Shown here piece after piece: positions 1 through 64,000 of a DNA stretch of 64,000 nt; the first letter of the stretch is position 1, and each line of letters begins with the position of its first letter. Below the pieces are notes generated by a model. That model saw nothing but the letters and a program-made list of their open reading frames with translations. It searched no databases and was not told where the DNA came from. The stretch is from Promicromonospora soli. GTDB lineage: Bacteria > Actinomycetota > Actinomycetes > Actinomycetales > Cellulomonadaceae. The DNA lies in contig NZ_BNAS01000001.1 in the NCBI RefSeq assembly GCF_014653785.1, positions 1 through 64,000 on the forward strand, written 5' to 3'. Both the position numbers and the translations under genes were made by a program.

Positions 1-840
1 GACCCGCTCGATCAATGTATCGGCCATGACCTGCCCGGCCCCGCGCTCATCACCCGTGGCCCTGGCCGCATCCGCGTGCGCCTTGAGCAGCGCGTAGGCC
101 TGCACCCCCTGCTGCATCGGCACCAACGCCGTCAGATACACCATCAGATCCGGCGCCGGACGCACCGAGACACACCGCTCCGAGACCGCCCTCGCGTTCC
201 GCTTCACGCACGCCCGCGCATCCAGCTCCGCGGCCACCTCCTTGACCCGGGCGATCAACCGCCTCGTACCCATCCCGGCCAGCCCCGGAAGACCCGCAGG
301 CCCGCAGATCTCCTCGTCGACCCGGGCCCGGTCCTCCGCCGAGAGATGCGACGTCTCCCGCACCATCAGCGTCGCCCGCCACGCCGACAACACACCGGTG
401 CGCAGCGCGTCGAACGTGAACGGCATACCAGTCAGCCACACCCGCGCCGTGCCCAGAAACGATGCGCCCGTGTGCGGGCTGGACTGCATCGCCGCACCGA
501 CCTGACCGGGCACACCACGACCGCGCCGCTCAGCCCGGACACCCTGCCGAGCCTCCTCGGACCTCGTCGCCTGCTCCAGCGCCACGGCCAGCCGCGCCTG
601 GGTCGCCGTCACCGTGTTCTTCACCGCCTCGAGCTCACCCAGCAGGTCCACCCACTCGGCCCGCACCTGCCTGGACGCGGAGGAAACCGTGTCAGTGGCA
701 CCGGGCAAGATCATGCTGGCCAGGTGCAAGCGCACTGCCCGGACTTCCGCCGCGTCGGTTACCGCGCCGCCGGCGCCGAGCGGCGTGGACGGAGGCTGGC
801 CGTCGGCCGATCGAGGTGGCGTGTCACCGATTCGCGTCAT
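1..840 (-). CDS. DUF222 / 13E12-type protein, N-terminal part (runs off left edge)
   Basis: The minus strand is open from an ATG at 840 to the window edge, 280 codons with no stop, beginning MTRIGDTPPRSADGQPPSTP. The composition (AEWVDLLGELEAVKNTVTATQARLAVALEQATRSEEA, then SHLSAEDRARVDEEICG and MVYLTALVPMQQGVQAYALL, all described here in pieces) is typical of the DUF222 domain of actinobacterial 13E12 repeat proteins. That family usually carries a C-terminal HNH endonuclease-like domain, which would lie outside the window. These proteins are multi-copy in actinobacteria and are often linked to mobile DNA; their role is not established. The assignment rests on overall pattern, since the HNH motif cannot be seen. 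Confidence 0.72.
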   Translation of the reverse strand, partial: MTRIGDTPPRSADGQPPSTPLGAGGAVTDAAEVRAVRLHLASMILPGATDTVSSASRQVRAEWVDLLGELEAVKNTVTATQARLAVALEQATRSEEARQGVRAERRGRGVPGQVGAAMQSSPHTGASFLGTARVWLTGMPFTFDALRTGVLSAWRATLMVRETSHLSAEDRARVDEEICGPAGLPGLAGMGTRRLIARVKEVAAELDARACVKRNARAVSERCVSVRPAPDLMVYLTALVPMQQGVQAYALLKAHADAARATGDERGAGQVMADTLIERV

Positions 841-910
841 GCTATCAATATAGCGGACACCTGTTCGACCTGCTCGACGAGACGAACGGCGTCTGCCGAC
901 AGCAGAAGAA

Positions 911-939
911 GGGCCGGCCCGCCAACGGCGGGCCGGCCC
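911..939 (-). terminator. Hairpin terminator after the LVIVD-protein gene
   Basis: Perfect 13-bp inverted repeat GGGCCGGCCCGCC / GGCGGGCCGGCCC with a 3-nt loop, 19 nt beyond the stop codon of the minus-strand gene that ends at 958. On that strand it is followed by TTCTTCT, a weak U-rich tail. It also separates that gene from the DUF222 gene start at 840. Confidence 0.75.
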
Positions 940-957
940 CACTATGGTGCGGCTGTG

Positions 958-2817
958 TCAGGGGTTGTACTTGAAGATCCAGAGCCCGTGATCGCGGTCG
1001 CTGGCCGCGACGTACTCCTGGCCGTCCTGCTGGAAGACCTGGACGCCCCAGAAGTTGTTGCCGTCCTCGTCGATGTAGTGACCCTTCTCCACCAGCTCGT
1101 CGTTCTCGATCTCCACAACTCGGAAGCCGCCGGAGTAGTAGGAGAAGTAGAGCCGGTCGGCGATCGTCTCCGAGACGGCAACCTCGTGCACGGAGAGGTC
1201 ACCGTAGCCGGTCGCGTAATCCTCGTCGTGCGCCTCGGGGATGGCGTAGGTGTCGAGCTCGGTCATCTTGCCGTCCTCGTTGTCGAACAGGTGCACGTAG
1301 CCCCAGCCGTCGAAGATCGCCTTGATGGTGATCGCGTCACCGACGGTGCCGATGGCCACGCCCGGTATGGTCGTCGCGGTCCCCGCCAGGCAGGCGGCGT
1401 CGTCGTACCCGGTGACGTCGAAGAACCCGTATCCGGTCTCGCGGTCGGCCGCGAAGGTCGGCGTCTCGCCTTCTACGGACATTCCGAACAGGCCACAGCC
1501 GTCGCTACCTTCACGGTTGACGATGACTGCGCCCTCGTAGCCCTTCCCGTCGACGTTCGCCAGCTTCTCGGTGAAGGTGCAGACACCCCGGGAGACGACG
1601 GCGATCTGGCTGCCGCTCGTGGTCGATGGAGCAGGCGGCACTGCCGCATCCGCGTCGCACGCCTGGCCGACGTACACCGCGTCACCGCTCACCGTCTCAC
1701 CGCCCGGGACGTGCGTGGTGTCGCTGCCCTGGGACGAAGGGAACACGGCGGAGTCGTCGTCGGTGAAGCCCTCGGCGGAGTCAGGACCGAAGTCCTCGTC
1801 CGCGCCGATGACGTACTGGTTGTCGATCGTGAACTCGGCCTGGTGGGCGTTCCCTTCAGGCTTCTCGCTCAGTCCCGCGGACTCGAGCAGCTCGGGGTCG
1901 GGGTCGGCGAAGTCGGTGTCGCCCAGGTACCGGGGGGCGGTGACGTTCGTGATGTCGATCTTGACGTAGCCGGCGTCCCAGTACGACAGCAGCATGACCT
2001 GCCGGCCGTCGATCTCCTTGACGATCATGTCGTGCAGGAACACCTCGACCAAGTTGCTCGGCCCGGCCTGCAAGATCTGGGGGAAGGTCGCGTCGAGGTC
2101 GTACTCGGCCGCGAGGAACGGCTTGCGGGGGTTCGTGATGTCCATGATGTCGAAATCCGTCCCCTCTTCGTTGTCGGTCATCACGACGTAGGCACGGTCA
2201 CCGGCGTCCCAGGCGAAGACACTGTGGATCTCGTTGGCAGCCTTCTTGCCCTGACCGTTCACCGTCGTGTCGCCCAGGCCCTCGGCGAGCGGCGTCGGGT
2301 GTGCCGGATCCGTGACGTCGTAGAGGTTCAGGCCTCCGAATCCTGCCGTGCTCTTGTCGAGGCACTTCTCGTTGTTGGACACCAGGATGTCGCCGCTGAA
2401 CTGCTTGGTGCTGATCGGGATGGCCTGGATGCCCTCGCCCGGATAGCTGCCCTCCTTGGAGGCGATGAACGCGACCTCCTCGGGAGCGGAGACGTCGGAG
2501 ATGTCGACGACGTGGACGCCGTTGTACTTGCACGTCGTCGATCCCCATGCCGCGAGATACGCGTGGTCGTCGAGAACCCCGACGTCGGCGATCTTCTCCG
2601 GGACGACGTTCTTCAGTGCGGTCTTGCCGACGACCTCGATGTTGCCCGAGGTGCTGGCCGGCAGGTGACCCGCGGTGTCGCCGTGCTGGTGCGCGTCGCG
2701 CGCACCGTCGGCGAACGTGTAACCGCCGTCGTGGTCGGGGTGGGCCTGGGCGGCACCCGCGAACGACGCGGTCAGCAAGGCGGTGAGAACGAAACCTACG
2801 GTGGATCGCAATCGCAT
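958..2817 (-). CDS. Secreted LVIVD-repeat protein with protease-associated (PA) domain
   Basis: The protein is 619 aa from an ATG at 2817, preceded by CGGAG about 8 nt upstream. An in-frame upstream start at 2904 would hide the signal peptide and is rejected. A Sec signal peptide is visible (MRLRSTVGFVLTALLTASFA, cleavage near AQA-HP). Repeats of the type GVHVVDISDVSAPEEVAFI, LYDVTDPAHPTPLAEG and VKIDITNVTAPRYLGD match LVIVD beta-propeller blades. Between blades lies a segment with IAVVSRGVCTFTEKLANV and GAVIVNREG, which is a PA domain as found in secreted proteases and sugar-binding proteins. The final blades follow (VHLFDNEDGKMTELDTY, GGFRVVEIENDEL). No catalytic motif is seen. The likely role is an extracellular or surface binding propeller; the substrate is unknown. 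It is divergent from the metal ABC importer at 3021. Confidence 0.8.
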   Translation of the reverse strand: MRLRSTVGFVLTALLTASFAGAAQAHPDHDGGYTFADGARDAHQHGDTAGHLPASTSGNIEVVGKTALKNVVPEKIADVGVLDDHAYLAAWGSTTCKYNGVHVVDISDVSAPEEVAFIASKEGSYPGEGIQAIPISTKQFSGDILVSNNEKCLDKSTAGFGGLNLYDVTDPAHPTPLAEGLGDTTVNGQGKKAANEIHSVFAWDAGDRAYVVMTDNEEGTDFDIMDITNPRKPFLAAEYDLDATFPQILQAGPSNLVEVFLHDMIVKEIDGRQVMLLSYWDAGYVKIDITNVTAPRYLGDTDFADPDPELLESAGLSEKPEGNAHQAEFTIDNQYVIGADEDFGPDSAEGFTDDDSAVFPSSQGSDTTHVPGGETVSGDAVYVGQACDADAAVPPAPSTTSGSQIAVVSRGVCTFTEKLANVDGKGYEGAVIVNREGSDGCGLFGMSVEGETPTFAADRETGYGFFDVTGYDDAACLAGTATTIPGVAIGTVGDAITIKAIFDGWGYVHLFDNEDGKMTELDTYAIPEAHDEDYATGYGDLSVHEVAVSETIADRLYFSYYSGGFRVVEIENDELVEKGHYIDEDGNNFWGVQVFQQDGQEYVAASDRDHGLWIFKYNP

Positions 2818-2990
2818 GATGACTCCGAGGTGGTAGTCCCGGCTGAGTCGGGGGTTGTGCGCCCAGGAATGGTGGGCGCCGGGGACCAGCCTAGAGATGA
2901 CCATCCGGTCCGTGAAGAACGGAGCGCGGATACTTTGTCGGGCCTGGCCTGGCGCAAGGACCAGTGGATTCGCACCTTTGAGGACTTGTG

Positions 2991-3004
2991 TTCGGATACC
3001 CGAA
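2991..3004. promoter_or_regulatory. Candidate metal-regulator operator upstream of the metal importer
   Basis: TTCGGATACCCGAA is an inverted repeat (TTCGG / CCGAA) ending 16 nt before the importer start codon, followed by TTTTAGGG and a partial second copy TTTCGGTATGCC that overlaps the start. DtxR/MntR-family repressors commonly bind such positions in front of mntABC operons. The sequence was not matched to a known consensus, so this is a positional inference. Confidence 0.3.
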
Positions 3005-3020
3005 CTTTTAGGGTTTCGGT

Positions 3021-3956
3021 ATGCCCAGCACTCGCCGTACCCACGCCGTCGCCCGGTTCGCGCTCCCCGTCGTGCTGGCCGCGGGTGCGCTGTCCGGCTG
3101 CTCGGCGTCGGCCCTGGAGCGCGCGGCGGACGACCGGCCGGTGGTGCTGACCACGTTCACGGTGCTCGCGGACGTCGCGCAGAACGTGGCCGGCGAGCAC
3201 CTGCGGGTGGAGTCGATCACGAAGGCAGGCGCGGAGATCCACGGGTACGAGCCGACGCCGCTCGACATCGCGCGGGCGTCCGAGGCGGACCTGATCCTGG
3301 ACAACGGGCTGAACCTCGAGTCATGGTTCGGGCAGTTCGTCGAGTCGGTGGACGTGCCGCACGTGGTCGTGTCGGACGGCGTCGAGCCGGTGGACATCAC
3401 CGAGGACGCCTATGCCGGCAAGCCGAACCCGCACGCGTGGATGAGCCCCGTGAACGTGCAGGTCTACGTCGACAACATGGTCGACGCGTTCAGCGGCCTC
3501 GACCCGGAGCACGCCGACGACTTCGAGGCCAACGGCGCGGCGTACCAGGCGGAGCTGCAAGAGGTCCAGGACGAGCTCGTCGCCGGGCTGTCGGCGCTGC
3601 CGGAGAACGAGCGGGCGCTGGTGACCTGCGAGGGCGCGTTCTCCTATCTCGCCCGCGACGCGGGACTGACCGAGCGGTACATCTGGCCGGTGAATGCCGA
3701 GCAGCAGGCCACGCCGCAGCAGATCGCCTCGGCCATCGAGTTCGTCGAGACCAACGACGTCCCGGCCGTGTTCTGCGAGTCGACGGTCTCGGACAAGCCG
3801 ATGCAGCAGGTGGTCGAGGCGACCGGCGCGGCCTTCGGCGGCACCCTCTACGTCGACTCCCTCTCCGAGGCCGACGGACCGGTGCCGACCTACCTCGACC
3901 TGATCCGCTACGACGCCACGACGATCATCGACGCGCTCGCCGGAGGCCAGTCATGA
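3021..3956 (+). CDS. Metal (Mn/Zn-type) ABC transporter substrate-binding lipoprotein
   Basis: 311 aa. The N-terminus has a lipoprotein signal with lipobox LSGC (Cys27), so the protein is anchored outside the membrane. The cluster A-I metal-binding ligands are all visible: His in EIHGYEPTPLDI, His in NPHAWMSPVN, Glu in VFCESTVSDKP and Asp in LYVDSLSEADGPVPTYLDL. This pattern is typical of the MntC/PsaA/ZnuA family, and the sequence resembles the manganese type more than the His-rich zinc type. An AGGG Shine-Dalgarno lies 7 nt before the ATG. It overlaps the downstream ATPase gene by 4 bp (ATGA), so the three genes form one operon. Mn versus Zn specificity cannot be decided from sequence alone. 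Confidence 0.9.
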   Translation: MPSTRRTHAVARFALPVVLAAGALSGCSASALERAADDRPVVLTTFTVLADVAQNVAGEHLRVESITKAGAEIHGYEPTPLDIARASEADLILDNGLNLESWFGQFVESVDVPHVVVSDGVEPVDITEDAYAGKPNPHAWMSPVNVQVYVDNMVDAFSGLDPEHADDFEANGAAYQAELQEVQDELVAGLSALPENERALVTCEGAFSYLARDAGLTERYIWPVNAEQQATPQQIASAIEFVETNDVPAVFCESTVSDKPMQQVVEATGAAFGGTLYVDSLSEADGPVPTYLDLIRYDATTIIDALAGGQS

Positions 3957-4714
3957 CCGGGCCCGCAACGCTCCGGCCCGCCGCGATCGAGGTCGCGGAC
4001 GTCGTCGTCCGCTACGGCGAGGTCCTGGCCCTCGACGGCGTGTCCCTGAGCGTCGAGCCGGGGCGGGTGACGGGGCTGATCGGGATGAACGGGTCCGGCA
4101 AGTCGACGCTCTTCAAGGCGATCATGGGCATGCTGCGCCCCGAGCGCGGAAAGGTGCTGATCGACGGCGCCGACCCGGCCCTGGCACGCAGGCGGGGCGT
4201 CGTCGGATACGTGCCGCAGAGCGAGGACGTCGACTGGGCGTTCCCCGTGTCCGTGCGTGACGTGGTCATGATGGGCCGCTACGGGCGCCAGGGCCCCACC
4301 CGGCGAGCCCGGCCGGCCGACCACGCAGCGGTCGCCGAGGCGCTGGACCGGGTCGAGCTCACAGCGTATGCCGACCGGCAGATCGGGCAGCTGTCCGGCG
4401 GGCAGCGCAAGCGCGCGTTCGTCGCCCGCGGCATCGCCCAGGACGCCGGCGTGCTGCTGCTCGACGAGCCCTTCGCCGGCGTCGACAAGCGGTCCGAGGC
4501 GACGATCGTCCGGCTGCTGAAGGAGCTGGCGGCCGACGGCCGCACGGTCCTGGTGTCCACCCACGACCTGCACGCCCTGCCGCAGCTGGCCGACGAGGCG
4601 GTGCTGCTGCTGCACCGGATCCTGTTCCACGGCGACGTGTCCGAGGCGCTGCGGCCGGAGAACCTCGCCCGCGCGTTCGGCCTCGACGTGCTCGACGAAG
4701 GGGCTTCCGCATGA
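3953..4714 (+). CDS. Metal ABC transporter ATP-binding protein
   Basis: 253 aa cytoplasmic ATPase that powers the importer. Walker A is GMNGSGKST, the signature is LSGGQRKRAF, Walker B is VLLLDEPF and the switch His is in VSTHDLHAL. The length and the sequence YVPQSEDVDWAFPVSVRDVV match the MntB/ZnuC class. The ATG overlaps the stop codon of the binding-protein gene by 4 bp, and its own stop overlaps the permease start in the same way, so translation is probably coupled. Confidence 0.92.
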   Translation: MTGPATLRPAAIEVADVVVRYGEVLALDGVSLSVEPGRVTGLIGMNGSGKSTLFKAIMGMLRPERGKVLIDGADPALARRRGVVGYVPQSEDVDWAFPVSVRDVVMMGRYGRQGPTRRARPADHAAVAEALDRVELTAYADRQIGQLSGGQRKRAFVARGIAQDAGVLLLDEPFAGVDKRSEATIVRLLKELAADGRTVLVSTHDLHALPQLADEAVLLLHRILFHGDVSEALRPENLARAFGLDVLDEGASA

Positions 4715-5580
4715 GCGCCCTCGACCTGCTGCTGGAGCCCCTGCAGTACGACTTCATGGTCCGCGCGCTCGTGACCACGGCGATCGCCGCCGTCGTCTGT
4801 GCGCTGCTGTCGTGCTGGCTCGTCCTGGTGGGCTGGTCGCTGATGGGCGACGCCGTCTCCCACGCCGTCCTGCCCGGGGTCGTGATCGCCTACGTGCTCG
4901 GCGCGCCGTTCGCGCTCGGGGCACTCGTGTTCGGGTTCCTCGCCGTCGCCCTGATCGGCGCGATCCGCGGCACGAGCCGCGTCAAGGAGGACGCCGCGAT
5001 CGGCATCGTGTTCACCACCCTGTTCGCCCTCGGCCTCGTGCTCATCTCCGTCACGCCTAGCCAGACCGACCTGAACCACATCATCTTCGGCAACATCCTC
5101 GGCGTCTCGGACGCCGACCTCGTCCAGATCGCCGTCCTGGCGACCATCGCCTTCGTGATCCTGGTCCTCAAGCGCCGCGACCTGACCCTGTACGCGTTCG
5201 ACCCCATGCACGCGCACGCCATCGGGCTCTCGCCCCGGTTCCTCGGGGCGCTGCTGCTCGGGCTCCTCGCGCTCACCGCCGTCGTCGCCCTCCAGGTGGT
5301 CGGGGTGATCCTGGTCGTGGCGATGCTGATCATCCCCGGCGCCACCGCGTACCTGCTCACCGACCGGTTCGGGCGGATGCTCGTGATCGCCCCGGTGCTG
5401 TCAGTGGTCTGCTCGGTGGTGGGGATCTACCTCAGCTACTGGCTCGACGCCGCCTCCGGCGGGCTGGTCGTCGTCGTGCAGGGCGTCGCGTTCGCCCTCG
5501 TCTACCTGTTCGCCCCCCGCCACGGGCTGCTCGGCAAGCAGCTCACTGCTCGACGGCGGACCGCGCCGGCCCGGGTGTGA
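4711..5580 (+). CDS. Metal ABC transporter permease
   Basis: 289 aa with about eight hydrophobic helices, an ABC-3 family permease. The segments MGDAVSHAVLPGVVIAYVLG and KEDAAIGIVFTTLFALGLVL are characteristic of Mn/Zn permeases. It is the last gene of the three-gene importer operon and starts within the stop of the ATPase gene (ATGA overlap). A strong hairpin follows its stop. Confidence 0.92.
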   Translation: MSALDLLLEPLQYDFMVRALVTTAIAAVVCALLSCWLVLVGWSLMGDAVSHAVLPGVVIAYVLGAPFALGALVFGFLAVALIGAIRGTSRVKEDAAIGIVFTTLFALGLVLISVTPSQTDLNHIIFGNILGVSDADLVQIAVLATIAFVILVLKRRDLTLYAFDPMHAHAIGLSPRFLGALLLGLLALTAVVALQVVGVILVVAMLIIPGATAYLLTDRFGRMLVIAPVLSVVCSVVGIYLSYWLDAASGGLVVVVQGVAFALVYLFAPRHGLLGKQLTARRRTAPARV

Positions 5581-5587
5581 CGACAAC

Positions 5588-5616
5588 GTCCCGGGGGCCG
5601 CGCCGGCCCCCGGGAC
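5588..5616. terminator. Bidirectional terminator between convergent genes
   Basis: Perfect 13-bp arms GTCCCGGGGGCCG / CGGCCCCCGGGAC around a CGC loop. It lies 7 nt after the metal permease stop and 8 nt before the stop of the convergent Gfo/Idh gene, so it can serve both. Confidence 0.8.
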
Positions 5617-5624
5617 CCGTCCGG

Positions 5625-6707
5625 CTACGGCGCGTCCGACAGCGGGACGGCCGCCGGCCGCTCGCACGTGCTCTCTACCGTGACCAGCGTGCCGCTGTCG
5701 GCCGACGCGAGCAGCGCGGTCATGACGTCGAGCACGTGGTACGCGATATCGCCGTTCGCACGCGCGGGGACTCCCGGCGGCGTGGTCGCGAGATCGGCGA
5801 CGCCGCACCCACGCGCCGCATCCCGGTATCCGGCGCTGGGCGGCAGGGTCCGCCAGGCGCCACCGAGCTCGTGCAGCTGCACGTCGCCGTCGAACTGGTT
5901 GGGATCGGGGACGACGAGCGACCCGGTCTGGCCGTGGACCTCGATCTCGGAGGCCCGTGTGGCCACCGAGTCGAAGCTCATCACCAGGGTCGAGAGCACT
6001 CCGGACTCGTGCCGCAGCACACCGGTCACGTGCGTATCGACCTCGACCGGGATGACCGTCCCCTCGCGGGGCCCTGACCCGATCGCGCGCGTGGCCCGGG
6101 TGTGGCTCGCGGCGCCGACGACGGACACGACCGGGCCGAGCAGGGTGACCAGCGTGGTCACGTAGTACGGACCCATGTCCAGCAACGGGCCGCCGCCGGG
6201 CTGGTAGTAGAAGTCGGGGTTCGGGTGCCAGCGCTCGTGGCCGGGCGTCATCATGGTCGCTGTCGCCGCGACCGGCTTCCCGATCGCGCCGTCGTCGATG
6301 GCCTTCCTGGCCGTCTGCACGCCCGTCCCGAGCACGGTGTCCGGTGCGCAGCCCACCCGCACCCCGGCCGCGCTGCCTGCCTTGATCACGGTCCGGGCGT
6401 CCTCGAGCGTGGCCGCGAGCGGCTTCTCGCCGTACACGTCCTTGCCGGCGGTGATGGCCTTCAGGGCGATCTCGGCATGGGCGGCCGGAGTCGTGAGGTT
6501 CAGCACGAGATCGACCTCGGGGTCGGACGTGAGCTCATCGACGGTCAGCGCGCGCACGCCCTGTTCCGCGGCGACCGACTCCGCACGGGCGGTGTCGAGG
6601 TCGGCGACCGCGACGAGGCGCACGGCCCCGAGCCGCTCGAACGTGGACAGGTACTGGCCGGAGATCGCTCCGAGGCCGACGATCCCGACTCTCAGCGGCT
6701 GGCCCAC
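5625..6707 (-). CDS. Gfo/Idh/MocA-family NAD(P)-dependent oxidoreductase
   Basis: 360 aa from a GTG start at 6707, with GAGGGG about 8 nt upstream. The reading frame stays open further upstream, but that stretch is an antisense shadow of the ThuA gene. The N-terminal Rossmann motif is VGIVGLGAISGQYL, and the conserved GEKPLA motif supplies the catalytic-site lysine. The C-terminal Gfo/Idh domain follows (FYYQPGGGPLLDMGPYY). Such enzymes oxidise sugars, inositols or sugar acids. It overlaps the stop of the ThuA gene by 16 nt and forms an operon with it under the divergent LacI regulator. The substrate is unknown. Confidence 0.88.
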   Translation of the reverse strand: MGQPLRVGIVGLGAISGQYLSTFERLGAVRLVAVADLDTARAESVAAEQGVRALTVDELTSDPEVDLVLNLTTPAAHAEIALKAITAGKDVYGEKPLAATLEDARTVIKAGSAAGVRVGCAPDTVLGTGVQTARKAIDDGAIGKPVAATATMMTPGHERWHPNPDFYYQPGGGPLLDMGPYYVTTLVTLLGPVVSVVGAASHTRATRAIGSGPREGTVIPVEVDTHVTGVLRHESGVLSTLVMSFDSVATRASEIEVHGQTGSLVVPDPNQFDGDVQLHELGGAWRTLPPSAGYRDAARGCGVADLATTPPGVPARANGDIAYHVLDVMTALLASADSGTLVTVESTCERPAAVPLSDAP

Positions 6708-7399
6708 AGGATGCCCCTCTCGATGATGGTCCGGACGTTCGGGTCGTCGACGACGGCGAGGTTGTGGCCCGGCGTCGAGACGAAGATGCGGCCCTCGCCC
6801 CACAGGCGGGTCCAGACGGCCGGGCACGTGACCGGCCGGTGCCACGGGTCGAAGTCCCGGGCGGGGTGCGTCGTGGTCGCGAGCACGTCGTTGTAGTCGT
6901 CGGACAGCACCCAGTACTGCTCGGTCGTCAGCTCGAAGTCGGAGATCCCGGCGACGATCGGGTGGTCGGCCTTCTCGGGCACGATGTCGATCGTGTGCCG
7001 CACGAAGTTGTCGGTGGCGTCGCCCTGGAGCTCGCCGGGGGCGGCCTTCGCCGGGTGCGTGGCGAACTGGCCGCCGATGAGCTGGAGGTAGTCCGAGCTG
7101 TTCCGGTAGGAGTCGGCGATACCGCCGTGCCACCCCGCCAGCCCCGTGCCGTTGCCCACGGCCGCGATCAGCCCGCGGAGCTCGTCACCGTCGATCGTGT
7201 TCATCGTGTTGGTCTGGACGACGACGTCGACGCCGGCCAGGTAGTCGGCGTCGGCGTACACCGCCGTCGTCTCCTCGACCCGCACGTCGTACCCGTGCTC
7301 GGTCAGGAAGGGAATGAACGAGTCGGTGGTCTCGACGGGCTCATGCCCCGTCCATCCCCCGCGCATGATCAGCGCGTGCTTCTTCTTCGAAGTTGTCAT
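6692..7399 (-). CDS. ThuA-domain protein (trehalose/sugar utilisation type)
   Basis: 235 aa from an ATG at 7399 with AAGGGCAGG just upstream. ThuA domains have a class-I glutamine amidotransferase-like fold; the sequence shows ALIMRGGWTGHEP near the start, then GLAGWHGGIADSYRNSSDY and DHPIVAGISDFELTTEQYWV. ThuA proteins are linked to uptake and oxidation of trehalose-type disaccharides or other sugars. It is the first gene of a two-gene operon with the Gfo/Idh oxidoreductase. The operator at 7414-7429 sits 15 nt upstream of its start codon, so repression by the neighbouring LacI protein is likely. Confidence 0.85.
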   Translation of the reverse strand: MTTSKKKHALIMRGGWTGHEPVETTDSFIPFLTEHGYDVRVEETTAVYADADYLAGVDVVVQTNTMNTIDGDELRGLIAAVGNGTGLAGWHGGIADSYRNSSDYLQLIGGQFATHPAKAAPGELQGDATDNFVRHTIDIVPEKADHPIVAGISDFELTTEQYWVLSDDYNDVLATTTHPARDFDPWHRPVTCPAVWTRLWGEGRIFVSTPGHNLAVVDDPNVRTIIERGILWASR

Positions 7400-7413
7400 C
7401 CTGCCCTTGCTCC

Positions 7414-7429
7414 AAAAGTTGCGCAACAT
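7414..7429. promoter_or_regulatory. LacI-type operator, ThuA-proximal copy
   Basis: AAAAGTTGCGCAACAT contains the perfect palindrome GTTGCGCAAC with the central CG typical of LacI-family sites. It is an exact reverse complement of the site at 7492-7507; the centres are 78 bp apart. Confidence 0.75.
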
Positions 7430-7491
7430 CGGGACGCACACAGTGCCGCCCCCTTTGATACATGACGTCAGGCGGGAGATCAAGCGCGCCA

Positions 7492-7507
7492 ATGTTGCGC
7501 AACTTTT
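7492..7507. promoter_or_regulatory. LacI-type operator, regulator-proximal copy
   Basis: ATGTTGCGCAACTTTT, the mirror copy of the site at 7414-7429. It lies 22 nt before the lacI-family start codon, which suggests autoregulation as well as control of the divergent thuA operon. Confidence 0.75.
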
Positions 7508-7529
7508 CCGCTGCGGCTACCGTCCCCGT

Positions 7530-8549
7530 ATGCAGAACGCTCGCCGGACGACGCTCGCGGACGTGGCGAAGGCGGCCGGGACCACGGTGCCGACGATCTC
7601 GAAGGTGCTGAGCGGCCGCTCCGACGTCTCGGCCGAGACCCGTTCGCGGGTGATGGAGATCGTCGCGGAGCTCGGGTACCGCGGGCGGTCCGGCCGGAAC
7701 GCCGCGACGCACCGAGGACGATCGCCGTTCGTCGACCTCGTGCTCAGCGGGGTCGAGGGCACCTGGGCGAACCGCGCGCTCAGCGGCGTCGCGCATGCCG
7801 CCGAGGAGGCAGGCCTCGACGTCGTCGTCTCGGTGGCCCGGCCACCCGACGACGCCTGGCTCACGAGGCTGCTCACGCGGAGGCTGCGCGGAGCGGTGCT
7901 GGCGCTCGTCGACACCACGAGCGAACAGCTCGCGACGCTGGCCGCGGCCCAGGTGCCGATCGTGCTGCTCGATCCGGTGTCCCAGCCGCCGAGCACGGTC
8001 GCCAGCGTGGGAGCCGCCAACTGGGCCGGTGGCCGTGCGGCCGCGGAGCATCTGCTCTCGCTGGGCCACCGGCGCCTCGCCGTGCTGGCGGGGCGGCGCA
8101 CGCATCTCTACAGCCAGGCCCGTATCGACGGGTTCCGCTCAGCCGTCACGCAGGCCGGCCTCGAGCTCCCCGACCATCGGGTCGCGCACACCGACTGGCA
8201 GCGCGCGAGCGCCGCCGAGCAAGCCACCGAGCTGTTGCGGGCCACGCCCGCCCCGACGGCGGTCTTCGCGTGCTCCGACACCATGGCACTCGGCGTGTAC
8301 GACGCATCCGCCGCCCTGGGCCTCCGGATCCCTGACGACGTCAGCGTGGTGGGTTTCGACGACCTGCCCGAGGCGCAGTGGGTCAGCCCCGCGCTCACCA
8401 CCGTGCGTCAGCCCATCGCGGAGATGGGCTCCGCCGCGCTCCGGATGCTGCTGCGCATCAGCTCCGATCCGGCGCGCGAGGCGCCGCGCGAGGAGCTCGC
8501 CACGTCGCTCGTCGTGCGCGGGTCGACGGCGGCTGTCGCCGGGAGTTGA
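7530..8549 (+). CDS. LacI-family transcriptional regulator
   Basis: 339 aa. The N-terminal helix-turn-helix is RTTLADVAKAAGTTVPTISK followed by the hinge VLSGRSDVSAETRSRV. The periplasmic-binding-protein-like sensor domain follows (VLLDPVSQPP, AVFACSDTMALGVYDA, VSVVGFDDLPEAQWVSPALT). The ATG at 7530 is chosen because it places the HTH at the N-terminus; the longer upstream frame overlaps the operators. It is divergent from the thuA/oxidoreductase operon and very probably binds the two GTTGCGCAAC operators between them. The inducer is likely a sugar or sugar derivative handled by that operon. Confidence 0.93.
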   Translation: MQNARRTTLADVAKAAGTTVPTISKVLSGRSDVSAETRSRVMEIVAELGYRGRSGRNAATHRGRSPFVDLVLSGVEGTWANRALSGVAHAAEEAGLDVVVSVARPPDDAWLTRLLTRRLRGAVLALVDTTSEQLATLAAAQVPIVLLDPVSQPPSTVASVGAANWAGGRAAAEHLLSLGHRRLAVLAGRRTHLYSQARIDGFRSAVTQAGLELPDHRVAHTDWQRASAAEQATELLRATPAPTAVFACSDTMALGVYDASAALGLRIPDDVSVVGFDDLPEAQWVSPALTTVRQPIAEMGSAALRMLLRISSDPAREAPREELATSLVVRGSTAAVAGS

Positions 8550-8583
8550 GCCGGGGCGCGCGCCCGGCCGCGGACACCAGGCG

Positions 8584-10293
8584 TCAGCGCGCGTCGATCG
8601 GCGTCAGCCGGACCAGCGGGTCCGGGCGGTGCACGCCGCGCGGCCGGTAGCCCAACGCGTCCGCGAGGCCGAGGTAGTCGGACAGCAGCCAGATGATGCT
8701 CAGCCACATCTCGGTCCCCTGCAGGCCCGCGACGCCGTCGGGGCCGCCGCTCCGGGGAGCGAAGGCGAAGCCGGCGCCGTCGGACCAGTGCTGCAGCGCC
8801 TGCCGCAGCTGGTCGTGCGCCCAGGCCGCGACCTCGGTACGGCGGTGCGCGGTCTGCTTGGCCGCGAACCAGAGCGGGTGGATGACGTCCAGGATGTTGC
8901 AGGCGGTGTATCCCTCGGGGGTCGCGAGGTGTGGGTCGGACGCGTGCTCCAGCACGGTGTCGATCGCCGCCTCGGGATACGGCAGCGGCAGCCCGAGCTG
9001 CGCGTAAGAGCCGCGGGTCAGCCGGTAGAACCCGTTCACCGCCTGGAGCCAGCGCGGGGCCGGCTGCGGCGCGCCCCACATGCCCGTCTCGGGGTTCGCT
9101 CGCGCCGTCAGCCAGCCCATGAGCCCGTAGACGGGGCCGGTCCCGCCGTCGGCGAGCTCCTCGGAGAAGTCCGCGATGTTGAGGGCACACGCCGTGGCAA
9201 GGGAGTCGACGGCGGCGCCGCTCCCCCAGGCCTGCGCGCCCCAGTCGCGCGCTTCGAGGGAGCGGACGACGTCCCGCTCGGTCAGCGCGTGCACCGCGCG
9301 CACGGGGTGCGGGAGCCGCCCGCCGAGCAGCCGGACCGCGTAGCCGACGCTCAGGATGTGATAGCTCGCGCTGCCGTCTGTTGGCGTGAGGACCTCGTCG
9401 GACGCCGGCGCTTGCGCCAGGCCGCGATCGGAGATGTCCCCCGCCGGAATCAGCCCGGACGCCGGTTCCTGGCGGGCGGTGAGCCGCCGGACCAGGTCCG
9501 CGGCGTCGAACCCGGGTGGCGGAGAGCCGAGCAGCAGGTCGGCGACCTCGACGGCGTCCGCCCACGGCCGGATGGCCGGTTCGAGCGGCCCCGCGAGGGC
9601 TGACGGACGGTCGACGAATCGACCGTCCTCGAAGCAGCGCGCCAGCAGATCCCCGGCCTCTTCGCGCGCCCGCTCCGCGAAGGCCTGGAGCTCTGCCCCA
9701 AGGTCGGAAGGCTGCGGGCTGCGGGTCTCGGTTCGGCGATCGCGAATCACGCGCGCCGGGTTGCCCGCGACGACGGCCCAGTCGGGCACGTCCTTCGTGA
9801 CGACGGCGCTCGCCCCGATGATGACGTGGTCGCCGACGGTGACGCCGTCGAGGATCGTGGCGTTCGAGCCGATCCACACGTCGTCCCCGAGGGTGATGCC
9901 CTTGCTCCACGTGCCCTGCTTGTGGATCGGCAGGTCGTTTGACATGCGGTGGTTGAAGCCGAGGATCGAGCTGTGCGCGCCGATCCGGACGCCGTCGCCC
10001 ATCCGGATCTCGCCGCGGACCACGGCGTAGGGATTGATCGAGCAGTCCGCGCCGATCGTCAGCTCGCCCGTGACGTAGGCGAGCGCCGCGATGTAGGTGC
10101 GGTCGCCGACGCTGAGCCGGTCGCAGAAGACCGCCGCGTTCGGGGCGATGAACACACCTTCACCGATCTGCGCGCCCGAGGCGATCAGGTCCTGCTGCCG
10201 GATCGCTTGTGCCTCGGCCTCCGGCGACGTGGGGTCGTACTCCCAGGGGAAGAAGTCGATGCGTCGGACGCCCTCGGCCGCTGAGTGATGCAC
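8584..10293 (-). CDS. Hexapeptide-repeat acyltransferase fused to a large alpha-helical C-terminal domain
   Basis: 569 aa. Residues ~35-190 are a left-handed beta-helix (LbH) acyltransferase of the xenobiotic/maltose acetyltransferase type: repeated hexapeptides such as IGADCSINPYAVVRGEIRMG and IGSNATILDGVTVGDHVIIG, ending in VVAGNPARVIRDR. Normal family members stop near 190-220 aa. Here a further ~370 residues follow with regularly spaced Trp/Ala-rich helices (YHILSVGYAVRLLGG, GLMGWLTARANPETGMWG, GLQGTEMWLSIIWLLSDYLG), suggesting an alpha/alpha-toroid like that of terpene cyclases or glycan-processing barrels. No known catalytic motif was recognised in that part. It lies convergent with the LacI gene and divergent from the gene at 10344. 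Confidence 0.75.
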   Translation of the reverse strand: MHHSAAEGVRRIDFFPWEYDPTSPEAEAQAIRQQDLIASGAQIGEGVFIAPNAAVFCDRLSVGDRTYIAALAYVTGELTIGADCSINPYAVVRGEIRMGDGVRIGAHSSILGFNHRMSNDLPIHKQGTWSKGITLGDDVWIGSNATILDGVTVGDHVIIGASAVVTKDVPDWAVVAGNPARVIRDRRTETRSPQPSDLGAELQAFAERAREEAGDLLARCFEDGRFVDRPSALAGPLEPAIRPWADAVEVADLLLGSPPPGFDAADLVRRLTARQEPASGLIPAGDISDRGLAQAPASDEVLTPTDGSASYHILSVGYAVRLLGGRLPHPVRAVHALTERDVVRSLEARDWGAQAWGSGAAVDSLATACALNIADFSEELADGGTGPVYGLMGWLTARANPETGMWGAPQPAPRWLQAVNGFYRLTRGSYAQLGLPLPYPEAAIDTVLEHASDPHLATPEGYTACNILDVIHPLWFAAKQTAHRRTEVAAWAHDQLRQALQHWSDGAGFAFAPRSGGPDGVAGLQGTEMWLSIIWLLSDYLGLADALGYRPRGVHRPDPLVRLTPIDAR

Positions 10294-10343
10294 GCCGGCA
10301 AGACTATCCGCGCGATGTCAGTGGTCCCATCCACAATGGGGGG

Positions 10344-11015
10344 ATGGACCAAGAAGCCAACATGGCCGCCGGGCTGACGGCGGCGGAGTTTCATGCCAGC
10401 CCGGGCGTCGAAGACTGGCGCGTCACATCCTGGGGGCCGCAGGCGTGCTTCCGTTCGGCGTCGCTCAGTCAGGCGGCCGGGCTGCTGCCCGCCGTCGTCG
10501 ACGCCGCCGCACGATTCGACCTGAGCCCGGACGTGGACGTGCGTCCGGAAGCGGTCATCGTCCGCATCCCGTATCGCGGTGCGGATCGGATCCCGTCGCA
10601 GGCTTCGGGCCTCGCGGCGACCATCTCCTCGGCCGCACGCCGTCTGGACCTTACGCCCGAGCCCACACTGATCCAGACGGTCGACATCGCTGTCGCTCAG
10701 CACCCGGAGCTCGACACTCGGCCGTTCTGGGCGACGGTGCTGGGCTACGAGCCCACCGGCGACGTGGACGCGGTGGACCCGCTACGCCGCGGTCCGCAGC
10801 TTTCCTTCCAGGACATTCGTCCCGCACGCACCGGCCGGGGACGGACGCATATCGACGTGTCCGTCCCCGCCGATCAAGCAAAGGCACGGGTCGACGCCGC
10901 GGTGAGTGCGGGGGGCCGCATCGTCGACGACTCGTACGCTCCCGCGTGGTGGACGCTCGCATCACCGGACAACCATGGTGTCGACGTCGCAGCCTGGACC
11001 GACACCTACGAGTAG
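10344..11015 (+). CDS. Pterin-dehydratase-like domain fused to a VOC (glyoxalase-like) domain
   Basis: 223 aa. Residues ~1-105 resemble pterin-4a-carbinolamine dehydratase: LTAAEFHASPGVEDWRV, then ACFRSASLSQAAGLLPAVVD and DLSPDVDVRPEAVIVRI. The usual catalytic His-His-Pro-Asp is replaced by Leu-Ser-Pro-Asp, so dehydratase activity is doubtful. Residues ~115-223 form one VOC module (TVDIAVAQHPELDTRPFWAT, GRTHIDVSVPADQAKARVDA, ending WWTLASPDNHGVDVAAW). Proteins with this two-part layout occur in actinobacteria and are annotated only as VOC family. The start is the ATG preceded by a G-rich run. The next feature downstream is the tRNA-Pro gene. Confidence 0.75.
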   Translation: MDQEANMAAGLTAAEFHASPGVEDWRVTSWGPQACFRSASLSQAAGLLPAVVDAAARFDLSPDVDVRPEAVIVRIPYRGADRIPSQASGLAATISSAARRLDLTPEPTLIQTVDIAVAQHPELDTRPFWATVLGYEPTGDVDAVDPLRRGPQLSFQDIRPARTGRGRTHIDVSVPADQAKARVDAAVSAGGRIVDDSYAPAWWTLASPDNHGVDVAAWTDTYE

Positions 11016-11158
11016 GTCCCGGCGCCCCCGAGCTGTGATCTGCTGCATGGGCGGAGGTTCGAGCCCACCCTGGTCGGGCACTGGCCCCGTGGTGGGGTAG
11101 TATTTCCGTCGGCCCCAAGGGGCCAAAACCGGTAGTGTCGAGCATGCTCGAAACACCG

Positions 11159-11232
<74 letters not shown>

Positions 11233-11235
11233 CAG

Positions 11236-11483
11236 TGTGATGTCGCAGGACATCGGAATGGCCCGAACCCACGAAATGTGGGTTCGGGCCATTGTCATGT
11301 CCGGGGGTTGGTGCCGCGTGGCTGGTAGTCGCGGGCGAGGTTGATGGTGAGCTCGCGCAGGATCTCGCCGGTGGCGGCGTTGATGATCTGGACGTCGAGG
11401 TCGTGGACCAGGAGCAGGACGTGGGTTCCTGCGTGGGTTCGTCCGACGCCGATGTGGCGTAGCTTGCCGGCGATGCGGAGGGT
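11236..11483 (-). mobile_element. IS481-family remnant (transposase C-terminus plus putative element end)
   Basis: On the minus strand, codons from 11483 down to a TGA at 11295 read LRIAGKLRHIGVGRTHAG, then VLLLVHDLDVQIINAATGE and RELTINLARDYQPRGTNPRT. This is the characteristic tail of IS481-type DDE transposases. The rest of the gene is missing, cut exactly where the IS3 element begins. Downstream, TGTGATGTCGCAGGACATCG (11236-11255), which holds the dyad GATGTC / GACATC, may be the element's terminal sequence. It abuts the tRNA-Pro gene. Confidence 0.65.
11257..11293. terminator. Strong hairpin downstream of tRNA-Pro
   Basis: AATGGCCCGAACCCA pairs perfectly with TGGGTTCGGGCCATT (15 bp, extended by one C-G pair) around a 5-nt loop. 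It lies between the IS481 transposase stop and the putative element end, so it may belong to the insertion sequence. In this position it can also terminate the tRNA transcript. Confidence 0.6.
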
Positions 11484-11511
11484 TGTCTCGCCCCGGGTTT
11501 AGTGGAGGCTC
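11484..11511 (+). repeat. IS3 element terminal inverted repeat, left end
   Basis: TGTCTCGCCCCGGGT followed by TTAGTGGAGGCTC. Only three positions differ from the reverse complement of the right end. The orfB stop codon lies inside it. Confidence 0.85.
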
Positions 11512-12419
11512 GTTTCTGACGCGTCGACGGTAGTCGGCGTGGGGTTGTGACGGTAGTAGGTGTCTTCGAACTCGGCTGGTGGGACCAGGCCGATCTCGCC
11601 GTGCAGGCGGCGGTGGTTGAACCAGTCGATGTATTCGGCGGTGGCGATCTCGAGGTCGTCGATGTTCTTCCAGGGGCCCTTGTTACGCACGAGTTCGGCC
11701 TTGAACAGGGAGTTGAACGCCTCGGCCAGCGCGTTGTCGTAGGAGTCGCCGGTGGACCCGACCGAGGCAACGGCACCGGCCTCTGCCAGGCGCTGGGTGT
11801 AGCGAACTGCGAGATATTGAACGCCCTTGTCGCTGTGGTGTTTCAGACCGCTCAGGTCGGCCCCGTCGCGGGTCCGGTTCCAGATCCCCATCTCCAACGC
11901 GTCCAGCGCCAGATCGGTGCGCAGAGACTTCGAGAGCTGCCAGCCGACCACCCGCCGGGAGTGGACGTCGATGACGAACGCGGCATACGCCCAGCCGGAG
12001 AACGTGCGGCAGTAGGTGATGTCAGCGACCCAGAGCTGGTTCGGGCCGGTGGCGGTGAAGTCGCGCTCCACCAGGTCCGGGCGGGTCTCCGGGCCCGTAC
12101 CCGGCACCGTGGTGCGAGGCCCTTTGGCACGGGTGATGCCCCGCAACCCCGCGGCTCGCATCAGTCGTTCGACCGTGCAGCGCGCGACCTGGTGGCCCTG
12201 CCGGCGCAGCTCGGCATGAACCTTCCGGGCACCGTAGACACCGAAGTTGGCGGCGTGGACCTGCTCGATCAAGGCCGTCGAGGCAGCATCGTTGACCGAC
12301 CGGCGCGAGGGAGGACGGGAGGTGGCCGCGTAGTACGTCGACGGGGCGACCTGCAACACCCTGCAGATCGGCTCGACCCCGAACTCCTGACGGTAGGCCT
12401 GGATGTAGTCGACGATCAC
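11499..12419 (-). CDS. IS3-family transposase OrfB (DDE integrase)
   Basis: 306 aa from a GTG at 12419, overlapping the orfA stop (GTGA). The N-terminal HTH_21 part (VYGARKVHAELRRQGHQVAR, CTVERLMRAAGLRGITR) is followed by the rve integrase core. The catalytic DDE residues are in LWVADITYCRTF (Asp), GLKHHSDKGVQYLA (Asp) and SYDNALAEAFNSLFKAEL (Glu). The C-terminal WFNHRRLHGEIGLVPPAEFE is the usual IS3 end. The frame is intact. In IS3 elements OrfAB is normally made by -1 frameshifting, and the orfB frame is -1 relative to orfA here; re-initiation at the overlapping GTG is also possible. Confidence 0.93.
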   Translation of the reverse strand: MIVDYIQAYRQEFGVEPICRVLQVAPSTYYAATSRPPSRRSVNDAASTALIEQVHAANFGVYGARKVHAELRRQGHQVARCTVERLMRAAGLRGITRAKGPRTTVPGTGPETRPDLVERDFTATGPNQLWVADITYCRTFSGWAYAAFVIDVHSRRVVGWQLSKSLRTDLALDALEMGIWNRTRDGADLSGLKHHSDKGVQYLAVRYTQRLAEAGAVASVGSTGDSYDNALAEAFNSLFKAELVRNKGPWKNIDDLEIATAEYIDWFNHRRLHGEIGLVPPAEFEDTYYRHNPTPTTVDASETSLH

Positions 12420-12733
12420 CTTTGTGGGTGGTCGAGCTCCGCCGCGAAGAAAGCCGACGCACTACGCAAGATCGCGTTCGCCCGCCGCAGCTCCCGCACC
12501 TCGCGTTCCAGCTCCGCCAGCCGCTGGGCGTCGTCAGCGCTCGTGCCCGGCCGCTCGCCGGCGTCGATCTCGGCCTGGTTGACCCAGTTCCGCAGCGTCT
12601 CCGGGTGGATCCCGAGCTGCTCACCCACCCGCCGCAACGCGCCAGGCTTCGTGGCCGGGTCCTTACGCAGGTCCACCGCCATCCGGATCGCTCGCTCCCG
12701 AAGCTCCTCGGGGTACTTTCTCGGTGCAGCCAT
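12416..12733 (-). CDS. IS3-family transposase OrfA (HTH_Tnp_1)
   Basis: 105 aa. It starts MAAPRKYPEELRERAIRMAV and continues RVGEQLGIHPETLRNWVNQA, a helix-turn-helix for binding the element ends. A leucine-zipper-like tail follows (RLAELEREVRELRRANAILR) for multimerisation. AAGGA stands 8 nt before the chosen ATG at 12733; an ATG 9 nt upstream is too close to it. The stop overlaps the orfB start. Confidence 0.92.
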   Translation of the reverse strand: MAAPRKYPEELRERAIRMAVDLRKDPATKPGALRRVGEQLGIHPETLRNWVNQAEIDAGERPGTSADDAQRLAELEREVRELRRANAILRSASAFFAAELDHPQR

Positions 12734-12757
12734 GACTCTCATCCTTCCGTGGAATGA

Positions 12758-12785
12758 GAGCCTCCATCAGACCCGGGGCGAGACA
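12758..12785 (-). repeat. IS3 element terminal inverted repeat, right end
   Basis: GAGGCTC-rich end reading, on the minus strand, TGTCTCGCCCCGGGT followed by CTGATGGAGGCTC. It is the partner of the repeat at 11484-11511. The terminal CA is the expected element edge. Confidence 0.85.
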
Positions 12786-13425
12786 CTGGCGTCATCACGG
12801 GCTCGGATGGCTCCCAGTCGAGCTCGCGGACTTCGAGAAGCCCAATCCGTTCGACCAGGGCTGGGAGGGACTACTCGCCGGCAAGTCCGTTGTCGCCGCT
12901 GGTAGCAACCTTGAGATGGTCGTGACAACGACCGAGGACTTCGCCGCCCGTGCAGGACGGCCCTTCACACACTGGGCCGAGCACTCCAACGGCAAGATCG
13001 ACGCCCAGGAGTACCTCGCCGCGGATCCGGTCCGCGATGACGACCTTCGCGATCTACTCGCCCGCGCAGCGCCTGCGTTCCTCGCCGGCGGCGATGCCCG
13101 CACGCTCCGGGCGATCCCGGCCACTCTCAGGCAGGTCTGGACCAGGCTCTACCAAGCCGCCAGCGGCTCCAGTTTCTATGGGCCTCGCCAGGGTGGCGCC
13201 CACGGGAGGCTGCACGCCTGGCAGTCGATCGCCGCACTCGCCGCGGCGCCAACTACGGCAACCCCCGCCGACGTCGTCGACCTGGCTCGTGCCTGCCGAT
13301 GGTTCGCCCTGGACATCACCAGTGACTGGTTCTGGGACGTGTGGTGGCTCTCCGACGTCGCGCTGGCCTGCATCGGCCCCGAACCGGAACGTGTGGCCGT
13401 CATCGCGGCGACCGACACCGATTGA
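12786..13425 (+). pseudogene. DUF6183-like gene, 5' end removed by the IS3 element
   Basis: Directly after the right IS end the plus strand reads HHGLGWLPVELADFEKPNPF and continues for about 210 codons through GKSVVAAGSNLEMVVTTTED, GGAHGRLHAWQSIAALAAAP and a C-terminus WWLSDVALACIGPEPERVAV ending AATDTD. The last part (HGRLHAW, WF near the end, terminal AATDTD) resembles actinobacterial DUF6183 proteins, whose function is unknown. The only in-frame ATG upstream lies within the IS inverted repeat at 12754, so the native N-terminus is gone. A short hybrid protein starting there could still be made. Confidence 0.6.
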
Positions 13426-13680
13426 ACCCGGCCCAACGGCTCCGTCGAGTCCACCATGGGTGTGACTGCGATCTCGCGTGCCTCAGCACCCGATGGAAAG
13501 CACACCCAGATGCAGGCCGCTCATGATCGTACCGTCGCCTATGCAGACGCGCTGGTCCCGGCACCGTCCCGGCACCGGTGTGCTCCGGAACACGGCCGCA
13601 CCGCCCTATTCAGGTCGTCGGACGACCGGATCCCCAAGGCGCGAGTGCCTCAGGCGGTACAACATGCGGGAGCTACTCGC
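13426..13680. other. Intergenic, no gene seen
   Basis: The stretch lies between the decapitated DUF6183-like gene and a convergent VOC gene. Short open frames exist on both strands, but none has a ribosome-binding site, a recognisable motif or credible composition. No clear terminator hairpin was found. Confidence 0.4.
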
Positions 13681-14076
13681 TCAAGCGACACAGAACTCGT
13701 TGCCCTCGGGGTCGAGCATCACGACGTGCCCAAGAACTGGACCACGTTCGTAGGTGTACTCCTCCAAGCGCACCGTGGTCGCTCCCGCACCCTCGAGCTC
13801 AGCGACCTTCGCACGGATCAGGTCAGCCCGCTCGAGCCAGTCCCACGGGGGTTCACCGGCAACCCGGATGTCGATGTGGAAGCGGTTCTTGGACGTCTTC
13901 GGCTCCGGAACTCGCAAGAAGCCGATCGCTGGGCCGGCTCCGTCCGGATCGACCAACGAGGCGCCGTCAGGGTCGTCATAGCCCGGCTCTGGGACGTAGC
14001 CGAGTGCCAGTGCCCAGAACTCAGCAAGCCGCTGCGGGTCTCCGGCGTCCGCCCCGATGGTCCAGTACTCAGCCAT
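13681..14076 (-). CDS. VOC-family (glyoxalase-like) protein
   Basis: 131 aa. It begins MAEYWTIGADAGDPQRLAEF and contains FWALALGYVPEPGYDD, NRFHIDIRVAGEPPWDWLER and VMLDPEGNEFCVA, the pattern of the Glyoxalase_6 subgroup. Metal or cofactor ligands cannot be assigned with confidence. Such small stand-alone proteins include antibiotic-binding and dioxygenase-like members, but nothing here points to a substrate. Divergent from the dehydrogenase gene at 14283. Confidence 0.85.
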   Translation of the reverse strand: MAEYWTIGADAGDPQRLAEFWALALGYVPEPGYDDPDGASLVDPDGAGPAIGFLRVPEPKTSKNRFHIDIRVAGEPPWDWLERADLIRAKVAELEGAGATTVRLEEYTYERGPVLGHVVMLDPEGNEFCVA

Positions 14077-14282
14077 GACCCGATGTTAGGTGGCTTCGGG
14101 TGCGCACGGCCCGTGCGGAGGCCATCGAGATAAGGGGCGGTCAGCCGGGTATTCGTCAACGAAGTCTCCAGCGGTCCTGGGACCATCTGTCCGGCCGCAA
14201 GGGCACCGACATCGCCCGGTGGGCCGAGGAATACAAGGTCGGCCCGACCCCAGGTGTCAGTGGCCGCTGCGACGATGGCCGG

Positions 14283-15308
14283 ATGACCTCCACGATCTTC
14301 GACCGGCTCCGATCCGGCGGCTTCGAGCAGGCACTGTTCAGTCACGACGCCGAGACCGGGCTGCGATCCCTCGTTGTCAGCCACGACACCACGCTCGGCC
14401 CCGCGCTGGGCGGAGTCCGCATGCACCCGTACGAGGACGAGACCGCTGCCCTCGAAGACGGCCTACGCCTCGCGCAGGCCATGACCCTCAAAGCCGCCGC
14501 CGCCGGCCTCGATCTCGGCGGAGGCTGGAGCGTCATCATCGGTGATCCGTCACGCGACAAGACCGAGGCGCTGTTGCGTGCCCATGGCCGCTTCATCGCC
14601 ACCCTCGGCGGACGTTTCATCCCCGTCAACGACGTCGGCACCACGCAAGCCGACCTGAAGGTGATCGGCAACGAAGCCTCACCGGTCTGCGCCGACGGCG
14701 ACCCCTCCCCCATGACAGCGCTCGGTGTCCTCGAAGGGATACGGGCGTGTCTGCGTGCCACCGGTGGCGACGGGAGTCTGCAGGGTGTTCGGGTGTGCAT
14801 ACAAGGCGCTGGCAACGTGGGTGCCGCGCTCGCCCGTCTTCTGGCGGCGGAGTCCGCGGAGCTGCTGGTGTCCGACACCGACGCTCGACGAGCCGATGCC
14901 GTCGCCCAAACCGTTGGAGCGCGCGTCATCGACCCCGCGACCGCGGCGGTCGCCGAGTGCGATGTCCTCGCCCCCTGCGCCCTCGGAGACGTCGTCAACG
15001 ACCGCACACTGCCGGAGCTGCGCTGCCGGATCATCGCGGGCGGCGCGAACAATGTGCTCGCCGGACCCGAGCACGCCGCCGCACTCGAAACTCGCGGAAT
15101 TCTTTATGCGCCCGACTTCTGCATCAACGCGGGCGGCTTGATCTTCCTCGAGGAGCGGCTCCTCGGCCATGACAACGCTCGGGCGGAGCACCGGGTCCGT
15201 CAGGTCGGCGAGCGCGTGGCGACGGTCATCGAGCATGCGCGTCGCTCCGGTGCTTCGCCGACAGAGGCCGCGCTCGCGCTGGCCAGGGCGCGCCTCCGCT
15301 CCCGCTGA
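14283..15308 (+). CDS. Leu/Val/Phe-type amino-acid dehydrogenase with substituted catalytic lysine
   Basis: 341 aa from an ATG at 14283; the longer upstream frame has no supporting signal. The fold is clear: HDTTLGPALGGVRMHPYEDE, AMTLKAAAAGLDLGGGW, then the Rossmann NAD-binding part VCIQGAGNVGAALARLLAAE and NNVLAGPEHAAALETRGILY. In leucine and valine dehydrogenases the motif is LGGGK, where the Lys is catalytic. Here codon 82 is TGG (Trp), while the first substrate-binding Lys (residue 70) is kept. The enzyme may be inactive in oxidative deamination, may have changed chemistry, or may be a decaying copy. Length is slightly short of the usual ~350-365 aa. Confidence 0.85.
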   Translation: MTSTIFDRLRSGGFEQALFSHDAETGLRSLVVSHDTTLGPALGGVRMHPYEDETAALEDGLRLAQAMTLKAAAAGLDLGGGWSVIIGDPSRDKTEALLRAHGRFIATLGGRFIPVNDVGTTQADLKVIGNEASPVCADGDPSPMTALGVLEGIRACLRATGGDGSLQGVRVCIQGAGNVGAALARLLAAESAELLVSDTDARRADAVAQTVGARVIDPATAAVAECDVLAPCALGDVVNDRTLPELRCRIIAGGANNVLAGPEHAAALETRGILYAPDFCINAGGLIFLEERLLGHDNARAEHRVRQVGERVATVIEHARRSGASPTEAALALARARLRSR

Positions 15309-15379
15309 CACGCCCTGTCTCAACCCCCGACGCTATACGCGCAACGGCCTGTCGCACGGGTCGGTGGCTCGCCGGTCAT

Positions 15380-15413
15380 GTACCTCGATTCGAGGTAACT
15401 CGAATCGAGGTAC
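15380..15413. promoter_or_regulatory. PadR-type operator covering the padR ribosome-binding site
   Basis: GTACCTCGATTCGAG / CTCGAATCGAGGTAC is a perfect 15-bp inverted repeat with a GTAA spacer. It ends 6 nt before the GTG start of the PadR gene and includes the GAGG that would act as Shine-Dalgarno. It is also two adjacent near-palindromes, CTCGATTCGAG and CTCGAATCGAG. Binding here would block its own operon. Confidence 0.8.
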
Positions 15414-15419
15414 TAGGCT

Positions 15420-15980
15420 GTGGCCGTGATCGAACTGATGATCCTCGGCTTCCTCGCCGAGGAGCCCCTCCACGGGTACGAGCTGCGCCGCCGCATGGAG
15501 CAGCTGCACGGCTATGCCCGCACCATCAGCGACGGCACCCTGTACCCCGCGATCACCCGCCTCACCAAGGGCGGCCTCGTCACGCGCGAGAGCGAACCCG
15601 GCCACGCCGGCGCCCCCCGTCAGACCCTGCGCCTCACCGAGGTGGGACGCACCCGCATGCTCGAGCGGCTCCGCGGGGCCGACGGGCACGACATCACGGA
15701 CGGCAGCCGCTTCTTCGTCGTGCTGTCGTTCCTGTCCCTGCTGCCCGATCGTGCCGAGCGCGACGCCGTCCTGCGCCGCCGCCTCGACTACCTCGAGCAG
15801 CCCGCCAGCTTCTTCTACGACGGCGACCGCCCGCTGCGCGCCGCCGACCTCACCGACCCCTACCGCCGCGGCATCCTGCTCTCGGCCCGCGCGACCAGCC
15901 GCGCCGAGCGCGCGTGGATCCGCGAGCTGCTCGACCACGCCACCACCCAGGACAACGCCAGCCAGAAGGAGACGCCATGA
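15420..15980 (+). CDS. PadR-family transcriptional regulator
   Basis: 186 aa from a GTG. The winged-helix domain is MILGFLAEEPLHGYELRRRM, SDGTLYPAITRLTKGGLVTR, with the C-terminal Vir_act_alpha_C-type dimerisation helices after residue ~100 (LPDRAERDAVLRRRLDYLEQ). PadR repressors respond to phenolics, drugs or envelope stress. The perfect palindrome just upstream indicates autorepression. Its stop overlaps the start of the oxidoreductase gene (ATGA), so the two are co-transcribed and probably co-regulated. Confidence 0.92.
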   Translation: MAVIELMILGFLAEEPLHGYELRRRMEQLHGYARTISDGTLYPAITRLTKGGLVTRESEPGHAGAPRQTLRLTEVGRTRMLERLRGADGHDITDGSRFFVVLSFLSLLPDRAERDAVLRRRLDYLEQPASFFYDGDRPLRAADLTDPYRRGILLSARATSRAERAWIRELLDHATTQDNASQKETP

Positions 15981-16987
15981 CCGACACCATGCGCGCCGTC
16001 GTGCTCGACGAACCCGGCCCCGTGACCAGCCTGCACATCCGCGAGCTCCCGGTACCCGAGCCCGAGGCCGGCTGGGTGCGGATCCGCGTCGAGGCCTTCG
16101 GGCTCAACCGGTCCGAGCTGCACACCCGGCTCGGGCTCGCCGGCGACGCCGTCACCTACCCACGTGTGCTCGGGATCGAGGCAACGGGAGTCATCGATAC
16201 CAACCCCACCGGCACGTTCGCCCCGGGCCAGCAGGTCGCGACCATGATGGGCGGGATGGGCCGCGCCTACGACGGCGGCTACGCCCAGTACACCTGCGTC
16301 CCGGTCGACCAGGTCATCCCGTTCCGCTCCGACCTGCCCTGGCAGACGCTCGGCGCCGTCGCCGAGATGCTCCAGACCGCCTACGGCTCCCTGACCGTCG
16401 GCCTCGACGCCCAGCCCGGCCAGAGCCTCCTCGTCCGCGGCGGCACCTCCTCGGTCGGCATGGCCGCCGCCGTCCTCGGCAAACGCCTCGGGATGACAGT
16501 CCTGTCCACCACCCGCAGCCCGGCCAAGCACGATGCGCTGACCCAGATCGGCGTCGACCACGTCCTCCTCGACGACGGCGACGTCGCCGCACAGGTGCGC
16601 GCCATCCTCCCCCACGGCGTCGACGGCGCCATCGAGCTGGTCGGCACCCCCACACTGCCCGACACCCTGCGCGCCGTCCGCGTCCACGGCACCGTCTGCT
16701 TCACCGGCATGCTCTCCAACGTGTGGACCGTCAAGGACTTCTACCCGATCGACTACCTGCCCTCGGGTGTGCGCCTGACCGCCTACTCCGGCGAGGCCGA
16801 CGACCTCCCCGCCGACGTCCTGCAGGGATTCCTCGACGACGTCGCGGCCGAAAGCGCCGTGGTACCCGTCGACCGAGTCTTCGACCTCGACCACATCCGG
16901 GACGCGCACACCCTCATGGAGTCCGGCGACGCCCGCGGCAAGCTCGTCGTCCTGCCCTGGAGCCGCCAGGGAGCGAGCACCGCATGA
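15977..16987 (+). CDS. Zinc-type alcohol dehydrogenase / quinone oxidoreductase-like MDR protein
   Basis: 336 aa, medium-chain dehydrogenase/reductase. The N-terminal GroES-like domain (RIRVEAFGLNRSELHTRLGL, PRVLGIEATGVIDTNPTGTF) lacks the structural-zinc cysteines, which places it near quinone oxidoreductases. The Rossmann segment is SLLVRGGTSSVGMAAAVLGK and the NADPH-selecting region is TTRSPAKHDALTQIGVD. It is the second gene of the PadR operon and is probably induced when PadR is released, consistent with detoxification of quinones or enals. Substrate unknown. Confidence 0.9.
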   Translation: MTDTMRAVVLDEPGPVTSLHIRELPVPEPEAGWVRIRVEAFGLNRSELHTRLGLAGDAVTYPRVLGIEATGVIDTNPTGTFAPGQQVATMMGGMGRAYDGGYAQYTCVPVDQVIPFRSDLPWQTLGAVAEMLQTAYGSLTVGLDAQPGQSLLVRGGTSSVGMAAAVLGKRLGMTVLSTTRSPAKHDALTQIGVDHVLLDDGDVAAQVRAILPHGVDGAIELVGTPTLPDTLRAVRVHGTVCFTGMLSNVWTVKDFYPIDYLPSGVRLTAYSGEADDLPADVLQGFLDDVAAESAVVPVDRVFDLDHIRDAHTLMESGDARGKLVVLPWSRQGASTA

Positions 16988-17151
16988 GCTCCGCCAAGAC
17001 CCCAACCACACCGGACGAACTGCCCCACCCAACGATCCTCACCGCCGCGCTCGCCGCTGGTAACCCACTGGTGCTTGCCGCCGCCGCAAGCGACCTGATC
17101 GCCCGGCGCTGGCGGCGACCGCCGACGAGCGATCCCCGTCGAACTACTTGA
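16984..17151 (+). CDS. Small hypothetical protein, translationally coupled to the MDR gene
   Basis: 55 aa starting on an ATG that overlaps the MDR stop (ATGA). It reads MSSAKTPTTPDELPHPTILT, then AALAAGNPLVLAAAASDLIA, with one short hydrophobic stretch and a basic end. No family was recognised. The overlap argues that it is translated, but its 3' end runs into what looks like debris of another gene, so it may be a truncated remnant. Confidence 0.4.
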   Translation: MSSAKTPTTPDELPHPTILTAALAAGNPLVLAAAASDLIARRWRRPPTSDPRRTT

Positions 17152-17300
17152 GCATGCCGCTGGCCGACGTCGTCATCCTGGCCGTGCCGTACCCGGCCCT
17201 CGACTCCATCGTCCGGTCCACAGCCGGGTCGCCCTTCCACATGCCCGTGATCAGCGGGCTCTCGCTGCCCGACGCCGTCGCGCAGCCCTGGCTCGGTTCG
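17151..17300 (+). pseudogene. Possible remnant of an NADP/F420-type dinucleotide-binding protein
   Basis: The plus strand reads MPLADVVILAVPYPALDSIV and continues SPFHMPVISG before running into the convergent gene at 17305. ADVVILAVPY is the conserved second strand of F420-dependent NADP reductase-type Rossmann proteins. Neither the N-terminal glycine loop nor the C-terminal half is present. Treated as gene debris; low confidence. Confidence 0.3.
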
Positions 17301-17304
17301 CGCC

Positions 17305-17928
17305 TCAGGGCAGTTCGACCCGGTCGCCGGCGAGGATCAGCGACTGCGTGCCGTCAGCCGCGGTCTCGACCGTGGGGATGCAGCGGCCGGTGCACTCGTC
17401 GAGCCGCGCGGTGAGCACGCCGAGCCGCTCGAACGTGACGGGTCCTCCGTAGTAGACCTGGTACACGAAGTCTTCGTGGCCGTACCGGAAGTTGTTCTGG
17501 ACCACGACGTCGTAGTCCCGGTCGTCCAGGCCGGGCGGGACCGTGTACCAGGGCCCGTGAAACGAGGCGATGTAGGCGACGAACCCACCGATCATCGGGA
17601 TGAGCACGCCGCCGACGAGGCCGACGCCGATCACGAGGTAGAGGCCGGTCCCACGACTGCCCCGCGCGAACTCGACACAGCCCGCGATGCAGACGGCCAG
17701 CAGGCACAGGCCGGTGGCCAACCAGCCAAGGGTGACCAGGCGATGCCCGGGTTCCGAGCCGAACAGCAGGAGGGTCGCGGGGTCCGCGTCCAGCCGAGCG
17801 ACGTACACCGTCGCCGCCGCGGCGATTGCCGTGACGCCGAGCAGGACCAGGATGAGGGCGCGGTTCCAGGGCCTGGCCGGAGCAGGCGGCGCGACGGGGG
17901 GCGCGACGGGCATCGGTGACTCGGACAT
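17305..17928 (-). CDS. Hypothetical membrane protein (three helices, extracytoplasmic C-terminal domain)
   Basis: 207 aa from an ATG at 17928. A Pro/Ala-rich N-terminus (PVAPPVAPPAPARPW) is followed by three hydrophobic segments: ALILVLLGVTAIAAAATVYV, LGWLATGLCLLAVCIAGC and LYLVIGVGLVGGVLIPMIGG. The C-terminal ~80 residues are soluble and contain two Cys in ECTGRC. No family was recognised. A GTG at 17961 is an alternative start. It converges with the remnant at 17151. Confidence 0.65.
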   Translation of the reverse strand: MSESPMPVAPPVAPPAPARPWNRALILVLLGVTAIAAAATVYVARLDADPATLLLFGSEPGHRLVTLGWLATGLCLLAVCIAGCVEFARGSRGTGLYLVIGVGLVGGVLIPMIGGFVAYIASFHGPWYTVPPGLDDRDYDVVVQNNFRYGHEDFVYQVYYGGPVTFERLGVLTARLDECTGRCIPTVETAADGTQSLILAGDRVELP

Positions 17929-18123
17929 GTCTCCAGGGAAACCCAAGAGGGTCACGGACACACCGCGTTGTGGCGACGTTCGAGCAACGATGTGGCCTGC
18001 TCGGTAGGGTCGCGGCCGTGCTCACCTGGTGGCTCGGCGTCCGGACGCGGACCTGGCACCGGCCAATATTCGATGCCTGCGCCGAGGCGGCGCGCGCCCC
18101 GCCGCTCCGCCTGAGCCCGAACG

Positions 18124-18159
18124 CGGACACCGGGAGCTCATCGATGCTCCCGGTGTCCG
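18124..18159 (-). terminator. Hairpin after the GH43/CBM13 gene
   Basis: CGGACACCGGGAGC / GCTCCCGGTGTCCG, 14-bp perfect arms with an 8-nt loop, about 80 nt beyond the minus-strand stop at 18241. There is no T-run on either side. Confidence 0.6.
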
Positions 18160-18240
18160 TTCATTGCGTCAGTCGTACCGGCAGGTGCTGCCGCCTTCGT
18201 TGAGCGTTCCGGCTCCTTGCTGCTGCAGTCGAGAATTCGA

Positions 18241-20307
18241 TCAGGGTGTGGTGAGGGAGAACCGTTTGACGGTGACGGCCCCGCCGAGGGCGGCGGTGGC
18301 GTGGTTGAAGATCGCAAACCGGTGGCCCATGAAGAAATTCGGGCGGTCACCGAGCGTGAAGGCGGGTCCGAGCGACGTGAAGGTCGTGCCGTCGGTGCTG
18401 TAGGAGAAGGTCGCCTGGCGTCCGGAGCCAGGTCGAATGTCGGCGGTGACGCGCAGCCAGACTCGCCTGCCGCCGCTGCCGCCGTCGACGCGGACGAGCT
18501 GCCACTGCTGGTTGCTGCCGCCCCAGTCGCCGTACTGCACGACGCCTGCGCCGTCGTTGGTCGCCGCGTTCTGGACCTCGACCGCCTTGTTGCTGTTGCG
18601 GTTGATCAACCGGACGTAGCCGCCGTCGGAGTCGGCCAGCCGGAACTGCTGGTTGGCGCCGCCGGTGTCGGTCCACTGGTGGATGGCGGCACCGTCGGCC
18701 GTCGACCAGCTGGACACGTCGATGACCTTGCCCGAGTGCCGGGCCTTGAGCTTGTAGTAGCCGCCGCCGGCGTCCACGAACTGGAACTGCTGGTTGTTGG
18801 CGTTGGTGCGGGTCCACTGGTGGAGCAGGGCTCCGTCGGCGGTGGACACGCCGCTGACGTCAAGCACCTTGCCACTGTTGCGGTTCAGCAGCACATACCA
18901 GGCGGTGGGGTCGACCCTGGCGGACAGGTCCAGGTCCGCACTCGCGCGTTCGGTGCCGGTACCGACGGTGTTGAAGCCCGAGTCCATGGTGTGGCCGTCG
19001 GTCATGGAGATCCGGGTGACGCCGTTCTCGCGGCGCAGGCCGATCCAGGCCGAGGAGTCGCGGAGGATCGCCAGACCGGCGCGGTCGCCGTTCGCCATCT
19101 GGGCCGGGTCGAGTTCGATGGTGGCCGTAGAAGAAGGACCCTGGATGCGGTGGGTGAGGGTGTTGCGGGCCCGGTAGAGGTCGTTCGTGACGGTGGCGGT
19201 CTGGAGCCTGAGGCCGTTCCCGGTGGTCCACTTCGAGTCGTCGGGGTTGTGGTTCCACTCCCACTTCGCGGCCAAGGTCGCGGCGGTGAACTCGTCCGTC
19301 CCGATCAGGGACGGCACGGGATGCGGGGTGAGGTTCGGGAACGGATAGCTGCTCCCCCAGGTGCCGTTGACGGTGGTGACCTTCGGCCAGCCGTCCGAGG
19401 TCCAGGTGATCGGCGCGAGGGCGGGCACGCGGCCGCCGGGGTAGGCGTCGACGAACCCCATGTAGTACCAGTCGCCGCCGGGGGTCGAGACGAGCCCGCC
19501 CTGGTGCGGGATGCCGCCGCCGGGGATCGGGCCCGGCATGTCGAGCAGCACCTCCCGGATTTCGTAAGGGCCCCAGGGCGACGAAGACTTGAGGATGTAC
19601 TGGCCGTTCGGCGGCTTGGTGAGGAACATGTAGTAGCTGCCGTTGATCTTGTAGAACCGGGCGCCCTCCATGCCGCCGATGTCCGACGGACTGGAGAAGA
19701 CGTGCTCGTTGCGCACCTCGGTCTTGCCGTCGGCCGAAAGCTGCGCGACGTAGAGCTCGGTGTTGCCGTAGGCGACGTACATGGTGTTGTCGGTGTCGAC
19801 GAGAAGCCCTGCGTCGTAGTACGAGCGGGGGAACTCGGCGTGGCGGGTCCAGGGCCCGGCGGGGTTGGTGGCGGTGTACATGAACGAGCGGTGGAAGTCG
19901 ATCTGCCCGAGCCAGTAGAAGCGGTTCTCGCTGGCGCGGTGCGTGAGCGAGGAGGCCCAGATGCCGACGACGTAGCGGTGGCCGCCGTTCAGGTCGTACC
20001 AGTCGGAGAAGTCGAGCCTCGGCACGGAGTGGCCGATGAACTCCCAGTTCACGAGGTCCCGGGAATGCAGGACAGGGGCTCCGGGCGAGTAGTGCATCGT
20101 GGACGCGGTCATGTAGAAGTCCGAGCCGACGCGGATGATCTCGAGGTCGGCGAAGTCCTGCCAGATGACGGGGTTCGCGTAAGGCGACTCCGCGGCTTCG
20201 GCTTGGGTGAACGGGTCGAGGGCGGTAGCGGCGGCGACCCCGGCGAGCACGCCGGCTCCGCCGATGAGCATCCGCCTTCGGCTTATGGGGAGTTCGAGCC
20301 CGGACAT
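18241..20307 (-). CDS. Secreted GH43 enzyme with a CBM13 lectin domain inserted in its C-terminal beta-sandwich
   Basis: 688 aa. A twin-arginine-type signal (ISRRRMLIGGAGVLAGVAAA) is followed by a GH43 five-blade propeller: Asp in WQDFADLEIIRVGSDFYMTA, Asp in YYDAGLLVDTDN, Glu in GGMEGARFYKINGSYY. This set suggests beta-xylosidase or arabinofuranosidase activity on xylan side chains. Residues ~340-460 begin the GH43 C2 sandwich (AAKWEWNHNPDDSKWTTGNG, DRAGLAILRDSSAWIGLRRE). Residues ~464-612 are a complete ricin-B (CBM13) domain. Residues ~613-688 (VWLRVTADIRPGSGRQATFS, MGHRFAIFNHATAALGG) are the continuation of the same C2 sandwich. The frame is intact throughout. AAAGGA stands about 8 nt before the ATG. 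Confidence 0.9.
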   Translation of the reverse strand: MSGLELPISRRRMLIGGAGVLAGVAAATALDPFTQAEAAESPYANPVIWQDFADLEIIRVGSDFYMTASTMHYSPGAPVLHSRDLVNWEFIGHSVPRLDFSDWYDLNGGHRYVVGIWASSLTHRASENRFYWLGQIDFHRSFMYTATNPAGPWTRHAEFPRSYYDAGLLVDTDNTMYVAYGNTELYVAQLSADGKTEVRNEHVFSSPSDIGGMEGARFYKINGSYYMFLTKPPNGQYILKSSSPWGPYEIREVLLDMPGPIPGGGIPHQGGLVSTPGGDWYYMGFVDAYPGGRVPALAPITWTSDGWPKVTTVNGTWGSSYPFPNLTPHPVPSLIGTDEFTAATLAAKWEWNHNPDDSKWTTGNGLRLQTATVTNDLYRARNTLTHRIQGPSSTATIELDPAQMANGDRAGLAILRDSSAWIGLRRENGVTRISMTDGHTMDSGFNTVGTGTERASADLDLSARVDPTAWYVLLNRNSGKVLDVSGVSTADGALLHQWTRTNANNQQFQFVDAGGGYYKLKARHSGKVIDVSSWSTADGAAIHQWTDTGGANQQFRLADSDGGYVRLINRNSNKAVEVQNAATNDGAGVVQYGDWGGSNQQWQLVRVDGGSGGRRVWLRVTADIRPGSGRQATFSYSTDGTTFTSLGPAFTLGDRPNFFMGHRFAIFNHATAALGGAVTVKRFSLTTP
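18471..18918 (-). repeat. CBM13 DNA cassette, copy A (inside GH43)
   Basis: About 448 bp nearly identical to 23301-23748 and 25066-25513. By eye copy A differs from copy B at about 15 positions, with no insertions or deletions. Similarity stops abruptly at both ends, outside VDPTAWY and VDGGSG, so the unit moved is one lectin domain plus its Gly-Ser linker. Confidence 0.88.
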
Positions 20308-20392
20308 GGTGGTTCCTTTCGTTAGTCGAGGGTCGGCGCGGTCCGTGCCAGCGCGGGCGTCGCGGTGCCGATGACGGCGCCCGCGCCCGCCG

Positions 20393-20432
20393 CAGGGTCG
20401 GGCGCCGGGTTGCCGGCCCGGGCCCGACCCTG
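20393..20432 (-). terminator. Hairpin after the GH43-CBM6-CBM13 gene
   Basis: CAGGGTCGGGC / GCCCGACCCTG, perfect 11-bp arms with a further GC-rich inner stem, 20 nt beyond the stop codon at 20452. Confidence 0.6.
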
Positions 20433-20451
20433 TGTTGGTTCAGGTGTTGGT

Positions 20452-22293
20452 TCAGCTCTTGCCTGCGAGGCGCCAGATCTGGTTCTTCTTGGTGGCCAGG
20501 TCACTGGCGGAGTCACAGGTCCACTGGTGGACCAGTGCTCCGACGGCGGTGGAGATCCCGCTGACGTCCACGCACTTGCGGCTGTGCACCGCGACGAGCT
20601 GGTAGTCGTTGGCGGCGACCTGCCGCAGCGTGAACTGCTGGTTCGTGCCGCCGTGGCAGGTCCACTGATGGACCGCCGCGCCGTCGTCGGTGGAGACGCC
20701 GCGGATGTCGAGGCACTTGCCGCTGTGGCGGTTCACCAGGGAGTAGGTGTCCGCCACCCCCGCCACCGGGCGGAAGTCGAACCGCTGTTCCTCACCGGCG
20801 CCGCAGGTGTGCTGCCGGTACTGGGTGCCGTCGGCGGTGCTCCGGTCGGGGTCGTCCAGGCAGTACCCACTGTGCTGAGCGACGGCGGTGGACGAGAAGG
20901 CGGTCTGACCAGAAGTGAACCGCCACCAGTTCATGTTGAACAGGAACCCGCTGTCACCGGCGAAGCGCAGGTACAGATCGTGGGTCCCGGTCGCACCGGT
21001 CACCGGGCACGAGACCGTGCTCCACGCCTGCCAGCCTCCGGTGCCCGACACCGTGCATGTCCCGACCGTCGGCCCGGTAGGACTGTCCAGGTGCAGCTCA
21101 ACTCGGCCGCCGCTGGTGTTTGAGGCCACCCTGGCGCTGAACGAGCCGGCACCGGCGCCGAATGCTACGCCATTGACCTTGATGTAGTCGCCGTTCTCGA
21201 TCCAGCTGACGTTCATCCCGCCCTCGCTGGAGGGTTCGGTCTCGATGCCGCTGCCCCACGCGATGGTCTCGGCCTCCTGCCGGACATAGGGATCGAGCGT
21301 GCCGGCCTGCGGCGCCCCCTCCGTGGTCATATTCATCGTCGGAATGGTGCCGTCGGCGTTGTAGCTGAACTTCTCCACCGCGACCGACCGGGTGAAGCCA
21401 CCACCGCCCGGGAGGGCGCCGTTGTGATAGAAGAAGTACGAGCTGCCCTTGAAGTCCACGATCCCCGGGTGGTTGGTGAAGCTGCCGCCCTGGGCGGGCA
21501 TGACTGTTCCACGGTAGGTCCACGGCCCGGTCGGGCTGGGTGCCGTGGAGTAGGCGATGAACTCCTGGCAGCAATTGGCCGCATACACGTTGTAGTACAG
21601 ACCGCCCCGTTTGTAGACCCAGGGTCCTTCTTCGTACAGCGTGGGACGGTCGGGGTTGCCGGTGCGGGTTCCGAAGCCCTCGGTGGTGAGCGGGATCCTG
21701 GTGGGGCTGCCTGAATAGGACGTCATGTCCGCGTTCAGCTTGACGTACCACAGGTTCGGGTTACCCCAGTACAGGTAGGCCTGACCGTCGTCGTCGATGA
21801 AGACGGTCGGGTCGATCTCACTGTTCTCCACCAGCGGATGGCCGAGGGCATCCCGGAACGGGCCGGTGGGGCTGTCCGCCACCGCCACGCCGATGGCGAA
21901 CTGGCCGGTCGCCCGGACCGACACCGGCACGTACCAGTAGAACTTGCCGCCCCGTTCGACGGCCTGGCCCGCCCACGCGTTGGCGCCCGCCCAGCTGAAG
22001 GTGTCCAGGCTGAGCGGTGAGCCGTGGTCGGTCCAGTTGACCATGTCGGCGGAGGACGACACCCGCCAGTCCTTCATCACGAAGGAGGTGGAGCCGTCCT
22101 CGTCGTGCCCGGTGTACAGGTACACCCGGCCGTTGTGGACCAGCGGTGAGGGGTCGGCGGTGTAGATGTGTTGCACGATCGGGTTGTCCGCCTGGGCCGG
22201 AGGGGCCGCGGCCGGAAGAAATGCCGTCATACATAGAAGGCTTAACGTCAAGGCGAGGACGCGTTTCCACGAGCGCTGAAGTGTGAATGTCAC
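20452..22293 (-). CDS. Secreted GH43 arabinoxylan-active enzyme with CBM6 and CBM13 domains
   Basis: 613 aa from a GTG. A Sec signal peptide (RVLALTLSLLCMTAFLPAAA, cleavage near AQA-DN) precedes a GH43 catalytic domain: Asp in YTADPSPLVHNGRVYLYTGH, Asp in SEIDPTVFIDDDGQAYLYWG and Glu in YEEGPWVYKRGGLYYNV. Residues ~325-460 form a CBM6 (QEAETIAWGSGIETEPSSEG, VSWIENGDYIKVNGV, RVELHLDSPTGP). Residues ~475-613 form a CBM13 with QxW repeats (HQWTCHGGTNQQFTLRQ, SRKCVDVSGISTAVGALVHQ). This CBM13 is diverged and is not part of the near-identical cassette family. The architecture matches arabinoxylan arabinofuranohydrolases. It lies between the other GH43 and the GH62 pair, all in the same direction. 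Confidence 0.92.
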   Translation of the reverse strand: MTFTLQRSWKRVLALTLSLLCMTAFLPAAAPPAQADNPIVQHIYTADPSPLVHNGRVYLYTGHDEDGSTSFVMKDWRVSSSADMVNWTDHGSPLSLDTFSWAGANAWAGQAVERGGKFYWYVPVSVRATGQFAIGVAVADSPTGPFRDALGHPLVENSEIDPTVFIDDDGQAYLYWGNPNLWYVKLNADMTSYSGSPTRIPLTTEGFGTRTGNPDRPTLYEEGPWVYKRGGLYYNVYAANCCQEFIAYSTAPSPTGPWTYRGTVMPAQGGSFTNHPGIVDFKGSSYFFYHNGALPGGGGFTRSVAVEKFSYNADGTIPTMNMTTEGAPQAGTLDPYVRQEAETIAWGSGIETEPSSEGGMNVSWIENGDYIKVNGVAFGAGAGSFSARVASNTSGGRVELHLDSPTGPTVGTCTVSGTGGWQAWSTVSCPVTGATGTHDLYLRFAGDSGFLFNMNWWRFTSGQTAFSSTAVAQHSGYCLDDPDRSTADGTQYRQHTCGAGEEQRFDFRPVAGVADTYSLVNRHSGKCLDIRGVSTDDGAAVHQWTCHGGTNQQFTLRQVAANDYQLVAVHSRKCVDVSGISTAVGALVHQWTCDSASDLATKKNQIWRLAGKS

Positions 22294-22362
22294 TGTTTGA
22301 GTCCCTTGTTTGGTTGGGATATGAAGGGGTGGCGTCGGCGGGGGCCGCCAGAAGCCGGACTT

Positions 22363-23889
22363 CTAGCGCTGCAGTGTCAGCACGCCCGGCCGGTAAGGCA
22401 GGAGGCCGTAGTCCATGCCGTCGGTGCTGGGGTCGCGCCCCTGGTAGAGGAACTGCAGGTTGCAGGGGTCGATGGTCTTGGTCTGGTCGGGGTTGGTGCG
22501 AACCAGGTCGCCGTGGCTGATGTCGTTGGTCCAGGTGGCGCCGCTGTTGGCCTTGCCGGCGAAGGGGCTGGTCACGGTGTCGGCTTGCGGTTGGGGTGTC
22601 CATTCGCCGTCGAGGCTGGTGGCCGTGAACGAGCGGAAGTAGCGACCAAACCCTGTGTAGTTCTGGGCCTCGACGATCATGAGGTACTGGTTCTGACCCT
22701 GGACCTTGTAGACCTCAATCGCCTCGAACAGCCTTTCCGGCGTGTCGCTCATGATCTTCGTGTACGACGAACCGAAGCTGCTCGGGAAGTCGCCGATGGG
22801 CATGCTGGCCCGGTAGATACCGCCGCGGTCGTCGGCGAAGAACAGGTACATGTTCTTGTCGTCGGCGATGAGGGTCTGGTCGATGGGGGCCCCAGGGGCG
22901 GGGAGGGTGCCCGAGAACAGCTGCTGCTGCGGGCCCCAGCCGTTGGGGTTGGTGGGGTCGCTCGAGGTGCGGTAGGAGAACGGGTCGGGCCAACCCCCCC
23001 ACTGGTAGGCGAGCACCCAGGTGTTCTTCGGGGCGAAGTAGAACAGCGTCGGCGCGATGGCACCGAAGGACATTCTGTGCTGGGTGGCCGACGCCATGTC
23101 GGACCAGTTCGTGAAGGGGCTGAAGAGCGTCGATTCCCATTTCCCCTGGTCACCGGCGACGGTGTCGTGCGTCGTGGCATAGACGACGTGCTTGCCGTTG
23201 TGGACGACGTTGGTGAAGTCCTTGAGCGATGCCCACCCCGCGCTCGGCTGTGCCAGGGGGCCGGTCGATGTCCAGCGGTACGTCGACGGAAGGGTGCAGG
23301 CGCCGCTGCCGCCGTCGACGCGGACGAGCTGCCACTGCTGGTTGCTGCCGCCCCAGTCGCTGAACTGCACGACGGCGCCGCCGTCGTTGGTCGCCGCGTT
23401 CTGGACCTCGACCGCCTTGTTGCTGTTGCGGTTGATCAACCGGACGTAGCCATTGTCGGAGTCGGCCAGCCGGAACTGCTGGTTGGCGCCGCCGGTGTCG
23501 GTCCACTGGTGGATGGCCGCGCCGTCGGCTGTCGACCAGCTGGACACGTCGATGACCTTGCCCGAGTGCCGGGCCTTGAGCTTGTAGTAGCCGCCGCCGG
23601 CGTCCACGAACTGGAACTGCTGGTTGTTGGCGTTGGTGCGGGTCCACTGGTGGAGCAGGGCTCCGTCGGCGGTGGACACGCCGCTGACGTCAAGGGCCTT
23701 GCCGCTGTTGCGGTTCAGCAGCACATACCAGGCGGTCGGGTCGACCGTGGCGGCAGCGGCCGTCTCGGTGACCGCGAAGATGCCGCCACCGGCCACCACT
23801 GCCGCCACGGTGGCGGCGACGAACCGCTTCAACCACCGAGGTCGCCGCGACGGCGGCGCGATCGATTGAGAACTGGAAAGGGCAGACAT
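22363..23889 (-). CDS. Secreted GH62 alpha-L-arabinofuranosidase with N-terminal CBM13 (copy B)
   Basis: 508 aa from an ATG at 23889 with a perfect AAGGAGGATC Shine-Dalgarno; the upstream extension is rejected. A long signal region ([20 protein letters not shown], then [20 protein letters not shown]) leads to a CBM13 (residues ~48-195) and a GH62 domain (~200-508): [39 protein letters not shown] (catalytic-site Asp), [20 protein letters not shown] (Asp), [20 protein letters not shown] (Glu) and [22 protein letters not shown]62 removes arabinose side chains from arabinoxylan. It is a tandem paralogue of the gene at 24140 and shares the same signal peptide and lectin DNA. Confidence 0.95.
23301..23748 (-). 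repeat. CBM13 DNA cassette, copy B (GH62)
   Basis: The collinear counterpart of copies A and C. It sits at the N-terminus of the mature GH62 enzyme, directly after the signal peptide ([12 protein letters not shown]) and before the GH62 domain ([11 protein letters not shown]). Confidence 0.88.
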
Positions 23890-23998
23890 TGATCCTCCTT
23901 GACCAAGAAACGGACGGCCCACCCGAAGTGGGCACACCGCAAAGCGAGGGAACTGTTCGACGAAGACAACCCGACTTCCGCAACGCAACTGCGTGATC

Positions 23999-24031
23999 CG
24001 GGCGGGCTCGGCCTTGCACCGAGCCCGCCCG
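23999..24031 (-). terminator. Terminator hairpin between the two GH62 genes
   Basis: CGGGCGGGCTCGG / CCGAGCCCGCCCG, perfect 13-bp arms with a 7-nt loop, about 110 nt beyond the stop of the upstream GH62 gene. It indicates that the second GH62 gene has its own promoter within 23890-24130. Confidence 0.7.
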
Positions 24032-24139
24032 CTACATCCCCACGCGATCCTGATCGCAGCAACCTGCGACAACGCTCACCCGACTCGGCGTGAGCTGTTG
24101 CCGGGCGAACGTCAGGAACACCGGACCTGCGTCACGCCA

Positions 24140-25690
24140 CTAGCGCTGCAGGGTCAGCACACCCGGCCGGTAGGGCAGGCGGCCGTAGTCCCCGCCGTCG
24201 GAGCTGGGGTCGCGCCCCTGGTAGAGGAACTGCAGGTTGCAGGGGTCGATGGTCTTGGTCTGGTCGGGGTTGGTGCGAACCAGGTCGCCGTGGCTGATGT
24301 CGTTGGTCCAGGTGACACCAGTGTTGGCCTTGCCGGCGAACGGGCTGTTCTGGGTCTCGGCCTGGGGTTGGGGTGTCCATTCGCCGTCGAGGCTGGTGGC
24401 CGTGAACGAGCGGAAGAAGCGACCCCTGTCCCCCATGGCCTCGACGATCATGAGGTACTGGTTCTGACCCTGAACCTTGTAGACCTCAACCGCTTCGAAC
24501 AGGTTGTCTCTCGTGTCGGTCATGATCCTGGTGTAGTTCGAGCCGAAGCTGCTCGGGAAGTTCCCGATGGGCATGCTGGACCGGTAGATGTTGCCTTCGT
24601 CGTCGGCGAAGAACATGTACATGTTCTTGTCGTCAGCGATGAGCGTCTGGTCGATGGGGGCCCCGACGGGAAGGGTTGCCGTGAAGAGCTCCTTGTGCTC
24701 GCCCCAGCCGTTGGGGTTCGTCGGGTCGCTCGACGTGCGGTAGGAGAAGCTGTACGGCCAGCCCCACTGGTAGGCGAGCACCCAGGTGTTCTTCGGGGCG
24801 AAGTAGAGAAGCGTCGGCGCGATGGCATTGAAGGGCATCTTGGTCTGGGTGGCGGTTGCCATGTCGGACCAGTTCGTGAAGGGGCTGAAGACCGTCGAGC
24901 CCCAGCTGCCGTTGGGAGGCGCTACCGCGTTGTGTGTGGTCCCGTAGACGAGGTACTGGCCGTTGTGGCGGACTGCGGTGAAGTCCTTGAGCGCGACCTC
25001 CCCGTTCTGCGGTTGCGCCAGGGGGCCGGTCGATGACCAGCGGTACGTCGACGGAAGGGTGCAGGCGCCGCTTCCGCCGTCGACCCGGACGAGTTGCCAC
25101 TGCTGGTTGGTGCCGCCCCAGTCGCTGTACTGCACGACGCCTGCGCCGTCGTTGGTCGCCGCGTTCTGGACCTCGACCGCCTTGTTGCTGTTGCGGTTGA
25201 TCAACCGGACGTAGCCGTTGTCGGAGTCGGCCAGCCGGAACTGCTGGTTGGCGCCGCCGGTGTCGGTCCACTGGTGGATGGCGGCGCCGTCGGCTGTCGA
25301 CCAGCTGGACACGTCGATGACCTTGCCCGAGTGCCGGGCCTTGAGCTTGTAGTAGCCGCCGCCGGCGTCCACGAACTGGAACTGCTGGTTGTTGGCGTTG
25401 GTGCGGGTCCACTGGTGGAGCAGGGCTCCGTCGGCGGTGGACACACCGCTGACGTCCAGCGCCTTGCCGCTGTTGCGGTTCAGCAGCACATACCAGGCGG
25501 TGGGGTCGACCGTGGCGGCAGCGGCCGTCTCGGTGACCGCGAAGATGCCGCCTCCGGCCACCACTGCCGCCACGGTGGCGGCGACGAACCGCTTCAACCA
25601 CCGAGGTCGCCGCGACGGCGGCGCGATCGATTGAGAACTGGAAATCGATTGAGAACTGGAAATCGATTGAGAACTAGAAAGGGCAGACAT
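24140..25690 (-). CDS. Secreted GH62 alpha-L-arabinofuranosidase with N-terminal CBM13 (copy C)
   Basis: 516 aa, ATG with AAGGAGGATC directly upstream. It is a close paralogue of the GH62 at 22363. The n-region of its signal peptide carries three SSSQSI units where the paralogue has one. CBM13 (~56-203) then GH62 (~208-516) follow: [20 protein letters not shown] (Asp), [20 protein letters not shown] (Asp), [20 protein letters not shown] (Glu), [20 protein letters not shown]. Two LacI-type operators lie 74 and 172 nt upstream, so it is probably repressed in the absence of an arabinan/xylan-derived inducer. It is the first gene of the minus-strand hemicellulase block. Confidence 0.95.
25066..25513 (-). 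repeat. CBM13 DNA cassette, copy C (GH62)
   Basis: The third copy of the ~448-bp lectin cassette. Some variants are shared with A against B (GACGCCTGCG, GGATGGCGGC), others with B against A (TTGTCGG, GTCGGCT). That mosaic suggests gene conversion among the copies. Confidence 0.88.
25626..25679. repeat. Three 18-bp tandem repeats in the GH62 signal peptide
   Basis: The unit ATCGATTGAGAACTGGAA occurs three times head to tail (third copy with one change, CTAGAA), encoding SSSQSI on the minus strand. The paralogous gene has a single copy at the same place, so the array expanded after the duplication. Confidence 0.9.
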
Positions 25691-25763
25691 GATCCTCCTT
25701 GATCAAGAGCCGAACAGTTCCCCCGAAGAGGGGCGCACCGCGACGCATGCCCGCGCACGACGA

Positions 25764-25777
25764 TGTGAGCGCTAACA
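25764..25777. promoter_or_regulatory. LacI-family operator TGTGAGCGCTAACA, GH62-proximal
   Basis: A 14-bp near-palindrome with a central AGCGCT core, flanked by A and T to give 16 symmetric positions. It lies 74 nt upstream of the GH62 start. The identical 14-mer occurs at 25862-25875 and 51692-51705. Confidence 0.8.
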
Positions 25778-25861
25778 TCTCCGATGCGGCAGGCAGCCTG
25801 TTCCAAGCTCCGACGAAGCAAGCCTGCCCGGTAAGACAGGAATCGCCAGGCTTGACCCGAT

Positions 25862-25875
25862 TGTGAGCGCTAACA
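25862..25875. promoter_or_regulatory. LacI-family operator TGTGAGCGCTAACA, distal copy
   Basis: The same 14-mer as at 25764, centre-to-centre 98 bp away, 172 nt upstream of the GH62 start. Paired sites at this spacing allow cooperative or looped repression. Confidence 0.8.
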
Positions 25876-25877
25876 AC

Positions 25878-26279
25878 GCCGTCCGTCAAGAGGCGACGTT
25901 CCAGACCCGCAAGCGGGGGCGACGTCGAATTACACGCCGACCCAGAATGGGTTCGTCCACCGCCTGCTCGCCGGGAAGCGTGAACCTGCCGGTCATGGCA
26001 TCGGCCGCTCCCGTGGCGGGCTGACGTGCGCCCGGCCCCGGCGCTTACCTCGGCACTCCAAGCCGTCGCCGGCATTGGCCGATCGCGCCGTCAAGGTCTC
26101 GGGTGGCTCGAAGGCCAGCCCACCACGCGAGCCGTAGCCACGCTCGGCGCGGCCCTGGCGTACACGCGATGGTGGTCGGCCCTCGTGGTGGAACCCGTGC
26201 AGCCGGTCGCGTGGCTCATGTCGGCGCGGATGCTGCGGAGCATTCCGCGAGCGGGCGGGGCGCACCACGTGGAGCCGAC
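25878..26279. other. Intergenic, no gene recognised
   Basis: Upstream of the GH62 operators and downstream of the SDR stop. Open frames exist on both strands but look like random high-GC translation; no motif, ribosome-binding site or repeat was found apart from the operator at its left edge. Confidence 0.4.
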
Positions 26280-27080
26280 TCAGGGCCTGCGCCAGTCGTC
26301 GCTCGTCAGGTGCGACCCGGCCATGGGACCCATGCGCAGCATTCCGCCGTCTGCGACCCACGACGCCCCGGTCACGTACGCCGCCTTCGGGCTGCACAGG
26401 AACGCGATGATCGCCGCGATCTCGCGCGCGTCGCCCGGCCTGCCGAGCGGGATCCCGGGGCGGTGCTTGCCCTCGGGGCTCTCGTCCTCCTGGCCGGTCA
26501 TCGCGGTCGTGATCTCGCCGGGGGCTACGGAGTTCACGGTGATGCCGTGCTCGCCGAGCTCGAGCGCCGCGACCTGGGTGAGCAACCCCAGGCCCGCCTT
26601 GGCCGCGCAGTAGGGGCCGGCGCCGACGCGCGGCTGGTGCTCGTGCACGCTCGTCACGTTGACGATCCGCCCGCCGCGGCCGCCGGCGATCATGTGCCGG
26701 GCGGCGGCCTGCAGGAGGAGGAACGGCCCGTCGAGGTCGGTCGCGATGACGGAGCGCCACTGCGGGTAGTCGACGTCGAGGAGCAGTGTCGACGAGCCGA
26801 TTCCGGCCACGTTGGCCAGGACGTCGAGGCGGCCGAACGTGTCGGCAAGGTCGTCGACGACGGTCGGGATCGCCGGCACGTCCGTCACGTCCAGTCGGCG
26901 GAGCTCGGTGCGGACACCGTGCTCGGCGGCCTCGCGGGCGGTGGCCTGTGCCTTCGACTCGTCGGCATACCAGCACAAGCCGACGTCGAAGCCGTCCTGG
27001 GCGAGTGCTACGACGGTGGCTCGCCCGATACCTGACTCGGACCCGGTGACGACGGCTACGGGGCGCGATGCGTTGGTCAT
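26280..27080 (-). CDS. Short-chain dehydrogenase/reductase (SDR)
   Basis: 266 aa from an ATG at 27080 (MTNASRPVAVVTGSESGIGR). The cofactor motif is TGSESGIG. The NAG motif appears as NVAGIGSSTLLLD. The catalytic Ser is in IVNVTSVHEHQP and the YxxxK motif is in GPYCAAKAGL. The end ASWVADGGMLRMGPMAGSHL is typical. SDRs of this length oxidise sugars, polyols or reduce ketones; the nearby hemicellulases make a sugar substrate plausible but not shown. An upstream in-frame start at 27164 would give a non-homologous extension and is rejected. Confidence 0.92.
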   Translation of the reverse strand: MTNASRPVAVVTGSESGIGRATVVALAQDGFDVGLCWYADESKAQATAREAAEHGVRTELRRLDVTDVPAIPTVVDDLADTFGRLDVLANVAGIGSSTLLLDVDYPQWRSVIATDLDGPFLLLQAAARHMIAGGRGGRIVNVTSVHEHQPRVGAGPYCAAKAGLGLLTQVAALELGEHGITVNSVAPGEITTAMTGQEDESPEGKHRPGIPLGRPGDAREIAAIIAFLCSPKAAYVTGASWVADGGMLRMGPMAGSHLTSDDWRRP

Positions 27081-27249
27081 GGACCAAGGCTGGCGACGGA
27101 GCGAGGAGCTCGCCACCTGGTGCCGGCGCTGAGCGGATTTCGTAGGCGGCCCTGGTCTATGCATGCAGGGGGCAAGCCGCCTTGCAGCAGCGTAGATTCA
27201 CCCGCTCGATCCGATCGGTGATGCCATTGAGGCCGCTAAGTTCAACCAG

Positions 27250-27534
27250 GTGTCCGACGAACCAGCAATCGATCCCGATGAGCGGCGCCTTATCTATGCG
27301 ACCGTCACCGCTCGACGCCTCCAGCAGGACAGCCTCGTCTGGCAGGTCCCAGTCCTGAGCCTTACAGCCCAGGCGTTTCTCTACACGATCGCCCTCGGCC
27401 CTGAGTCGTCAGGCTTCGCCCGGATCGTGAGCGCTGTGATCTCCATCGTGATCACGGTGCTGTCGGTGACCCTCATGGCGAGGCACCGGTGGTCCCGGCC
27501 TGGCGTCGGTGGCCGGACAGCCAGATCTGCGTAA
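27250..27534 (+). CDS. Small hypothetical membrane protein, possibly truncated
   Basis: 94 aa from a GTG. It reads MSDEPAIDPDERRLIYATVT, then ARRLQQDSLVWQVPVLSLTA and QAFLYTIALGPESSGFARIV, with hydrophobic segments at ~40-50 and ~56-77. This resembles the N-terminal half of ~200-aa actinobacterial membrane proteins of unknown function, so a C-terminal truncation is likely. The last 20 residues are Arg/Gly-rich and look out of frame. Confidence 0.55.
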   Translation: MSDEPAIDPDERRLIYATVTARRLQQDSLVWQVPVLSLTAQAFLYTIALGPESSGFARIVSAVISIVITVLSVTLMARHRWSRPGVGGRTARSA

Positions 27535-27537
27535 CGC

Positions 27538-27581
27538 GCAAACATGCGCGCGTGTGACGTTTGCGCTACGCGCATGTTTGC
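27538..27581. promoter_or_regulatory. Long inverted repeat upstream of the Flp pilin gene
   Basis: GCAAACATGCGCG and CGCGCATGTTTGC are perfect 13-bp arms 18 nt apart. A second pair, GCGCAAAC / GTTTGCGC, overlaps them. It lies 79 nt before the pilin start. It could be an operator or a structured leader; it is not followed by a T-run, so a terminator for the preceding gene is less likely. Confidence 0.5.
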
Positions 27582-27659
27582 CATACTGTCGTTCTTGGTT
27601 GCAGATTGCAGCTACCACTACCGCTCCAGCCTTGGAGCACCGACCGCCAGGGACCCGCC

Positions 27660-27872
27660 ATGATGTCTCGTGCTGCTGCTGTCCTCATGACCACGCTCCA
27701 TGTCCTCATGGATCGCTCCGACGGCCACAAGAAGGACCGGGGTGCGACCGCTGTCGAGTACGCCTTGCTCGCCGGCATCATTGCGATGGCGATCGTCGCG
27801 ACACTTGTCTTGATCGGCCCAAAGCTCGACGCGCTCTACGTGAAGGCGCTCAACGGGCTGCCCGTCGTCTGA
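27660..27872 (+). CDS. Flp-type pilin precursor (orphan)
   Basis: 70 aa (MMSRAAAVLMTTLHVLMDRS). The class IVb pilin signature is clear: after a charged leader (GHKKDRG) the prepilin peptidase site G-ATAVEY has Glu at +5 and Tyr at +6. The single helix ALLAGIIAMAIVATLVLI and a short tail follow. Flp pilins build tight-adherence (Tad) pili and need TadV, TadA, TadB and TadC; none is in the window. The gene therefore depends on a distant tad locus or is an orphan. Confidence 0.88.
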   Translation: MMSRAAAVLMTTLHVLMDRSDGHKKDRGATAVEYALLAGIIAMAIVATLVLIGPKLDALYVKALNGLPVV

Positions 27873-27892
27873 CCGGGCCACGGCCAGCTCCT

Positions 27893-27924
27893 TCTCGCCA
27901 GTGGCAGCGTTGACGATCTGGATG
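27893..27924 (-). mobile_element. Short fragment of an IS481-type transposase tail
   Basis: TCTCGCCAGTGGCAGCGTTG and the following 12 nt differ at only four of 32 positions from the IS481 remnant near 11369. On the minus strand it encodes IQIVNAATGE, the same tail motif. Nothing else of the element remains. Confidence 0.45.
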
Positions 27925-27968
27925 AGCCGGGACCAGCAAGAAAATCGGGCCGCAGCGCACATCGGCGG

Positions 27969-28718
27969 CTACTCCTGTAGCCCACCCGGCACCCTCTCGA
28001 CGCCGTCGTCGTCGGCGCCGCTCTCCTCGACGCCACCGGGCGTCCGCCGCAGCCAGTACCACCCGAGCACGACGCACACGAGGCCGTTGAGCACCCCGAC
28101 GACGACGTCGCTCACATGGTGCATCCCCCGGTACAGCCGGGCGTATACGACGAGCAGGGGCAGCACGAGCAGCACGACGGTCACGCTCACGCGCAGCCAC
28201 GCGTGCCCGATCCGCTGGGCCATCAGCGCCAGCGAGACGTAGAGCGCGGTCGAGGCGCCCGAGTGGCCGCTCGGGAAGCTCGAGGTCGGTGGTGCCGGGT
28301 CGAGCTGCTCCACGTCGGGGCGTTCGCCGCCCACGACGAGCGCCGCCAGCATGAAGACCCCCGCCTGGACGGCGACCGCGATCGCCGGGACCACCGCGTA
28401 CCACCACTGCCTGGTACGCCACAGGACGACGGCGGACACGACGAGGCAGATCCCGATGATCGTCTCGGTGTTCCCCATCACCCCCCACACCTCCGTGAGG
28501 GTGTCGAGGGTCGCCGTGCGCTGCTCGACGAACCATTCGCTGACCGCGGTCTCCCGCTCTCTGAGCCCGGCCAGCGGGCCGACGTGCAGGAGCCCGAGCC
28601 CCACGACGAGCACCCACCACACCGCTGCCGGGACACCGACACGCAGGCCGAGGTCGCGCCGCGCCTCGCGCCCCTCGGGTGCCGACATGTCGTCCGTCCA
28701 CCGCTCGAGGTCGACCAT
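27969..28718 (-). CDS. PAP2-family membrane phosphatase (downstream copy)
   Basis: 249 aa with about six membrane helices. The three PAP2 phosphatase motifs are visible: ERPDVEQLD (motif C1, lacking the usual leading Lys), SFPSGHSGAST (C2) and ARLYRGMHHVSDVVVG (C3, catalytic His). Members dephosphorylate undecaprenyl-pyrophosphate, phosphatidic acid or related lipids outside the membrane. The start ATG overlaps the stop of the upstream PAP2 gene (ATGA), so the pair is co-translated. Sequence similarity between the two proteins is limited to the motifs. Confidence 0.9.
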   Translation of the reverse strand: MVDLERWTDDMSAPEGREARRDLGLRVGVPAAVWWVLVVGLGLLHVGPLAGLRERETAVSEWFVEQRTATLDTLTEVWGVMGNTETIIGICLVVSAVVLWRTRQWWYAVVPAIAVAVQAGVFMLAALVVGGERPDVEQLDPAPPTSSFPSGHSGASTALYVSLALMAQRIGHAWLRVSVTVVLLVLPLLVVYARLYRGMHHVSDVVVGVLNGLVCVVLGWYWLRRTPGGVEESGADDDGVERVPGGLQE

Positions 28719-29455
28719 CAGGACGCCCTATCCGGCTCGCGGGGCGGCGTCGACCAGTGCCGGTAGGTGAGGTACGACGCCAGCACGAAACCGACCCCGA
28801 AGAGGATCCCGGCCACCACGTCGGAGGGGTAGTGGACGCCGAGCATGACCCGGTCGACCGCCGTGGCGACCGTAAGCACCGCCGCCCCCGCCACCGCAGC
28901 GACCCGCAGGGCCCGCGATCTGAGCGACGGCCACACGAGCACCACCAGCGCCGTGGTCATCGCCGCCGTGTTCGCGGCGTGCCCCGACGGGAACGAGAAG
29001 CCGCCCGCGCTCTCCACCGGCTGGTCCAGCACCGGTCGCGCGCGTCCCACGAGCTCCTTCAGCAGGTTGGACAGCCCCCAGGCCGCAAGGATTGTCGAGA
29101 GCGCCCACCATGTGCGCGTGGCGTTGCGGGTGCGCCACCAGTAGATGAAGCAGAACGCGGCGACGGGCAACACCACGTGCGCCGCGAGGAAGATCCACTG
29201 CCAGACGACGAGCGTGCGCAGCAGCCCGGGGTGCTCCGCGGCGAGCGCCGTGCCCGCGGTCACGGCGCGCTCGTCGAGCAGGACGAGCGGCGGCCACTGC
29301 TCGCGCACGAGGAGGGCGATGACGACGACGGCGACGCCGGTGGCGACACCAGCGAGCACAGCACGTACGAGGCGGCGCGCACGACCCGCGGTCGCTCGCG
29401 CTGGCCCGACGGTCTGCGGACCGCTCTCGGGACTGCGGTGCAGTGCGGGCTTCAT
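28718..29455 (-). CDS. PAP2-family membrane phosphatase (upstream copy)
   Basis: 245 aa. PAP2 motifs: KELVGRARPVLDQ (C1, complete KxxxxxxRP), SFPSGHAANTAAM (C2) and DRVMLGVHYPSDVVAG (C3). About six hydrophobic helices are present, with a basic cytoplasmic N-terminus (RATAGRARRLVRAV). It is the first gene of a two-gene unit with the PAP2 at 27969. Likely a lipid or undecaprenyl-diphosphate phosphatase. Confidence 0.9.
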   Translation of the reverse strand: MKPALHRSPESGPQTVGPARATAGRARRLVRAVLAGVATGVAVVVIALLVREQWPPLVLLDERAVTAGTALAAEHPGLLRTLVVWQWIFLAAHVVLPVAAFCFIYWWRTRNATRTWWALSTILAAWGLSNLLKELVGRARPVLDQPVESAGGFSFPSGHAANTAAMTTALVVLVWPSLRSRALRVAAVAGAAVLTVATAVDRVMLGVHYPSDVVAGILFGVGFVLASYLTYRHWSTPPREPDRAS

Positions 29456-29636
29456 GACGACACGCTGCCACAGAGCGCCGCCACTGGCTCGTCGTGACGG
29501 GCCGGCGAGGGCGCCGTCAGTGGCCTGGGTGGGAAGACCAACTGCCGATCTCCGGTTGTATCAAGTGCCGGGCGATCGAGACTTCGACGCCCACTCGTCG
29601 CCTGACCGTCCAGCGCTCGGCGAAGGGAGAGGCGCA

Positions 29637-29915
29637 GTGAAGGGTGATCGTGTCGAGGTCGTCATCGACGCTGGTGGAGCGACCCGAACCTATGAGGTTG
29701 AAGCTACCCGTGCCGGTCGACGGGTCGAAGTGACGCAGGGCCGTGGGATCGTCGAGGTCACCGAGGTCACCCGCGGCGGCACGCCGGTTCGAACGGCCCG
29801 CTTCATGTCCGCCAGGGTCCTCGCCCTGGTCGAGCACCCCGCGCCCCGACCCGCGCAACCGGACGACGCCCAGGTGACACACCTGCCGCGCCCGGCTGAC
29901 CGGCCAGCGCTGTAG
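29637..29915 (+). CDS. Small conserved-looking hypothetical protein
   Basis: 92 aa from a GTG with AAGGGAG 8 nt upstream. It reads MKGDRVEVVIDAGGATRTYE, VEATRAGRRVEVTQGRGIVE and TARFMSARVLALVEHPA, a regular alternation that predicts a small all-beta protein. No known family was assigned; no signal peptide or membrane segment. Neighbours give no functional hint. Confidence 0.55.
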   Translation: MKGDRVEVVIDAGGATRTYEVEATRAGRRVEVTQGRGIVEVTEVTRGGTPVRTARFMSARVLALVEHPAPRPAQPDDAQVTHLPRPADRPAL

Positions 29916-30041
29916 GCCCGTTCCTGTGCGGATGGGTGCGGCCGGGGAGTTCTCCCCATCGTTCGTGGACGACACCTGTGTAACGCTCCGGGAAGCCGGG
30001 TCGCATTCAGCGGCCCGGATCCGGACCGTCGGAGGCGGACG

Positions 30042-31013
30042 ATGAAGAAGTTGCTCGGCAGGCTCGCAGCCGTCGCAGGTGTGGCCGCGATGGCGACCAC
30101 TGCGACCGTCGTCGCGCCGCAGGAAGTGGTACCGACCCTCGCGACGGCGTCCGCCATCACGTGCCAGAGCGGCGGCGACGAATGGGCGTCGCCGACCTAC
30201 GAGAACAACTTCACGGGGCGGATAGACGGCGACCACTACCTGACGAGCTACGTGCCGCAGTCGGTGACGACGTGGCACGACTGGAACGGTGGCACGGCGG
30301 ACGTCTTCCTGGTGGCGATGTACCACGCTGACGGGGGCAACAGTCTCGTCTACGCGATGACGCCGGACGGAAACGTGGTCGGCGGGTTCAAGATCAAGGA
30401 GACCCATGCCGGCGGCATCGCGGTCCGCGGGAGCTACATCTACATCACGGACGCGGACAACACGAAGGTTCGCCGTTACTCGAAGACGTCAGTGCGGAAC
30501 GCGGTGGCGCAGCGGATTGCCAGCGCCGCCCGGATGCCGTACGTGACCTACTACGGCACTCTGCAGAGCCTCGGCTATGCCGCGAGCTTCATGTACGTGT
30601 ACGACGGCAGGCTGTACGCCGGGAAGTTCAATTCCTCCTCACGCGACTGGATGTACCGGTACGAGTTCGGCACGGACGGCCGGCTCTCGCGGGACACCGA
30701 CTGGGCCCGGCGACAGGTGCCGCTCAAGACGCAGGGCCTCGTCGTGCAGCAGGACCGCTACTTCTTCTCGACGTCGTGGGGCCGGGGCATCCGCTCGAAC
30801 GTCTACGTGACCACTCGGGACTACACGACGAACTTCGAGACGCAGGCACGGTCCCGGTGCTTCCATGCGCCGCCAATGGCCGAGGGGATGGCTGTCTACC
30901 AGGGAAAGGTCTACCTGCTGTTCGAGAGCGGCGCGTCGGAGTACGACGGCAGCGAGTGGCGCACGAAGAAGTTGCACGTCGCGTCCGTCTCGGGATTGGC
31001 CTCGCTGGTGTGA
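30042..31013 (+). CDS. Secreted hypothetical protein, probable beta-propeller
   Basis: 323 aa. The Sec signal peptide is MKKLLGRLAAVAGVAAMATT with cleavage near ASA-IT. The mature part has repeated strand motifs (YVPQSVTTWHDWNGGTADVF, SLVYAMTPDGNVVGGFKIKE, GGIAVRGSYIYITDADNTKV, QGLVVQQDRYFFSTSWGRG, GMAVYQGKVYLLFESGA) suggestive of a propeller. Two Cys (ITCQSGG and SRCFHAP) may form a disulphide. No catalytic motif was recognised. Confidence 0.75.
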   Translation: MKKLLGRLAAVAGVAAMATTATVVAPQEVVPTLATASAITCQSGGDEWASPTYENNFTGRIDGDHYLTSYVPQSVTTWHDWNGGTADVFLVAMYHADGGNSLVYAMTPDGNVVGGFKIKETHAGGIAVRGSYIYITDADNTKVRRYSKTSVRNAVAQRIASAARMPYVTYYGTLQSLGYAASFMYVYDGRLYAGKFNSSSRDWMYRYEFGTDGRLSRDTDWARRQVPLKTQGLVVQQDRYFFSTSWGRGIRSNVYVTTRDYTTNFETQARSRCFHAPPMAEGMAVYQGKVYLLFESGASEYDGSEWRTKKLHVASVSGLASLV

Positions 31014-31028
31014 GAGCCACCCAGCCAT

Positions 31029-31056
31029 AGGTCAACGCCTCTCCAGGCGCCGACCT
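31029..31056. terminator. Hairpin between convergent genes
   Basis: AGGTC-AA-CGCCT pairs with AGGCG-CC-GACCT around CTCC, an interrupted 10-bp stem, 15 nt after the secreted-protein stop and about 60 nt from the convergent WS/DGAT stop. Confidence 0.4.
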
Positions 31057-31116
31057 GATGCAACTCGTCGACGCCGGCGACGTCGTCTCCTTCCACCGCG
31101 GAGGTCAGGAGACCGG

Positions 31117-32397
31117 TTACGCACTGAGGCGCGTCAGTTCCTCGCTCATGGCGCGCACAAAGGCGGCACCGGGCACGTTCGCCGCGTCGAAGTGGACGCC
31201 GCACGAGAGCCGGCCGGCATACGAGACCGCCGCGACGCCCAGCCGGACGTTCGCGGCGAGCACCGCAACCGGCCAGATCGCGACCACGGGAGCGCCAGCG
31301 AGGCGCAGCGCTCCCGCCGGACCCGGCACGTTGGTGACGAACCCGCCGACAACGTGCTGCCGCTGCCCGATGCGATCCATGATGCGCGCCCCGACCGGGC
31401 CGCGCATGAACTCGAGTGTCCCCTGCTCCCGCGCCTGTACCTTCTCCGCTCGGGTCTGCTCCGCGATCAGCCGAAGGCGCTCGTCGGGCGCCGGCACGTC
31501 GAGCGGCAGCCGCACGAGCATGACCCCGACCTGGTTGCCCGATGTGCCACGCCGCTGCAGCGCGACCGGCACGGAGACGGGCAGTCGTGCAGGAACCTGC
31601 TCACCGGCTGCTGGCAGCGCCGCTCGGTAGCCCGAAGCGACGGACGCGAGCAGCGCGTCATTGACGGTGGCACCCAACGGTCGCACACGCGCCTCGAGCG
31701 CTGCGAGGTCCACGTCCACGAAGGCGACGCCGCGGCGCGGACTGATCTCGCCGAGCAGCACCGTGGACCCCACCTCACGACCGGCGAGCACCATCCGGAT
31801 GCGGCGCAGAGCGTAGCCGAGCCTCCGGAGAACGCGCCGCAAGTCGCGTCGTGGTCTTGATTCGGCGCCCGGCCGGGACTGTGGGACCGCAGGCGCCCAC
31901 GCCGAGGTCAGTCCAGGTTCCGCGGAATCGAACAGCTGCTGCGCGATCGCAACCGCGGCCATTCCATCCGCAACCGCGTGGTGGATGCGGAGCACGACCC
32001 CGATCTGTCCGGGACTCGCACCGGGCACGACCAAGATCTCCCAGAGCGGACGGTCGAGCCGTAGTGGCACCCCCATCAGCTCTCCGCACAGCCGTTCGAG
32101 GCCCGCGAGGCCATCGACGGACGCGACGAGCCGGATGTGGTGTTCGAGGTCCGGCGACGTCTCGTCCCAGCGGTGCCGACGACCGGTGGCGACGGGGACT
32201 TTGCGGAGCGGTGGCAGCTCGGCGATTCGCTTGGCGAGCGCGGAGCGCAGCGTCGCGACGTCAGGCGTGCCGTCGGGACCGATCAACCCGCCCGGGACCA
32301 GGAGGCCGGCGACGAGGAAGACGTTGACCTGGCCGGCGTGGTCGAGCACAAGGTTCGCCTCGTCGACCGCGGCGAGCCGCTGTGTCGCCTGGCGCAT
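31117..32397 (-). CDS. Wax ester synthase / diacylglycerol acyltransferase (WS/DGAT)
   Basis: 426 aa. The active-site HHxxxDG motif is present as LRIHHAVADGMAAV. The N-terminus (RLAAVDEANLVLDHAGQVNV) and the C-terminal part (FVTNVPGPAGALRLAGAPVV, WPVAVLAANVRLGVAAVSYA) match the actinobacterial WS/DGAT family. These enzymes esterify acyl-CoA with diacylglycerol or fatty alcohol to make storage lipids. The protein is somewhat shorter than the usual 450-470 aa but keeps both domains. Confidence 0.9.
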   Translation of the reverse strand: MRQATQRLAAVDEANLVLDHAGQVNVFLVAGLLVPGGLIGPDGTPDVATLRSALAKRIAELPPLRKVPVATGRRHRWDETSPDLEHHIRLVASVDGLAGLERLCGELMGVPLRLDRPLWEILVVPGASPGQIGVVLRIHHAVADGMAAVAIAQQLFDSAEPGLTSAWAPAVPQSRPGAESRPRRDLRRVLRRLGYALRRIRMVLAGREVGSTVLLGEISPRRGVAFVDVDLAALEARVRPLGATVNDALLASVASGYRAALPAAGEQVPARLPVSVPVALQRRGTSGNQVGVMLVRLPLDVPAPDERLRLIAEQTRAEKVQAREQGTLEFMRGPVGARIMDRIGQRQHVVGGFVTNVPGPAGALRLAGAPVVAIWPVAVLAANVRLGVAAVSYAGRLSCGVHFDAANVPGAAFVRAMSEELTRLSA

Positions 32398-32429
32398 ACC
32401 ACCAGGGTATCGGCGCCAGCCTGGTTGAG

Positions 32430-34196
32430 TCAGTCGACGTCGGGTCGGCGAGCCCGGGCCTCTGCGTCGAGCCTCCTGACGCCGGGGTAGGCCGGCGGAC
32501 AGTCGGCCCTCAGGTCGTCACTCAGATGCTTCGCGAACGGCGGGGCGATGATCTCGCGGTGCGCCGGGTCGTGGCCCGGTACCGGGCCCCACTTGAAGCC
32601 CAAGGCGGCCGTGGTGAGCTCCAGCGCGCGGCGGTACTCGGCGTACAGCGAGTCCAGGGCGCCCTCGAGGCGGGACCGGTCCACGGGGTATGTCTGCCCG
32701 TCCTCGAGAGAGGTCCCGACGGGACCGATGTACAGGTGCGCATGCAGCTGGGAGAAGTCGTGCCCGGGGATCTGGCTGTGCGCAACCCGGGTGATCGACA
32801 GTCGCGCCGGGTCGTTGACCCCGTGTTCCACCTCCACGTGGCCGGCCTCGCGCTGCAGCCACCTGACCGCCACGTCGACGGCGTCGACGTGGAGGTTGGT
32901 CAGCCACTCGAGGAGGAAGCCGCGGCGGGAGTCGGTGGATTTTGCCATCGCTTCGCGTGCGAGGGACACGGTCAGGGGCGCGGGCAGGTAGACCTCCACG
33001 GTGCCGTCCGGTGGGGCCTGCGTGCCCACGTCGAACAGGTCGGCGGGCTCCACTCGCGTCGAGGCGGGAGGCGGCGGCGACTCGTCGTCCTCGGCCCCTT
33101 GCCCCGTCGTGGCCGTCCTGTCGCTGGTAGGTGCGGCGTCCGGCACCGGCTCGATAACTCGGGTCGACCCAGGTGTCTTGCCGTAGACGACGACGTGGCC
33201 GCGGCCGCTGTTCTTGGCGCGGTAGACGGCCTGGTCGGCCTCGTTCAGCACGGCGTCGGCATCGGTGGAAGCGTCCAGGTTGAAGGTGATCCCCACGCTG
33301 GCGCCGACGCGCACCTCGTTGCCATCCCCGACATCGATCGGTAGGGAGACCGCTTCGATGATCCGTTGGGCAACCGCTACGGCTGAGGTCTCGCGGTCGA
33401 CGGGTTCGAGAACGACGACGAACTCGTCGCCGCCAAGCCGGGCGGCGACGTCTCCGGCACGGCTGTTGGCTCGCAGCCGGTCGGCGACCGTGCGCAGGAC
33501 CTTGTCACCGGCCTGGTGGCCGTGGGTGTCGTTGACGGTCTTGAACGCGTCGAGGTCAATGAACATCACGGCGATCAGGTCCCCGCTGCGCTGTGCACGG
33601 CTCAGGGCCGCGTGCAGTGTTCGCATCGCCTGAGCGCGGTTGGGCAGGTCGGTCAACGGGTCGTGGGTCGCTTGGAAGGCCAGGCGTTCCTGGGTGCGGG
33701 CCAGCGCGTGCACTCGGGTGGAGATGACCACTGCGACGCCGACCGCGATCGGCATCAGGATCACCGTGGAGCCGATCAGGCGCGCATCCGCGCCCGAGAG
33801 CACCAGGGGCACCGCGTAGGCCACGGCCCCCAGGGGGGCGCACCACATGATGACCTTCAGGCGATGATGCAGGCCCAGCCAGGCGAAGAAGAGCACGAAG
33901 AACGGCCCCGTGCCCGCCGCGAACCCGCCGAACGCCCACGTGGACACACCGATCAACGTGAATGCCGGCCAAGCCAGGACCGCCGTCCGCTCAGCCGGCC
34001 ATGATGCCCACGGACAGGCGAGAGTCAGGCCCGCCGTGGCCAGGTCCGCCACGGCGATCACTACGAGCAACGTTTCCCGACCAGGGCTGGTCGGAACGGC
34101 CATCAGCGCGAGCACACCCGAAAGAGCGAACAGCCCGGCAGCCTGAACCGCAGCGTTCCCACACCGGTTCAGCAACCACGCACGAAATTCGCTCAT
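32430..34196 (-). CDS. Membrane GGDEF protein with a MobF-relaxase-like C-terminal domain
   Basis: 588 aa from an ATG at 34196 with GGGGGAG 6-8 nt upstream. Residues ~15-160 form about six membrane helices. Residues ~175-340 are a GGDEF domain with intact active site (RLGGDEFVVVL, 255-259) and an RAGD inhibitory site five residues before it, so it should make c-di-GMP with feedback control. After a Pro/acidic linker, residues ~393-553 resemble the TrwC/MobF relaxase fold: VEVYLPAPLTVSLA, NLHVDAVDVAVRWLQREAGH, ITRVAHSQIPGHDFSQLHAH and LEDGQTYPVDRSRLEGALDS, then TTAALGFKWG. The three metal-binding His are kept (473, 485, 487), but the N-terminal nicking tyrosines of relaxases have no counterpart. 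The link between the domains is unknown; relaxase homology is inferred by eye. Confidence 0.85.
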   Translation of the reverse strand: MSEFRAWLLNRCGNAAVQAAGLFALSGVLALMAVPTSPGRETLLVVIAVADLATAGLTLACPWASWPAERTAVLAWPAFTLIGVSTWAFGGFAAGTGPFFVLFFAWLGLHHRLKVIMWCAPLGAVAYAVPLVLSGADARLIGSTVILMPIAVGVAVVISTRVHALARTQERLAFQATHDPLTDLPNRAQAMRTLHAALSRAQRSGDLIAVMFIDLDAFKTVNDTHGHQAGDKVLRTVADRLRANSRAGDVAARLGGDEFVVVLEPVDRETSAVAVAQRIIEAVSLPIDVGDGNEVRVGASVGITFNLDASTDADAVLNEADQAVYRAKNSGRGHVVVYGKTPGSTRVIEPVPDAAPTSDRTATTGQGAEDDESPPPPASTRVEPADLFDVGTQAPPDGTVEVYLPAPLTVSLAREAMAKSTDSRRGFLLEWLTNLHVDAVDVAVRWLQREAGHVEVEHGVNDPARLSITRVAHSQIPGHDFSQLHAHLYIGPVGTSLEDGQTYPVDRSRLEGALDSLYAEYRRALELTTAALGFKWGPVPGHDPAHREIIAPPFAKHLSDDLRADCPPAYPGVRRLDAEARARRPDVD

Positions 34197-34723
34197 CGCT
34201 TCTCCCCCTCTTCGCACTGTTCGGGTGAGCCCTCGAGGCTAACGAACGACGCCGTCACCCGGGTTACGAACCCGGCCGATCACGATCGTCCCGTCGAGGG
34301 CCACCCTCGAACCCTCACACTGACCGGGTCAGGTCCGCGACCGGTGGCAAAATTGGGACGGTGCACCTGTCAGGGAGCCAAAGTTAACTGACTTCGGCCG
34401 GATTCATCGGCCGGTTCGGGGCGGATTCCACTCCGAGGGTGCAGAGCAGCTCGAGCTACACCCAAGAATTGCCTTGCTTGCGCGGATGACAAGTCATGTT
34501 TAGTTCGGCTTTCCCGACATAGGGGTTGTTGTGTCCTCATCGGTCCCGGTTCCCCCAAGGCGACGTGGATCTGGGAGCACAACTATCCCAAGCCGACGCC
34601 CAACGGGGTCTCGTGGCGCGCCAGGATCATCGTCGTTGTCGTTCTTACTCTTTCGATCGTCGGGCTCGCGTACAGCCTCGACAATGCCGTGGCGCGCGCT
34701 CGTAGCGCGCCGTCCTACGGTCG
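34197..34723. other. Intergenic, no gene called
   Basis: The plus strand contains WIWEHNYPKPTPNGVSW followed by IIVVVVLTLSIVGLAYSL around 34567-34680, which would be one membrane helix. No usable start codon lies in that frame, and a GTG preceded by AGGGG (34531) is in another frame. It may be a frameshifted remnant of a small membrane protein. The GC-rich stem GGCCGG / CCGGCC near 34399-34421 was seen but not assigned. Confidence 0.35.
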
Positions 34724-35134
34724 TCAGAGGGTGCCAAGCACCGAGGCCCGCGCGGCGTCACGCTCGGCCGCAGTGATCTTGCCCGCCGCGTGCAGGTGCT
34801 CGATCTCCTCCAGACGCGCCTCGAGCGTCTTCGCTGGGGCCACCGCCGGCTGCGCACCGGGCCGTTGTGCCGAGGAGCCGCGCATGGCGTCGGCCATGAT
34901 CTCCGCCTCTGTCGCCAGCGGATTGATGCCCTTGCGCTTGAGGCGCCGGGCGTTGACGACGGCGAGGATGACCATCAGGACGAAACCACCGACGATGAGA
35001 ATCGGGACGATGGTGAACAGGGCGTCAAAGCCCGACCAGAGCAGCCCGCCCTCAAATGGGTCACCGCTGACCGGGTCGCCGCCCTCCTCGAGGAAGGCGT
35101 CAATCCCGGGAATTTCAGCATCGATCCGGATCAA
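34724..35134 (-). CDS. Membrane protein with C-terminal SHOCT-like domain
   Basis: 136 aa from a TTG at 35134 preceded by GGAGG with a 5-nt gap, the best ribosome-binding site in the frame; the long upstream extension is antisense to the PhzF gene. The order is a short acidic N-terminus, a membrane helix (IVPILIVGGFVLMVILAVVN), a linker and a SHOCT-type end (TLEARLEEIEHLHAAGKITA, AERDAARASVLGTL). SHOCT motifs occur at protein ends and are thought to mediate oligomerisation. Function unknown. It is divergent from phzF. Confidence 0.65.
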   Translation of the reverse strand: MIRIDAEIPGIDAFLEEGGDPVSGDPFEGGLLWSGFDALFTIVPILIVGGFVLMVILAVVNARRLKRKGINPLATEAEIMADAMRGSSAQRPGAQPAVAPAKTLEARLEEIEHLHAAGKITAAERDAARASVLGTL

Positions 35135-35284
35135 GACGACCTCCGAGGGGTGGGGCACCACGCCGGCGCCGACTGGCCGAACGCTAACATCTTCGCGGCA
35201 CCGGCCGGGGTGAAACGCGCAAGTGGTTTGGTCCTGTGACCTGCCCCGACGCAGATTTCCCCTGAGCGAGAGCGGTGGGGGCGC

Positions 35285-35302
35285 GGTCCCTAACATGGGA
35301 CC
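35285..35302. promoter_or_regulatory. Inverted repeat in the divergent phzF promoter region
   Basis: GGTCCC / GGGACC with TAACAT between them, 34 nt before the GTG of the PhzF gene. TAACAT could serve as a -10 element in the loop. Weak, positional evidence only. Confidence 0.3.
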
Positions 35303-35335
35303 CCTCGTCGTCGATGAACAACAAGGAGCCGACTC

Positions 35336-36220
35336 GTGGACGTGCCGTTCTTCTGGGTAGACGCATTCGCAACCACAGCACTGGCGGGAAATCCGCTCGC
35401 TCTCGTTCCCGACGCCGACGCGCTCCCGGACGAGACGATGCGAGCGATCGCACGGGAGTTCAACCAGTCCGAGACGACGTTCCTGGTCCGTCCTGACCGG
35501 CCCGGCGCCGATCACCGGCTCCGCTCCTTCACCCCTGCGGGCGTGGAGGTCTTCGGCGCGGGGCACAACGCGATGGGCGCGTGGATCTGGCTGGCCCGGT
35601 CCGGCCGCCTGGACCCGGGCCGGGACACGTTCGTTCAGCAGATCGGGGACGAGCTGCTGCAGGTACGTGTGTCCGGGCGATCTGAGTCCGGCGTCGAGGT
35701 GTCGATGGAGCAGTCCGCTCCACGGTTCCTGGGGCGCGTAGAAGACCGGGTGGCGCTGGCCGCGGTCCTCGGTCTCGACGTCGAGGACCTCGCCGGCGAC
35801 CGCCTGGCCGAGGTGGCCTCCACCGGCGCGGAGCACCTGCTCGTGCCCGTGCGGAACATCGAGGCGGTCGACGCCGCCCAACCGGACACCGCTGGACTAC
35901 GGAAGCTGCTGGCCGACGCCGGTGCCGAAGGCTGCTACCTCTACACCGTCGACCTCGACCCTGTTGCAGGTGTCAGCGCCTACGCGCGGTTCTTCAACCC
36001 GACCGTGGGTATCGTCGAGGACCCTGCGACAGGCACGGCCGCCGGTCCGCTCGCCGCCGTGCTGGTCCGCGACGGACTCGTTCACGACCATGCACGGATC
36101 ATCATCGAGCAGGGCCGCAAGCTCGGCCGCCCCAGCCGGATCGGCCTCAGCGTCGACGGACCCCTCGTCACGATCACCGGCACAGGGGTCGTCGCCGCCG
36201 AGGGAGTGCTCCACCTCTGA
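35336..36220 (+). CDS. PhzF-family isomerase/epimerase-like protein
   Basis: 294 aa from a GTG with AAGGAG 7 nt upstream. The opening [20 protein letters not shown] and the catalytic-Glu motif [14 protein letters not shown] (Glu46) define the family. The second-half motif [20 protein letters not shown] is also present. PhzF folds are diaminopimelate-epimerase-like; PhzF itself isomerises a phenazine precursor, but most homologues have unknown substrates. No phenazine genes are near. It is 74 nt upstream of the ABC exporter and reads in the same direction. Confidence 0.92.
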
Positions 36221-36293
36221 CACCGACTTCCCCGGCCGAAACGGATTGAGGGTTGGGTCCTGCGGTGCGACAGTGGCATGCAGGAGGGATCAC

Positions 36294-37328
36294 ATGTCCG
36301 ACTCGCTCGCCGTCGAGGCACGAGGCCTCGTCAAGCACTTCACCACCCGAAAGTCCGTCACCAAGGCGGTCGACGGCATCGACCTCTCTATCGCCGAGGG
36401 CAGCGTCTTCGGCCTGCTCGGCCCCAATGGTGCGGGCAAGACCACGGTGGTCCGCATGCTCGCCACCCTGCTGCGGCCCGACGCCGGCACCGCCAGCGTG
36501 CTGGGGCACGACGTCGTGCACGACGCCGACGCCGTGCGCTCCGCCGTCGGCCTCACCGGGCAGTACGCCTCCGTGGACGAGGACCTGACCGGTACCGAGA
36601 ACCTGATCATGCTCGCCCGGCTGTACGGGTTCGCGCCCGCCGCCGCACGGCGGCGCGTCCAGGGCCTGCTGGAGGCGTTCGACCTGGCCGACGCCGGGTC
36701 CCGGCAGGTCAAGACCTACTCCGGCGGCATGCACCGGCGCATCGACCTCGCCGCCTCGCTGGTGCTCGCGCCGCGCGTGCTGTTCCTGGACGAGCCGACC
36801 ACCGGCCTGGACCCGCGCAGCCGCAACCAGGTGTGGGACATCATCCGCGTGCTCGTGGACGACGGCGCCACCGTGCTGCTCACCACCCAGTACCTCGACG
36901 AGGCGGACCAGCTCGCGGACCGCATCGCCGTCGTCGACCACGGGCGGACCATCGCCGAGGGGACCCCGAGCGAGCTCAAGCGGTCTGTCGGCGAGGGGGC
37001 CGTGCACCTGCGCGTCGCCGAGGTGGCCGACCGCGCCCGGGCGGCCGAGATCACCGAGCGCGTGCTCGGCGCCGAGGTGACCTTTGACTCCGACCCGCAC
37101 GCCATCGCCGCCCGCGTGCCCGACGACGGTGCCGACGCCGTGCCCGGCCTCCTGCCCGCCCTGGTCGCGGCCGGGATCAGCGTGCCCGAGTTCAGCCTGG
37201 GTCAGCCGAGCCTCGACGAGGTGTTCCTCGCCCTCACGGGCCAGCCCCTGCCCCCCGACGAGGAGGAGGGCGCGGAGAGGGCTCCCGCGAAGCCGGGCCC
37301 TCGTGAGAGGACGGAGGCGTCCCGATGA
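36294..37328 (+). CDS. Drug-export-type ABC transporter ATPase (DrrA-like)
   Basis: 344 aa with GGAGGGA upstream of the ATG. Walker A is GPNGAGKTT, the signature [10 protein letters not shown] and Walker [21 protein letters not shown]; the C-terminal DUF4162-type extension ends [20 protein letters not shown]. This layout is that of daunorubicin-resistance (DrrA) ATPases. It overlaps the permease gene by 4 bp (ATGA). The pair probably exports a lipophilic compound; substrate unknown. Confidence 0.93.
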
Positions 37329-38131
37329 CGACCACCCTGCGTGATGCCATCGCCCTCACCGACCGGCCCTCCCGTCCGTCGCCCGTGTCGACCACGCTGA
37401 CGTTCGGCTGGCGCGCGCTGCTGAAGATCAAGCACGTCCCTGAGCAGCTGTTCGACGTGCTGGTCTCCCCCATCATCTTCACGCTGATGTTCACGTATCT
37501 GTTCGGCGGGGCGCTGGCCGGCTCCACGCAGGCGTACATCCAGTTCCTGCTGCCCGGCATCCTGGTGCAGACCATCCTGTTCGTCACGATCTACACGGGC
37601 TACACCCTCAACACCGACATCTCCAAGGGCGTGTTCGACAGGTTCCGCTCCCTGCCCATCTGGCGGCCGTCGCCCATCGTGGGCGCGCTGCTGGGCGACA
37701 CCGTGCGCTACACGACCGCCTCGGTCATCACCATCACGCTGGGACTCCTGCTGGGGTTCCGGCCCGACGGCGGTTTCCTGGGCGTCCTGCTCGGCGTGCT
37801 GCTCCTTCTGGTGTTCGCCTTCGCGCTGAGCTGGACATTCATCATCCTCGGGCTGCTGGTGCGCTCGCCCAACGCCGTGATGGGGGTGTCGATGCTGGTG
37901 CTCATGCCACTCACGTTCGCCTCGAACGTCTTCGTGGACCCGGCCACCATGCCATCGGGCCTGCGCGCGTTCGTGGAGATCAACCCGGTGAGCCACCTCG
38001 TCACCGCCGTGCGCGGCCTGATGGCGGGCAGCCCGGACACCGGTGAGATCGTCTGGGTCCTGATCGCGTCCGTCATCCTGACGGCGGTGCTGGGCCCTAT
38101 CGCCATGCGGATCTACCGCACCAGGACCTAG
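37325..38131 (+). CDS. ABC-2-type permease, DrrB-like
   Basis: 268 aa with six predicted helices. The segments [60 protein letters not shown] and [20 protein letters not shown] followed by [14 protein letters not shown] are diagnostic of the DrrB/ABC-2 exporter family. It forms one export system with the ATPase at 36294; the genes overlap at ATGA. Confidence 0.93.
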
Positions 38132-38178
38132 GACCTCCGGTCGGCGTAGCATCGGTCCTACCCATGGAAGGACCGATC

Positions 38179-39234
38179 ATGGCCACCAACATGGAATCCC
38201 GGGAGTCCTCTGCCCTCATCGTGGGCGCCGGCGCGTTCGTCCTGGGAGCTGTCGTGGGGCTCTTCGTGTTCTGGGGTCGCGATGCGCCGATCTCCGGCCG
38301 GGGCTCCGTGGGCGATTTCGTGGCAATAGGCGGAGGGCTCATCGCGATTGCCGCGTTCCTGCTCGGAGGTGCACTGAGGCGTGCCCAGGCCAGGGATGTG
38401 CCGGCCGGAGGCGGAACGCGACCGCACCTGCACTGGTTCGATATCGCGGCCGTGTCCTTGGCGCACGGGGTCATCGCGTTGCTCGGGTGGGCCGGGCTCG
38501 CATCCGTCCTGAGCAAGAGCTTCATCGGGGCGAGCCTGTACTCGCTCTCCGCCGGAATCCTCGCCGGTGTCGCCCTGGCCGTCACCGCGTACATGGTCTA
38601 CCTCTCGGCGGTGAACCTCTCCCCCATGATGCTGTCGCTCGTCCTGGCGCTGTTCCTGGCCGTCGGGGCCCTCGCCAGCATGCTCAGCGCCACCGATCCG
38701 CTCTGGTGGCAGAAGAACCTCAGCACTCTCGGGATCAGCGACGACATCTCCGCGCTGGCATTCAACCTGACGCTCATCATCGCCGGCGTCATGGTGACGA
38801 CGATCGCCCGTTACGCCACAGCGTTCCTCCCGCACGCGACCGGCGCGGAGCGGCGGGGACGTAATCTCGTCCGCCTCGCACTCGTGCTCATCGGCGTGTT
38901 CCTCGCCTGCGTGGGGATCCTTCCCGTCGACGAGTTCTTCGCGGCACACACCGCTGCGGCCTGCGGAATGGCGATCGTGTACATCGCGATGGTCGTCAGC
39001 CTTCGATGGCTGCTTCCATCGATGCCCCGGGTTTTCATCCTGCTCGGCTACGTCTACGTCGGCGTCATCGTGGCCCTGGCGATCTTCTTCTTCACCGGGT
39101 ACTACAACCTCACCGCGGTCGAGCTGGTCGCTGCTGTGCTCATCTTCAGCTGGGTCATCCTGTTCCTCCGCAACACCGGCGCGTCCGCGTCGGACGCGCC
39201 GGCGGGGCAGCGGGCGAGCTCGAGCTCGACCTAG
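38179..39234 (+). CDS. Multi-pass membrane protein, DUF998-like
   Basis: 351 aa from the second ATG (MATNMESRESS), preceded by GGAAGGA; the first ATG at 38164 lies on top of that site. About nine hydrophobic helices are seen, with the motif DPLWWQKNLSTLG followed by SALAFNLTLIIAGVMVTTIA, which is typical of DUF998 proteins. Function unknown. Its TAG stop shares the palindrome CTAG with the stop of the convergent GH15 gene. Confidence 0.8.
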   Translation: MATNMESRESSALIVGAGAFVLGAVVGLFVFWGRDAPISGRGSVGDFVAIGGGLIAIAAFLLGGALRRAQARDVPAGGGTRPHLHWFDIAAVSLAHGVIALLGWAGLASVLSKSFIGASLYSLSAGILAGVALAVTAYMVYLSAVNLSPMMLSLVLALFLAVGALASMLSATDPLWWQKNLSTLGISDDISALAFNLTLIIAGVMVTTIARYATAFLPHATGAERRGRNLVRLALVLIGVFLACVGILPVDEFFAAHTAAACGMAIVYIAMVVSLRWLLPSMPRVFILLGYVYVGVIVALAIFFFTGYYNLTAVELVAAVLIFSWVILFLRNTGASASDAPAGQRASSSST

Positions 39235-41084
39235 CGCCGCCGTCGACGCCGGGCCGACGCCGCGTCGAGGCGATCGTTGAGCGTGATGGCGGCGTCGATC
39301 AGCGCCAGGTGCGTGAACGCCTGCGGGAAGTTGCCGATCTGCTCGCCGGTCAGCGCGATCTCCTCCGAGAACAGGCCGAGGTGGTTGGCGTAGGTCAGCA
39401 TCTTCTCGAACGTCACGCGAGCCTCGTCGAGCCGATCGGCGCGCGCGAGCGCATCGACGTACAGGAAGGTGCAGAGCGAGAAGGTCCCCTCAGAACCCCG
39501 AAGTCCGTCGGGCGATGCGCTCGGGTCGTACCGGTAGACGAGGCTGTCGGACACGAGCTCTTCCATTGCCGTCAGGGTGTCCGTCCACATCGGGTCGTGC
39601 GGCGACACGAAACCCACCTGCGCCATCTTCAGCAGTGAGGCGTCGAGCACGGGCTCTCCGTACTGCTGGACGAACGCTCGGCGCTCGGCGCTCCACCCTT
39701 TGGCCATGATCTGGTCGTAGATCGCATCGCGCTCCGCGATCCAGCGGTCCAGGGGGGCCGGCCGCCCGCGCACTGTAGCGAGCCGGATGGCGCGGTCGAA
39801 CGCGACCCAGCACATCAGGCGCCCGTACGTGAAGTTCTTGCGTCCCCCTCGGGTCTCCCAGATTCCCTCCTCCGGCTGGTCCCAGTTGTCGGCCAGCCAG
39901 TCGAGCAGTCTGCAGATGGCCAGCCAGCCGGGCTGTCCGACCTCGACGCCGGCGCGGTCGGCGTTCCAGATCGCCTCCATCGCCTCCCCGTAGATGTCGA
40001 GCTGCAGCTGTCCGGCGGCCCCGTTGCCGATCCGCACCGGGTAGGAGCCGCGATACCCTTCCCAGTCCTCGAGGGTCTCCTCCGACAGGTGCGGGTCCCC
40101 GTCGACCCGGTACATGATGTTCAACGGGCCGGTGTCGCTGCCCGTCGGTTCGGCCACGCGGGCGCGGAGCCATTGCCCGAACGCCGCTGCCTCGTCGTAG
40201 AAACCCATGCGCACCAGCGTGTTGACCGAGAACGAGGCATCGCGCACCCACGTGAAGCGGTAGTCCCAGTTGCGCTCGCCTCCGATCTGTTCAGGAAGGC
40301 CCGCCGTCGGTGCCGCGACGAGGCCGCCCGACGGTGCGTAGGTCAACAGCTTGAGCGTGATCGCCGACCGCTGGAGCTCCTCACGCCATCGGCCGGTGTA
40401 CGTGGACTGCCCGACCCAGTCCTGCCAGAACTCCACGGTGCCGTCGAAGAGGCGCTGGGCCTCGGCGACGGGCATGGCCTTCGGAGGCGTGTCGCCGCCC
40501 GTCTGGAGGACGACGCCGCGCATCTGGCCCTCCACGAGGCGCAGCGAGAGGCGCAGGTCGCCCTCGTCCGTCGGCTTGAGCCGCGCTAGCCGGTCGTCGT
40601 CGGGGTTTCGGATGACACTGAGCGTCAGGGTGGTGTCGCCCGCTGTATAGGTTGCACCGTCGTCGGTGGTCGTCAACCGATGTGCCTGCCGACCGTACTC
40701 GAAGCGCGGAGCGATCTCGATGTCGAACTGGATCGTCCCGCGCACGCAGCGCACCACCCGCAGGAGTCGGTGGTGCTCGCTCGGCGTGTCGGAGGTCGCC
40801 GGCATGAAGTCGATCACCTCGCCCACACCTTGTTCCGTCAGGAAGCGGGTGATGAGGATCGCGGTGTCGGGAAAGTAGAGCTGTTTCGTCTCGAAAGTGT
40901 CGTCGTGGGGATGCGCGCTGAAGTGTCCGCCGCGCTCGCGATCCAGCAGCGAGCCGAAAATACTCGGCGAGTCGAAGCGAGGGCTGCAGAACCAGTCGAT
41001 CGTGCCGTCCGTCGCGACCAGCGCCGACGTCTGCAGGTCACCGATCAAGCCGTGGTCGGCGATCGCGGGTTGGCTGTTCATCAT
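39231..41084 (-). CDS. GH15-family glucoamylase/trehalase-like glycosidase
   Basis: 617 aa from an ATG at 41084 with GAGGACC upstream. The N-terminal beta-sandwich (IADHGLIGDLQTSALVATDG, TIDWFCSPRFDSPSIFGSLL) and the (alpha/alpha)6 barrel (GGERNWDYRFTWVRDASFSV, with the catalytic Glu in LEDWEGYRG and the second Glu region GLFSEEIALTGEQIGNFPQA) match actinobacterial GH15 proteins. The mycobacterial trehalase belongs to this group. No signal peptide is present, so it is cytoplasmic. Likely substrate trehalose or an alpha-glucan. Confidence 0.9.
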   Translation of the reverse strand: MMNSQPAIADHGLIGDLQTSALVATDGTIDWFCSPRFDSPSIFGSLLDRERGGHFSAHPHDDTFETKQLYFPDTAILITRFLTEQGVGEVIDFMPATSDTPSEHHRLLRVVRCVRGTIQFDIEIAPRFEYGRQAHRLTTTDDGATYTAGDTTLTLSVIRNPDDDRLARLKPTDEGDLRLSLRLVEGQMRGVVLQTGGDTPPKAMPVAEAQRLFDGTVEFWQDWVGQSTYTGRWREELQRSAITLKLLTYAPSGGLVAAPTAGLPEQIGGERNWDYRFTWVRDASFSVNTLVRMGFYDEAAAFGQWLRARVAEPTGSDTGPLNIMYRVDGDPHLSEETLEDWEGYRGSYPVRIGNGAAGQLQLDIYGEAMEAIWNADRAGVEVGQPGWLAICRLLDWLADNWDQPEEGIWETRGGRKNFTYGRLMCWVAFDRAIRLATVRGRPAPLDRWIAERDAIYDQIMAKGWSAERRAFVQQYGEPVLDASLLKMAQVGFVSPHDPMWTDTLTAMEELVSDSLVYRYDPSASPDGLRGSEGTFSLCTFLYVDALARADRLDEARVTFEKMLTYANHLGLFSEEIALTGEQIGNFPQAFTHLALIDAAITLNDRLDAASARRRRRR

Positions 41085-41127
41085 GGTGGTCCTCGATTCC
41101 CACACTCCGGTCCGCGGAGTGTGACGC

Positions 41128-42543
41128 TCATGGCTGCTTCGCGGATGCCTCAGTCCGCGCTGAGATCGTTGTGCGCCCCGGCAGGAAGCTGGCGACGATC
41201 ATTCCTGCGATCGCGACCGCGATCAGGGGCACCATCGCCAGCACGTACCCGTCGGCCGGTCCGGTCACGGACAGCACGAGGAGCGTTCCGACGATCGCGG
41301 TGCCAAAGCTCGAGCCGAGGTTGGAGACGCTGCGCGAGAGCCCGGAGATCTCCCCCTGAAGCTCTTCCGGGAAGGCCGACTGCACCACGTTGACGCTCGG
41401 GGTGAGCATCAAGCCGATTCCCAGACCGATCGCCAGCAGGCCGGGTGCGAACGCCCAAGCGCCCGGGACGGCCGCCACGATGAGCAGCAGGAGCAGGCCG
41501 ACGCCGGTGATCAGGAAACCGGCCACGATAAGCGAGCGCTGTGTGAACCGGCGCACGAGCGAGCTGGCGGCCAAGGACGACAGCAGGATGCCGAGCGTGG
41601 CGGCGCTGAAGATGACCCCGGTCTCGATCGCATCGTATTCGCGGACCACCTGCAGATGGCTCGCCACGAGCATGGATATCCCCATCAGCAGCAGCCACTG
41701 GAGGTTCTGCGTCACCAGGCCCAGGTTGGAGAGCCGATTGCGGAACAACCCCGTCGAGAGCAACGGCTCTCGCCCGCGACGCTCCAGGCGACGCACCCAG
41801 CCGAAGAACATCGCGATCACGCCGGCGCCCGCCGCCATCAGCCCTACCGACAGGAACAGGTCGTTGTCAGCAGCGAGGATGCCGACCACGAACACGATCA
41901 GCCCGAGGGCGGACAACACGGCACCGACGATGTCGAAGGGCCGGTCCGGTTCGCGCGCGAGCGGATCCTTCAGGCGCATCGCGAAGATCAGGATGATGAC
42001 GATGATGAGCACCTGGAATCCGAACGCGGCCCGCCAGCCGACGGTCGAGGTGATCCATCCGCCGATCAGGGGGCCTGTCGCGGCGCCGATCCCTCCGGCG
42101 GCGCTGACGATCCCGAACGCGCGAACCCGCTCGGCGAGACCGGTCCAGTACATGGTGACCAGAATGTAGACCGGAGGGATGAGCAGGGCGGTTCCCGCCC
42201 CTTCCAGCACCGAGTTGCCCAGGATGAGCACGCCGATATTCGGTGACAACGCACTGATGACCGCCCCGGCCCCGTAGACCGAGAGCCCGAGGACGAAGCA
42301 CGTCTTCCTCCCGAGCTGAACGGTCAGCTTGCCGAAGGGGATCATCAGCGCTGCCATCACCAGCAGGAACAGCGTGATCGAGATCTGGATGCCCTGAACT
42401 GTCGTACCGAGGTCCCTGCTCATGTCGGTGAGCATCACGTTCATGTTCGAACCGGCGAAGGAACAGATGAACTGCGCGAGCGCGAGGGGCAGCAAGGCCC
42501 ACTTCGCGGGGGCTGCGCTCCGCACCTCAGCCGGGGATGCCAT
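41128..42543 (-). CDS. MFS exporter, EmrB/QacA (DHA2) type
   Basis: 471 aa with about 14 hydrophobic helices. Characteristic segments are SNMNVMLTDMSRDLGTTVQG, the MFS loop IPFGKLTVQLGRKTCFVLGL and motif C GIVSAAGGIGAATGPLIGGW. This class exports drugs and amphipathic compounds using the proton gradient. It reads in the same direction as the GH15 gene, 43 nt upstream of it, so they may share a transcript. Confidence 0.9.
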   Translation of the reverse strand: MASPAEVRSAAPAKWALLPLALAQFICSFAGSNMNVMLTDMSRDLGTTVQGIQISITLFLLVMAALMIPFGKLTVQLGRKTCFVLGLSVYGAGAVISALSPNIGVLILGNSVLEGAGTALLIPPVYILVTMYWTGLAERVRAFGIVSAAGGIGAATGPLIGGWITSTVGWRAAFGFQVLIIVIILIFAMRLKDPLAREPDRPFDIVGAVLSALGLIVFVVGILAADNDLFLSVGLMAAGAGVIAMFFGWVRRLERRGREPLLSTGLFRNRLSNLGLVTQNLQWLLLMGISMLVASHLQVVREYDAIETGVIFSAATLGILLSSLAASSLVRRFTQRSLIVAGFLITGVGLLLLLIVAAVPGAWAFAPGLLAIGLGIGLMLTPSVNVVQSAFPEELQGEISGLSRSVSNLGSSFGTAIVGTLLVLSVTGPADGYVLAMVPLIAVAIAGMIVASFLPGRTTISARTEASAKQP

Positions 42544-42901
42544 CGGGCTCTACCGAGCTACGACGTTGTGCATCGGGGACCGCCTTTGTCGCCGTCCAGC
42601 ACGCCGTGCGGATCGCGATGGCGATGTGCGGTCGAGGGTCGGCCCAATCGCCACCGCGCATTGGAGGAGCCTTTCGGGCCCCGCCGCCGACGCGTGACGT
42701 TCGTGTGGTTCAGCCAGCCTAGGTGGACCCTCTTACCGGCGCCACACAGGGTCCTTCGCGTGCTCCTGCTCGTGAGCAAGGTCTGGGCGATCGACGTGGC
42801 GGGCACGCCGAACCTGAGGTGGGATCAGTTAGACCAACGAAATCATGACAAATCCGCTTTGATAGGTGGGTCCCCGCCGTCGACCTCAAGGAGATCCCGC
42901 G
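42544..42901. other. Divergent intergenic region
   Basis: It separates the MFS exporter from the hypothetical gene at 42902. A less GC-rich stretch (42828-42864, GTTAGACCAACGAAATCATG and what follows) is the likely promoter zone for the plus-strand gene. No clear operator palindrome or small gene was found. Confidence 0.4.
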
Positions 42902-43360
42902 ATGACCCAGGCAGCCCAGGTCGGCACGGTCTACCAGACCAGCCAGGAGCTCCTCGACGCCGACCTGCCCCACCTCAGCGTCGCACTCGACGCCAGCGGA
43001 TACGCGGTTCAGCGGGACGTGGACGGCAACTGGTACAGCGTGTCCTCCGTCGGCCCGTCTGACCTCGCAGAGATCTACACCCTCATCCATCTGCCCGCCG
43101 AGCCGCTGCCGGCCACCTACGGGTCGGTCGTCATCGCCGACAACGGCACGCCCTTCATGCGGCGCTGGGACGCGGCGACCGATGAACGCTTCGGTCCCGA
43201 ACACTGGATAGGGCCCGATGGGGTCACCGTGACCGGTGACCACCTGCGGCGCCTCGGTATCGCGCGCGCGTGGGACGCGGGAAAGTCCAACGGCGCACGG
43301 GGCGTCGACGGCTCCCGCGGTCGAGCCCGGGCAGCCCAGCAGCACGCCTCAGGCCACTGA
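42902..43360 (+). CDS. Hypothetical protein
   Basis: 152 aa with CAAGGAGATC upstream of the ATG. It starts MTQAAQVGTVYQTSQELLDA and contains GYAVQRDVDGNWYSVSSVGP, EPLPATYGSVVIADNGTPFM and DGVTVTGDHLRRLGIARAWD, followed by a basic Gly/Ala-rich tail. No membrane segment, signal peptide or known motif. The good ribosome-binding site supports expression; no family recognised. Confidence 0.6.
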   Translation: MTQAAQVGTVYQTSQELLDADLPHLSVALDASGYAVQRDVDGNWYSVSSVGPSDLAEIYTLIHLPAEPLPATYGSVVIADNGTPFMRRWDAATDERFGPEHWIGPDGVTVTGDHLRRLGIARAWDAGKSNGARGVDGSRGRARAAQQHASGH

Positions 43361-43375
43361 CCGGGCGCTCGGTGC

Positions 43376-44413
43376 TCACGCGGCGAGGCTACGGTCCGCC
43401 CGCTCTGCGGCGGTCAGGAACTTCAGGAGGGCGCGCTCGTCGGCATCCATCCAGCGGGACGCGCGGGCGGCGTTGGCGCGCGACCGCTCGATCAGGCGGT
43501 CGAGCTCGTCGCGGTCGTCGGCGAGGATCGCGGGGTGGATGTAGCTCTTGCGGCACACCGCCGGGGTGTTGTGGAGCTGGGCGGCGGCGATCCGGACGGC
43601 CTCGGCGCGCTGCGCGTCGTGCTCACGCCCGTTTGCCGGGTCGAGGCGGCGCAGATGGCCGAAGGCGACGGTGCTGGCTCCCCACGTCCGGAACGTCTTG
43701 GACGTGTAGTCCGCCCCGGTCACCAACCCGATGTAGGCGTTGACGTCGCGCGAGCCGATGCTCCGGACCTCGTCGCCGTCCACGTACTGCAGCAGCTGCT
43801 GACCGGGCAGCTCCCGGCAGCGGCGGACGATGTTCGCGACCCGTCGGTCGTGGACCACGAGATCGTGGGGCTTGCCGGACTTGCCAGGGAAGCGGAACTG
43901 CAGCTCGGCGCCCTCGATCGTGGCGTGCCGATCTCGCAGCGTCGTCAGCCCGAACGACTCGCCGGAATGCACGTACTCGTCGTTGCCGACGCGGATCAGC
44001 GTCGCGTCGAGCAGCCAGACGACGGTGGCGACCACGCGATCCAGGCTGAGCCGCGGTGAGCGCATGTCGGCGTCGACGCGCTTGCGCAGCGCCGCCAGCG
44101 CCTCCCCGAACTCCACCAGCTCCTGGAACTTGGCGGCGTCGCGAAACTCGCGCCACTTGCGGTGGTACAGGTACTGCTTGCGCTTCTTGGCGTCGCGCCC
44201 CGTGGCCTGGATGTGGCCGGTGGCGTCCACGCAGATCCACACGTCGGTCCACGCGGGCGGGATGGCGAGCGAGCGGATCCGCGCGAGCGTCTCCGGGTCG
44301 GTGATCCTGGCGCCGCGGTGGTCCACGTACGTGAAGCCCCTGCCGCGCCGGCGGCGGTGGATGCCGCGGTCGGCGTCGCAGCTGTGGGTGAGCAGGTCCC
44401 CGACGCCGCTCAT
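43376..44413 (-). CDS. Type IB DNA topoisomerase (eukaryotic/poxvirus-like)
   Basis: 345 aa. The N-terminal topoisomerase IB domain ([60 protein letters not shown]) and the catalytic core ([52 protein letters not shown]) are clear. The nucleophilic Tyr is in [12 protein letters not shown]. The enzyme relaxes supercoils through a 3'-phosphotyrosine. Length matches bacterial type IB enzymes. Confidence 0.95.
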
Positions 44414-44509
44414 CGCCGCTCCTTTCCGCGCCCTCGTCCCCGTGTCCGCAGTTCTCCCCTCCAGCCACTATGGCCCCGCTCCCACTGGCTGGCATGTCAG
44501 GCTGGTGAG

Positions 44510-46486
44510 ATGCCGAACCGTCTGGTGACCGCGACCAGTCCCTACCTTCTCCAGCACGCCGCCAACCCCGTCGACTGGTGGGAATGGGGCGACGCGGCGT
44601 TCGCCGAGGCCCGGCGGCGCGACGTGCCGGTCCTGCTGTCCGTCGGGTACGCGGCGTGCCACTGGTGCCACGTCATGGCGCACGAGTCGTTCGAGGACGC
44701 CGGCGTCGCCGCGGCAGTCAACGCCGGCTTCGTCGCGGTGAAGGTCGACCGTGAGGAGCGTCCCGACGTCGACGCCGTCTACATGACCGCGACGACCGAG
44801 CTCACGGGGCAGGGCGGCTGGCCCATGACCTGCTTCCTCACCCCGGACGGCGAGCCGTTCTACTGCGGCACGTACTACCCCCGCGAGACCTTCCTCGCGC
44901 TGCTCGACGCGATCACGGAGGCCTGGACCCAGCGTCGCGATGCCGTCGTGCAGCAGGGTGCCGCGATCACCGACGCGGTCGCGCGCCGGTCTTCGCCGCT
45001 GACCCCCGAGGTGCTCGACGGCACCGCGCTCGATCGTGCCACGCGGCTCATGGCGCGCTACGCCGACCCGGCACGGGGTGGGTTCGGCGGCGCGCCCAAG
45101 TTCCCTCCGTCGATGACGCTCGAGCACCTCCTGCGCCACCACGCCCGCACGGGCGACGCCGAGGCGCTGCACCTCGTCGAGCGCGCGTGCGACGCCATGG
45201 CCCGCGGCGGCATCTACGACCAGCTCGCTGGCGGGTTCGCCCGCTACGCGGTGGACGCCGCCTGGGTCGTGCCGCACTTCGAGAAGATGCTGTACGACAA
45301 TGCCCAGCTCCTGCGCGTCTACCTGCACCTGTACCGAGCCACCGGCTCGGCGCTCGCCGCACGCGTCGCCCGGGAGACCGCCGGCTTCCTCCTGGCGGAC
45401 CTGCGCACGCCCGAGGGTGGGTTCGCCTCCGCGCTCGACGCCGACACCGACGGCGTCGAGGGCCTCACCTACGTCTGGACTCCCGAGCAGCTCGCGGAGG
45501 TCCTCGGGCCCGACGACGGCGCTCGCGCCGCGGAGGTCCTGGCCGTCACGCCCGAGGGCACGTTCGAGGAGGGCACCTCGACCCTCCAGCTGCCCGAGGA
45601 TCCCGACCCGGACTGGTGGACGGGCGTGCGGGCACGGCTCGCCCACGCCCGGACGGCGCGGCTACAGCCCGCGCGCGACGACAAGGTCGTCACCGCGTGG
45701 AACGGCCTGGCGATCGCCGCCCTCGCCGAGGCGGGCGCCCTGCTCGGCGTCCCCGGCTACGTCTCCGCCGCGCGAGAGTGCGCCGAGCTGGTCCTGCGCC
45801 TCCACGTCGTCGACGGGCGGCTGCGGCGGGCGTCGCGCGAGGGCGTCGTCGGGGCCGCGCCCGGCGTCGCGGCCGACCACGGCGATCTCGCCGAAGGCCT
45901 CCTCGCGCTGCACCAGGCGACGGGCGAGGCGCGGTGGCTCGAGGCCGCCGGCGACCTGCTCGACGTCGCGCTGGCTCGGTTCGGCGACGGTGCCGGGGGC
46001 TTCTTCGACGTGGCCGATGACGCCGAGCGCCTCGTGAGCCGGCCGAAGGATCCATCCGACGGGGCCGAGCCCGCGGGGCAGTCCTCGCTCGCCGGCGCAC
46101 TGTGCACCTACGCCGCGCTGACCGGTTCGCCCCGGCACCGCGCTGCCGCCGAGGCGGCGGTCGCCGCGGCCGGCGGGCTGGCCCGGCAGGCGCCGCGGTT
46201 CGCGGGATGGGCGCTCGCCGTCGCGGAGGCGCTCGCGGCCGGCCCGCTGCAGGTCGCCGTCGTCGGGCACGACGACGAGGCGCGCGCCGCGCTCGCGGAC
46301 GTGGCGCGGGGCGCGATGTCGCCGGGGCTGGTGGTCGCCGTCGGCGAGCCGGACGCACCGGGCGTGCCCCTGCTCGCCGACCGTCCGCTCGTCGACGGGC
46401 GGGCGGCGGCGTACGTGTGCCGGGGATTCGTGTGCGACCGGCCGGTGACGACGACCGAGGACCTCACGGCGGCGCTCGGGGCCTAG
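44510..46486 (+). CDS. YyaL-type protein: thioredoxin-like domain plus alpha-helical barrel (DUF255)
   Basis: 658 aa. It begins [20 protein letters not shown], followed by [20 protein letters not shown] and the thioredoxin-like motif [37 protein letters not shown] and GTYYPRETF are also family hallmarks. The C-terminal half is an (alpha/alpha)6 barrel of the N-acylglucosamine-epimerase type ([39 protein letters not shown]). The function in bacteria is not settled; human SPATA20 is a homologue. The ATG at 44510 is chosen because the family starts with this sequence. Confidence 0.93.
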
Positions 46487-46497
46487 GAGGACTCGGG

Positions 46498-47613
46498 TCA
46501 ACGGGCCAGCCGCTCGACCACCGCGCCGTAGAGCCATGGCGCCCGCGACGCCGCGGGCACGATGGCACCGCGGGCTGGACTCGAGGCCCAGGCGAGCAGC
46601 CCCGTGGTGAGCGTGCGGTAGTCGCGGGTCACCGTGCGCCACGCATGTTCGTACGCGGCGGCGTCGCCCAGGTGGCGGACGGCCGCCTCCGCCTGAGCGA
46701 GGCCCACACGGACCCCCTCGCCGGTCAGGGCGTCGACGTAGCCCGACGCATCGCCCACGAGTCGCACCCGTCCCGCGGAGCGCCGCCGCGACCGACGGCG
46801 CAGCGGACCCGCGCCGAGAAGCGACCCTGCGGCCGTGGCGGCGGCAAGCCGGGCGCCGAGCTCCGGGAACTGCGAGCGCAGCAGCGCGTCGAACCCCACC
46901 CCGGCCACGGCACGAGACCCGAGCAGCGCGACGCCGACAAGGTCGGCGGCGACCGGCGTCACGTAGGCCTCGGCGTGCTGCGACCAGTGCACCTCGACCA
47001 GGTCGGTCCACGGCGCTACGTGGAAGTGCCGGCGCAGGCCGTACCGGTTGCGCTCCGGTCGGCCGCCGCGCTGGTCGGGGGCCGCGTCGAGCCCCGCCAG
47101 CCGACGAACCGTGGAGTGCAGGCCGTCGCACCCCAGCACCCATCCGGCGCGCAGCGTGACAGCGGCTCTCCCCTCGCCGCCGTCGGCACGTGAGGGGGGC
47201 ACCACCTCGACCTCGACGCCCGTGGCGTCCTGCCGCAGGCCCGTGACCCTGCCGTGCAGGAGTGGCGCGCCGACGTCGGCGGCACGCTTCCGCAGCGCCT
47301 CGTGCAGCGCGGTGCGCCGGACGCCTCTGCCAGGCCCGGCAGCGAACTGGTGGTCGGCGTGCCGGCCGGGTGCCCTGTAGCTGATCCCGGTGAGCGGGTG
47401 GCCCGGCGGGTCGGCGCCGAGCGCCTGCACGGCCCGCAGCGCGCCGGGGAACAGGCCTTCGCCGCAGGCCTTGTCGAGCGTGCCTGTCCTCCTGTCCACG
47501 ACCAGCACCTCGAGCCCGGCGGCCCGCGCGTGCATCGCCGCCGCCAGCCCGACCGGCCCGGCCCCCACCACCACGACGTCCGCGTCCCCGGCGCCGTGGC
47601 TCCTGCTGCTCAC
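46498..47613 (-). CDS. FAD-dependent hydroxylase/oxidoreductase (SrsC-like)
   Basis: 371 aa from a GTG at 47613 that overlaps the stop of the methyltransferase gene (GTGA). The FAD motif is ADVVVVGAGPVGLAAAMHAR and the second flavin motif is RVRLVGDASGYVDALTGEGV, in the p-hydroxybenzoate hydroxylase / geranylgeranyl reductase superfamily. LDKACGEGLFPGALRAVQAL is also typical. With the neighbouring type III PKS and ICMT-type methyltransferase it mirrors srsC of the Streptomyces griseus phenolic-lipid operon, whose product hydroxylates the aromatic ring. That role is inferred from context. Confidence 0.88.
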   Translation of the reverse strand: MSSRSHGAGDADVVVVGAGPVGLAAAMHARAAGLEVLVVDRRTGTLDKACGEGLFPGALRAVQALGADPPGHPLTGISYRAPGRHADHQFAAGPGRGVRRTALHEALRKRAADVGAPLLHGRVTGLRQDATGVEVEVVPPSRADGGEGRAAVTLRAGWVLGCDGLHSTVRRLAGLDAAPDQRGGRPERNRYGLRRHFHVAPWTDLVEVHWSQHAEAYVTPVAADLVGVALLGSRAVAGVGFDALLRSQFPELGARLAAATAAGSLLGAGPLRRRSRRRSAGRVRLVGDASGYVDALTGEGVRVGLAQAEAAVRHLGDAAAYEHAWRTVTRDYRTLTTGLLAWASSPARGAIVPAASRAPWLYGAVVERLAR

Positions 47614-48137
47614 CGCGCCCCGTGCGCGGCCAGCCCGAGCGCCCGGTTCTCGGCCGGGATGCGGAAGCGGGCCAGCAGCAGCAGGTTGAGCACGGTGAAC
47701 GCGAGGGCCGTGACCCAGGAGGTGTGCACCATCGGCAGGGCGACACCCTCGACCACCACCGCGACGTAGTTGGGGTGGCGGATCCACCGGTACGGGCCGG
47801 CCGAGACGAGCGGCAGGCCCGGCACCACGATGATGCGGGTGTTCCAGCGGTGCCCCAGCGTGGTCACGCACCACCACCGCAGCGCCTGGCTCGCCAGCAC
47901 GAGGACGAACATCGGCCAGCCGAGCCACGGCAGGAACGGCCGGTCGGCGAGCACGGCCTCGGCGACGCACGCCACCAGCAGCCCGCTGTGCAGAGCCACC
48001 ATCGCCGGGAAGTGCCCCCGCCCCGACTCGACACCGCCGCGGGCGAACGACCACCGGGCGTTGCGGGTCGACACGACGAGCTCGGCAAGGCGCTCGACCG
48101 CGGTAGCGGCCACGAGCGCGACATAGAACCCGAGCAT
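47610..48137 (-). CDS. Isoprenylcysteine-carboxyl-methyltransferase-family membrane methyltransferase (SrsB-like)
   Basis: 175 aa with about four to five helices. It starts MLGFYVALVAATAVERLAEL and has the family motif LGHRWNTRIIVVPGLPLVSA followed by GPYRWIRHPNYVAVVVEGVA, where the RHPNY signature binds S-adenosylmethionine. In srs operons the homologue O-methylates the alkylresorcinol made by the type III PKS. It lies 2 nt after the PKS gene and overlaps the FAD gene by 4 bp. Confidence 0.9.
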   Translation of the reverse strand: MLGFYVALVAATAVERLAELVVSTRNARWSFARGGVESGRGHFPAMVALHSGLLVACVAEAVLADRPFLPWLGWPMFVLVLASQALRWWCVTTLGHRWNTRIIVVPGLPLVSAGPYRWIRHPNYVAVVVEGVALPMVHTSWVTALAFTVLNLLLLARFRIPAENRALGLAAHGAR

Positions 48138-48138
48138 C

Positions 48139-49254
48139 TCAGCGCCCCTCGAGGTGCAGCAGCACGAGCTCGCACGACACGCCCGGGCCGAAGGCCATGA
48201 GCACGGCGGGCGAACCCGCCGGGGCGTCGGAGCGCGCGAGCGTCCTGGCCAGGACGTCGAGCACGGAGGCCGACGACAGGTTGCCCGCACCGGCAAGGCT
48301 CGCCCGGCTCTCCCGGACGTCGACCTCGGACAGCCCGAGCGCGTCCCGCACGGCGTCGATCACGCGGGGTCCGCCCGCGTGCACCACCCAGGTGGGCACC
48401 TCGTCGGGCGTGAGGCCGTGCTCGGCGAGCAGGCACTTCACGTCCGCGAGCAGGTGAGCACGCAGCAGGTCCGGCAGACCGGCGGAGAGCACTATCGCGA
48501 AACCGGTGTCGCGCACGTCCCAGCCGAGCGCGGCAGTAGTGCCGGGGTACAGCCGCGAGCGGGTGTCGATCACTCGGGCCGTGCGCCGCCTGCCGCCCGC
48601 CGCCGGCTGCGCCGCGGCACTGGTCGACGGCGGCTGCGCCAGAGGGTGCAGCGCGCCCACGACGACGACGGCCGCGGCGCCGTCGCCGAACAGGCCGGAG
48701 GCCACCATGTTGGCCACGGAGTCGTCGCCATGCTGGATGGTCAGGGAGCAGAGCTCGACGGACACCAGGAGGGACACGTCGTACGGCCGGCCCAGCAGAT
48801 GGTCGTGCACGCGGGCCAGCCCGGCGGCGCCGCCCGCACAGCCGAGGCCGAACGACGGCGTGCGTCGCACGTCGCTGCGCAGGCCGAGCCGCTCGGAGAG
48901 CAGCACGTCCAGCGACGGCGCCGACACCCCCGTGACCGAGGTGGCGAACACGTGGTCGACATCCTCCGGCTCGAGCCCGGCGGCGGCCAGCGCCCGCCGG
49001 CACGCCTCCTCGGCCAGCGAAGCGCCCTCGCGGACGAAGACCGCGTTGGCGGCAGCCAGGGAACGCAGGCCCGCGTACTCCTCGAGCGGCAGCACCAGGT
49101 GGCGTTGGCTCACGCCGGCGCTCCCGTGCAGGCGGTGCAGCAGCGCGGTCCGTTCCGGATCCGGCGCCACCAGCGGCCCCACTACCTCGGTGATCGCCTC
49201 TTGGGCGTACACGTGCCCTGGCAGGACCGGCTCGACCGCGACGACACTCGACAT
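48139..49254 (-). CDS. Type III polyketide synthase (SrsA-like alkylresorcinol/pyrone synthase)
   Basis: 371 aa. The thiolase-fold catalytic triad is visible: Cys in SFGLGCAGGAAGLARV, His in PTWVVHAGGPRVIDAVRDAL and Asn in LAGAGNLSSASVLDVL. The N-terminal region (HVYAQEAITEVVGPLVAPDP, RHLVLPLEEYAGL) and the end AFGPGVSCELVLLHLEGR fit bacterial members. They condense malonyl-CoA onto fatty acyl-CoA to form alkylresorcinols, pyrones or quinones. The gene heads a tight three-gene operon with methyltransferase and flavin hydroxylase genes and is divergent from a UbiA gene. Confidence 0.93.
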   Translation of the reverse strand: MSSVVAVEPVLPGHVYAQEAITEVVGPLVAPDPERTALLHRLHGSAGVSQRHLVLPLEEYAGLRSLAAANAVFVREGASLAEEACRRALAAAGLEPEDVDHVFATSVTGVSAPSLDVLLSERLGLRSDVRRTPSFGLGCAGGAAGLARVHDHLLGRPYDVSLLVSVELCSLTIQHGDDSVANMVASGLFGDGAAAVVVVGALHPLAQPPSTSAAAQPAAGGRRRTARVIDTRSRLYPGTTAALGWDVRDTGFAIVLSAGLPDLLRAHLLADVKCLLAEHGLTPDEVPTWVVHAGGPRVIDAVRDALGLSEVDVRESRASLAGAGNLSSASVLDVLARTLARSDAPAGSPAVLMAFGPGVSCELVLLHLEGR

Positions 49255-49321
49255 CTCAGCATCGTGACGCAGGACCCGTCAGCCCGCGCGGCGAGAACGC
49301 ACGGCGACTAGCGTGCGGCCC

Positions 49322-50179
49322 ATGACGTCCGGCACCGAAGCCCGCCGCCTGGCCCGCGGTCTCGTGACCGCGAGCCACGCCGCTCCGGCTGCCGTCGTGA
49401 CCGGCCTGGCCGCCGCGCTCGCCGCTGCCCTCGGTTCCGGATGGGGCACCGTCGCTCTGATCACGGTGGCGGTCGGAACCGGCCAGCTCTCCGTCGGGTG
49501 GTCCAACGACTGGATCGACGCCCCGCGCGACGTCGCCGTCGGCCGCACCGAGAAGCCGGTGGTAGCAGGGCTTCTCACCGCCCGCACCCTGCGCGACGCG
49601 GCGCTCGCGGCGCTGGCCGTGTGCGTCGTCGCGTCGCTCGCGCTCGGCCTGGCGCCGGGGGCTGCCCATCTCGTGGCGGTGGCCGGGGCGTGGGCCTACA
49701 ACGCCCGGCTCAAGACGACCGCCTGGTCCTGGTTGCCCTACGCGCTGTCGTTCGGCCTGCTGGCAGTCTGCGTCGTGCTGGCCGCGCCCGGCCCACGCGT
49801 CCCCGCCGGCTGGGCGGTCGCAGCGGCGGCACTGCTGGGCGTGGGAGCGCATGTGGCGAACACCCTCCCCGACCTGGAGGACGATGCCGCGACGGGCGTG
49901 CGGGGGCTGCCCCACCGACTCGGTCGCCGGGGGTCCGGCATCCTCGCCCCGTGCCTCCTGGTGGTCGCCGTCGCCGTGGTGCTTGCCGGCCCGGCCGGTG
50001 CCCCGAGGCCCGCGTCGTGGATCGGCGGCGCGGTCGCCGTCTGTCTCGCCCTTGCCGCAGGCGCCGTGACGGTCGCCCGGCCGCGCAGCCGCGCGCCGTT
50101 CGGCCTCAGCATGGGGGTCGCCGTGGTGTGCGTGGCGCTGCTGGCCCTGGCCACGGCCGACATCGCGGTCGCCCCGTGA
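49322..50179 (+). CDS. UbiA-family aromatic prenyltransferase
   Basis: 285 aa with about eight helices. The first Asp-rich motif is VGWSNDWIDAPRDVAVGRTE (residues ~59-78) and the second is NTLPDLEDDAATGVRGLPHR, the two Mg-diphosphate sites. UbiA enzymes prenylate aromatic rings in the membrane. Its start is 68 nt from the divergent type III PKS start, so a shared promoter region is likely, and the PKS product (or its quinone) is a reasonable acceptor. A GTG 9 nt upstream is an alternative start; no good Shine-Dalgarno is visible for either. Confidence 0.9.
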   Translation: MTSGTEARRLARGLVTASHAAPAAVVTGLAAALAAALGSGWGTVALITVAVGTGQLSVGWSNDWIDAPRDVAVGRTEKPVVAGLLTARTLRDAALAALAVCVVASLALGLAPGAAHLVAVAGAWAYNARLKTTAWSWLPYALSFGLLAVCVVLAAPGPRVPAGWAVAAAALLGVGAHVANTLPDLEDDAATGVRGLPHRLGRRGSGILAPCLLVVAVAVVLAGPAGAPRPASWIGGAVAVCLALAAGAVTVARPRSRAPFGLSMGVAVVCVALLALATADIAVAP

Positions 50180-50233
50180 CCCGATCGCCGGCGGCAGGCC
50201 CGTGCGAGCGATCGCCGGACACGATCGCCCGGC

Positions 50234-51526
50234 TCACGGCCGGATGTTCAGCACACCCGTGCCGGCGCCGGACAGGACGGCGGCCCGCGCCTTCCCGGGT
50301 GAAAGTGCCGCGTAGTCGTACGGGACGGTGAAGTCCGTGGTCGAGCTCAGGTGCTCGTAAGCCGTCTCCTCGAACGCGTTGTCCCGCAGGTTCCAGTAGC
50401 CGGTGGTGTCGGTGCCGTACCACCACCCGACCGGGCCCTGGACCTGGTTGGCGTGCGAGTCCTCCTCGCCGCTGCCCGCCCGGTAGAAGTAGTTCCCCTC
50501 CACCAGGATCTGGGCGCCTCCGCGGGCGTTGATCGCCGAGCTGCCGATGGAGTCGAAGTAGTTGTTCAGCACATGCACGTGCGCGTACCGGACCAGCGGC
50601 ACGCGTGAGTTGACGCGCTGGAAGTGGTTGAAGGCGTAGGTGATGTTGTCGGGCGCCAGCGACGGGTCGTCCTCGTGCCCCACAAGGGAGGTCTTCCAGT
50701 GGTCGTGGATGTAGTTCCACGAGATGGTCACGTACTCGGAGTTCCGCTTCACGTCGACGAGGCCGTCGTAGTAGTCCTCGTCGACCGAAAGGTCGCTGAA
50801 GAGCTCGTTGTGGTCGACCCAGACGTTGGTCGAGTGGTCGGTGATGCTGACCGCGTCCTTCTCGCCGGTGTCGACGTGGTGGATCGTCAGGTTCCGGATC
50901 ACGACGTCGTGCGACCGCGTGACCGTGATGCCGACACCGTCCAGCCGGCCGCTCGTCCCGACGCCGAGGATCGAGACGTGCTGCACGTCCTTCACGTCGA
51001 TAGCGCTCTCCGAGAGGTTCTCCTCGGAGATCGTGGTGTCGACATAGATGACGAGGCCCTCGTCGGCACCGCGATCCTGGTGCTCGTCGAGCAGCGTGTA
51101 GAGCGCGTCGCCGGCGCCGCCGTAGGTGCCTGCCACCGCGGAGAGCACGTACTCGTGCACGGTGGCCGCGCCCTGGCCGCCGCTGGTGCCGCCGTTCATC
51201 GCCGCGTAGCCCACGGGTGTGGCGGCGGCCAGGGCGGCCGCCTCGGCCTCCGCCTTCGCCTTGGCCTTTGCCTTGGCCTTCGCCTTTGCCTTTGCCTTGG
51301 CGGCGGCTGCCTCCTCCGCCGACGACGACTTCGAAGGGCTGGGGCTCGGGATGGCCGCGATGGCGGTGGGGCTCGCCCCGGACGTCACCGGACCGTCCGA
51401 CCGGCCGGGCCCGTCGCCACCGGCGATCGTCGGCGCGAGAGCGGCGGCGGCACCCAGGACGACCGCGATACCGGCGATGACAAGGAGGAGCCAGCGAGGA
51501 CGCAGACGGTCCACGAGTGATGCCAT
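50234..51526 (-). CDS. Pectate lyase, PL1 family, membrane-anchored or secreted with an Ala-Lys linker
   Basis: 430 aa. The N-terminal segment RWLLLVIAGIAVVLGAAAAL is a signal anchor or signal peptide. A low-complexity linker (Ser/Pro, then alternating Ala-Lys at ~77-90) precedes the parallel beta-helix at ~105-430. PL1 hallmarks are VWVDHNELFSDLS, YYDGLVDVKRNSEYVTISWN (Ca-binding Asp), IHDHWKTSLVGHEDD and NSRVPLVRYAHVHVLNNYFD (catalytic Arg region). It cleaves polygalacturonate by beta-elimination. The divergent GH43-AbfB gene and the LacI-type operator between them suggest joint induction. Confidence 0.93.
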   Translation of the reverse strand: MASLVDRLRPRWLLLVIAGIAVVLGAAAALAPTIAGGDGPGRSDGPVTSGASPTAIAAIPSPSPSKSSSAEEAAAAKAKAKAKAKAKAKAKAEAEAAALAAATPVGYAAMNGGTSGGQGAATVHEYVLSAVAGTYGGAGDALYTLLDEHQDRGADEGLVIYVDTTISEENLSESAIDVKDVQHVSILGVGTSGRLDGVGITVTRSHDVVIRNLTIHHVDTGEKDAVSITDHSTNVWVDHNELFSDLSVDEDYYDGLVDVKRNSEYVTISWNYIHDHWKTSLVGHEDDPSLAPDNITYAFNHFQRVNSRVPLVRYAHVHVLNNYFDSIGSSAINARGGAQILVEGNYFYRAGSGEEDSHANQVQGPVGWWYGTDTTGYWNLRDNAFEETAYEHLSSTTDFTVPYDYAALSPGKARAAVLSGAGTGVLNIRP

Positions 51527-51691
51527 GGGGGTCTTCCCTGTCGTGAGTGATGGAGGGAAGGCCGCAGGGGCGCGCCGCCCTCGGCTTGAGGCCTGACCTT
51601 GCCGGTGTTCGTGCAGGTCGTCAAGCCTTCAACCGTCCGATCTGGGCTTTGCGGTGCCCCTCCGCCGAGGAACGACCTTCCCCTCCCCCTG

Positions 51692-51705
51692 TGTGAGCGC
51701 TAACA
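51692..51705. promoter_or_regulatory. LacI-family operator TGTGAGCGCTAACA between pectate lyase and GH43-AbfB
   Basis: Identical in all 14 bases to the two sites upstream of GH62 (25764 and 25862). It lies 166 nt before the pectate lyase start and 120 nt before the GH43 start, so it can control both directions. Confidence 0.8.
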
Positions 51706-51824
51706 TGAGCGACGCTTGGCGCGACTCGGGCGCTGACGCCCGCCCGTCGCGGTCCTCGAAGGAGAGAACCAGGCGGCCCCGGCCTCGGTCCCGATCGAGC
51801 CACATGACACGAAGGAGTGTGCAC

Positions 51825-53294
51825 GTGAACCCCACCCGCCCCCTGCGGCGCACAATGACGACCACCGTCGCGATGCTCGTCGCCCTGGCCCTGCTGACCG
51901 CGACCTGGGTGGTCGCGACCGCCCAGCGCGCGGCCGCCCTCGACCCGTTCACCGGCTACCTGATGGCCCACTTCACCGGCGAGTCCACCAACGGCGAGCA
52001 GATCTACCTTGCCCACAGCACCGACGGGCTGAACTGGTCCGACCTGAACAACGGCGCCCCGGTGGTGGTGTCCACTGTCGGCACCCGCGGAGTCCGTGAC
52101 CCCGCGATCGTCCGCTCCCCGCAGGGCGACAAGTACTGGATCATCGCGACCGACCTGCGCATCGCGAGCGGCACGTCATGGTCCGACGCCGTCAGCCGCG
52201 GCAGCAAGTCGCTCGTCGTCTGGGAGTCCACCAACCTCGTGGACTGGTCCGAGCCCCGCCTCGTCGACGTCGCCGGCGGCATCCCGGGCGCGGGCAACGC
52301 CTGGGCCCCCGAGGCGATCTACAACCCCGCCACAGGTGACTACGTCGTCTACTGGGCCACGAGCGCTCCCCTCAACGGCGTCACCAAGCACCGTATCTAC
52401 TACTCGCGCACGACGGACTTCCGGACGTTCACCACCGCGCAGCTCTACATCGATCGCCCCAGCAGCACGCAGGGCATCATCGACACCCAGATCGTCGAGT
52501 CGCCGACGAGCGTCGGCGGCTTCCGCTACTACCGCGCCTCCGCCGACGGCCACATCACCATCGAGGGGAGCAACTCGATCCTCGGCACGTGGACCACGAT
52601 CGGGAACCTCTCCCACATGGGCATCTCCAACGGCACGGGCGGCGGCAACGTGGTCGAGGGCCCGATGTGGATGCCGTTCAACAACGGCACCTCGTGGGGA
52701 CTCTGGCTCGACCAGTACGCCACCGGCCGCGGGTACATGCCCATCCGCTCGACCAACCTCGGCAGCACCCAGAACTTCCAGACCGTGAGCTCCTACAACC
52801 TGGGCGGCACGAAGAAGCGGCACGGGTCGATCCTGCAGATCACCGCAGCCGAGCAGAGCCGGGTCCTCGCCCGCTGGGGCAGCACGGCGGCCACCCGGAT
52901 CCAGTCCTACAACTTCCAGGACCGGTACGTGCGCCACGCCAACTACGACGTGCGCATCGACCCGAACGTGTCGCCCGCCCAGGACGGGCAGTGGCGGATC
53001 GTCCCGGGCCTGGCCGGCACCGGCACGGTCTCGTTCCAGTCCGTGAACCACCCCGACCACTACATGCGGCACGCGGGCTTCGACTTCGTCCTCGCACGCT
53101 ACGACGGCACGTCGAGCTTCCGGGCCGACGCCAGCTTCAAGGCCGTCGCCGGTCTGGCCGAGTCCTCGTGGACGTCCTACCAGTCGTACAACTACCCCGA
53201 CCGGTACATCAGGCACTGGGGCTACGAGCTCCGGCTCGACACCATCACCAATGCGACCGGTCGCGCTGACGCGACCTTCCGCGCCGTGGGCTGA
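51825..53294 (+). CDS. Secreted GH43 enzyme with C-terminal AbfB (CBM42-like) domain
   Basis: 489 aa from a GTG with AAGGAG 7 nt upstream; an ATG at 51804 overlaps that site and is less likely. The signal peptide is TTTVAMLVALALLTATWVVA with cleavage near AAA-LD. The GH43-type propeller follows (YLMAHFTGESTNGEQIYLAH, GVRDPAIVRSPQGDKYWIIA, AWAPEAIYNPATGDYVVYWA). Residues ~350-489 form an AbfB beta-trefoil with three repeats of the type RIQSYNFQDRYVRHANYDVR, SFQSVNHPDHYMRHAGFDFV and SYQSYNYPDRYIRHWGYELR, which bind arabinose side chains. Likely an arabinan/arabinoxylan arabinofuranosidase. Confidence 0.92.
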   Translation: MNPTRPLRRTMTTTVAMLVALALLTATWVVATAQRAAALDPFTGYLMAHFTGESTNGEQIYLAHSTDGLNWSDLNNGAPVVVSTVGTRGVRDPAIVRSPQGDKYWIIATDLRIASGTSWSDAVSRGSKSLVVWESTNLVDWSEPRLVDVAGGIPGAGNAWAPEAIYNPATGDYVVYWATSAPLNGVTKHRIYYSRTTDFRTFTTAQLYIDRPSSTQGIIDTQIVESPTSVGGFRYYRASADGHITIEGSNSILGTWTTIGNLSHMGISNGTGGGNVVEGPMWMPFNNGTSWGLWLDQYATGRGYMPIRSTNLGSTQNFQTVSSYNLGGTKKRHGSILQITAAEQSRVLARWGSTAATRIQSYNFQDRYVRHANYDVRIDPNVSPAQDGQWRIVPGLAGTGTVSFQSVNHPDHYMRHAGFDFVLARYDGTSSFRADASFKAVAGLAESSWTSYQSYNYPDRYIRHWGYELRLDTITNATGRADATFRAVG

Positions 53295-53313
53295 CCCGGC
53301 CTAGCCGCCCGAC

Positions 53314-53351
53314 GGCGGTGGCGCGTCTCCCGCACGGGGCGCGCCACCGCC
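53314..53351 (+). terminator. Terminator hairpin after GH43-AbfB
   Basis: GGCGGTGGCGCG / CGCGCCACCGCC, perfect 12-bp arms with a 14-nt loop, 20 nt after the stop codon. Confidence 0.7.
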
Positions 53352-53488
53352 TTGAGGCGTCCGCCCGCAGCCCCGCGCTGCGGGCCGGCTTCCACGCGGT
53401 CTGGTCGAACGGTGGCACCAGCCACATCTGGGATCCCGCGGGCGTTCTCGTCTGGGATGCTGCAAGTCGCATTTGACCTGGAAAATAC

Positions 53489-53517
53489 TTGCCGTCCGAT
53501 ACGACCTCTGCGATAAT
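53489..53517 (+). promoter_or_regulatory. Sigma-70-type promoter of the GH6 gene
   Basis: TTGCCG (-35) and GATAAT (-10) with exactly 17 nt between them, in a locally AT-rich patch, 91 nt upstream of the endoglucanase start. Transcription would begin near 53524. Confidence 0.65.
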
Positions 53518-53524
53518 TTTGTCC

Positions 53525-53538
53525 GGTTAGCGCTGGCT
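53525..53538. promoter_or_regulatory. Degenerate LacI-type site at the GH6 transcription start
   Basis: GGTTAGCGCTGGCT keeps the AGCGCT core and part of the arms of TGTGAGCGCTAACA and sits directly after the predicted -10 element, a position suited to repression. About 9 of 14 bases agree, so it is a candidate only. Confidence 0.35.
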
Positions 53539-53607
53539 GCGCTTGCTCCCGGCGTTTCGCCAGTTCGACCACGAGACAGTGCCGTCATCCCAGGTCGGAG
53601 GATTCCC

Positions 53608-54930
53608 ATGCTCCATCTCGAACGCAGCCATGCACTTCGGACTACAGCCAGGGGGTTGGCTGTCACGGCCGGTCTTGTTGCGAGCCTCGCCTTCGCGGGT
53701 CCCGCACTGGCCGCGCCGCCACCCCAGGCGACCGGAACGCAGTCGAGCGCTCTGGTCGATCCGCCCGAGCTCTACGTGGACCCGTTCAGCACGACCCTCG
53801 CTGCGGCAGCCGGTCTCACCGGCCAGGCGAAGGCCGACGCCGAGCTGCTGGGCAGCTACCCCACGGCGACGTGGCTGACCTCGGGCACGCCCGCTCAGGT
53901 CGAAACCCGGACGGCCGACGTCGTCGGCCGTGCGAACGCCGCGGACGCTATCCCGATGCTCGTCGCGTACAACATCCCGTTCCGCGACTGCTCGCAGTAC
54001 TCCGCGGGCGGCGCGACCAGCGTCGCCGCGTACAAGGCGTGGATCGACGGTGTCGTCGCCGGCATCGGCGACGACACGGCCATCGTGATCCTCGAGCCCG
54101 ACGGGCTCGGAATCATCCCGTGGTACACCAGCATCGAGGGCACGCTGGAGTGGTGCCGCCCGGCCGAGGCCAATCCGGTCACGGCGGCGATCGATCGCTT
54201 CGACATGCTGAACTACGCGGTCGACGAGCTCGGCGCGCTGCCTGGCACCACCGTCTATCTCGACGGCGGTCACAGTGCCTGGCTCACCGTCGGCGACAAC
54301 GCCTCGCGCCTGATCCGCGCCGGCGTGCAGGACGCGGACGGCTTCTTCGTGAACACGTCGAACTTCCAGTACACGGCGAACGTCACGGCCTACGGCAGCT
54401 GGGTCTCGTCCTGCATCGCCTACGTCACGCAGGTGGTCCCCCTGAACTACTCGGGCTGCCCCAACCAGTACTGGAACGGCGGCCCGGCCACCGGCTGGTC
54501 CGGTGTGGCGATGAACAACTACGGCGTGTGGTCGGCGGGCAACCCGGATCCGGCCCTGAACACGTCGGGCATCGACTCCCGCTACGACCTGATCCTCGGG
54601 TCGGTGGAGCCGTCGACGCACTACGTGATCGACACGTCGCGCAACGGACGCGGTGCCTGGGACTCCCCGAACGGCGTCTACAGCGACCCTGAGGAATGGT
54701 GCAACCCGCCGGGACGCGGCCTCGGGCCTCGCCCCACGCTCGACACCGGCAACGAGCTGGTCGACGCCCACCTGTGGATCAAGGTCCCGGGTGAGTCCGA
54801 CGGCAAGTGCTATCGCGGTACGAGCGGCCCGCTCGACCCCGCGCGTGGCATCGAGGATCCCGCTGCCGGCGGCTGGTTCGTGCAGCAGGCGCGCGAGCTG
54901 ATCGTGCAGGCGGTGCCGACCATCCCATAG
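53608..54930 (+). CDS. Secreted GH6 endoglucanase / cellobiohydrolase-type cellulase
   Basis: 440 aa with GGAGG upstream of the ATG. The signal peptide (RGLAVTAGLVASLAFAGPAL, cleavage near LAA-PP) leads to a single GH6 catalytic domain. Active-site elements are PFRDCSQYSAGG (acid Asp), VILEPDGLGIIP and VDAHLWIKVPGESDGKC (base Asp region); Cys pairs in DCSQYS/EWCRP and SCIAY/GCPN fit conserved disulphides. No cellulose-binding module is present, unlike many actinobacterial GH6 enzymes. It hydrolyses beta-1,4-glucan with inversion. Confidence 0.95.
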   Translation: MLHLERSHALRTTARGLAVTAGLVASLAFAGPALAAPPPQATGTQSSALVDPPELYVDPFSTTLAAAAGLTGQAKADAELLGSYPTATWLTSGTPAQVETRTADVVGRANAADAIPMLVAYNIPFRDCSQYSAGGATSVAAYKAWIDGVVAGIGDDTAIVILEPDGLGIIPWYTSIEGTLEWCRPAEANPVTAAIDRFDMLNYAVDELGALPGTTVYLDGGHSAWLTVGDNASRLIRAGVQDADGFFVNTSNFQYTANVTAYGSWVSSCIAYVTQVVPLNYSGCPNQYWNGGPATGWSGVAMNNYGVWSAGNPDPALNTSGIDSRYDLILGSVEPSTHYVIDTSRNGRGAWDSPNGVYSDPEEWCNPPGRGLGPRPTLDTGNELVDAHLWIKVPGESDGKCYRGTSGPLDPARGIEDPAAGGWFVQQARELIVQAVPTIP

Positions 54931-54936
54931 GCATCG

Positions 54937-54984
54937 TGTCGCACGTCGGGACCCGGTACACACCCGAGGTCCCGACGTGCGACA
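54937..54984. terminator. Bidirectional terminator between GH6 and MFS genes
   Basis: TGTCGCACGTCGGGACC / GGTCCCGACGTGCGACA, perfect 17-bp arms with a 14-nt loop, 6 nt after the GH6 stop and 15 nt from the convergent MFS stop. Confidence 0.8.
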
Positions 54985-54999
54985 GCATGCCGCCCGGGC

Positions 55000-56196
55000 C
55001 TACCGGCGAATCGGGTCCGGGAGCGCGCTCCGCGACGAGATCGCGACGATCGTCAGGCACAGCGCCGCGGCGACCGCGCCGAAGCCGAACATCTCGCCGT
55101 AGGACCAGGTCTCGCGCAGCCAGGCGAGCACCATCGGGACGAAGAACCCGAGGTAGGTCAGGGAGTAGAACACGGCGGTCAGCCCGGCGAGCCGGCCGGG
55201 CCCTGCGATGCGCGCTACCTCGCTCAGCCCGGCCACGAGAGCCAGCCCGTAACCCGTCCCGAGCACCACGGCCGCCAGCACGCCCAGCGGCAGCGAGAGC
55301 GCCACCGACGCCGAGGCGGCGAGCGCCATCCCCACGGTCACGATGCCGAGCGCCACGATGGACGCGCGGGCCGACGACGGCGTGTCGATCCGCCGCGCCA
55401 CCACCTGGATGCCGATGCCGCAACCGAGGGCGAGCACGGCCATGATCCCGGCGAAGGCGACAGGGATGCCGCCGGCATGATCGGTGAGCAGACTGGGCAG
55501 GACCGCGAAGGCGCTGCCGGCGCAGCCGAACACCCAGGGCGCGAGCGGCACCACGACGCGCAGGAACCGAGGGTGCCGGACGGCGGTGATGCGCAGGTCG
55601 TCGAGCAGGGGCGCCCGCTCGCCGGCCGGCAGGGCCGGACGGGTCTCCGGGACACGCAGCAGCCACGCACCGGCGAGCAGCGCGCCGGCCGCGTGCAGCA
55701 CGTACGAGAGGAGCGTGGGCCAGGGGGCGAACTGCGCGAGCATGGCGGCCACGCCCGCGCCCGAGAGGAATCCGGCGGTGAGGGCCAGCGATCCGCGGCG
55801 CGGCCCGGCGCCCCGGTCTCCGGTCGCGGCGCTGAGCTCCGTGAGCCAGGTGGACCCGACTGCCATGGCGAGGCCGAGCGCGACGCCGCACAGCAGCCGC
55901 CCGATCGCGAGCACCACCGGGCTGGCCGGATCCAGGGCGAGCACGAGCGAACCGAGCGCCGAGACCGGCGCCGCGGGCAGCAGGAGCGGACGGCGGCCGA
56001 ACCGGTCGGACAGCGGCCCACCCAGCAGCAGCGCGGGCACGAGTCCGAACACGTACACGGCCAGCAGGGCGTCCACGGTGACGGGCCCCATGTTCCCCTG
56101 CTCGCGGTACATCACGAGCAGCGGGGTGAACTCGTTACCGCCCCACGCCACGGCCACCAGGACGGCGGCGACCGCCCACCAGGTTCGCCGTCCCAT
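55000..56196 (-). CDS. MFS transporter (DHA1-like)
   Basis: 398 aa with about 12 hydrophobic helices. The conserved loop GGPLSDRFGRRPLLLPAAPV (motif A) and GRLLCGVALGLAMAVGSTWL are visible. It starts 3 nt downstream of the lgt stop, so it may be at the end of that transcript. Substrate unknown; drug or metabolite export is usual for this group. Confidence 0.9.
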   Translation of the reverse strand: MGRRTWWAVAAVLVAVAWGGNEFTPLLVMYREQGNMGPVTVDALLAVYVFGLVPALLLGGPLSDRFGRRPLLLPAAPVSALGSLVLALDPASPVVLAIGRLLCGVALGLAMAVGSTWLTELSAATGDRGAGPRRGSLALTAGFLSGAGVAAMLAQFAPWPTLLSYVLHAAGALLAGAWLLRVPETRPALPAGERAPLLDDLRITAVRHPRFLRVVVPLAPWVFGCAGSAFAVLPSLLTDHAGGIPVAFAGIMAVLALGCGIGIQVVARRIDTPSSARASIVALGIVTVGMALAASASVALSLPLGVLAAVVLGTGYGLALVAGLSEVARIAGPGRLAGLTAVFYSLTYLGFFVPMVLAWLRETWSYGEMFGFGAVAAALCLTIVAISSRSALPDPIRR

Positions 56197-56199
56197 GGG

Positions 56200-57180
56200 C
56201 TACTTGGTGTCGGACGGCCCGGTCGGCTCGGCGCCCTCGCCCTTGGCGTCTCCGGCGCTCTCGGTCTCGGCTGCACTCTCGGCGTCCTCTTCCGCGGGCT
56301 CCCGCCCCGGCTGGTAGACCGACAGCTCGGGCTCCGGGTGCCGCCGTCCCTGCACCACGACGATCGCGATACCCAGCAGGATCGCTACCCCCGACGTCCA
56401 GATGTTCGCCGGGACGCCCAGGGGGGCGTCGCTCGTGGGGTCGATCCGGATGGACTCGAGCCAGATGCGGCCCAGCCCGTACCAGATCAGGTAGAGGCCG
56501 AACATGCGGCCCCAGCGCAGGCCTGGCCCCGGGTTCTCCAGGGCGGCGTTCCGGCGTTCGACCCGCCGTTCGATGGCGAGCAGCAGCGCGACCCCGATGA
56601 GGTTCCAGATCATCTCGTACAGGAACAGCGGGTGGAACAAGGTGCCCTCGGGCGTACCGGCCGGGAACATCGGTGCGTCGGACCGGATCTCCAGGCCCCA
56701 GGGCAGCGTCGTCGGCAGCCCGAACAGCTCCTGGTTCACGTAGTTGCCGAGCCGCCCGATCGCCTGGGCGACGAGCAGGCCGGGCGCGAGCGCGTCGGCG
56801 AACGACCCGAACCGCAGGCCCGTCAGGCGGCACCCGATCCAGACGCCCACGGCGCCGCCGAGCAGCGACCCGAACAAGGCGTTGCCGCCCTCCCAGATCC
56901 GCACCCAGGCCCACGCGTCGACCTCAGGCCCGGTGAAGTCGTCGAGGTGGGTGAGCACGTGGTAGATCCGGGCGCCGACGATGCCGATCGGCACCGCCCA
57001 CATCGCGATGTCGAGAGCGAGCCCGGGGGCGGCTCCGCGTGCGCGGAGGCGCCGGTCGGTGATGTACGCGGCGGCGACGATGCCCGCGAGCAGGCACAGG
57101 GCGTAGGTGTGGATGGTGAGCGGGCCCAGGCTGAACTGGGACCACACCGGGTCGGGGCTGGGGATACTGGCCGGAAGCAC
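56200..57180 (-). CDS. lgt: Prolipoprotein diacylglyceryl transferase
   Basis: 326 aa integral membrane enzyme that transfers diacylglycerol from phosphatidylglycerol to the lipobox Cys of prelipoproteins. The Lgt signature is AIGRLGNYVNQELFGLPT; other conserved parts are HTYALCLLAGIVAAAYITDR, YHVLTHLDDF and HPLFLYEMIWNLIG, GRIWLESIRID. A charged C-terminal tail (Glu/Ala-rich) is an actinobacterial extension. It serves lipoproteins such as the metal-binding protein at 3021. Confidence 0.96.
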   Translation of the reverse strand: MLPASIPSPDPVWSQFSLGPLTIHTYALCLLAGIVAAAYITDRRLRARGAAPGLALDIAMWAVPIGIVGARIYHVLTHLDDFTGPEVDAWAWVRIWEGGNALFGSLLGGAVGVWIGCRLTGLRFGSFADALAPGLLVAQAIGRLGNYVNQELFGLPTTLPWGLEIRSDAPMFPAGTPEGTLFHPLFLYEMIWNLIGVALLLAIERRVERRNAALENPGPGLRWGRMFGLYLIWYGLGRIWLESIRIDPTSDAPLGVPANIWTSGVAILLGIAIVVVQGRRHPEPELSVYQPGREPAEEDAESAAETESAGDAKGEGAEPTGPSDTK

Positions 57181-57252
57181 GACCCGAAGGTACCGCGAGA
57201 CGGTGACATCGTGGGCATCGAGCCCACGCGCCGAGCCTCCGGGGGCCCTACC

Positions 57253-58800
57253 TCAGCGCTTGCGCTTCTCCCGCACCCGCACCGAGATCTCGATGGGCGT
57301 GCCCTCGAAGCCGAACGTCTCGCGCAGGCGACGCTCGATGAACCGGCGGTAGCCGGCCTCGATGAACCCCGTGGCGAAGATGACGAACCGCGGCGGACGG
57401 GTCGAGGCCTGCGTGGCGAACAGGATGCGCGACTGCTTGCCGCCGCGCAGGGGGTGCGGGTGAGCGGCCACGAGCTCGCCCAGGAACGCGTTCAGCTTGC
57501 CCGTAGGGACGCGACGGTCCCACGACGCAAGCGACCGCTCGATCGCCGGAACCAGACGCTCGCTGTGCCAGCCGGTGCGCGCCGACAGGTTGACCCGCGG
57601 CGCCCACGCGATCTGCACCAGCTCCTTCTCGATCTCACGCTCGAGGAAGGGACGGCGGTCCTCGTCCATGAGGTCCCACTTGTTGTACGCGATGACGAGC
57701 GCGCGGCCGGCGTCCACGACCTGCTGGATCACACGGATGTCCTGCTCGGTCAGCGGGTTCGACGCGTCCACCAGGACCACGCCGATCTCGGCCTTCTCGA
57801 TGGCGGCCGCGGTGCGCAGCGAGGCGTAGAAGTCGGCGCCCTTGGTCTGGTGCACGCGGCGGCGGATGCCGGCGGTGTCCACGAACCAGTACGGGATGCC
57901 GCGCAGCTCGATGAGCTCGTCGACCGGGTCGCGGGTGGTGCCCGCCACCTCGTCGACGACCACGCGCTCCGAGCCCGCGATCTTGTTCAGCAGCGAGGAC
58001 TTGCCCACGTTCGGGCGTCCGACGAGCGCCACGCGGCGCGGGCCCGAGGGCCGCAGCTTGCCGTGTGCGGACTGCGTCGGCAGCGCCTTGACCGCGGCGT
58101 CGAGCAGGTCACCCGTGCCGCGGCCGTGCAGGGCGGAGACGGGGTACGGCTCCCCCAGGCCCAGTGCCCACAGGTACGTGGCGTCCGCCTCGCCCGACGC
58201 GCCGTCCACCTTGTTGGCGCACAGCACCACCGGCTTGCCGGAGCGGCGCAGGAGCTCCACGACCCGCTCGTCGGTGGCGGTGGCGCCGACGGCGGCGTCG
58301 ACCACGAAGACGACGGCGTCGGCCAGGGAGATCGCGACCTCGGCCTGCTCCGCCACCTTGGACTCGATGCCGGCGACGTCGGTCTCCCAGCCGCCCGTGT
58401 CCACGAGCATGAACCGGCGGCCGGCCCACTCGGCCGGGTAGGACACGCGGTCGCGCGTCACGCCCGGCTTGTCGGCCACTACCGCCTCGCGGCGGCCGAT
58501 GATGCGGTTGACCAGGGTCGACTTCCCGACGTTCGGCCGCCCGACGATAGCCAGCACGGGCAGCGCCTGCTCGGCCTCGGCCTCCTCGTCGGTCCACTCG
58601 GACTCAAGGAGCGCCTGGTCCGACTCGTCGAGCTCGAACTCCTCGAGCCCCACCCGCAGGGCGCGCTCGCGCGCGAGGTCGTCCTCGGTCTCGGTGAGAT
58701 CGAGGTCGGGTGCGACCGGGGCGGCAGCGTCCAGGGCAGCATCATCTCGGGCCGCCGCGTCCAGGGCAGCAGCCTCCGATGCAGAGGAGTCGTGGGTCAT
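57253..58800 (-). CDS. der: Ribosome-biogenesis GTPase Der
   Basis: 515 aa with two consecutive GTPase domains: G1 [15 protein letters not shown]3 DTGGWE and G4 NKVD in the first; G1 [15 protein letters not shown]3 DTAGI and G4 NKWD in the second. The C-terminal KH-like domain follows ([40 protein letters not shown]). The first ~70 residues are an acidic Ala-rich extension. Der is needed for 50S assembly. It lies just downstream of cmk, the usual order in actinobacteria. Confidence 0.97.
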
Positions 58801-58898
58801 GCCTCCATTGTCGCAGGCCTGGAACCCTCAGGCCGCCTCGCCGCCGTATGACCTGCGTCGCTCCGCCCGCCTCGGGCGGACGACGGCCGCTCCGCGGC

Positions 58899-59624
58899 TC
58901 AGGCCGACGACGCGACCTCGCGCCCGGTCACCTGCGTGACGACCGCGAGCACGGCGTCGACCGTCTGCTCGAAGTCGAGGTCGCTCGAGTCGACCGTCAC
59001 AACGCCGTCCGCGGCCACCAGGAACTGCGTCACCTTGGCGTCGTCCTGGTCACGGCGCAGCACCTGGTCCCGCGTGGCGTCCACCGCTTCTGTGTCGGCG
59101 GCGCCGTGCACCTCCAGGGACCGGCGGCGCAGGCGGGCCTCCTCGGAGGCGGTGAGCAGCACGCGGACATCGGCGTCGGGCGCCACGACCGTGGTGATGT
59201 CGCGGCCCTCGGCCACGATCCCCCGGCCGCCCGAGTACCCGGCCTGGACCGCGCTGCACTCCTGGTCGATGATCTCGCGCTGCAGCCGCTTGAGCTCCGC
59301 CCGCACGTCGAGGTTGGACGCCACCTTCGACACGTTCGTCGTGACCTCGGTGGTGCGGATCGTCACAGCGACGTCCCGCCCGTCCAGCTCGACGCCCGGC
59401 GCGGCCGGGTCCAGCCCCAGGACCAGCGGCATCGCGCGGACCGCCGTGGCAACCGACGCGGCGTCGTCCAGGTCCGCCGTCTCCATGCTCCACACGGTGG
59501 CCGCCCGGTACATGGCGCCCGTGTCGAGGTAGGCGAGGCCGAGCCGCGCCGCGACCGCCTTCGAGACGCTCGACTTGCCGGAGCCCGACGGCCCGTCGAT
59601 GGCGATCACTACGGGGCTGGTCAC
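58899..59624 (-). CDS. cmk: Cytidylate kinase
   Basis: 241 aa. The P-loop is AIDGPSGSGKSSVSKAVAAR and the start of the substrate site is GLAYLDTGAMYRAATVWSME; SGGRGIVAEGRDITTVVAPD is the CMP-binding loop and LRRRSLEVHG the lid region. It phosphorylates CMP/dCMP. It sits between the pseudouridine synthase and der in the housekeeping operon. Confidence 0.96.
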   Translation of the reverse strand: MTSPVVIAIDGPSGSGKSSVSKAVAARLGLAYLDTGAMYRAATVWSMETADLDDAASVATAVRAMPLVLGLDPAAPGVELDGRDVAVTIRTTEVTTNVSKVASNLDVRAELKRLQREIIDQECSAVQAGYSGGRGIVAEGRDITTVVAPDADVRVLLTASEEARLRRRSLEVHGAADTEAVDATRDQVLRRDQDDAKVTQFLVAADGVVTVDSSDLDFEQTVDAVLAVVTQVTGREVASSA

Positions 59625-59669
59625 AGTGCTGTTCTCCTCAGAGTTCGGGGTGGTCGGACATCACGGGTG

Positions 59670-60596
59670 CTACAGGTCGACGGCGCCCATCAGGGTGCCG
59701 AGCTCGGTCCGGCCGAGCACACGCGTGCGGCCCGGCTTCAGGTCGCCCAGCGGGATCGGCCCGATCCGGGTGCGCACCAGGCGCGTCACAGGGTGCCCGA
59801 CGGCGTCGAACATCCGGCGCACGATCCTATTGCGTCCCTCGTGCAGCACTACCTCCAGCATCGCGAACCCGTCGATCTGCTGGAGCACGTGCACGGCGTC
59901 CATCTTCGCGATGCCGTCGTCGAGCTCCACACCCTTCAGGAGCTCGCGGCCGGTCCGCGGGTAGACCTCGCCCTCGACGGTCACCAGGTACGTCTTGGCG
60001 ATCTCGTACTTGGGGTGCGACAGGCGGTTGGCGAGCTCGCCGTCGTTCGTCAGGAGCAGCAGGCCCTCGCTGTCGGCGTCGAGCCGGCCCACGTGGAAGA
60101 GGCGCTCCTCACGGTTCTTGATGAGGTCCGCGACGGTCGGGCGGCCCTTGGGGTCGTCCATCGTCGACACCACGCCCAGCGGCTTGTTCAGCGCGATGGT
60201 CACCTTGGCCTGGTCCAGCTGGATCCGCAGCCCGTCCACGTGCACGACGGCGGTCGCCGGGTCGATCCGCACACCCAGCTCCGTGACGAGCTGGCCGTCC
60301 ACCTCGACGTGCCCGTTCGCGATCAGCTCCTCCGACGCGCGGCGCGAGCCGAGCCCTGCCTGCGCGAGCACCTTCTGCAGCCGCACGCCGTCCTCGACGT
60401 GGACGTCGCGGCCCTGTTCGGCGGGCTGCGCGGGCTTGCGGCGCGGTGCGTTCGCCTGGGCACGGCTCTTGGCGGAGCTGCCACCACGGAAGTTGCCGCC
60501 CTGCTTGCCACCCTGCTTGCCGGACTGGGCAGGACGGCGGGGCTGCTGACCGCCACCAGATTCGCGGCGGCTCCCGCCGCGGCGTTCGTTGCTCAT
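59670..60596 (-). CDS. RsuA/RluB-family rRNA pseudouridine synthase
   Basis: 308 aa. A basic Gly/Gln-rich N-terminal tail (~1-60) precedes an S4 RNA-binding domain (VRLQKVLAQAGLGSRRASEE, GHVEVDGQLVTELGVRIDPA). The catalytic domain has Asp in FHVGRLDADSEGLLLLTNDG. The position between scpB and cmk is that of RluB (23S rRNA U2605-type) in Gram-positive genomes, but RsuA-like specificity cannot be excluded. Confidence 0.93.
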   Translation of the reverse strand: MSNERRGGSRRESGGGQQPRRPAQSGKQGGKQGGNFRGGSSAKSRAQANAPRRKPAQPAEQGRDVHVEDGVRLQKVLAQAGLGSRRASEELIANGHVEVDGQLVTELGVRIDPATAVVHVDGLRIQLDQAKVTIALNKPLGVVSTMDDPKGRPTVADLIKNREERLFHVGRLDADSEGLLLLTNDGELANRLSHPKYEIAKTYLVTVEGEVYPRTGRELLKGVELDDGIAKMDAVHVLQQIDGFAMLEVVLHEGRNRIVRRMFDAVGHPVTRLVRTRIGPIPLGDLKPGRTRVLGRTELGTLMGAVDL

Positions 60597-60682
60597 GATT
60601 CATCTCTCGGTGAGTCGGAAGATCTCGGAAGTGGCGCGCTACGGACCCGCCCGCGGGCCCCGATCTCGGACTGAGATCCTGA

Positions 60683-61336
60683 CTAGGAGTCCAGTCCGTC
60701 GAGGCCGTCGATCGTGTCGAGGTCCGGCAGGTGTGGCGCCAGCGGAGGCAGCTCGTCGAGCGACGAGAAGTCCATCCGCTCCAAGAAGTATCCCGTGGTT
60801 CCGAAGAGAACTGCACCCGAGCTCGGGTCCTGGCCGATCTCGGCGATCAGCCCGCGGGTCAGCAGCGTCCGCACGACGCCGTCGACGTTCACCCCGCGCA
60901 CCGCGCTGACCTGGCCACGCGTCACCGGCTGACGGTACGCGATCACCGCCAGCGTCTCCAGGGCGGCCTGGCTCAGCTTCGACGACTGGCCGTCCAGCAC
61001 GAAGCGTCCCACCGGGTCCGCATGCGCCGCGGACGAGTAGATGCGCCACCCGTCCACCGTCCGGCGCAGCTCGAAACCGCGCGGACGGGAGCCGAGGTGG
61101 CCGGCGTACTCGTCGGCCAGCTCGTGCAGGATGTCGTCGGTCTCGTCCTGCGGCAGGTTCAGCGCCGCCGCTATCCGGTCCGCGCCGATCGGCGCGTCGG
61201 CCACCATGAGCACCGCCTCGACGGCCGCGTGCGCGCCGCCCGGGAGCGTGTGCACGTCGACGAAGGCCAGCTCGTCCTGCGTGGGGTTCTCCGGGTCCAC
61301 CTGCGCGGCCGCTGGGGCCTGCTCCTCGACGGTCAT
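60683..61336 (-). CDS. scpB: Segregation and condensation protein B
   Basis: 217 aa with two winged-helix domains: AVLMVADAPIGADRIAAALN, and LSQAALETLAVIAYRQPVTR followed by VSAVRGVNVDGVVRTLLTRG. ATTGYFLERMDFSSLDELP-type ending is present as GTTGYFLERMDFSSLDEL. ScpB binds ScpA in the SMC condensin complex. Its ATG overlaps the scpA stop by 4 bp. Confidence 0.96.
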   Translation of the reverse strand: MTVEEQAPAAAQVDPENPTQDELAFVDVHTLPGGAHAAVEAVLMVADAPIGADRIAAALNLPQDETDDILHELADEYAGHLGSRPRGFELRRTVDGWRIYSSAAHADPVGRFVLDGQSSKLSQAALETLAVIAYRQPVTRGQVSAVRGVNVDGVVRTLLTRGLIAEIGQDPSSGAVLFGTTGYFLERMDFSSLDELPPLAPHLPDLDTIDGLDGLDS

Positions 61337-62364
61337 GCTGTCGCCTCCGTTCCGGGCTGCGCGGTCTGTGCTTGCTCTTCCGGCAGGGTCTGCTCTTGCG
61401 GCAGGGCCTGCTCTTGCGGCAGGGCCTGCTCGTCCGGCGGGTCGTCCTCGTCGAACTCGCTGGGGCCGGCCTGGGGGTCGAGGTACTTCTCGCCGTCGCC
61501 GGGCCCGGCGGTCCAGCGCACTGTGAGCTCGCCCAGCGGGCTGACCTGCTCGAACCCGACCAGCGAGTCGCGGAACAGCTCCAGCAGCGCGAGGAACCGG
61601 GCCACGGTCACGAGGCGCTCGGTACCGGCCGTGAGCGACCGGAACGTCACGGCGTGCTCCGTGCGCAGGCGCTTGACGATGACGCCTGCCTCCTCGCGCA
61701 CGCTCACCGCGGAGCCGTGCAGGTGGGCCAGGCCCACCACCGGCGGCGGCTTGGGGGCCAGCACCCGCGCGGCCAGCTCGGCGAGCTGCCCCCCCGTCGT
61801 GTCCCAGACCAGCTCGGGCAGGATCGCGGCCAGGTGCGGCTCGAGCGGCGTCAGGCGCGGCACGCGGCGTCCGGCCGACGCCATCTGCTCCGCGATGACC
61901 TTCGAGACCTCCTTGTACGCCCGGTACTGCAGGAGCCGCGCGAACAGCAGGTCGCGGGCCTCCAGGAGCTCCAGGTCCTCGGCGTCCTCGTCCACGACGC
62001 CGGGCAGCAGGCGGGCGGCCTTGAGGTCCAGCAGGGTCGCTGCGATGACCAGGAACTCGCTGGCCACGCCGAGGTCCCAGGACTCGTGGACCTCGCCGCG
62101 TGCGGCGGCCTCGCGGGAGGCCCGCTCCGCCTCGCGGATGTGCGCGACGAACTCGTCGGTCACCACCGCGAGCGCCACCTCGGTGACGTCCATCTTGTGC
62201 TTCGCGATGAGCGAGAGCAGCAGGTCGAACGGGCCCTCGAAGTTGTGCAGGTGGACCTGGAAGGTGCGGGAGGCGCGTCGCTCGTCGGGGGCGGCGAAAG
62301 CGTCCTGCTCCGCCACTTCCGCCGCAGGCGCCTCCGCCTCCAGCACCTCAGGCAGCGTCGCCAC
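61333..62364 (-). CDS. scpA: Segregation and condensation protein A (kleisin)
   Basis: 343 aa. The N-terminal helical domain (FQVHLHNFEGPFDLLLSLIA, KHKMDVTEVALAVVTDEFVA) binds SMC. The middle DLGVASEFLVIAATLLDLKA and the C-terminal winged helix (AVTFRSLTAGTERLVTVARF, LALLELFRDSLVGFEQVSPL) complete the kleisin. Two oddities: an N-terminal acidic extension and a C-terminal QALPQEQ-type repeat tail encoded by 18-bp direct repeats. The start overlaps the parA end by 17 nt. Confidence 0.96.
   Translation of the reverse strand: MATLPEVLEAEAPAAEVAEQDAFAAPDERRASRTFQVHLHNFEGPFDLLLSLIAKHKMDVTEVALAVVTDEFVAHIREAERASREAAARGEVHESWDLGVASEFLVIAATLLDLKAARLLPGVVDEDAEDLELLEARDLLFARLLQYRAYKEVSKVIAEQMASAGRRVPRLTPLEPHLAAILPELVWDTTGGQLAELAARVLAPKPPPVVGLAHLHGSAVSVREEAGVIVKRLRTEHAVTFRSLTAGTERLVTVARFLALLELFRDSLVGFEQVSPLGELTVRWTAGPGDGEKYLDPQAGPSEFDEDDPPDEQALPQEQALPQEQTLPEEQAQTAQPGTEATA
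61373..61426. repeat. Three 18-bp direct repeats in the scpA 3' end
   Basis: The unit TGCTCTTGCGGCAGGGCC occurs three times in tandem (first copy with two changes), encoding LPQEQA-type hexapeptides at the ScpA C-terminus on the minus strand. Confidence 0.85.
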
Positions 62365-63289
62365 GGGCCACGAGCTCCCGGGCGAGCTGACGGTACGCGG
62401 CCGCGCCCGGGTGTCCCGGGGCGTACGCGGTGATGGGCTCCGCGGCGACCGTGGCGTCGGGGAACTTCACCGTGCGCCCGATGATCGAGTGCAGCAGGGT
62501 GTCGCCGAAGGCCTCGTGCACCCGGGCCACGACCTCCCGGGAGTGGAGGGTGCGCGAGTCGTACATGGTGGGGAGGATACCGTCGATCTCCAGGGCCGGG
62601 TTCAGCCGGTCGCGCACCTTCTCGATGGTCTCCACGAGCAGCGCGACGCCGCGCAGCGCGAAGAACTCGCACTCCAGCGGGATCAGCACGCCGTGCGCAG
62701 CGGTCAGGGCGTTCACCGTGAGCAGGCCGAGGCTCGGCTGGCAGTCGATGAGGATCACGTCGTAGTCGTCGATCACCGGGCGCAGCGCGCGGGCCAGCAC
62801 CGACTCACGGGCGACCTCGCCCACGAGCTGCACCTCCGCCGCCGACAGGTCGATGTTCGCCGGCAGCACGTCGAGGTTCTCGATGCCCGACGGGATGAGG
62901 ACGTCGCGGATGTCCACGCCCCGCTCCATGATCAGGTTGTAGATGGTGAGGTCGAGCTCGTGCGGGTTCACGCCGATGCCCACCGACGCGGCGCCCTGCG
63001 GGTCGAAGTCCACCAGGAGCACCTTGCGGCCGTACTCCGCGAGGCAGGCGCCCAGGTTGATCGTGGTGGTGGTCTTGCCGACGCCGCCCTTCTGGTTGCA
63101 CATCGCAATGATGCGCGCGGGGCCGTGGCTCGCGAGGGGTGCCGGTTCCGGCAGCTCCGGCATGGCGCGGCCGACGACGTCGCGCACGATCTCCGAGTCC
63201 GCGGGTGCGCCGACGACCGCCTTGCCGAGAAGAATGTCGGTCATCGTGCTCGCCCCCTCCTGGCTGGGTGCCTCGCTCACGCCCGCCAC
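62348..63289 (-). CDS. ParA/Soj-family chromosome-partitioning ATPase
   Basis: 313 aa. The deviant Walker A is MCNQKGGVGKTTTTINLGAC; Walker B and neighbouring parts are KVLLVDFDPQGAASVGIGVN and DVILIDCQPSLGLLTVNALT. The C-terminal FGDTLLHSIIGRTVKFPDAT is usual. An N-terminal extension of ~45 residues precedes the ATPase. Because it lies next to scpAB rather than with parB near the origin, it is the second, scp-linked ParA-like protein common in actinobacteria. Likely co-transcribed with scpAB. Confidence 0.93.
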   Translation of the reverse strand: MAGVSEAPSQEGASTMTDILLGKAVVGAPADSEIVRDVVGRAMPELPEPAPLASHGPARIIAMCNQKGGVGKTTTTINLGACLAEYGRKVLLVDFDPQGAASVGIGVNPHELDLTIYNLIMERGVDIRDVLIPSGIENLDVLPANIDLSAAEVQLVGEVARESVLARALRPVIDDYDVILIDCQPSLGLLTVNALTAAHGVLIPLECEFFALRGVALLVETIEKVRDRLNPALEIDGILPTMYDSRTLHSREVVARVHEAFGDTLLHSIIGRTVKFPDATVAAEPITAYAPGHPGAAAYRQLARELVARGDAA

Positions 63290-63366
63290 GCTATACCAGA
63301 GTGTGGGCGCCGCCCGGCGAAAGCCTCGGCGTGGCGTCCTTCGGCTACGGGCCTGCTCCCGGGCTC

Positions 63367-64000
63367 CTACCTGGCCCGCGGGTGGGCGGCCGCGTAGACC
63401 TCGCGCAGCGCGTCCGGGGTGACCATCGTGTAGATCTGCGTGGTCGTGACCGACGCGTGCCCGAGCAGCTCCTGGACCACGCGCACGTCCGCCCCGCCGG
63501 ACAGGAGGTGGGTGGCGAACGAGTGCCGCAGCGTGTGCGGCGAGACATGCTCCTTGAGGCCCGCCCGCGCGGCGGCGGACTGCAGGGCGGCCCAGGCGGT
63601 CTGCCGGGACATCCGCGCGCCGCGCGTGTTGAGGAACAGCGCGGGCGTGGCTCGGCCGGCCGCGACCAGCGCCGGGCGCGCCCGGACCAGGTAGGCCTCC
63701 AGCGCGTCGCGCGCGAACGAGCCCACGGGCACGACCCGCTCCTTGGAGCCCTTGCCGAGCAGCCGGACGGCGGCGCTGTCGCTCACCCCGTCGACGTCGA
63801 GCCCCACGATCTCGGAGATCCGCGCGCCGGTCGCGTACAGCAGCTCCAGCAGCGCCCGGTCGCGCAGGGGCAACGGCCCGTCGCCGGCTCCTGCGGCGTC
63901 GAGCAGCCCGGCGACGTCGTCCACGGACAGGGCGTGCGGCAGGCGCCGCAGCAGGGTGGGGGCGCGCACCTCGGCGGACGGGTCGTCCACGGCCAGGCCT
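63367..64000 (-). CDS. xerD: Tyrosine recombinase XerD, C-terminal part (runs off right edge)
   Basis: The frame is open from the window edge to a stop at 63367, 210 codons. The catalytic domain is complete: Arg in [20 protein letters not shown], Lys in [12 protein letters not shown], HxxR in [20 protein letters not shown], His in [17 protein letters not shown] with the nucleophilic Tyr of IYT. The N-terminal core-binding domain lies beyond the window. XerD resolves chromosome dimers at dif. The order xerD-parA-scpA-scpB is standard in this phylum. Confidence 0.93.

Follow-up and report, generated by a model that had tools for sequence, protein, structure and literature searches.

The DNA analysed here, hereafter the window, is a 64-kb stretch from Promicromonospora soli. 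Reading-frame analysis identifies a real, uninterrupted gene at 34196..32430 on its minus strand that codes for 588 residues. The parts of this gene and its neighbour are:

32430..34196, minus strand: fusion gene of 588 residues, in the order transmembrane (TM) module, GGDEF domain, linker, MobF-like domain (reading frame and Pfam)
33687..34196, minus strand: N-terminal membrane module, residues 1-170 (hydropathy and relatives elsewhere)
33198..33671, minus strand: GGDEF diguanylate cyclase domain, residues 176-333, with the GGDEF motif and RxxD I-site intact (PF00990)
33069..33191, minus strand: variable linker, residues 336-376 (comparison with Antribacter)
32433..33068, minus strand: C-terminal domain, residues 377-588, colinear with stand-alone plasmid proteins (alignment)
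32514..33020, minus strand: part aligned to the MobF profile, residues 393-561 (hhalign)
32994..32996, minus strand: Glu401, aligned with MobF/TrwC Asp85; all 11 rows have an acidic residue here (alignment)
32778..32780, minus strand: His473, which may be the third metal ligand; of the 11 rows, five have His here and six have Glu (alignment)
32736..32744, minus strand: His485-Ala-His487, forming the HxH (HUH) motif that all 11 rows share (alignment)
31117..32397, minus strand: WS/DGAT acyltransferase gene next to the fusion, on the same strand, starting 33 bases past the fusion stop

The N-terminal half of the protein has the features of a membrane-bound diguanylate cyclase. A hydropathy scan finds four strongly hydrophobic windows ahead of the GGDEF domain, PF00990 matches residues 176-333 with an E-value of 1.9e-45, and the DPLTDLPNR stretch, the GGDEF motif and the RxxD inhibitory site are all intact. 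This bears out the original prediction of an intact membrane GGDEF protein with a long tail beyond the GGDEF domain. The adjacency of the acyltransferase gene is probably incidental; no such gene was found adjoining the related fusion in Antribacter. The idea of a mobile element around the gene was rejected: the sole tRNA of the 64-kb window lies at 11159, and of the five flanking proteins scanned none matches a mobile-element family and two match nothing.

It is the tail that sets this protein apart. Pfam's TrwC profile (PF08751, cut-off 25 bits) matches residues 431-545 with 26.2 bits within the whole protein, rising to 29.4 bits for the isolated domain; the NCBIfam MobF profile scores 22-24 bits on the fusion, well under its cut-off of 100. 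When the domain was used as a tblastn query against 72,556 plasmid records, ten were matched, all from Pseudonocardia, and searches from two divergent members recovered the same ten. Each plasmid copy encodes a protein of 230-263 residues annotated as "hypothetical protein" and colinear with the window domain from near its start. We aligned the domains of the window fusion and the Antribacter fusion with nine plasmid proteins as a family of 11 rows, leaving out the copy on L013, which has the same protein accession as that on L012. For comparison, a MobF set of 19 domains was assembled from 20 gathered (L025 was dropped because it lacked HxH by pattern).

The original prediction had linked the tail to relaxases and proposed comparison with relaxase profiles; run with hhalign, this comparison matched the family to the MobF set with a probability of 98.1% and an E-value of 1.3e-13 over 162 columns, pairing domain positions 17-185 with MobF 155-330 (L012 numbering). 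Sixty column shuffles reached probabilities of at most 1.1% and a reversed version 0.1%. The match persists in every subset, at 95.4% for the window fusion alone, 96.4% for the stand-alone proteins alone and 94.6% for the two fusions alone. It is also reciprocal: a family profile built without any MobF sequence picks up MobF genes, for it gave 20 non-fusion loci, 17 of which carry a reading frame matching Pseudonocardia MobF at E<=1e-20. When the reading frames were scanned again with the family profile (E<=1), 14 of the 20 loci matched, 12 of them among the 17, as did five of the seven MobF loci of Antribacter; at E<=10, only three of seven Pseudonocardia MobF proteins were matched. Loci L019, L020, L022 and L061 match the family profile without MobF confirmation and are left unclassified. 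Another match (L003 in G082, E-value 8.5e-4, 30% identity over 88 residues) was discarded, as its long frame looks unrelated by eye and lacks HxH.

Some results count against the link. Only two of the 11 family rows reach E<=0.1 with Pfam TrwC, and the Antribacter fusion is absent from the PF08751 matches of its own genome. Against PDB sequences, phmmer with the domain gave one irrelevant match (E-value 2.8), and a search with the family profile was empty at E<=1. Identity between the domain and nine aligned MobF segments from viral contigs (taken from twelve loci found) is 17-24%. An AlphaFold2 model from a two-sequence input has very low confidence (mean pLDDT 40.3, pTM 0.33); its order of elements (strand, two helices, strand, HxH strand, short strands, long helix, two strands) presumably agrees with the MobF palm, and at that pLDDT is not counted as evidence. 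The low identities and the empty PDB searches are what one would expect if the resemblance had arisen by convergence or chance. Against this stand the colinear profile match at 98.1%, out of reach of all 60 shuffles, the reciprocal matches and the position of the stand-alone relatives beside mobF. We rejected convergence or chance on the shuffles and regard it as highly improbable. Judged from its sequence, the tail shares ancestry with the C-terminal portion of the relaxase domain of MobF (TrwC/TraI), and we hold this homology, together with the fusion architecture, to be nearly certain. The relaxase link of the original prediction is thus upheld by a PF08751 score above the cut-off, by the contrast of hhalign with its shuffles and by the reciprocal matches.

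Which parts of the relaxase active site does the family retain? TrwC Asp85, which we take to be the active-site acid, and His150, His161 and His163, presumably the metal ligands, were placed through an alignment of Pseudonocardia MobF with TrwC. In the column of Asp85, residue 401 is Glu or Asp in all 11 rows, and residues 485 and 487 are His in all 11. Residue 473 is His in five rows, including both fusions, and Glu in six; MAFFT aligns it with the third-His column of MobF and hhalign does not. W536, E548, I549, P552, P553 and C566 are also invariant across the 11 rows. The three histidines lie at exactly the residues originally named (H473, H485 and H487). The HxH part of the proposed metal triad is invariant, but with Glu at the remaining position in six of 11 rows the family as a whole does not keep the "histidine triad" as such. 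Of the blocks likened to MobF, the fusion has the DG stretch and the LGxxW block. Two residues conserved in MobF, the "APKSVS" Lys and the Arg within "TSR", are not kept in the family.

A further difference concerns the tyrosines. According to an excerpt of one paper (PMC4176350), the catalytic residues of MOBF relaxases are two tyrosines and the HUH motif together with a third His. In our seven MobF rows the invariant N-terminal tyrosines are positions 14 and 39 (L006 numbering). The alignment with the domain begins at MobF 155 (L012 numbering), and the tyrosine-bearing N-terminal segment has no counterpart in the domain; the window domain has six tyrosines from residue 386 onwards, and each of these positions varies among the 11 rows. 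With the tyrosine segment absent, the domain lacks a defining feature of relaxases and is not classed as one.

The pattern of residues kept and lost invites the idea of a metal-dependent phosphodiesterase or nucleotidyl hydrolase in which water takes the place of the tyrosine; its substrate might be c-di-GMP, pGpG or single-stranded DNA (ssDNA). Retention of the acidic residue, HxH and His/Glu in all 11 rows despite the lost tyrosine segment speaks for it, as does its pairing with a domain type that synthesises a cyclic phosphodiester; the fusion would in that case combine two enzymes, as GGDEF-EAL proteins do. However, the third ligand varies between His and Glu, the stand-alone relatives adjoin mobF and the annotation of their surroundings names no GGDEF or EAL gene, and, to our knowledge, no HUH enzyme has been shown to work without a tyrosine. 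We consider such a hydrolase unlikely.

Annotated mobF, on the opposite strand, adjoins the stand-alone gene tail-to-tail in eight of the ten copies. The two others have what appear to be altered versions of it: on L011 an AAA ATPase gene comes next and then one annotated "relaxase domain-containing protein", which together look like a mobF split in two, and on L008 the neighbour encodes a 595-residue protein that matches MobF C-termini at 37-49% identity, apparently a MobF remnant. The L008 plasmid, from Pseudonocardia broussonetiae, thus has a MobF C-terminal remnant (6812-8599) beside the tyrosine-less gene and an annotated mobF elsewhere. Conversely, the stand-alone gene is present on 10 of the 12 Pseudonocardia plasmids in which a MobF domain was found. 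Of the two without it, NZ_CP011869 has a transposase gene after mobF; in NZ_CP012186 the linear record (1-8000 read) ends about 2 kb past the mobF start, so that a mobF of usual length would run off the record and the tail-to-tail slot is unreadable. The family is absent from that slot in three MobF plasmids of other genera (Amycolatopsis pA387, Prauserella and Amycolatopsis NBC_01480). The Prauserella and Amycolatopsis MobF plasmids L052 (3888-4376) and L053 (4291-4770) have a different small protein tail-to-tail with mobF, the two being alike by eye. Searches of phages with the domain and of viral contigs for its family gave no match, PHROGs gave nothing below an E-value of 0.16, and PADLOC gave nothing. 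The search for homologues and their neighbours proposed in the original prediction thus yielded a second fusion, in Antribacter, and stand-alone relatives that adjoin mobF or its remnant in ten of ten copies.

The small protein and mobF have also diverged in parallel. Across seven plasmids (near-copies included), their identities covary with a Mantel r of 0.94, and four of 5040 permutations were as high; L013, a copy, and L008 and L011, which have no whole neighbouring mobF, were left out. Trees of the two proteins share the groups L005+L012 and L007+(L009, L010, L014); L006 is resolved in the mobF tree and not in that of the small protein, and the position of the fusion pair among the stand-alone proteins is unresolved. 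This co-divergence can come from linkage on one plasmid backbone alone. Recent copying of the small gene from a neighbouring Pseudonocardia mobF is not supported, as the 19 MobF rows all group together on the same side of the family (100/100). The domain is recognised here for the first time as a family of its own, with stand-alone members.

Linkage in all ten plasmid copies and the parallel divergence would also suit a module for protein-protein contacts that mimics the relaxase domain as a decoy and binds either MobF or its coupling protein, as an inhibitor, immunity factor or docking partner, and the convergent arrangement of the two genes, which are not one transcript, agrees with it; the fusion would then recruit the cyclase to the transfer apparatus. 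Such a decoy, however, has no need to keep metal-site residues, and the genome of the window has no other PF08751 match and hence no visible partner, though Antribacter soli has seven strong ones besides its fusion. We judge this explanation improbable.

Fusions to GGDEF were seen in two genomes only, that of the window and that of Antribacter soli, a member of the family Promicromonosporaceae. A pattern scan of an 84,980-species collection, which sees close relatives, confirmed Antribacter only, and the 221 genomes of the family hold just these two fusions, the other five matching genomes having MobF loci. No fusion was present in any of 12 other genomes of the genus, and no further one among 99 relatives, 396 genomes of the phylum, 394 of the class and 341 of one further family (overlapping samples; L019, L020, L022 and L061 unclassified). 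The Antribacter soli genome (G038, 5.1 Mb) has seven MobF loci (L037 and L039-L044), which seems many.

The N-terminal modules of the fusion have relatives elsewhere. The same genome encodes a second TM-GGDEF protein without the extra domain, about 70% and 73% identical in two parts, and it has one EAL match, which makes c-di-GMP turnover plausible. A related membrane module (45%) occurs in a same-genus genome as part of what looks by eye like a histidine kinase (L047, 829-2589, minus strand), so the membrane module of the fusion may be an exchangeable sensor module. According to the original prediction, membrane helices and GGDEF had replaced the N-terminal tyrosines of a relaxase. This is probably not how the fusion originated, for the stand-alone proteins lack the tyrosine segment as well. 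Since they are colinear with the domain from near their start, it seems from the alignments that an already tyrosine-less protein was attached behind a complete TM-GGDEF protein.

Between the window fusion and that of Antribacter, identity is 82% in the TM part, 90% in GGDEF, 38% in the linker (39 codons) and 77% in the C-terminal domain, and dN/dS is 0.50, 0.30, 1.33 and 0.55, respectively; the C-terminal domain is under stronger constraint than the linker. These values bear on whether the tail is a chance fusion without function of its own that is merely tolerated. Occurrence in two genomes only and protein change faster than in GGDEF (0.55 vs 0.30) would fit. Yet the domain has kept 77% identity and its site residues while the linker fell to 38%, and the identical architecture is found in two genera with differing flanking genes. 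A functionless tail is in our view less likely still than the hydrolase or the decoy. Synonymous differences per site are 0.16-0.19 in the TM, GGDEF and C-terminal parts and 0.32 in the linker, compared with 0.30 in recA. Among 26 pairs of reading frames near recA, seven have pS below pN and are in the wrong frame, and others, one of them at 0.19, seem antisense on inspection by eye; the pairs judged by eye to be genes have pS of about 0.35-0.54. The lower synonymous distance of the fusion than of core genes is a hint, on limited evidence, that it passed between the two lineages after their split.

The explanation that we favour overall, with a probability of roughly 40%, is that a chromosomal membrane diguanylate cyclase gained a plasmid-type, tyrosine-less relative of the MobF domain as an additional C-terminus. 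Most likely, the domain is a predicted non-nicking module that binds ssDNA or a phosphodiester and is coupled to c-di-GMP synthesis. It would still hold a metal and bind single-stranded nucleic acid or another phosphodiester, and would be unable to form the covalent tyrosine-DNA bond. On plasmids, it might modulate the relaxosome by competing for or holding the transfer strand, either assisting MobF as a partner or acting as a brake on it. Within the fusion, it would face the cytoplasm under the membrane, where ligand binding could tune or place c-di-GMP synthesis and so tie the signal to incoming or outgoing ssDNA. The mechanism as a whole is rated at the same level as the favoured explanation or slightly below it. 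Going further, the fusion might be a sensor from conjugation to c-di-GMP, whose domain reads transfer ssDNA or the relaxase-bound strand and alters c-di-GMP output, with the plasmid relatives forming a class of relaxase partners, not described before, that control MobF transfer and do not nick; this is speculative and we give it little credence. The core of the original prediction, a relaxase-related, tyrosine-less domain on a domain for c-di-GMP synthesis, is supported by the profiles, the reciprocal matches and the stand-alone plasmid family beside mobF.

If the favoured explanation is true, a relaxase-related domain on a cyclase would provide a direct molecular link from plasmid transfer machinery to the c-di-GMP signal. 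The unnamed plasmid protein family beside mobF has the HUH metal-site residues without the tyrosine segment, and it raises testable questions about the abilities of a relaxase-type domain that has no covalent chemistry and about the control of MobF transfer in actinobacteria. A literature search over titles and the beginnings of abstracts, which covers few subscription papers, returned neither a GGDEF-relaxase fusion nor the Pseudonocardia stand-alone family among the matches listed.

Several known systems offer points of comparison. The diguanylate cyclases of SXT/R391 ICEs are separate genes. That these elements carry such cyclases is stated in an excerpt of PMC4542580 (citing Bordeleau 2010), and as far as this excerpt goes the fusion resembles them in linking c-di-GMP synthesis to conjugative elements; their cyclase genes are element-borne, whereas the fusion has its relaxase-related domain inside the cyclase gene, and no mobile genes were seen flanking that gene. 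GGDEF domains also occur in some polyvalent proteins of phages and conjugative elements (PMC5512222); the fusion differs from these in that the description, in the excerpt available, has no GGDEF joined to a MobF-type domain. With MobF itself (TrwC of R388, TraI of F; PF08751), the domain shares 162 colinear columns, HxH and an acid in the Asp85 column; the fusion also shares the DG stretch and the LGxxW block. Unlike MobF, it has neither the N-terminal segment bearing two catalytic tyrosines nor the helicase part, often has Glu at the third-His position, and has lost the conserved Lys and Arg. Finally, the fusion is like other membrane GGDEF diguanylate cyclases, including its plain paralogue in the same genome, in having a TM module and a full GGDEF domain with RxxD, and unlike them it carries an additional C-terminal domain related to relaxases.
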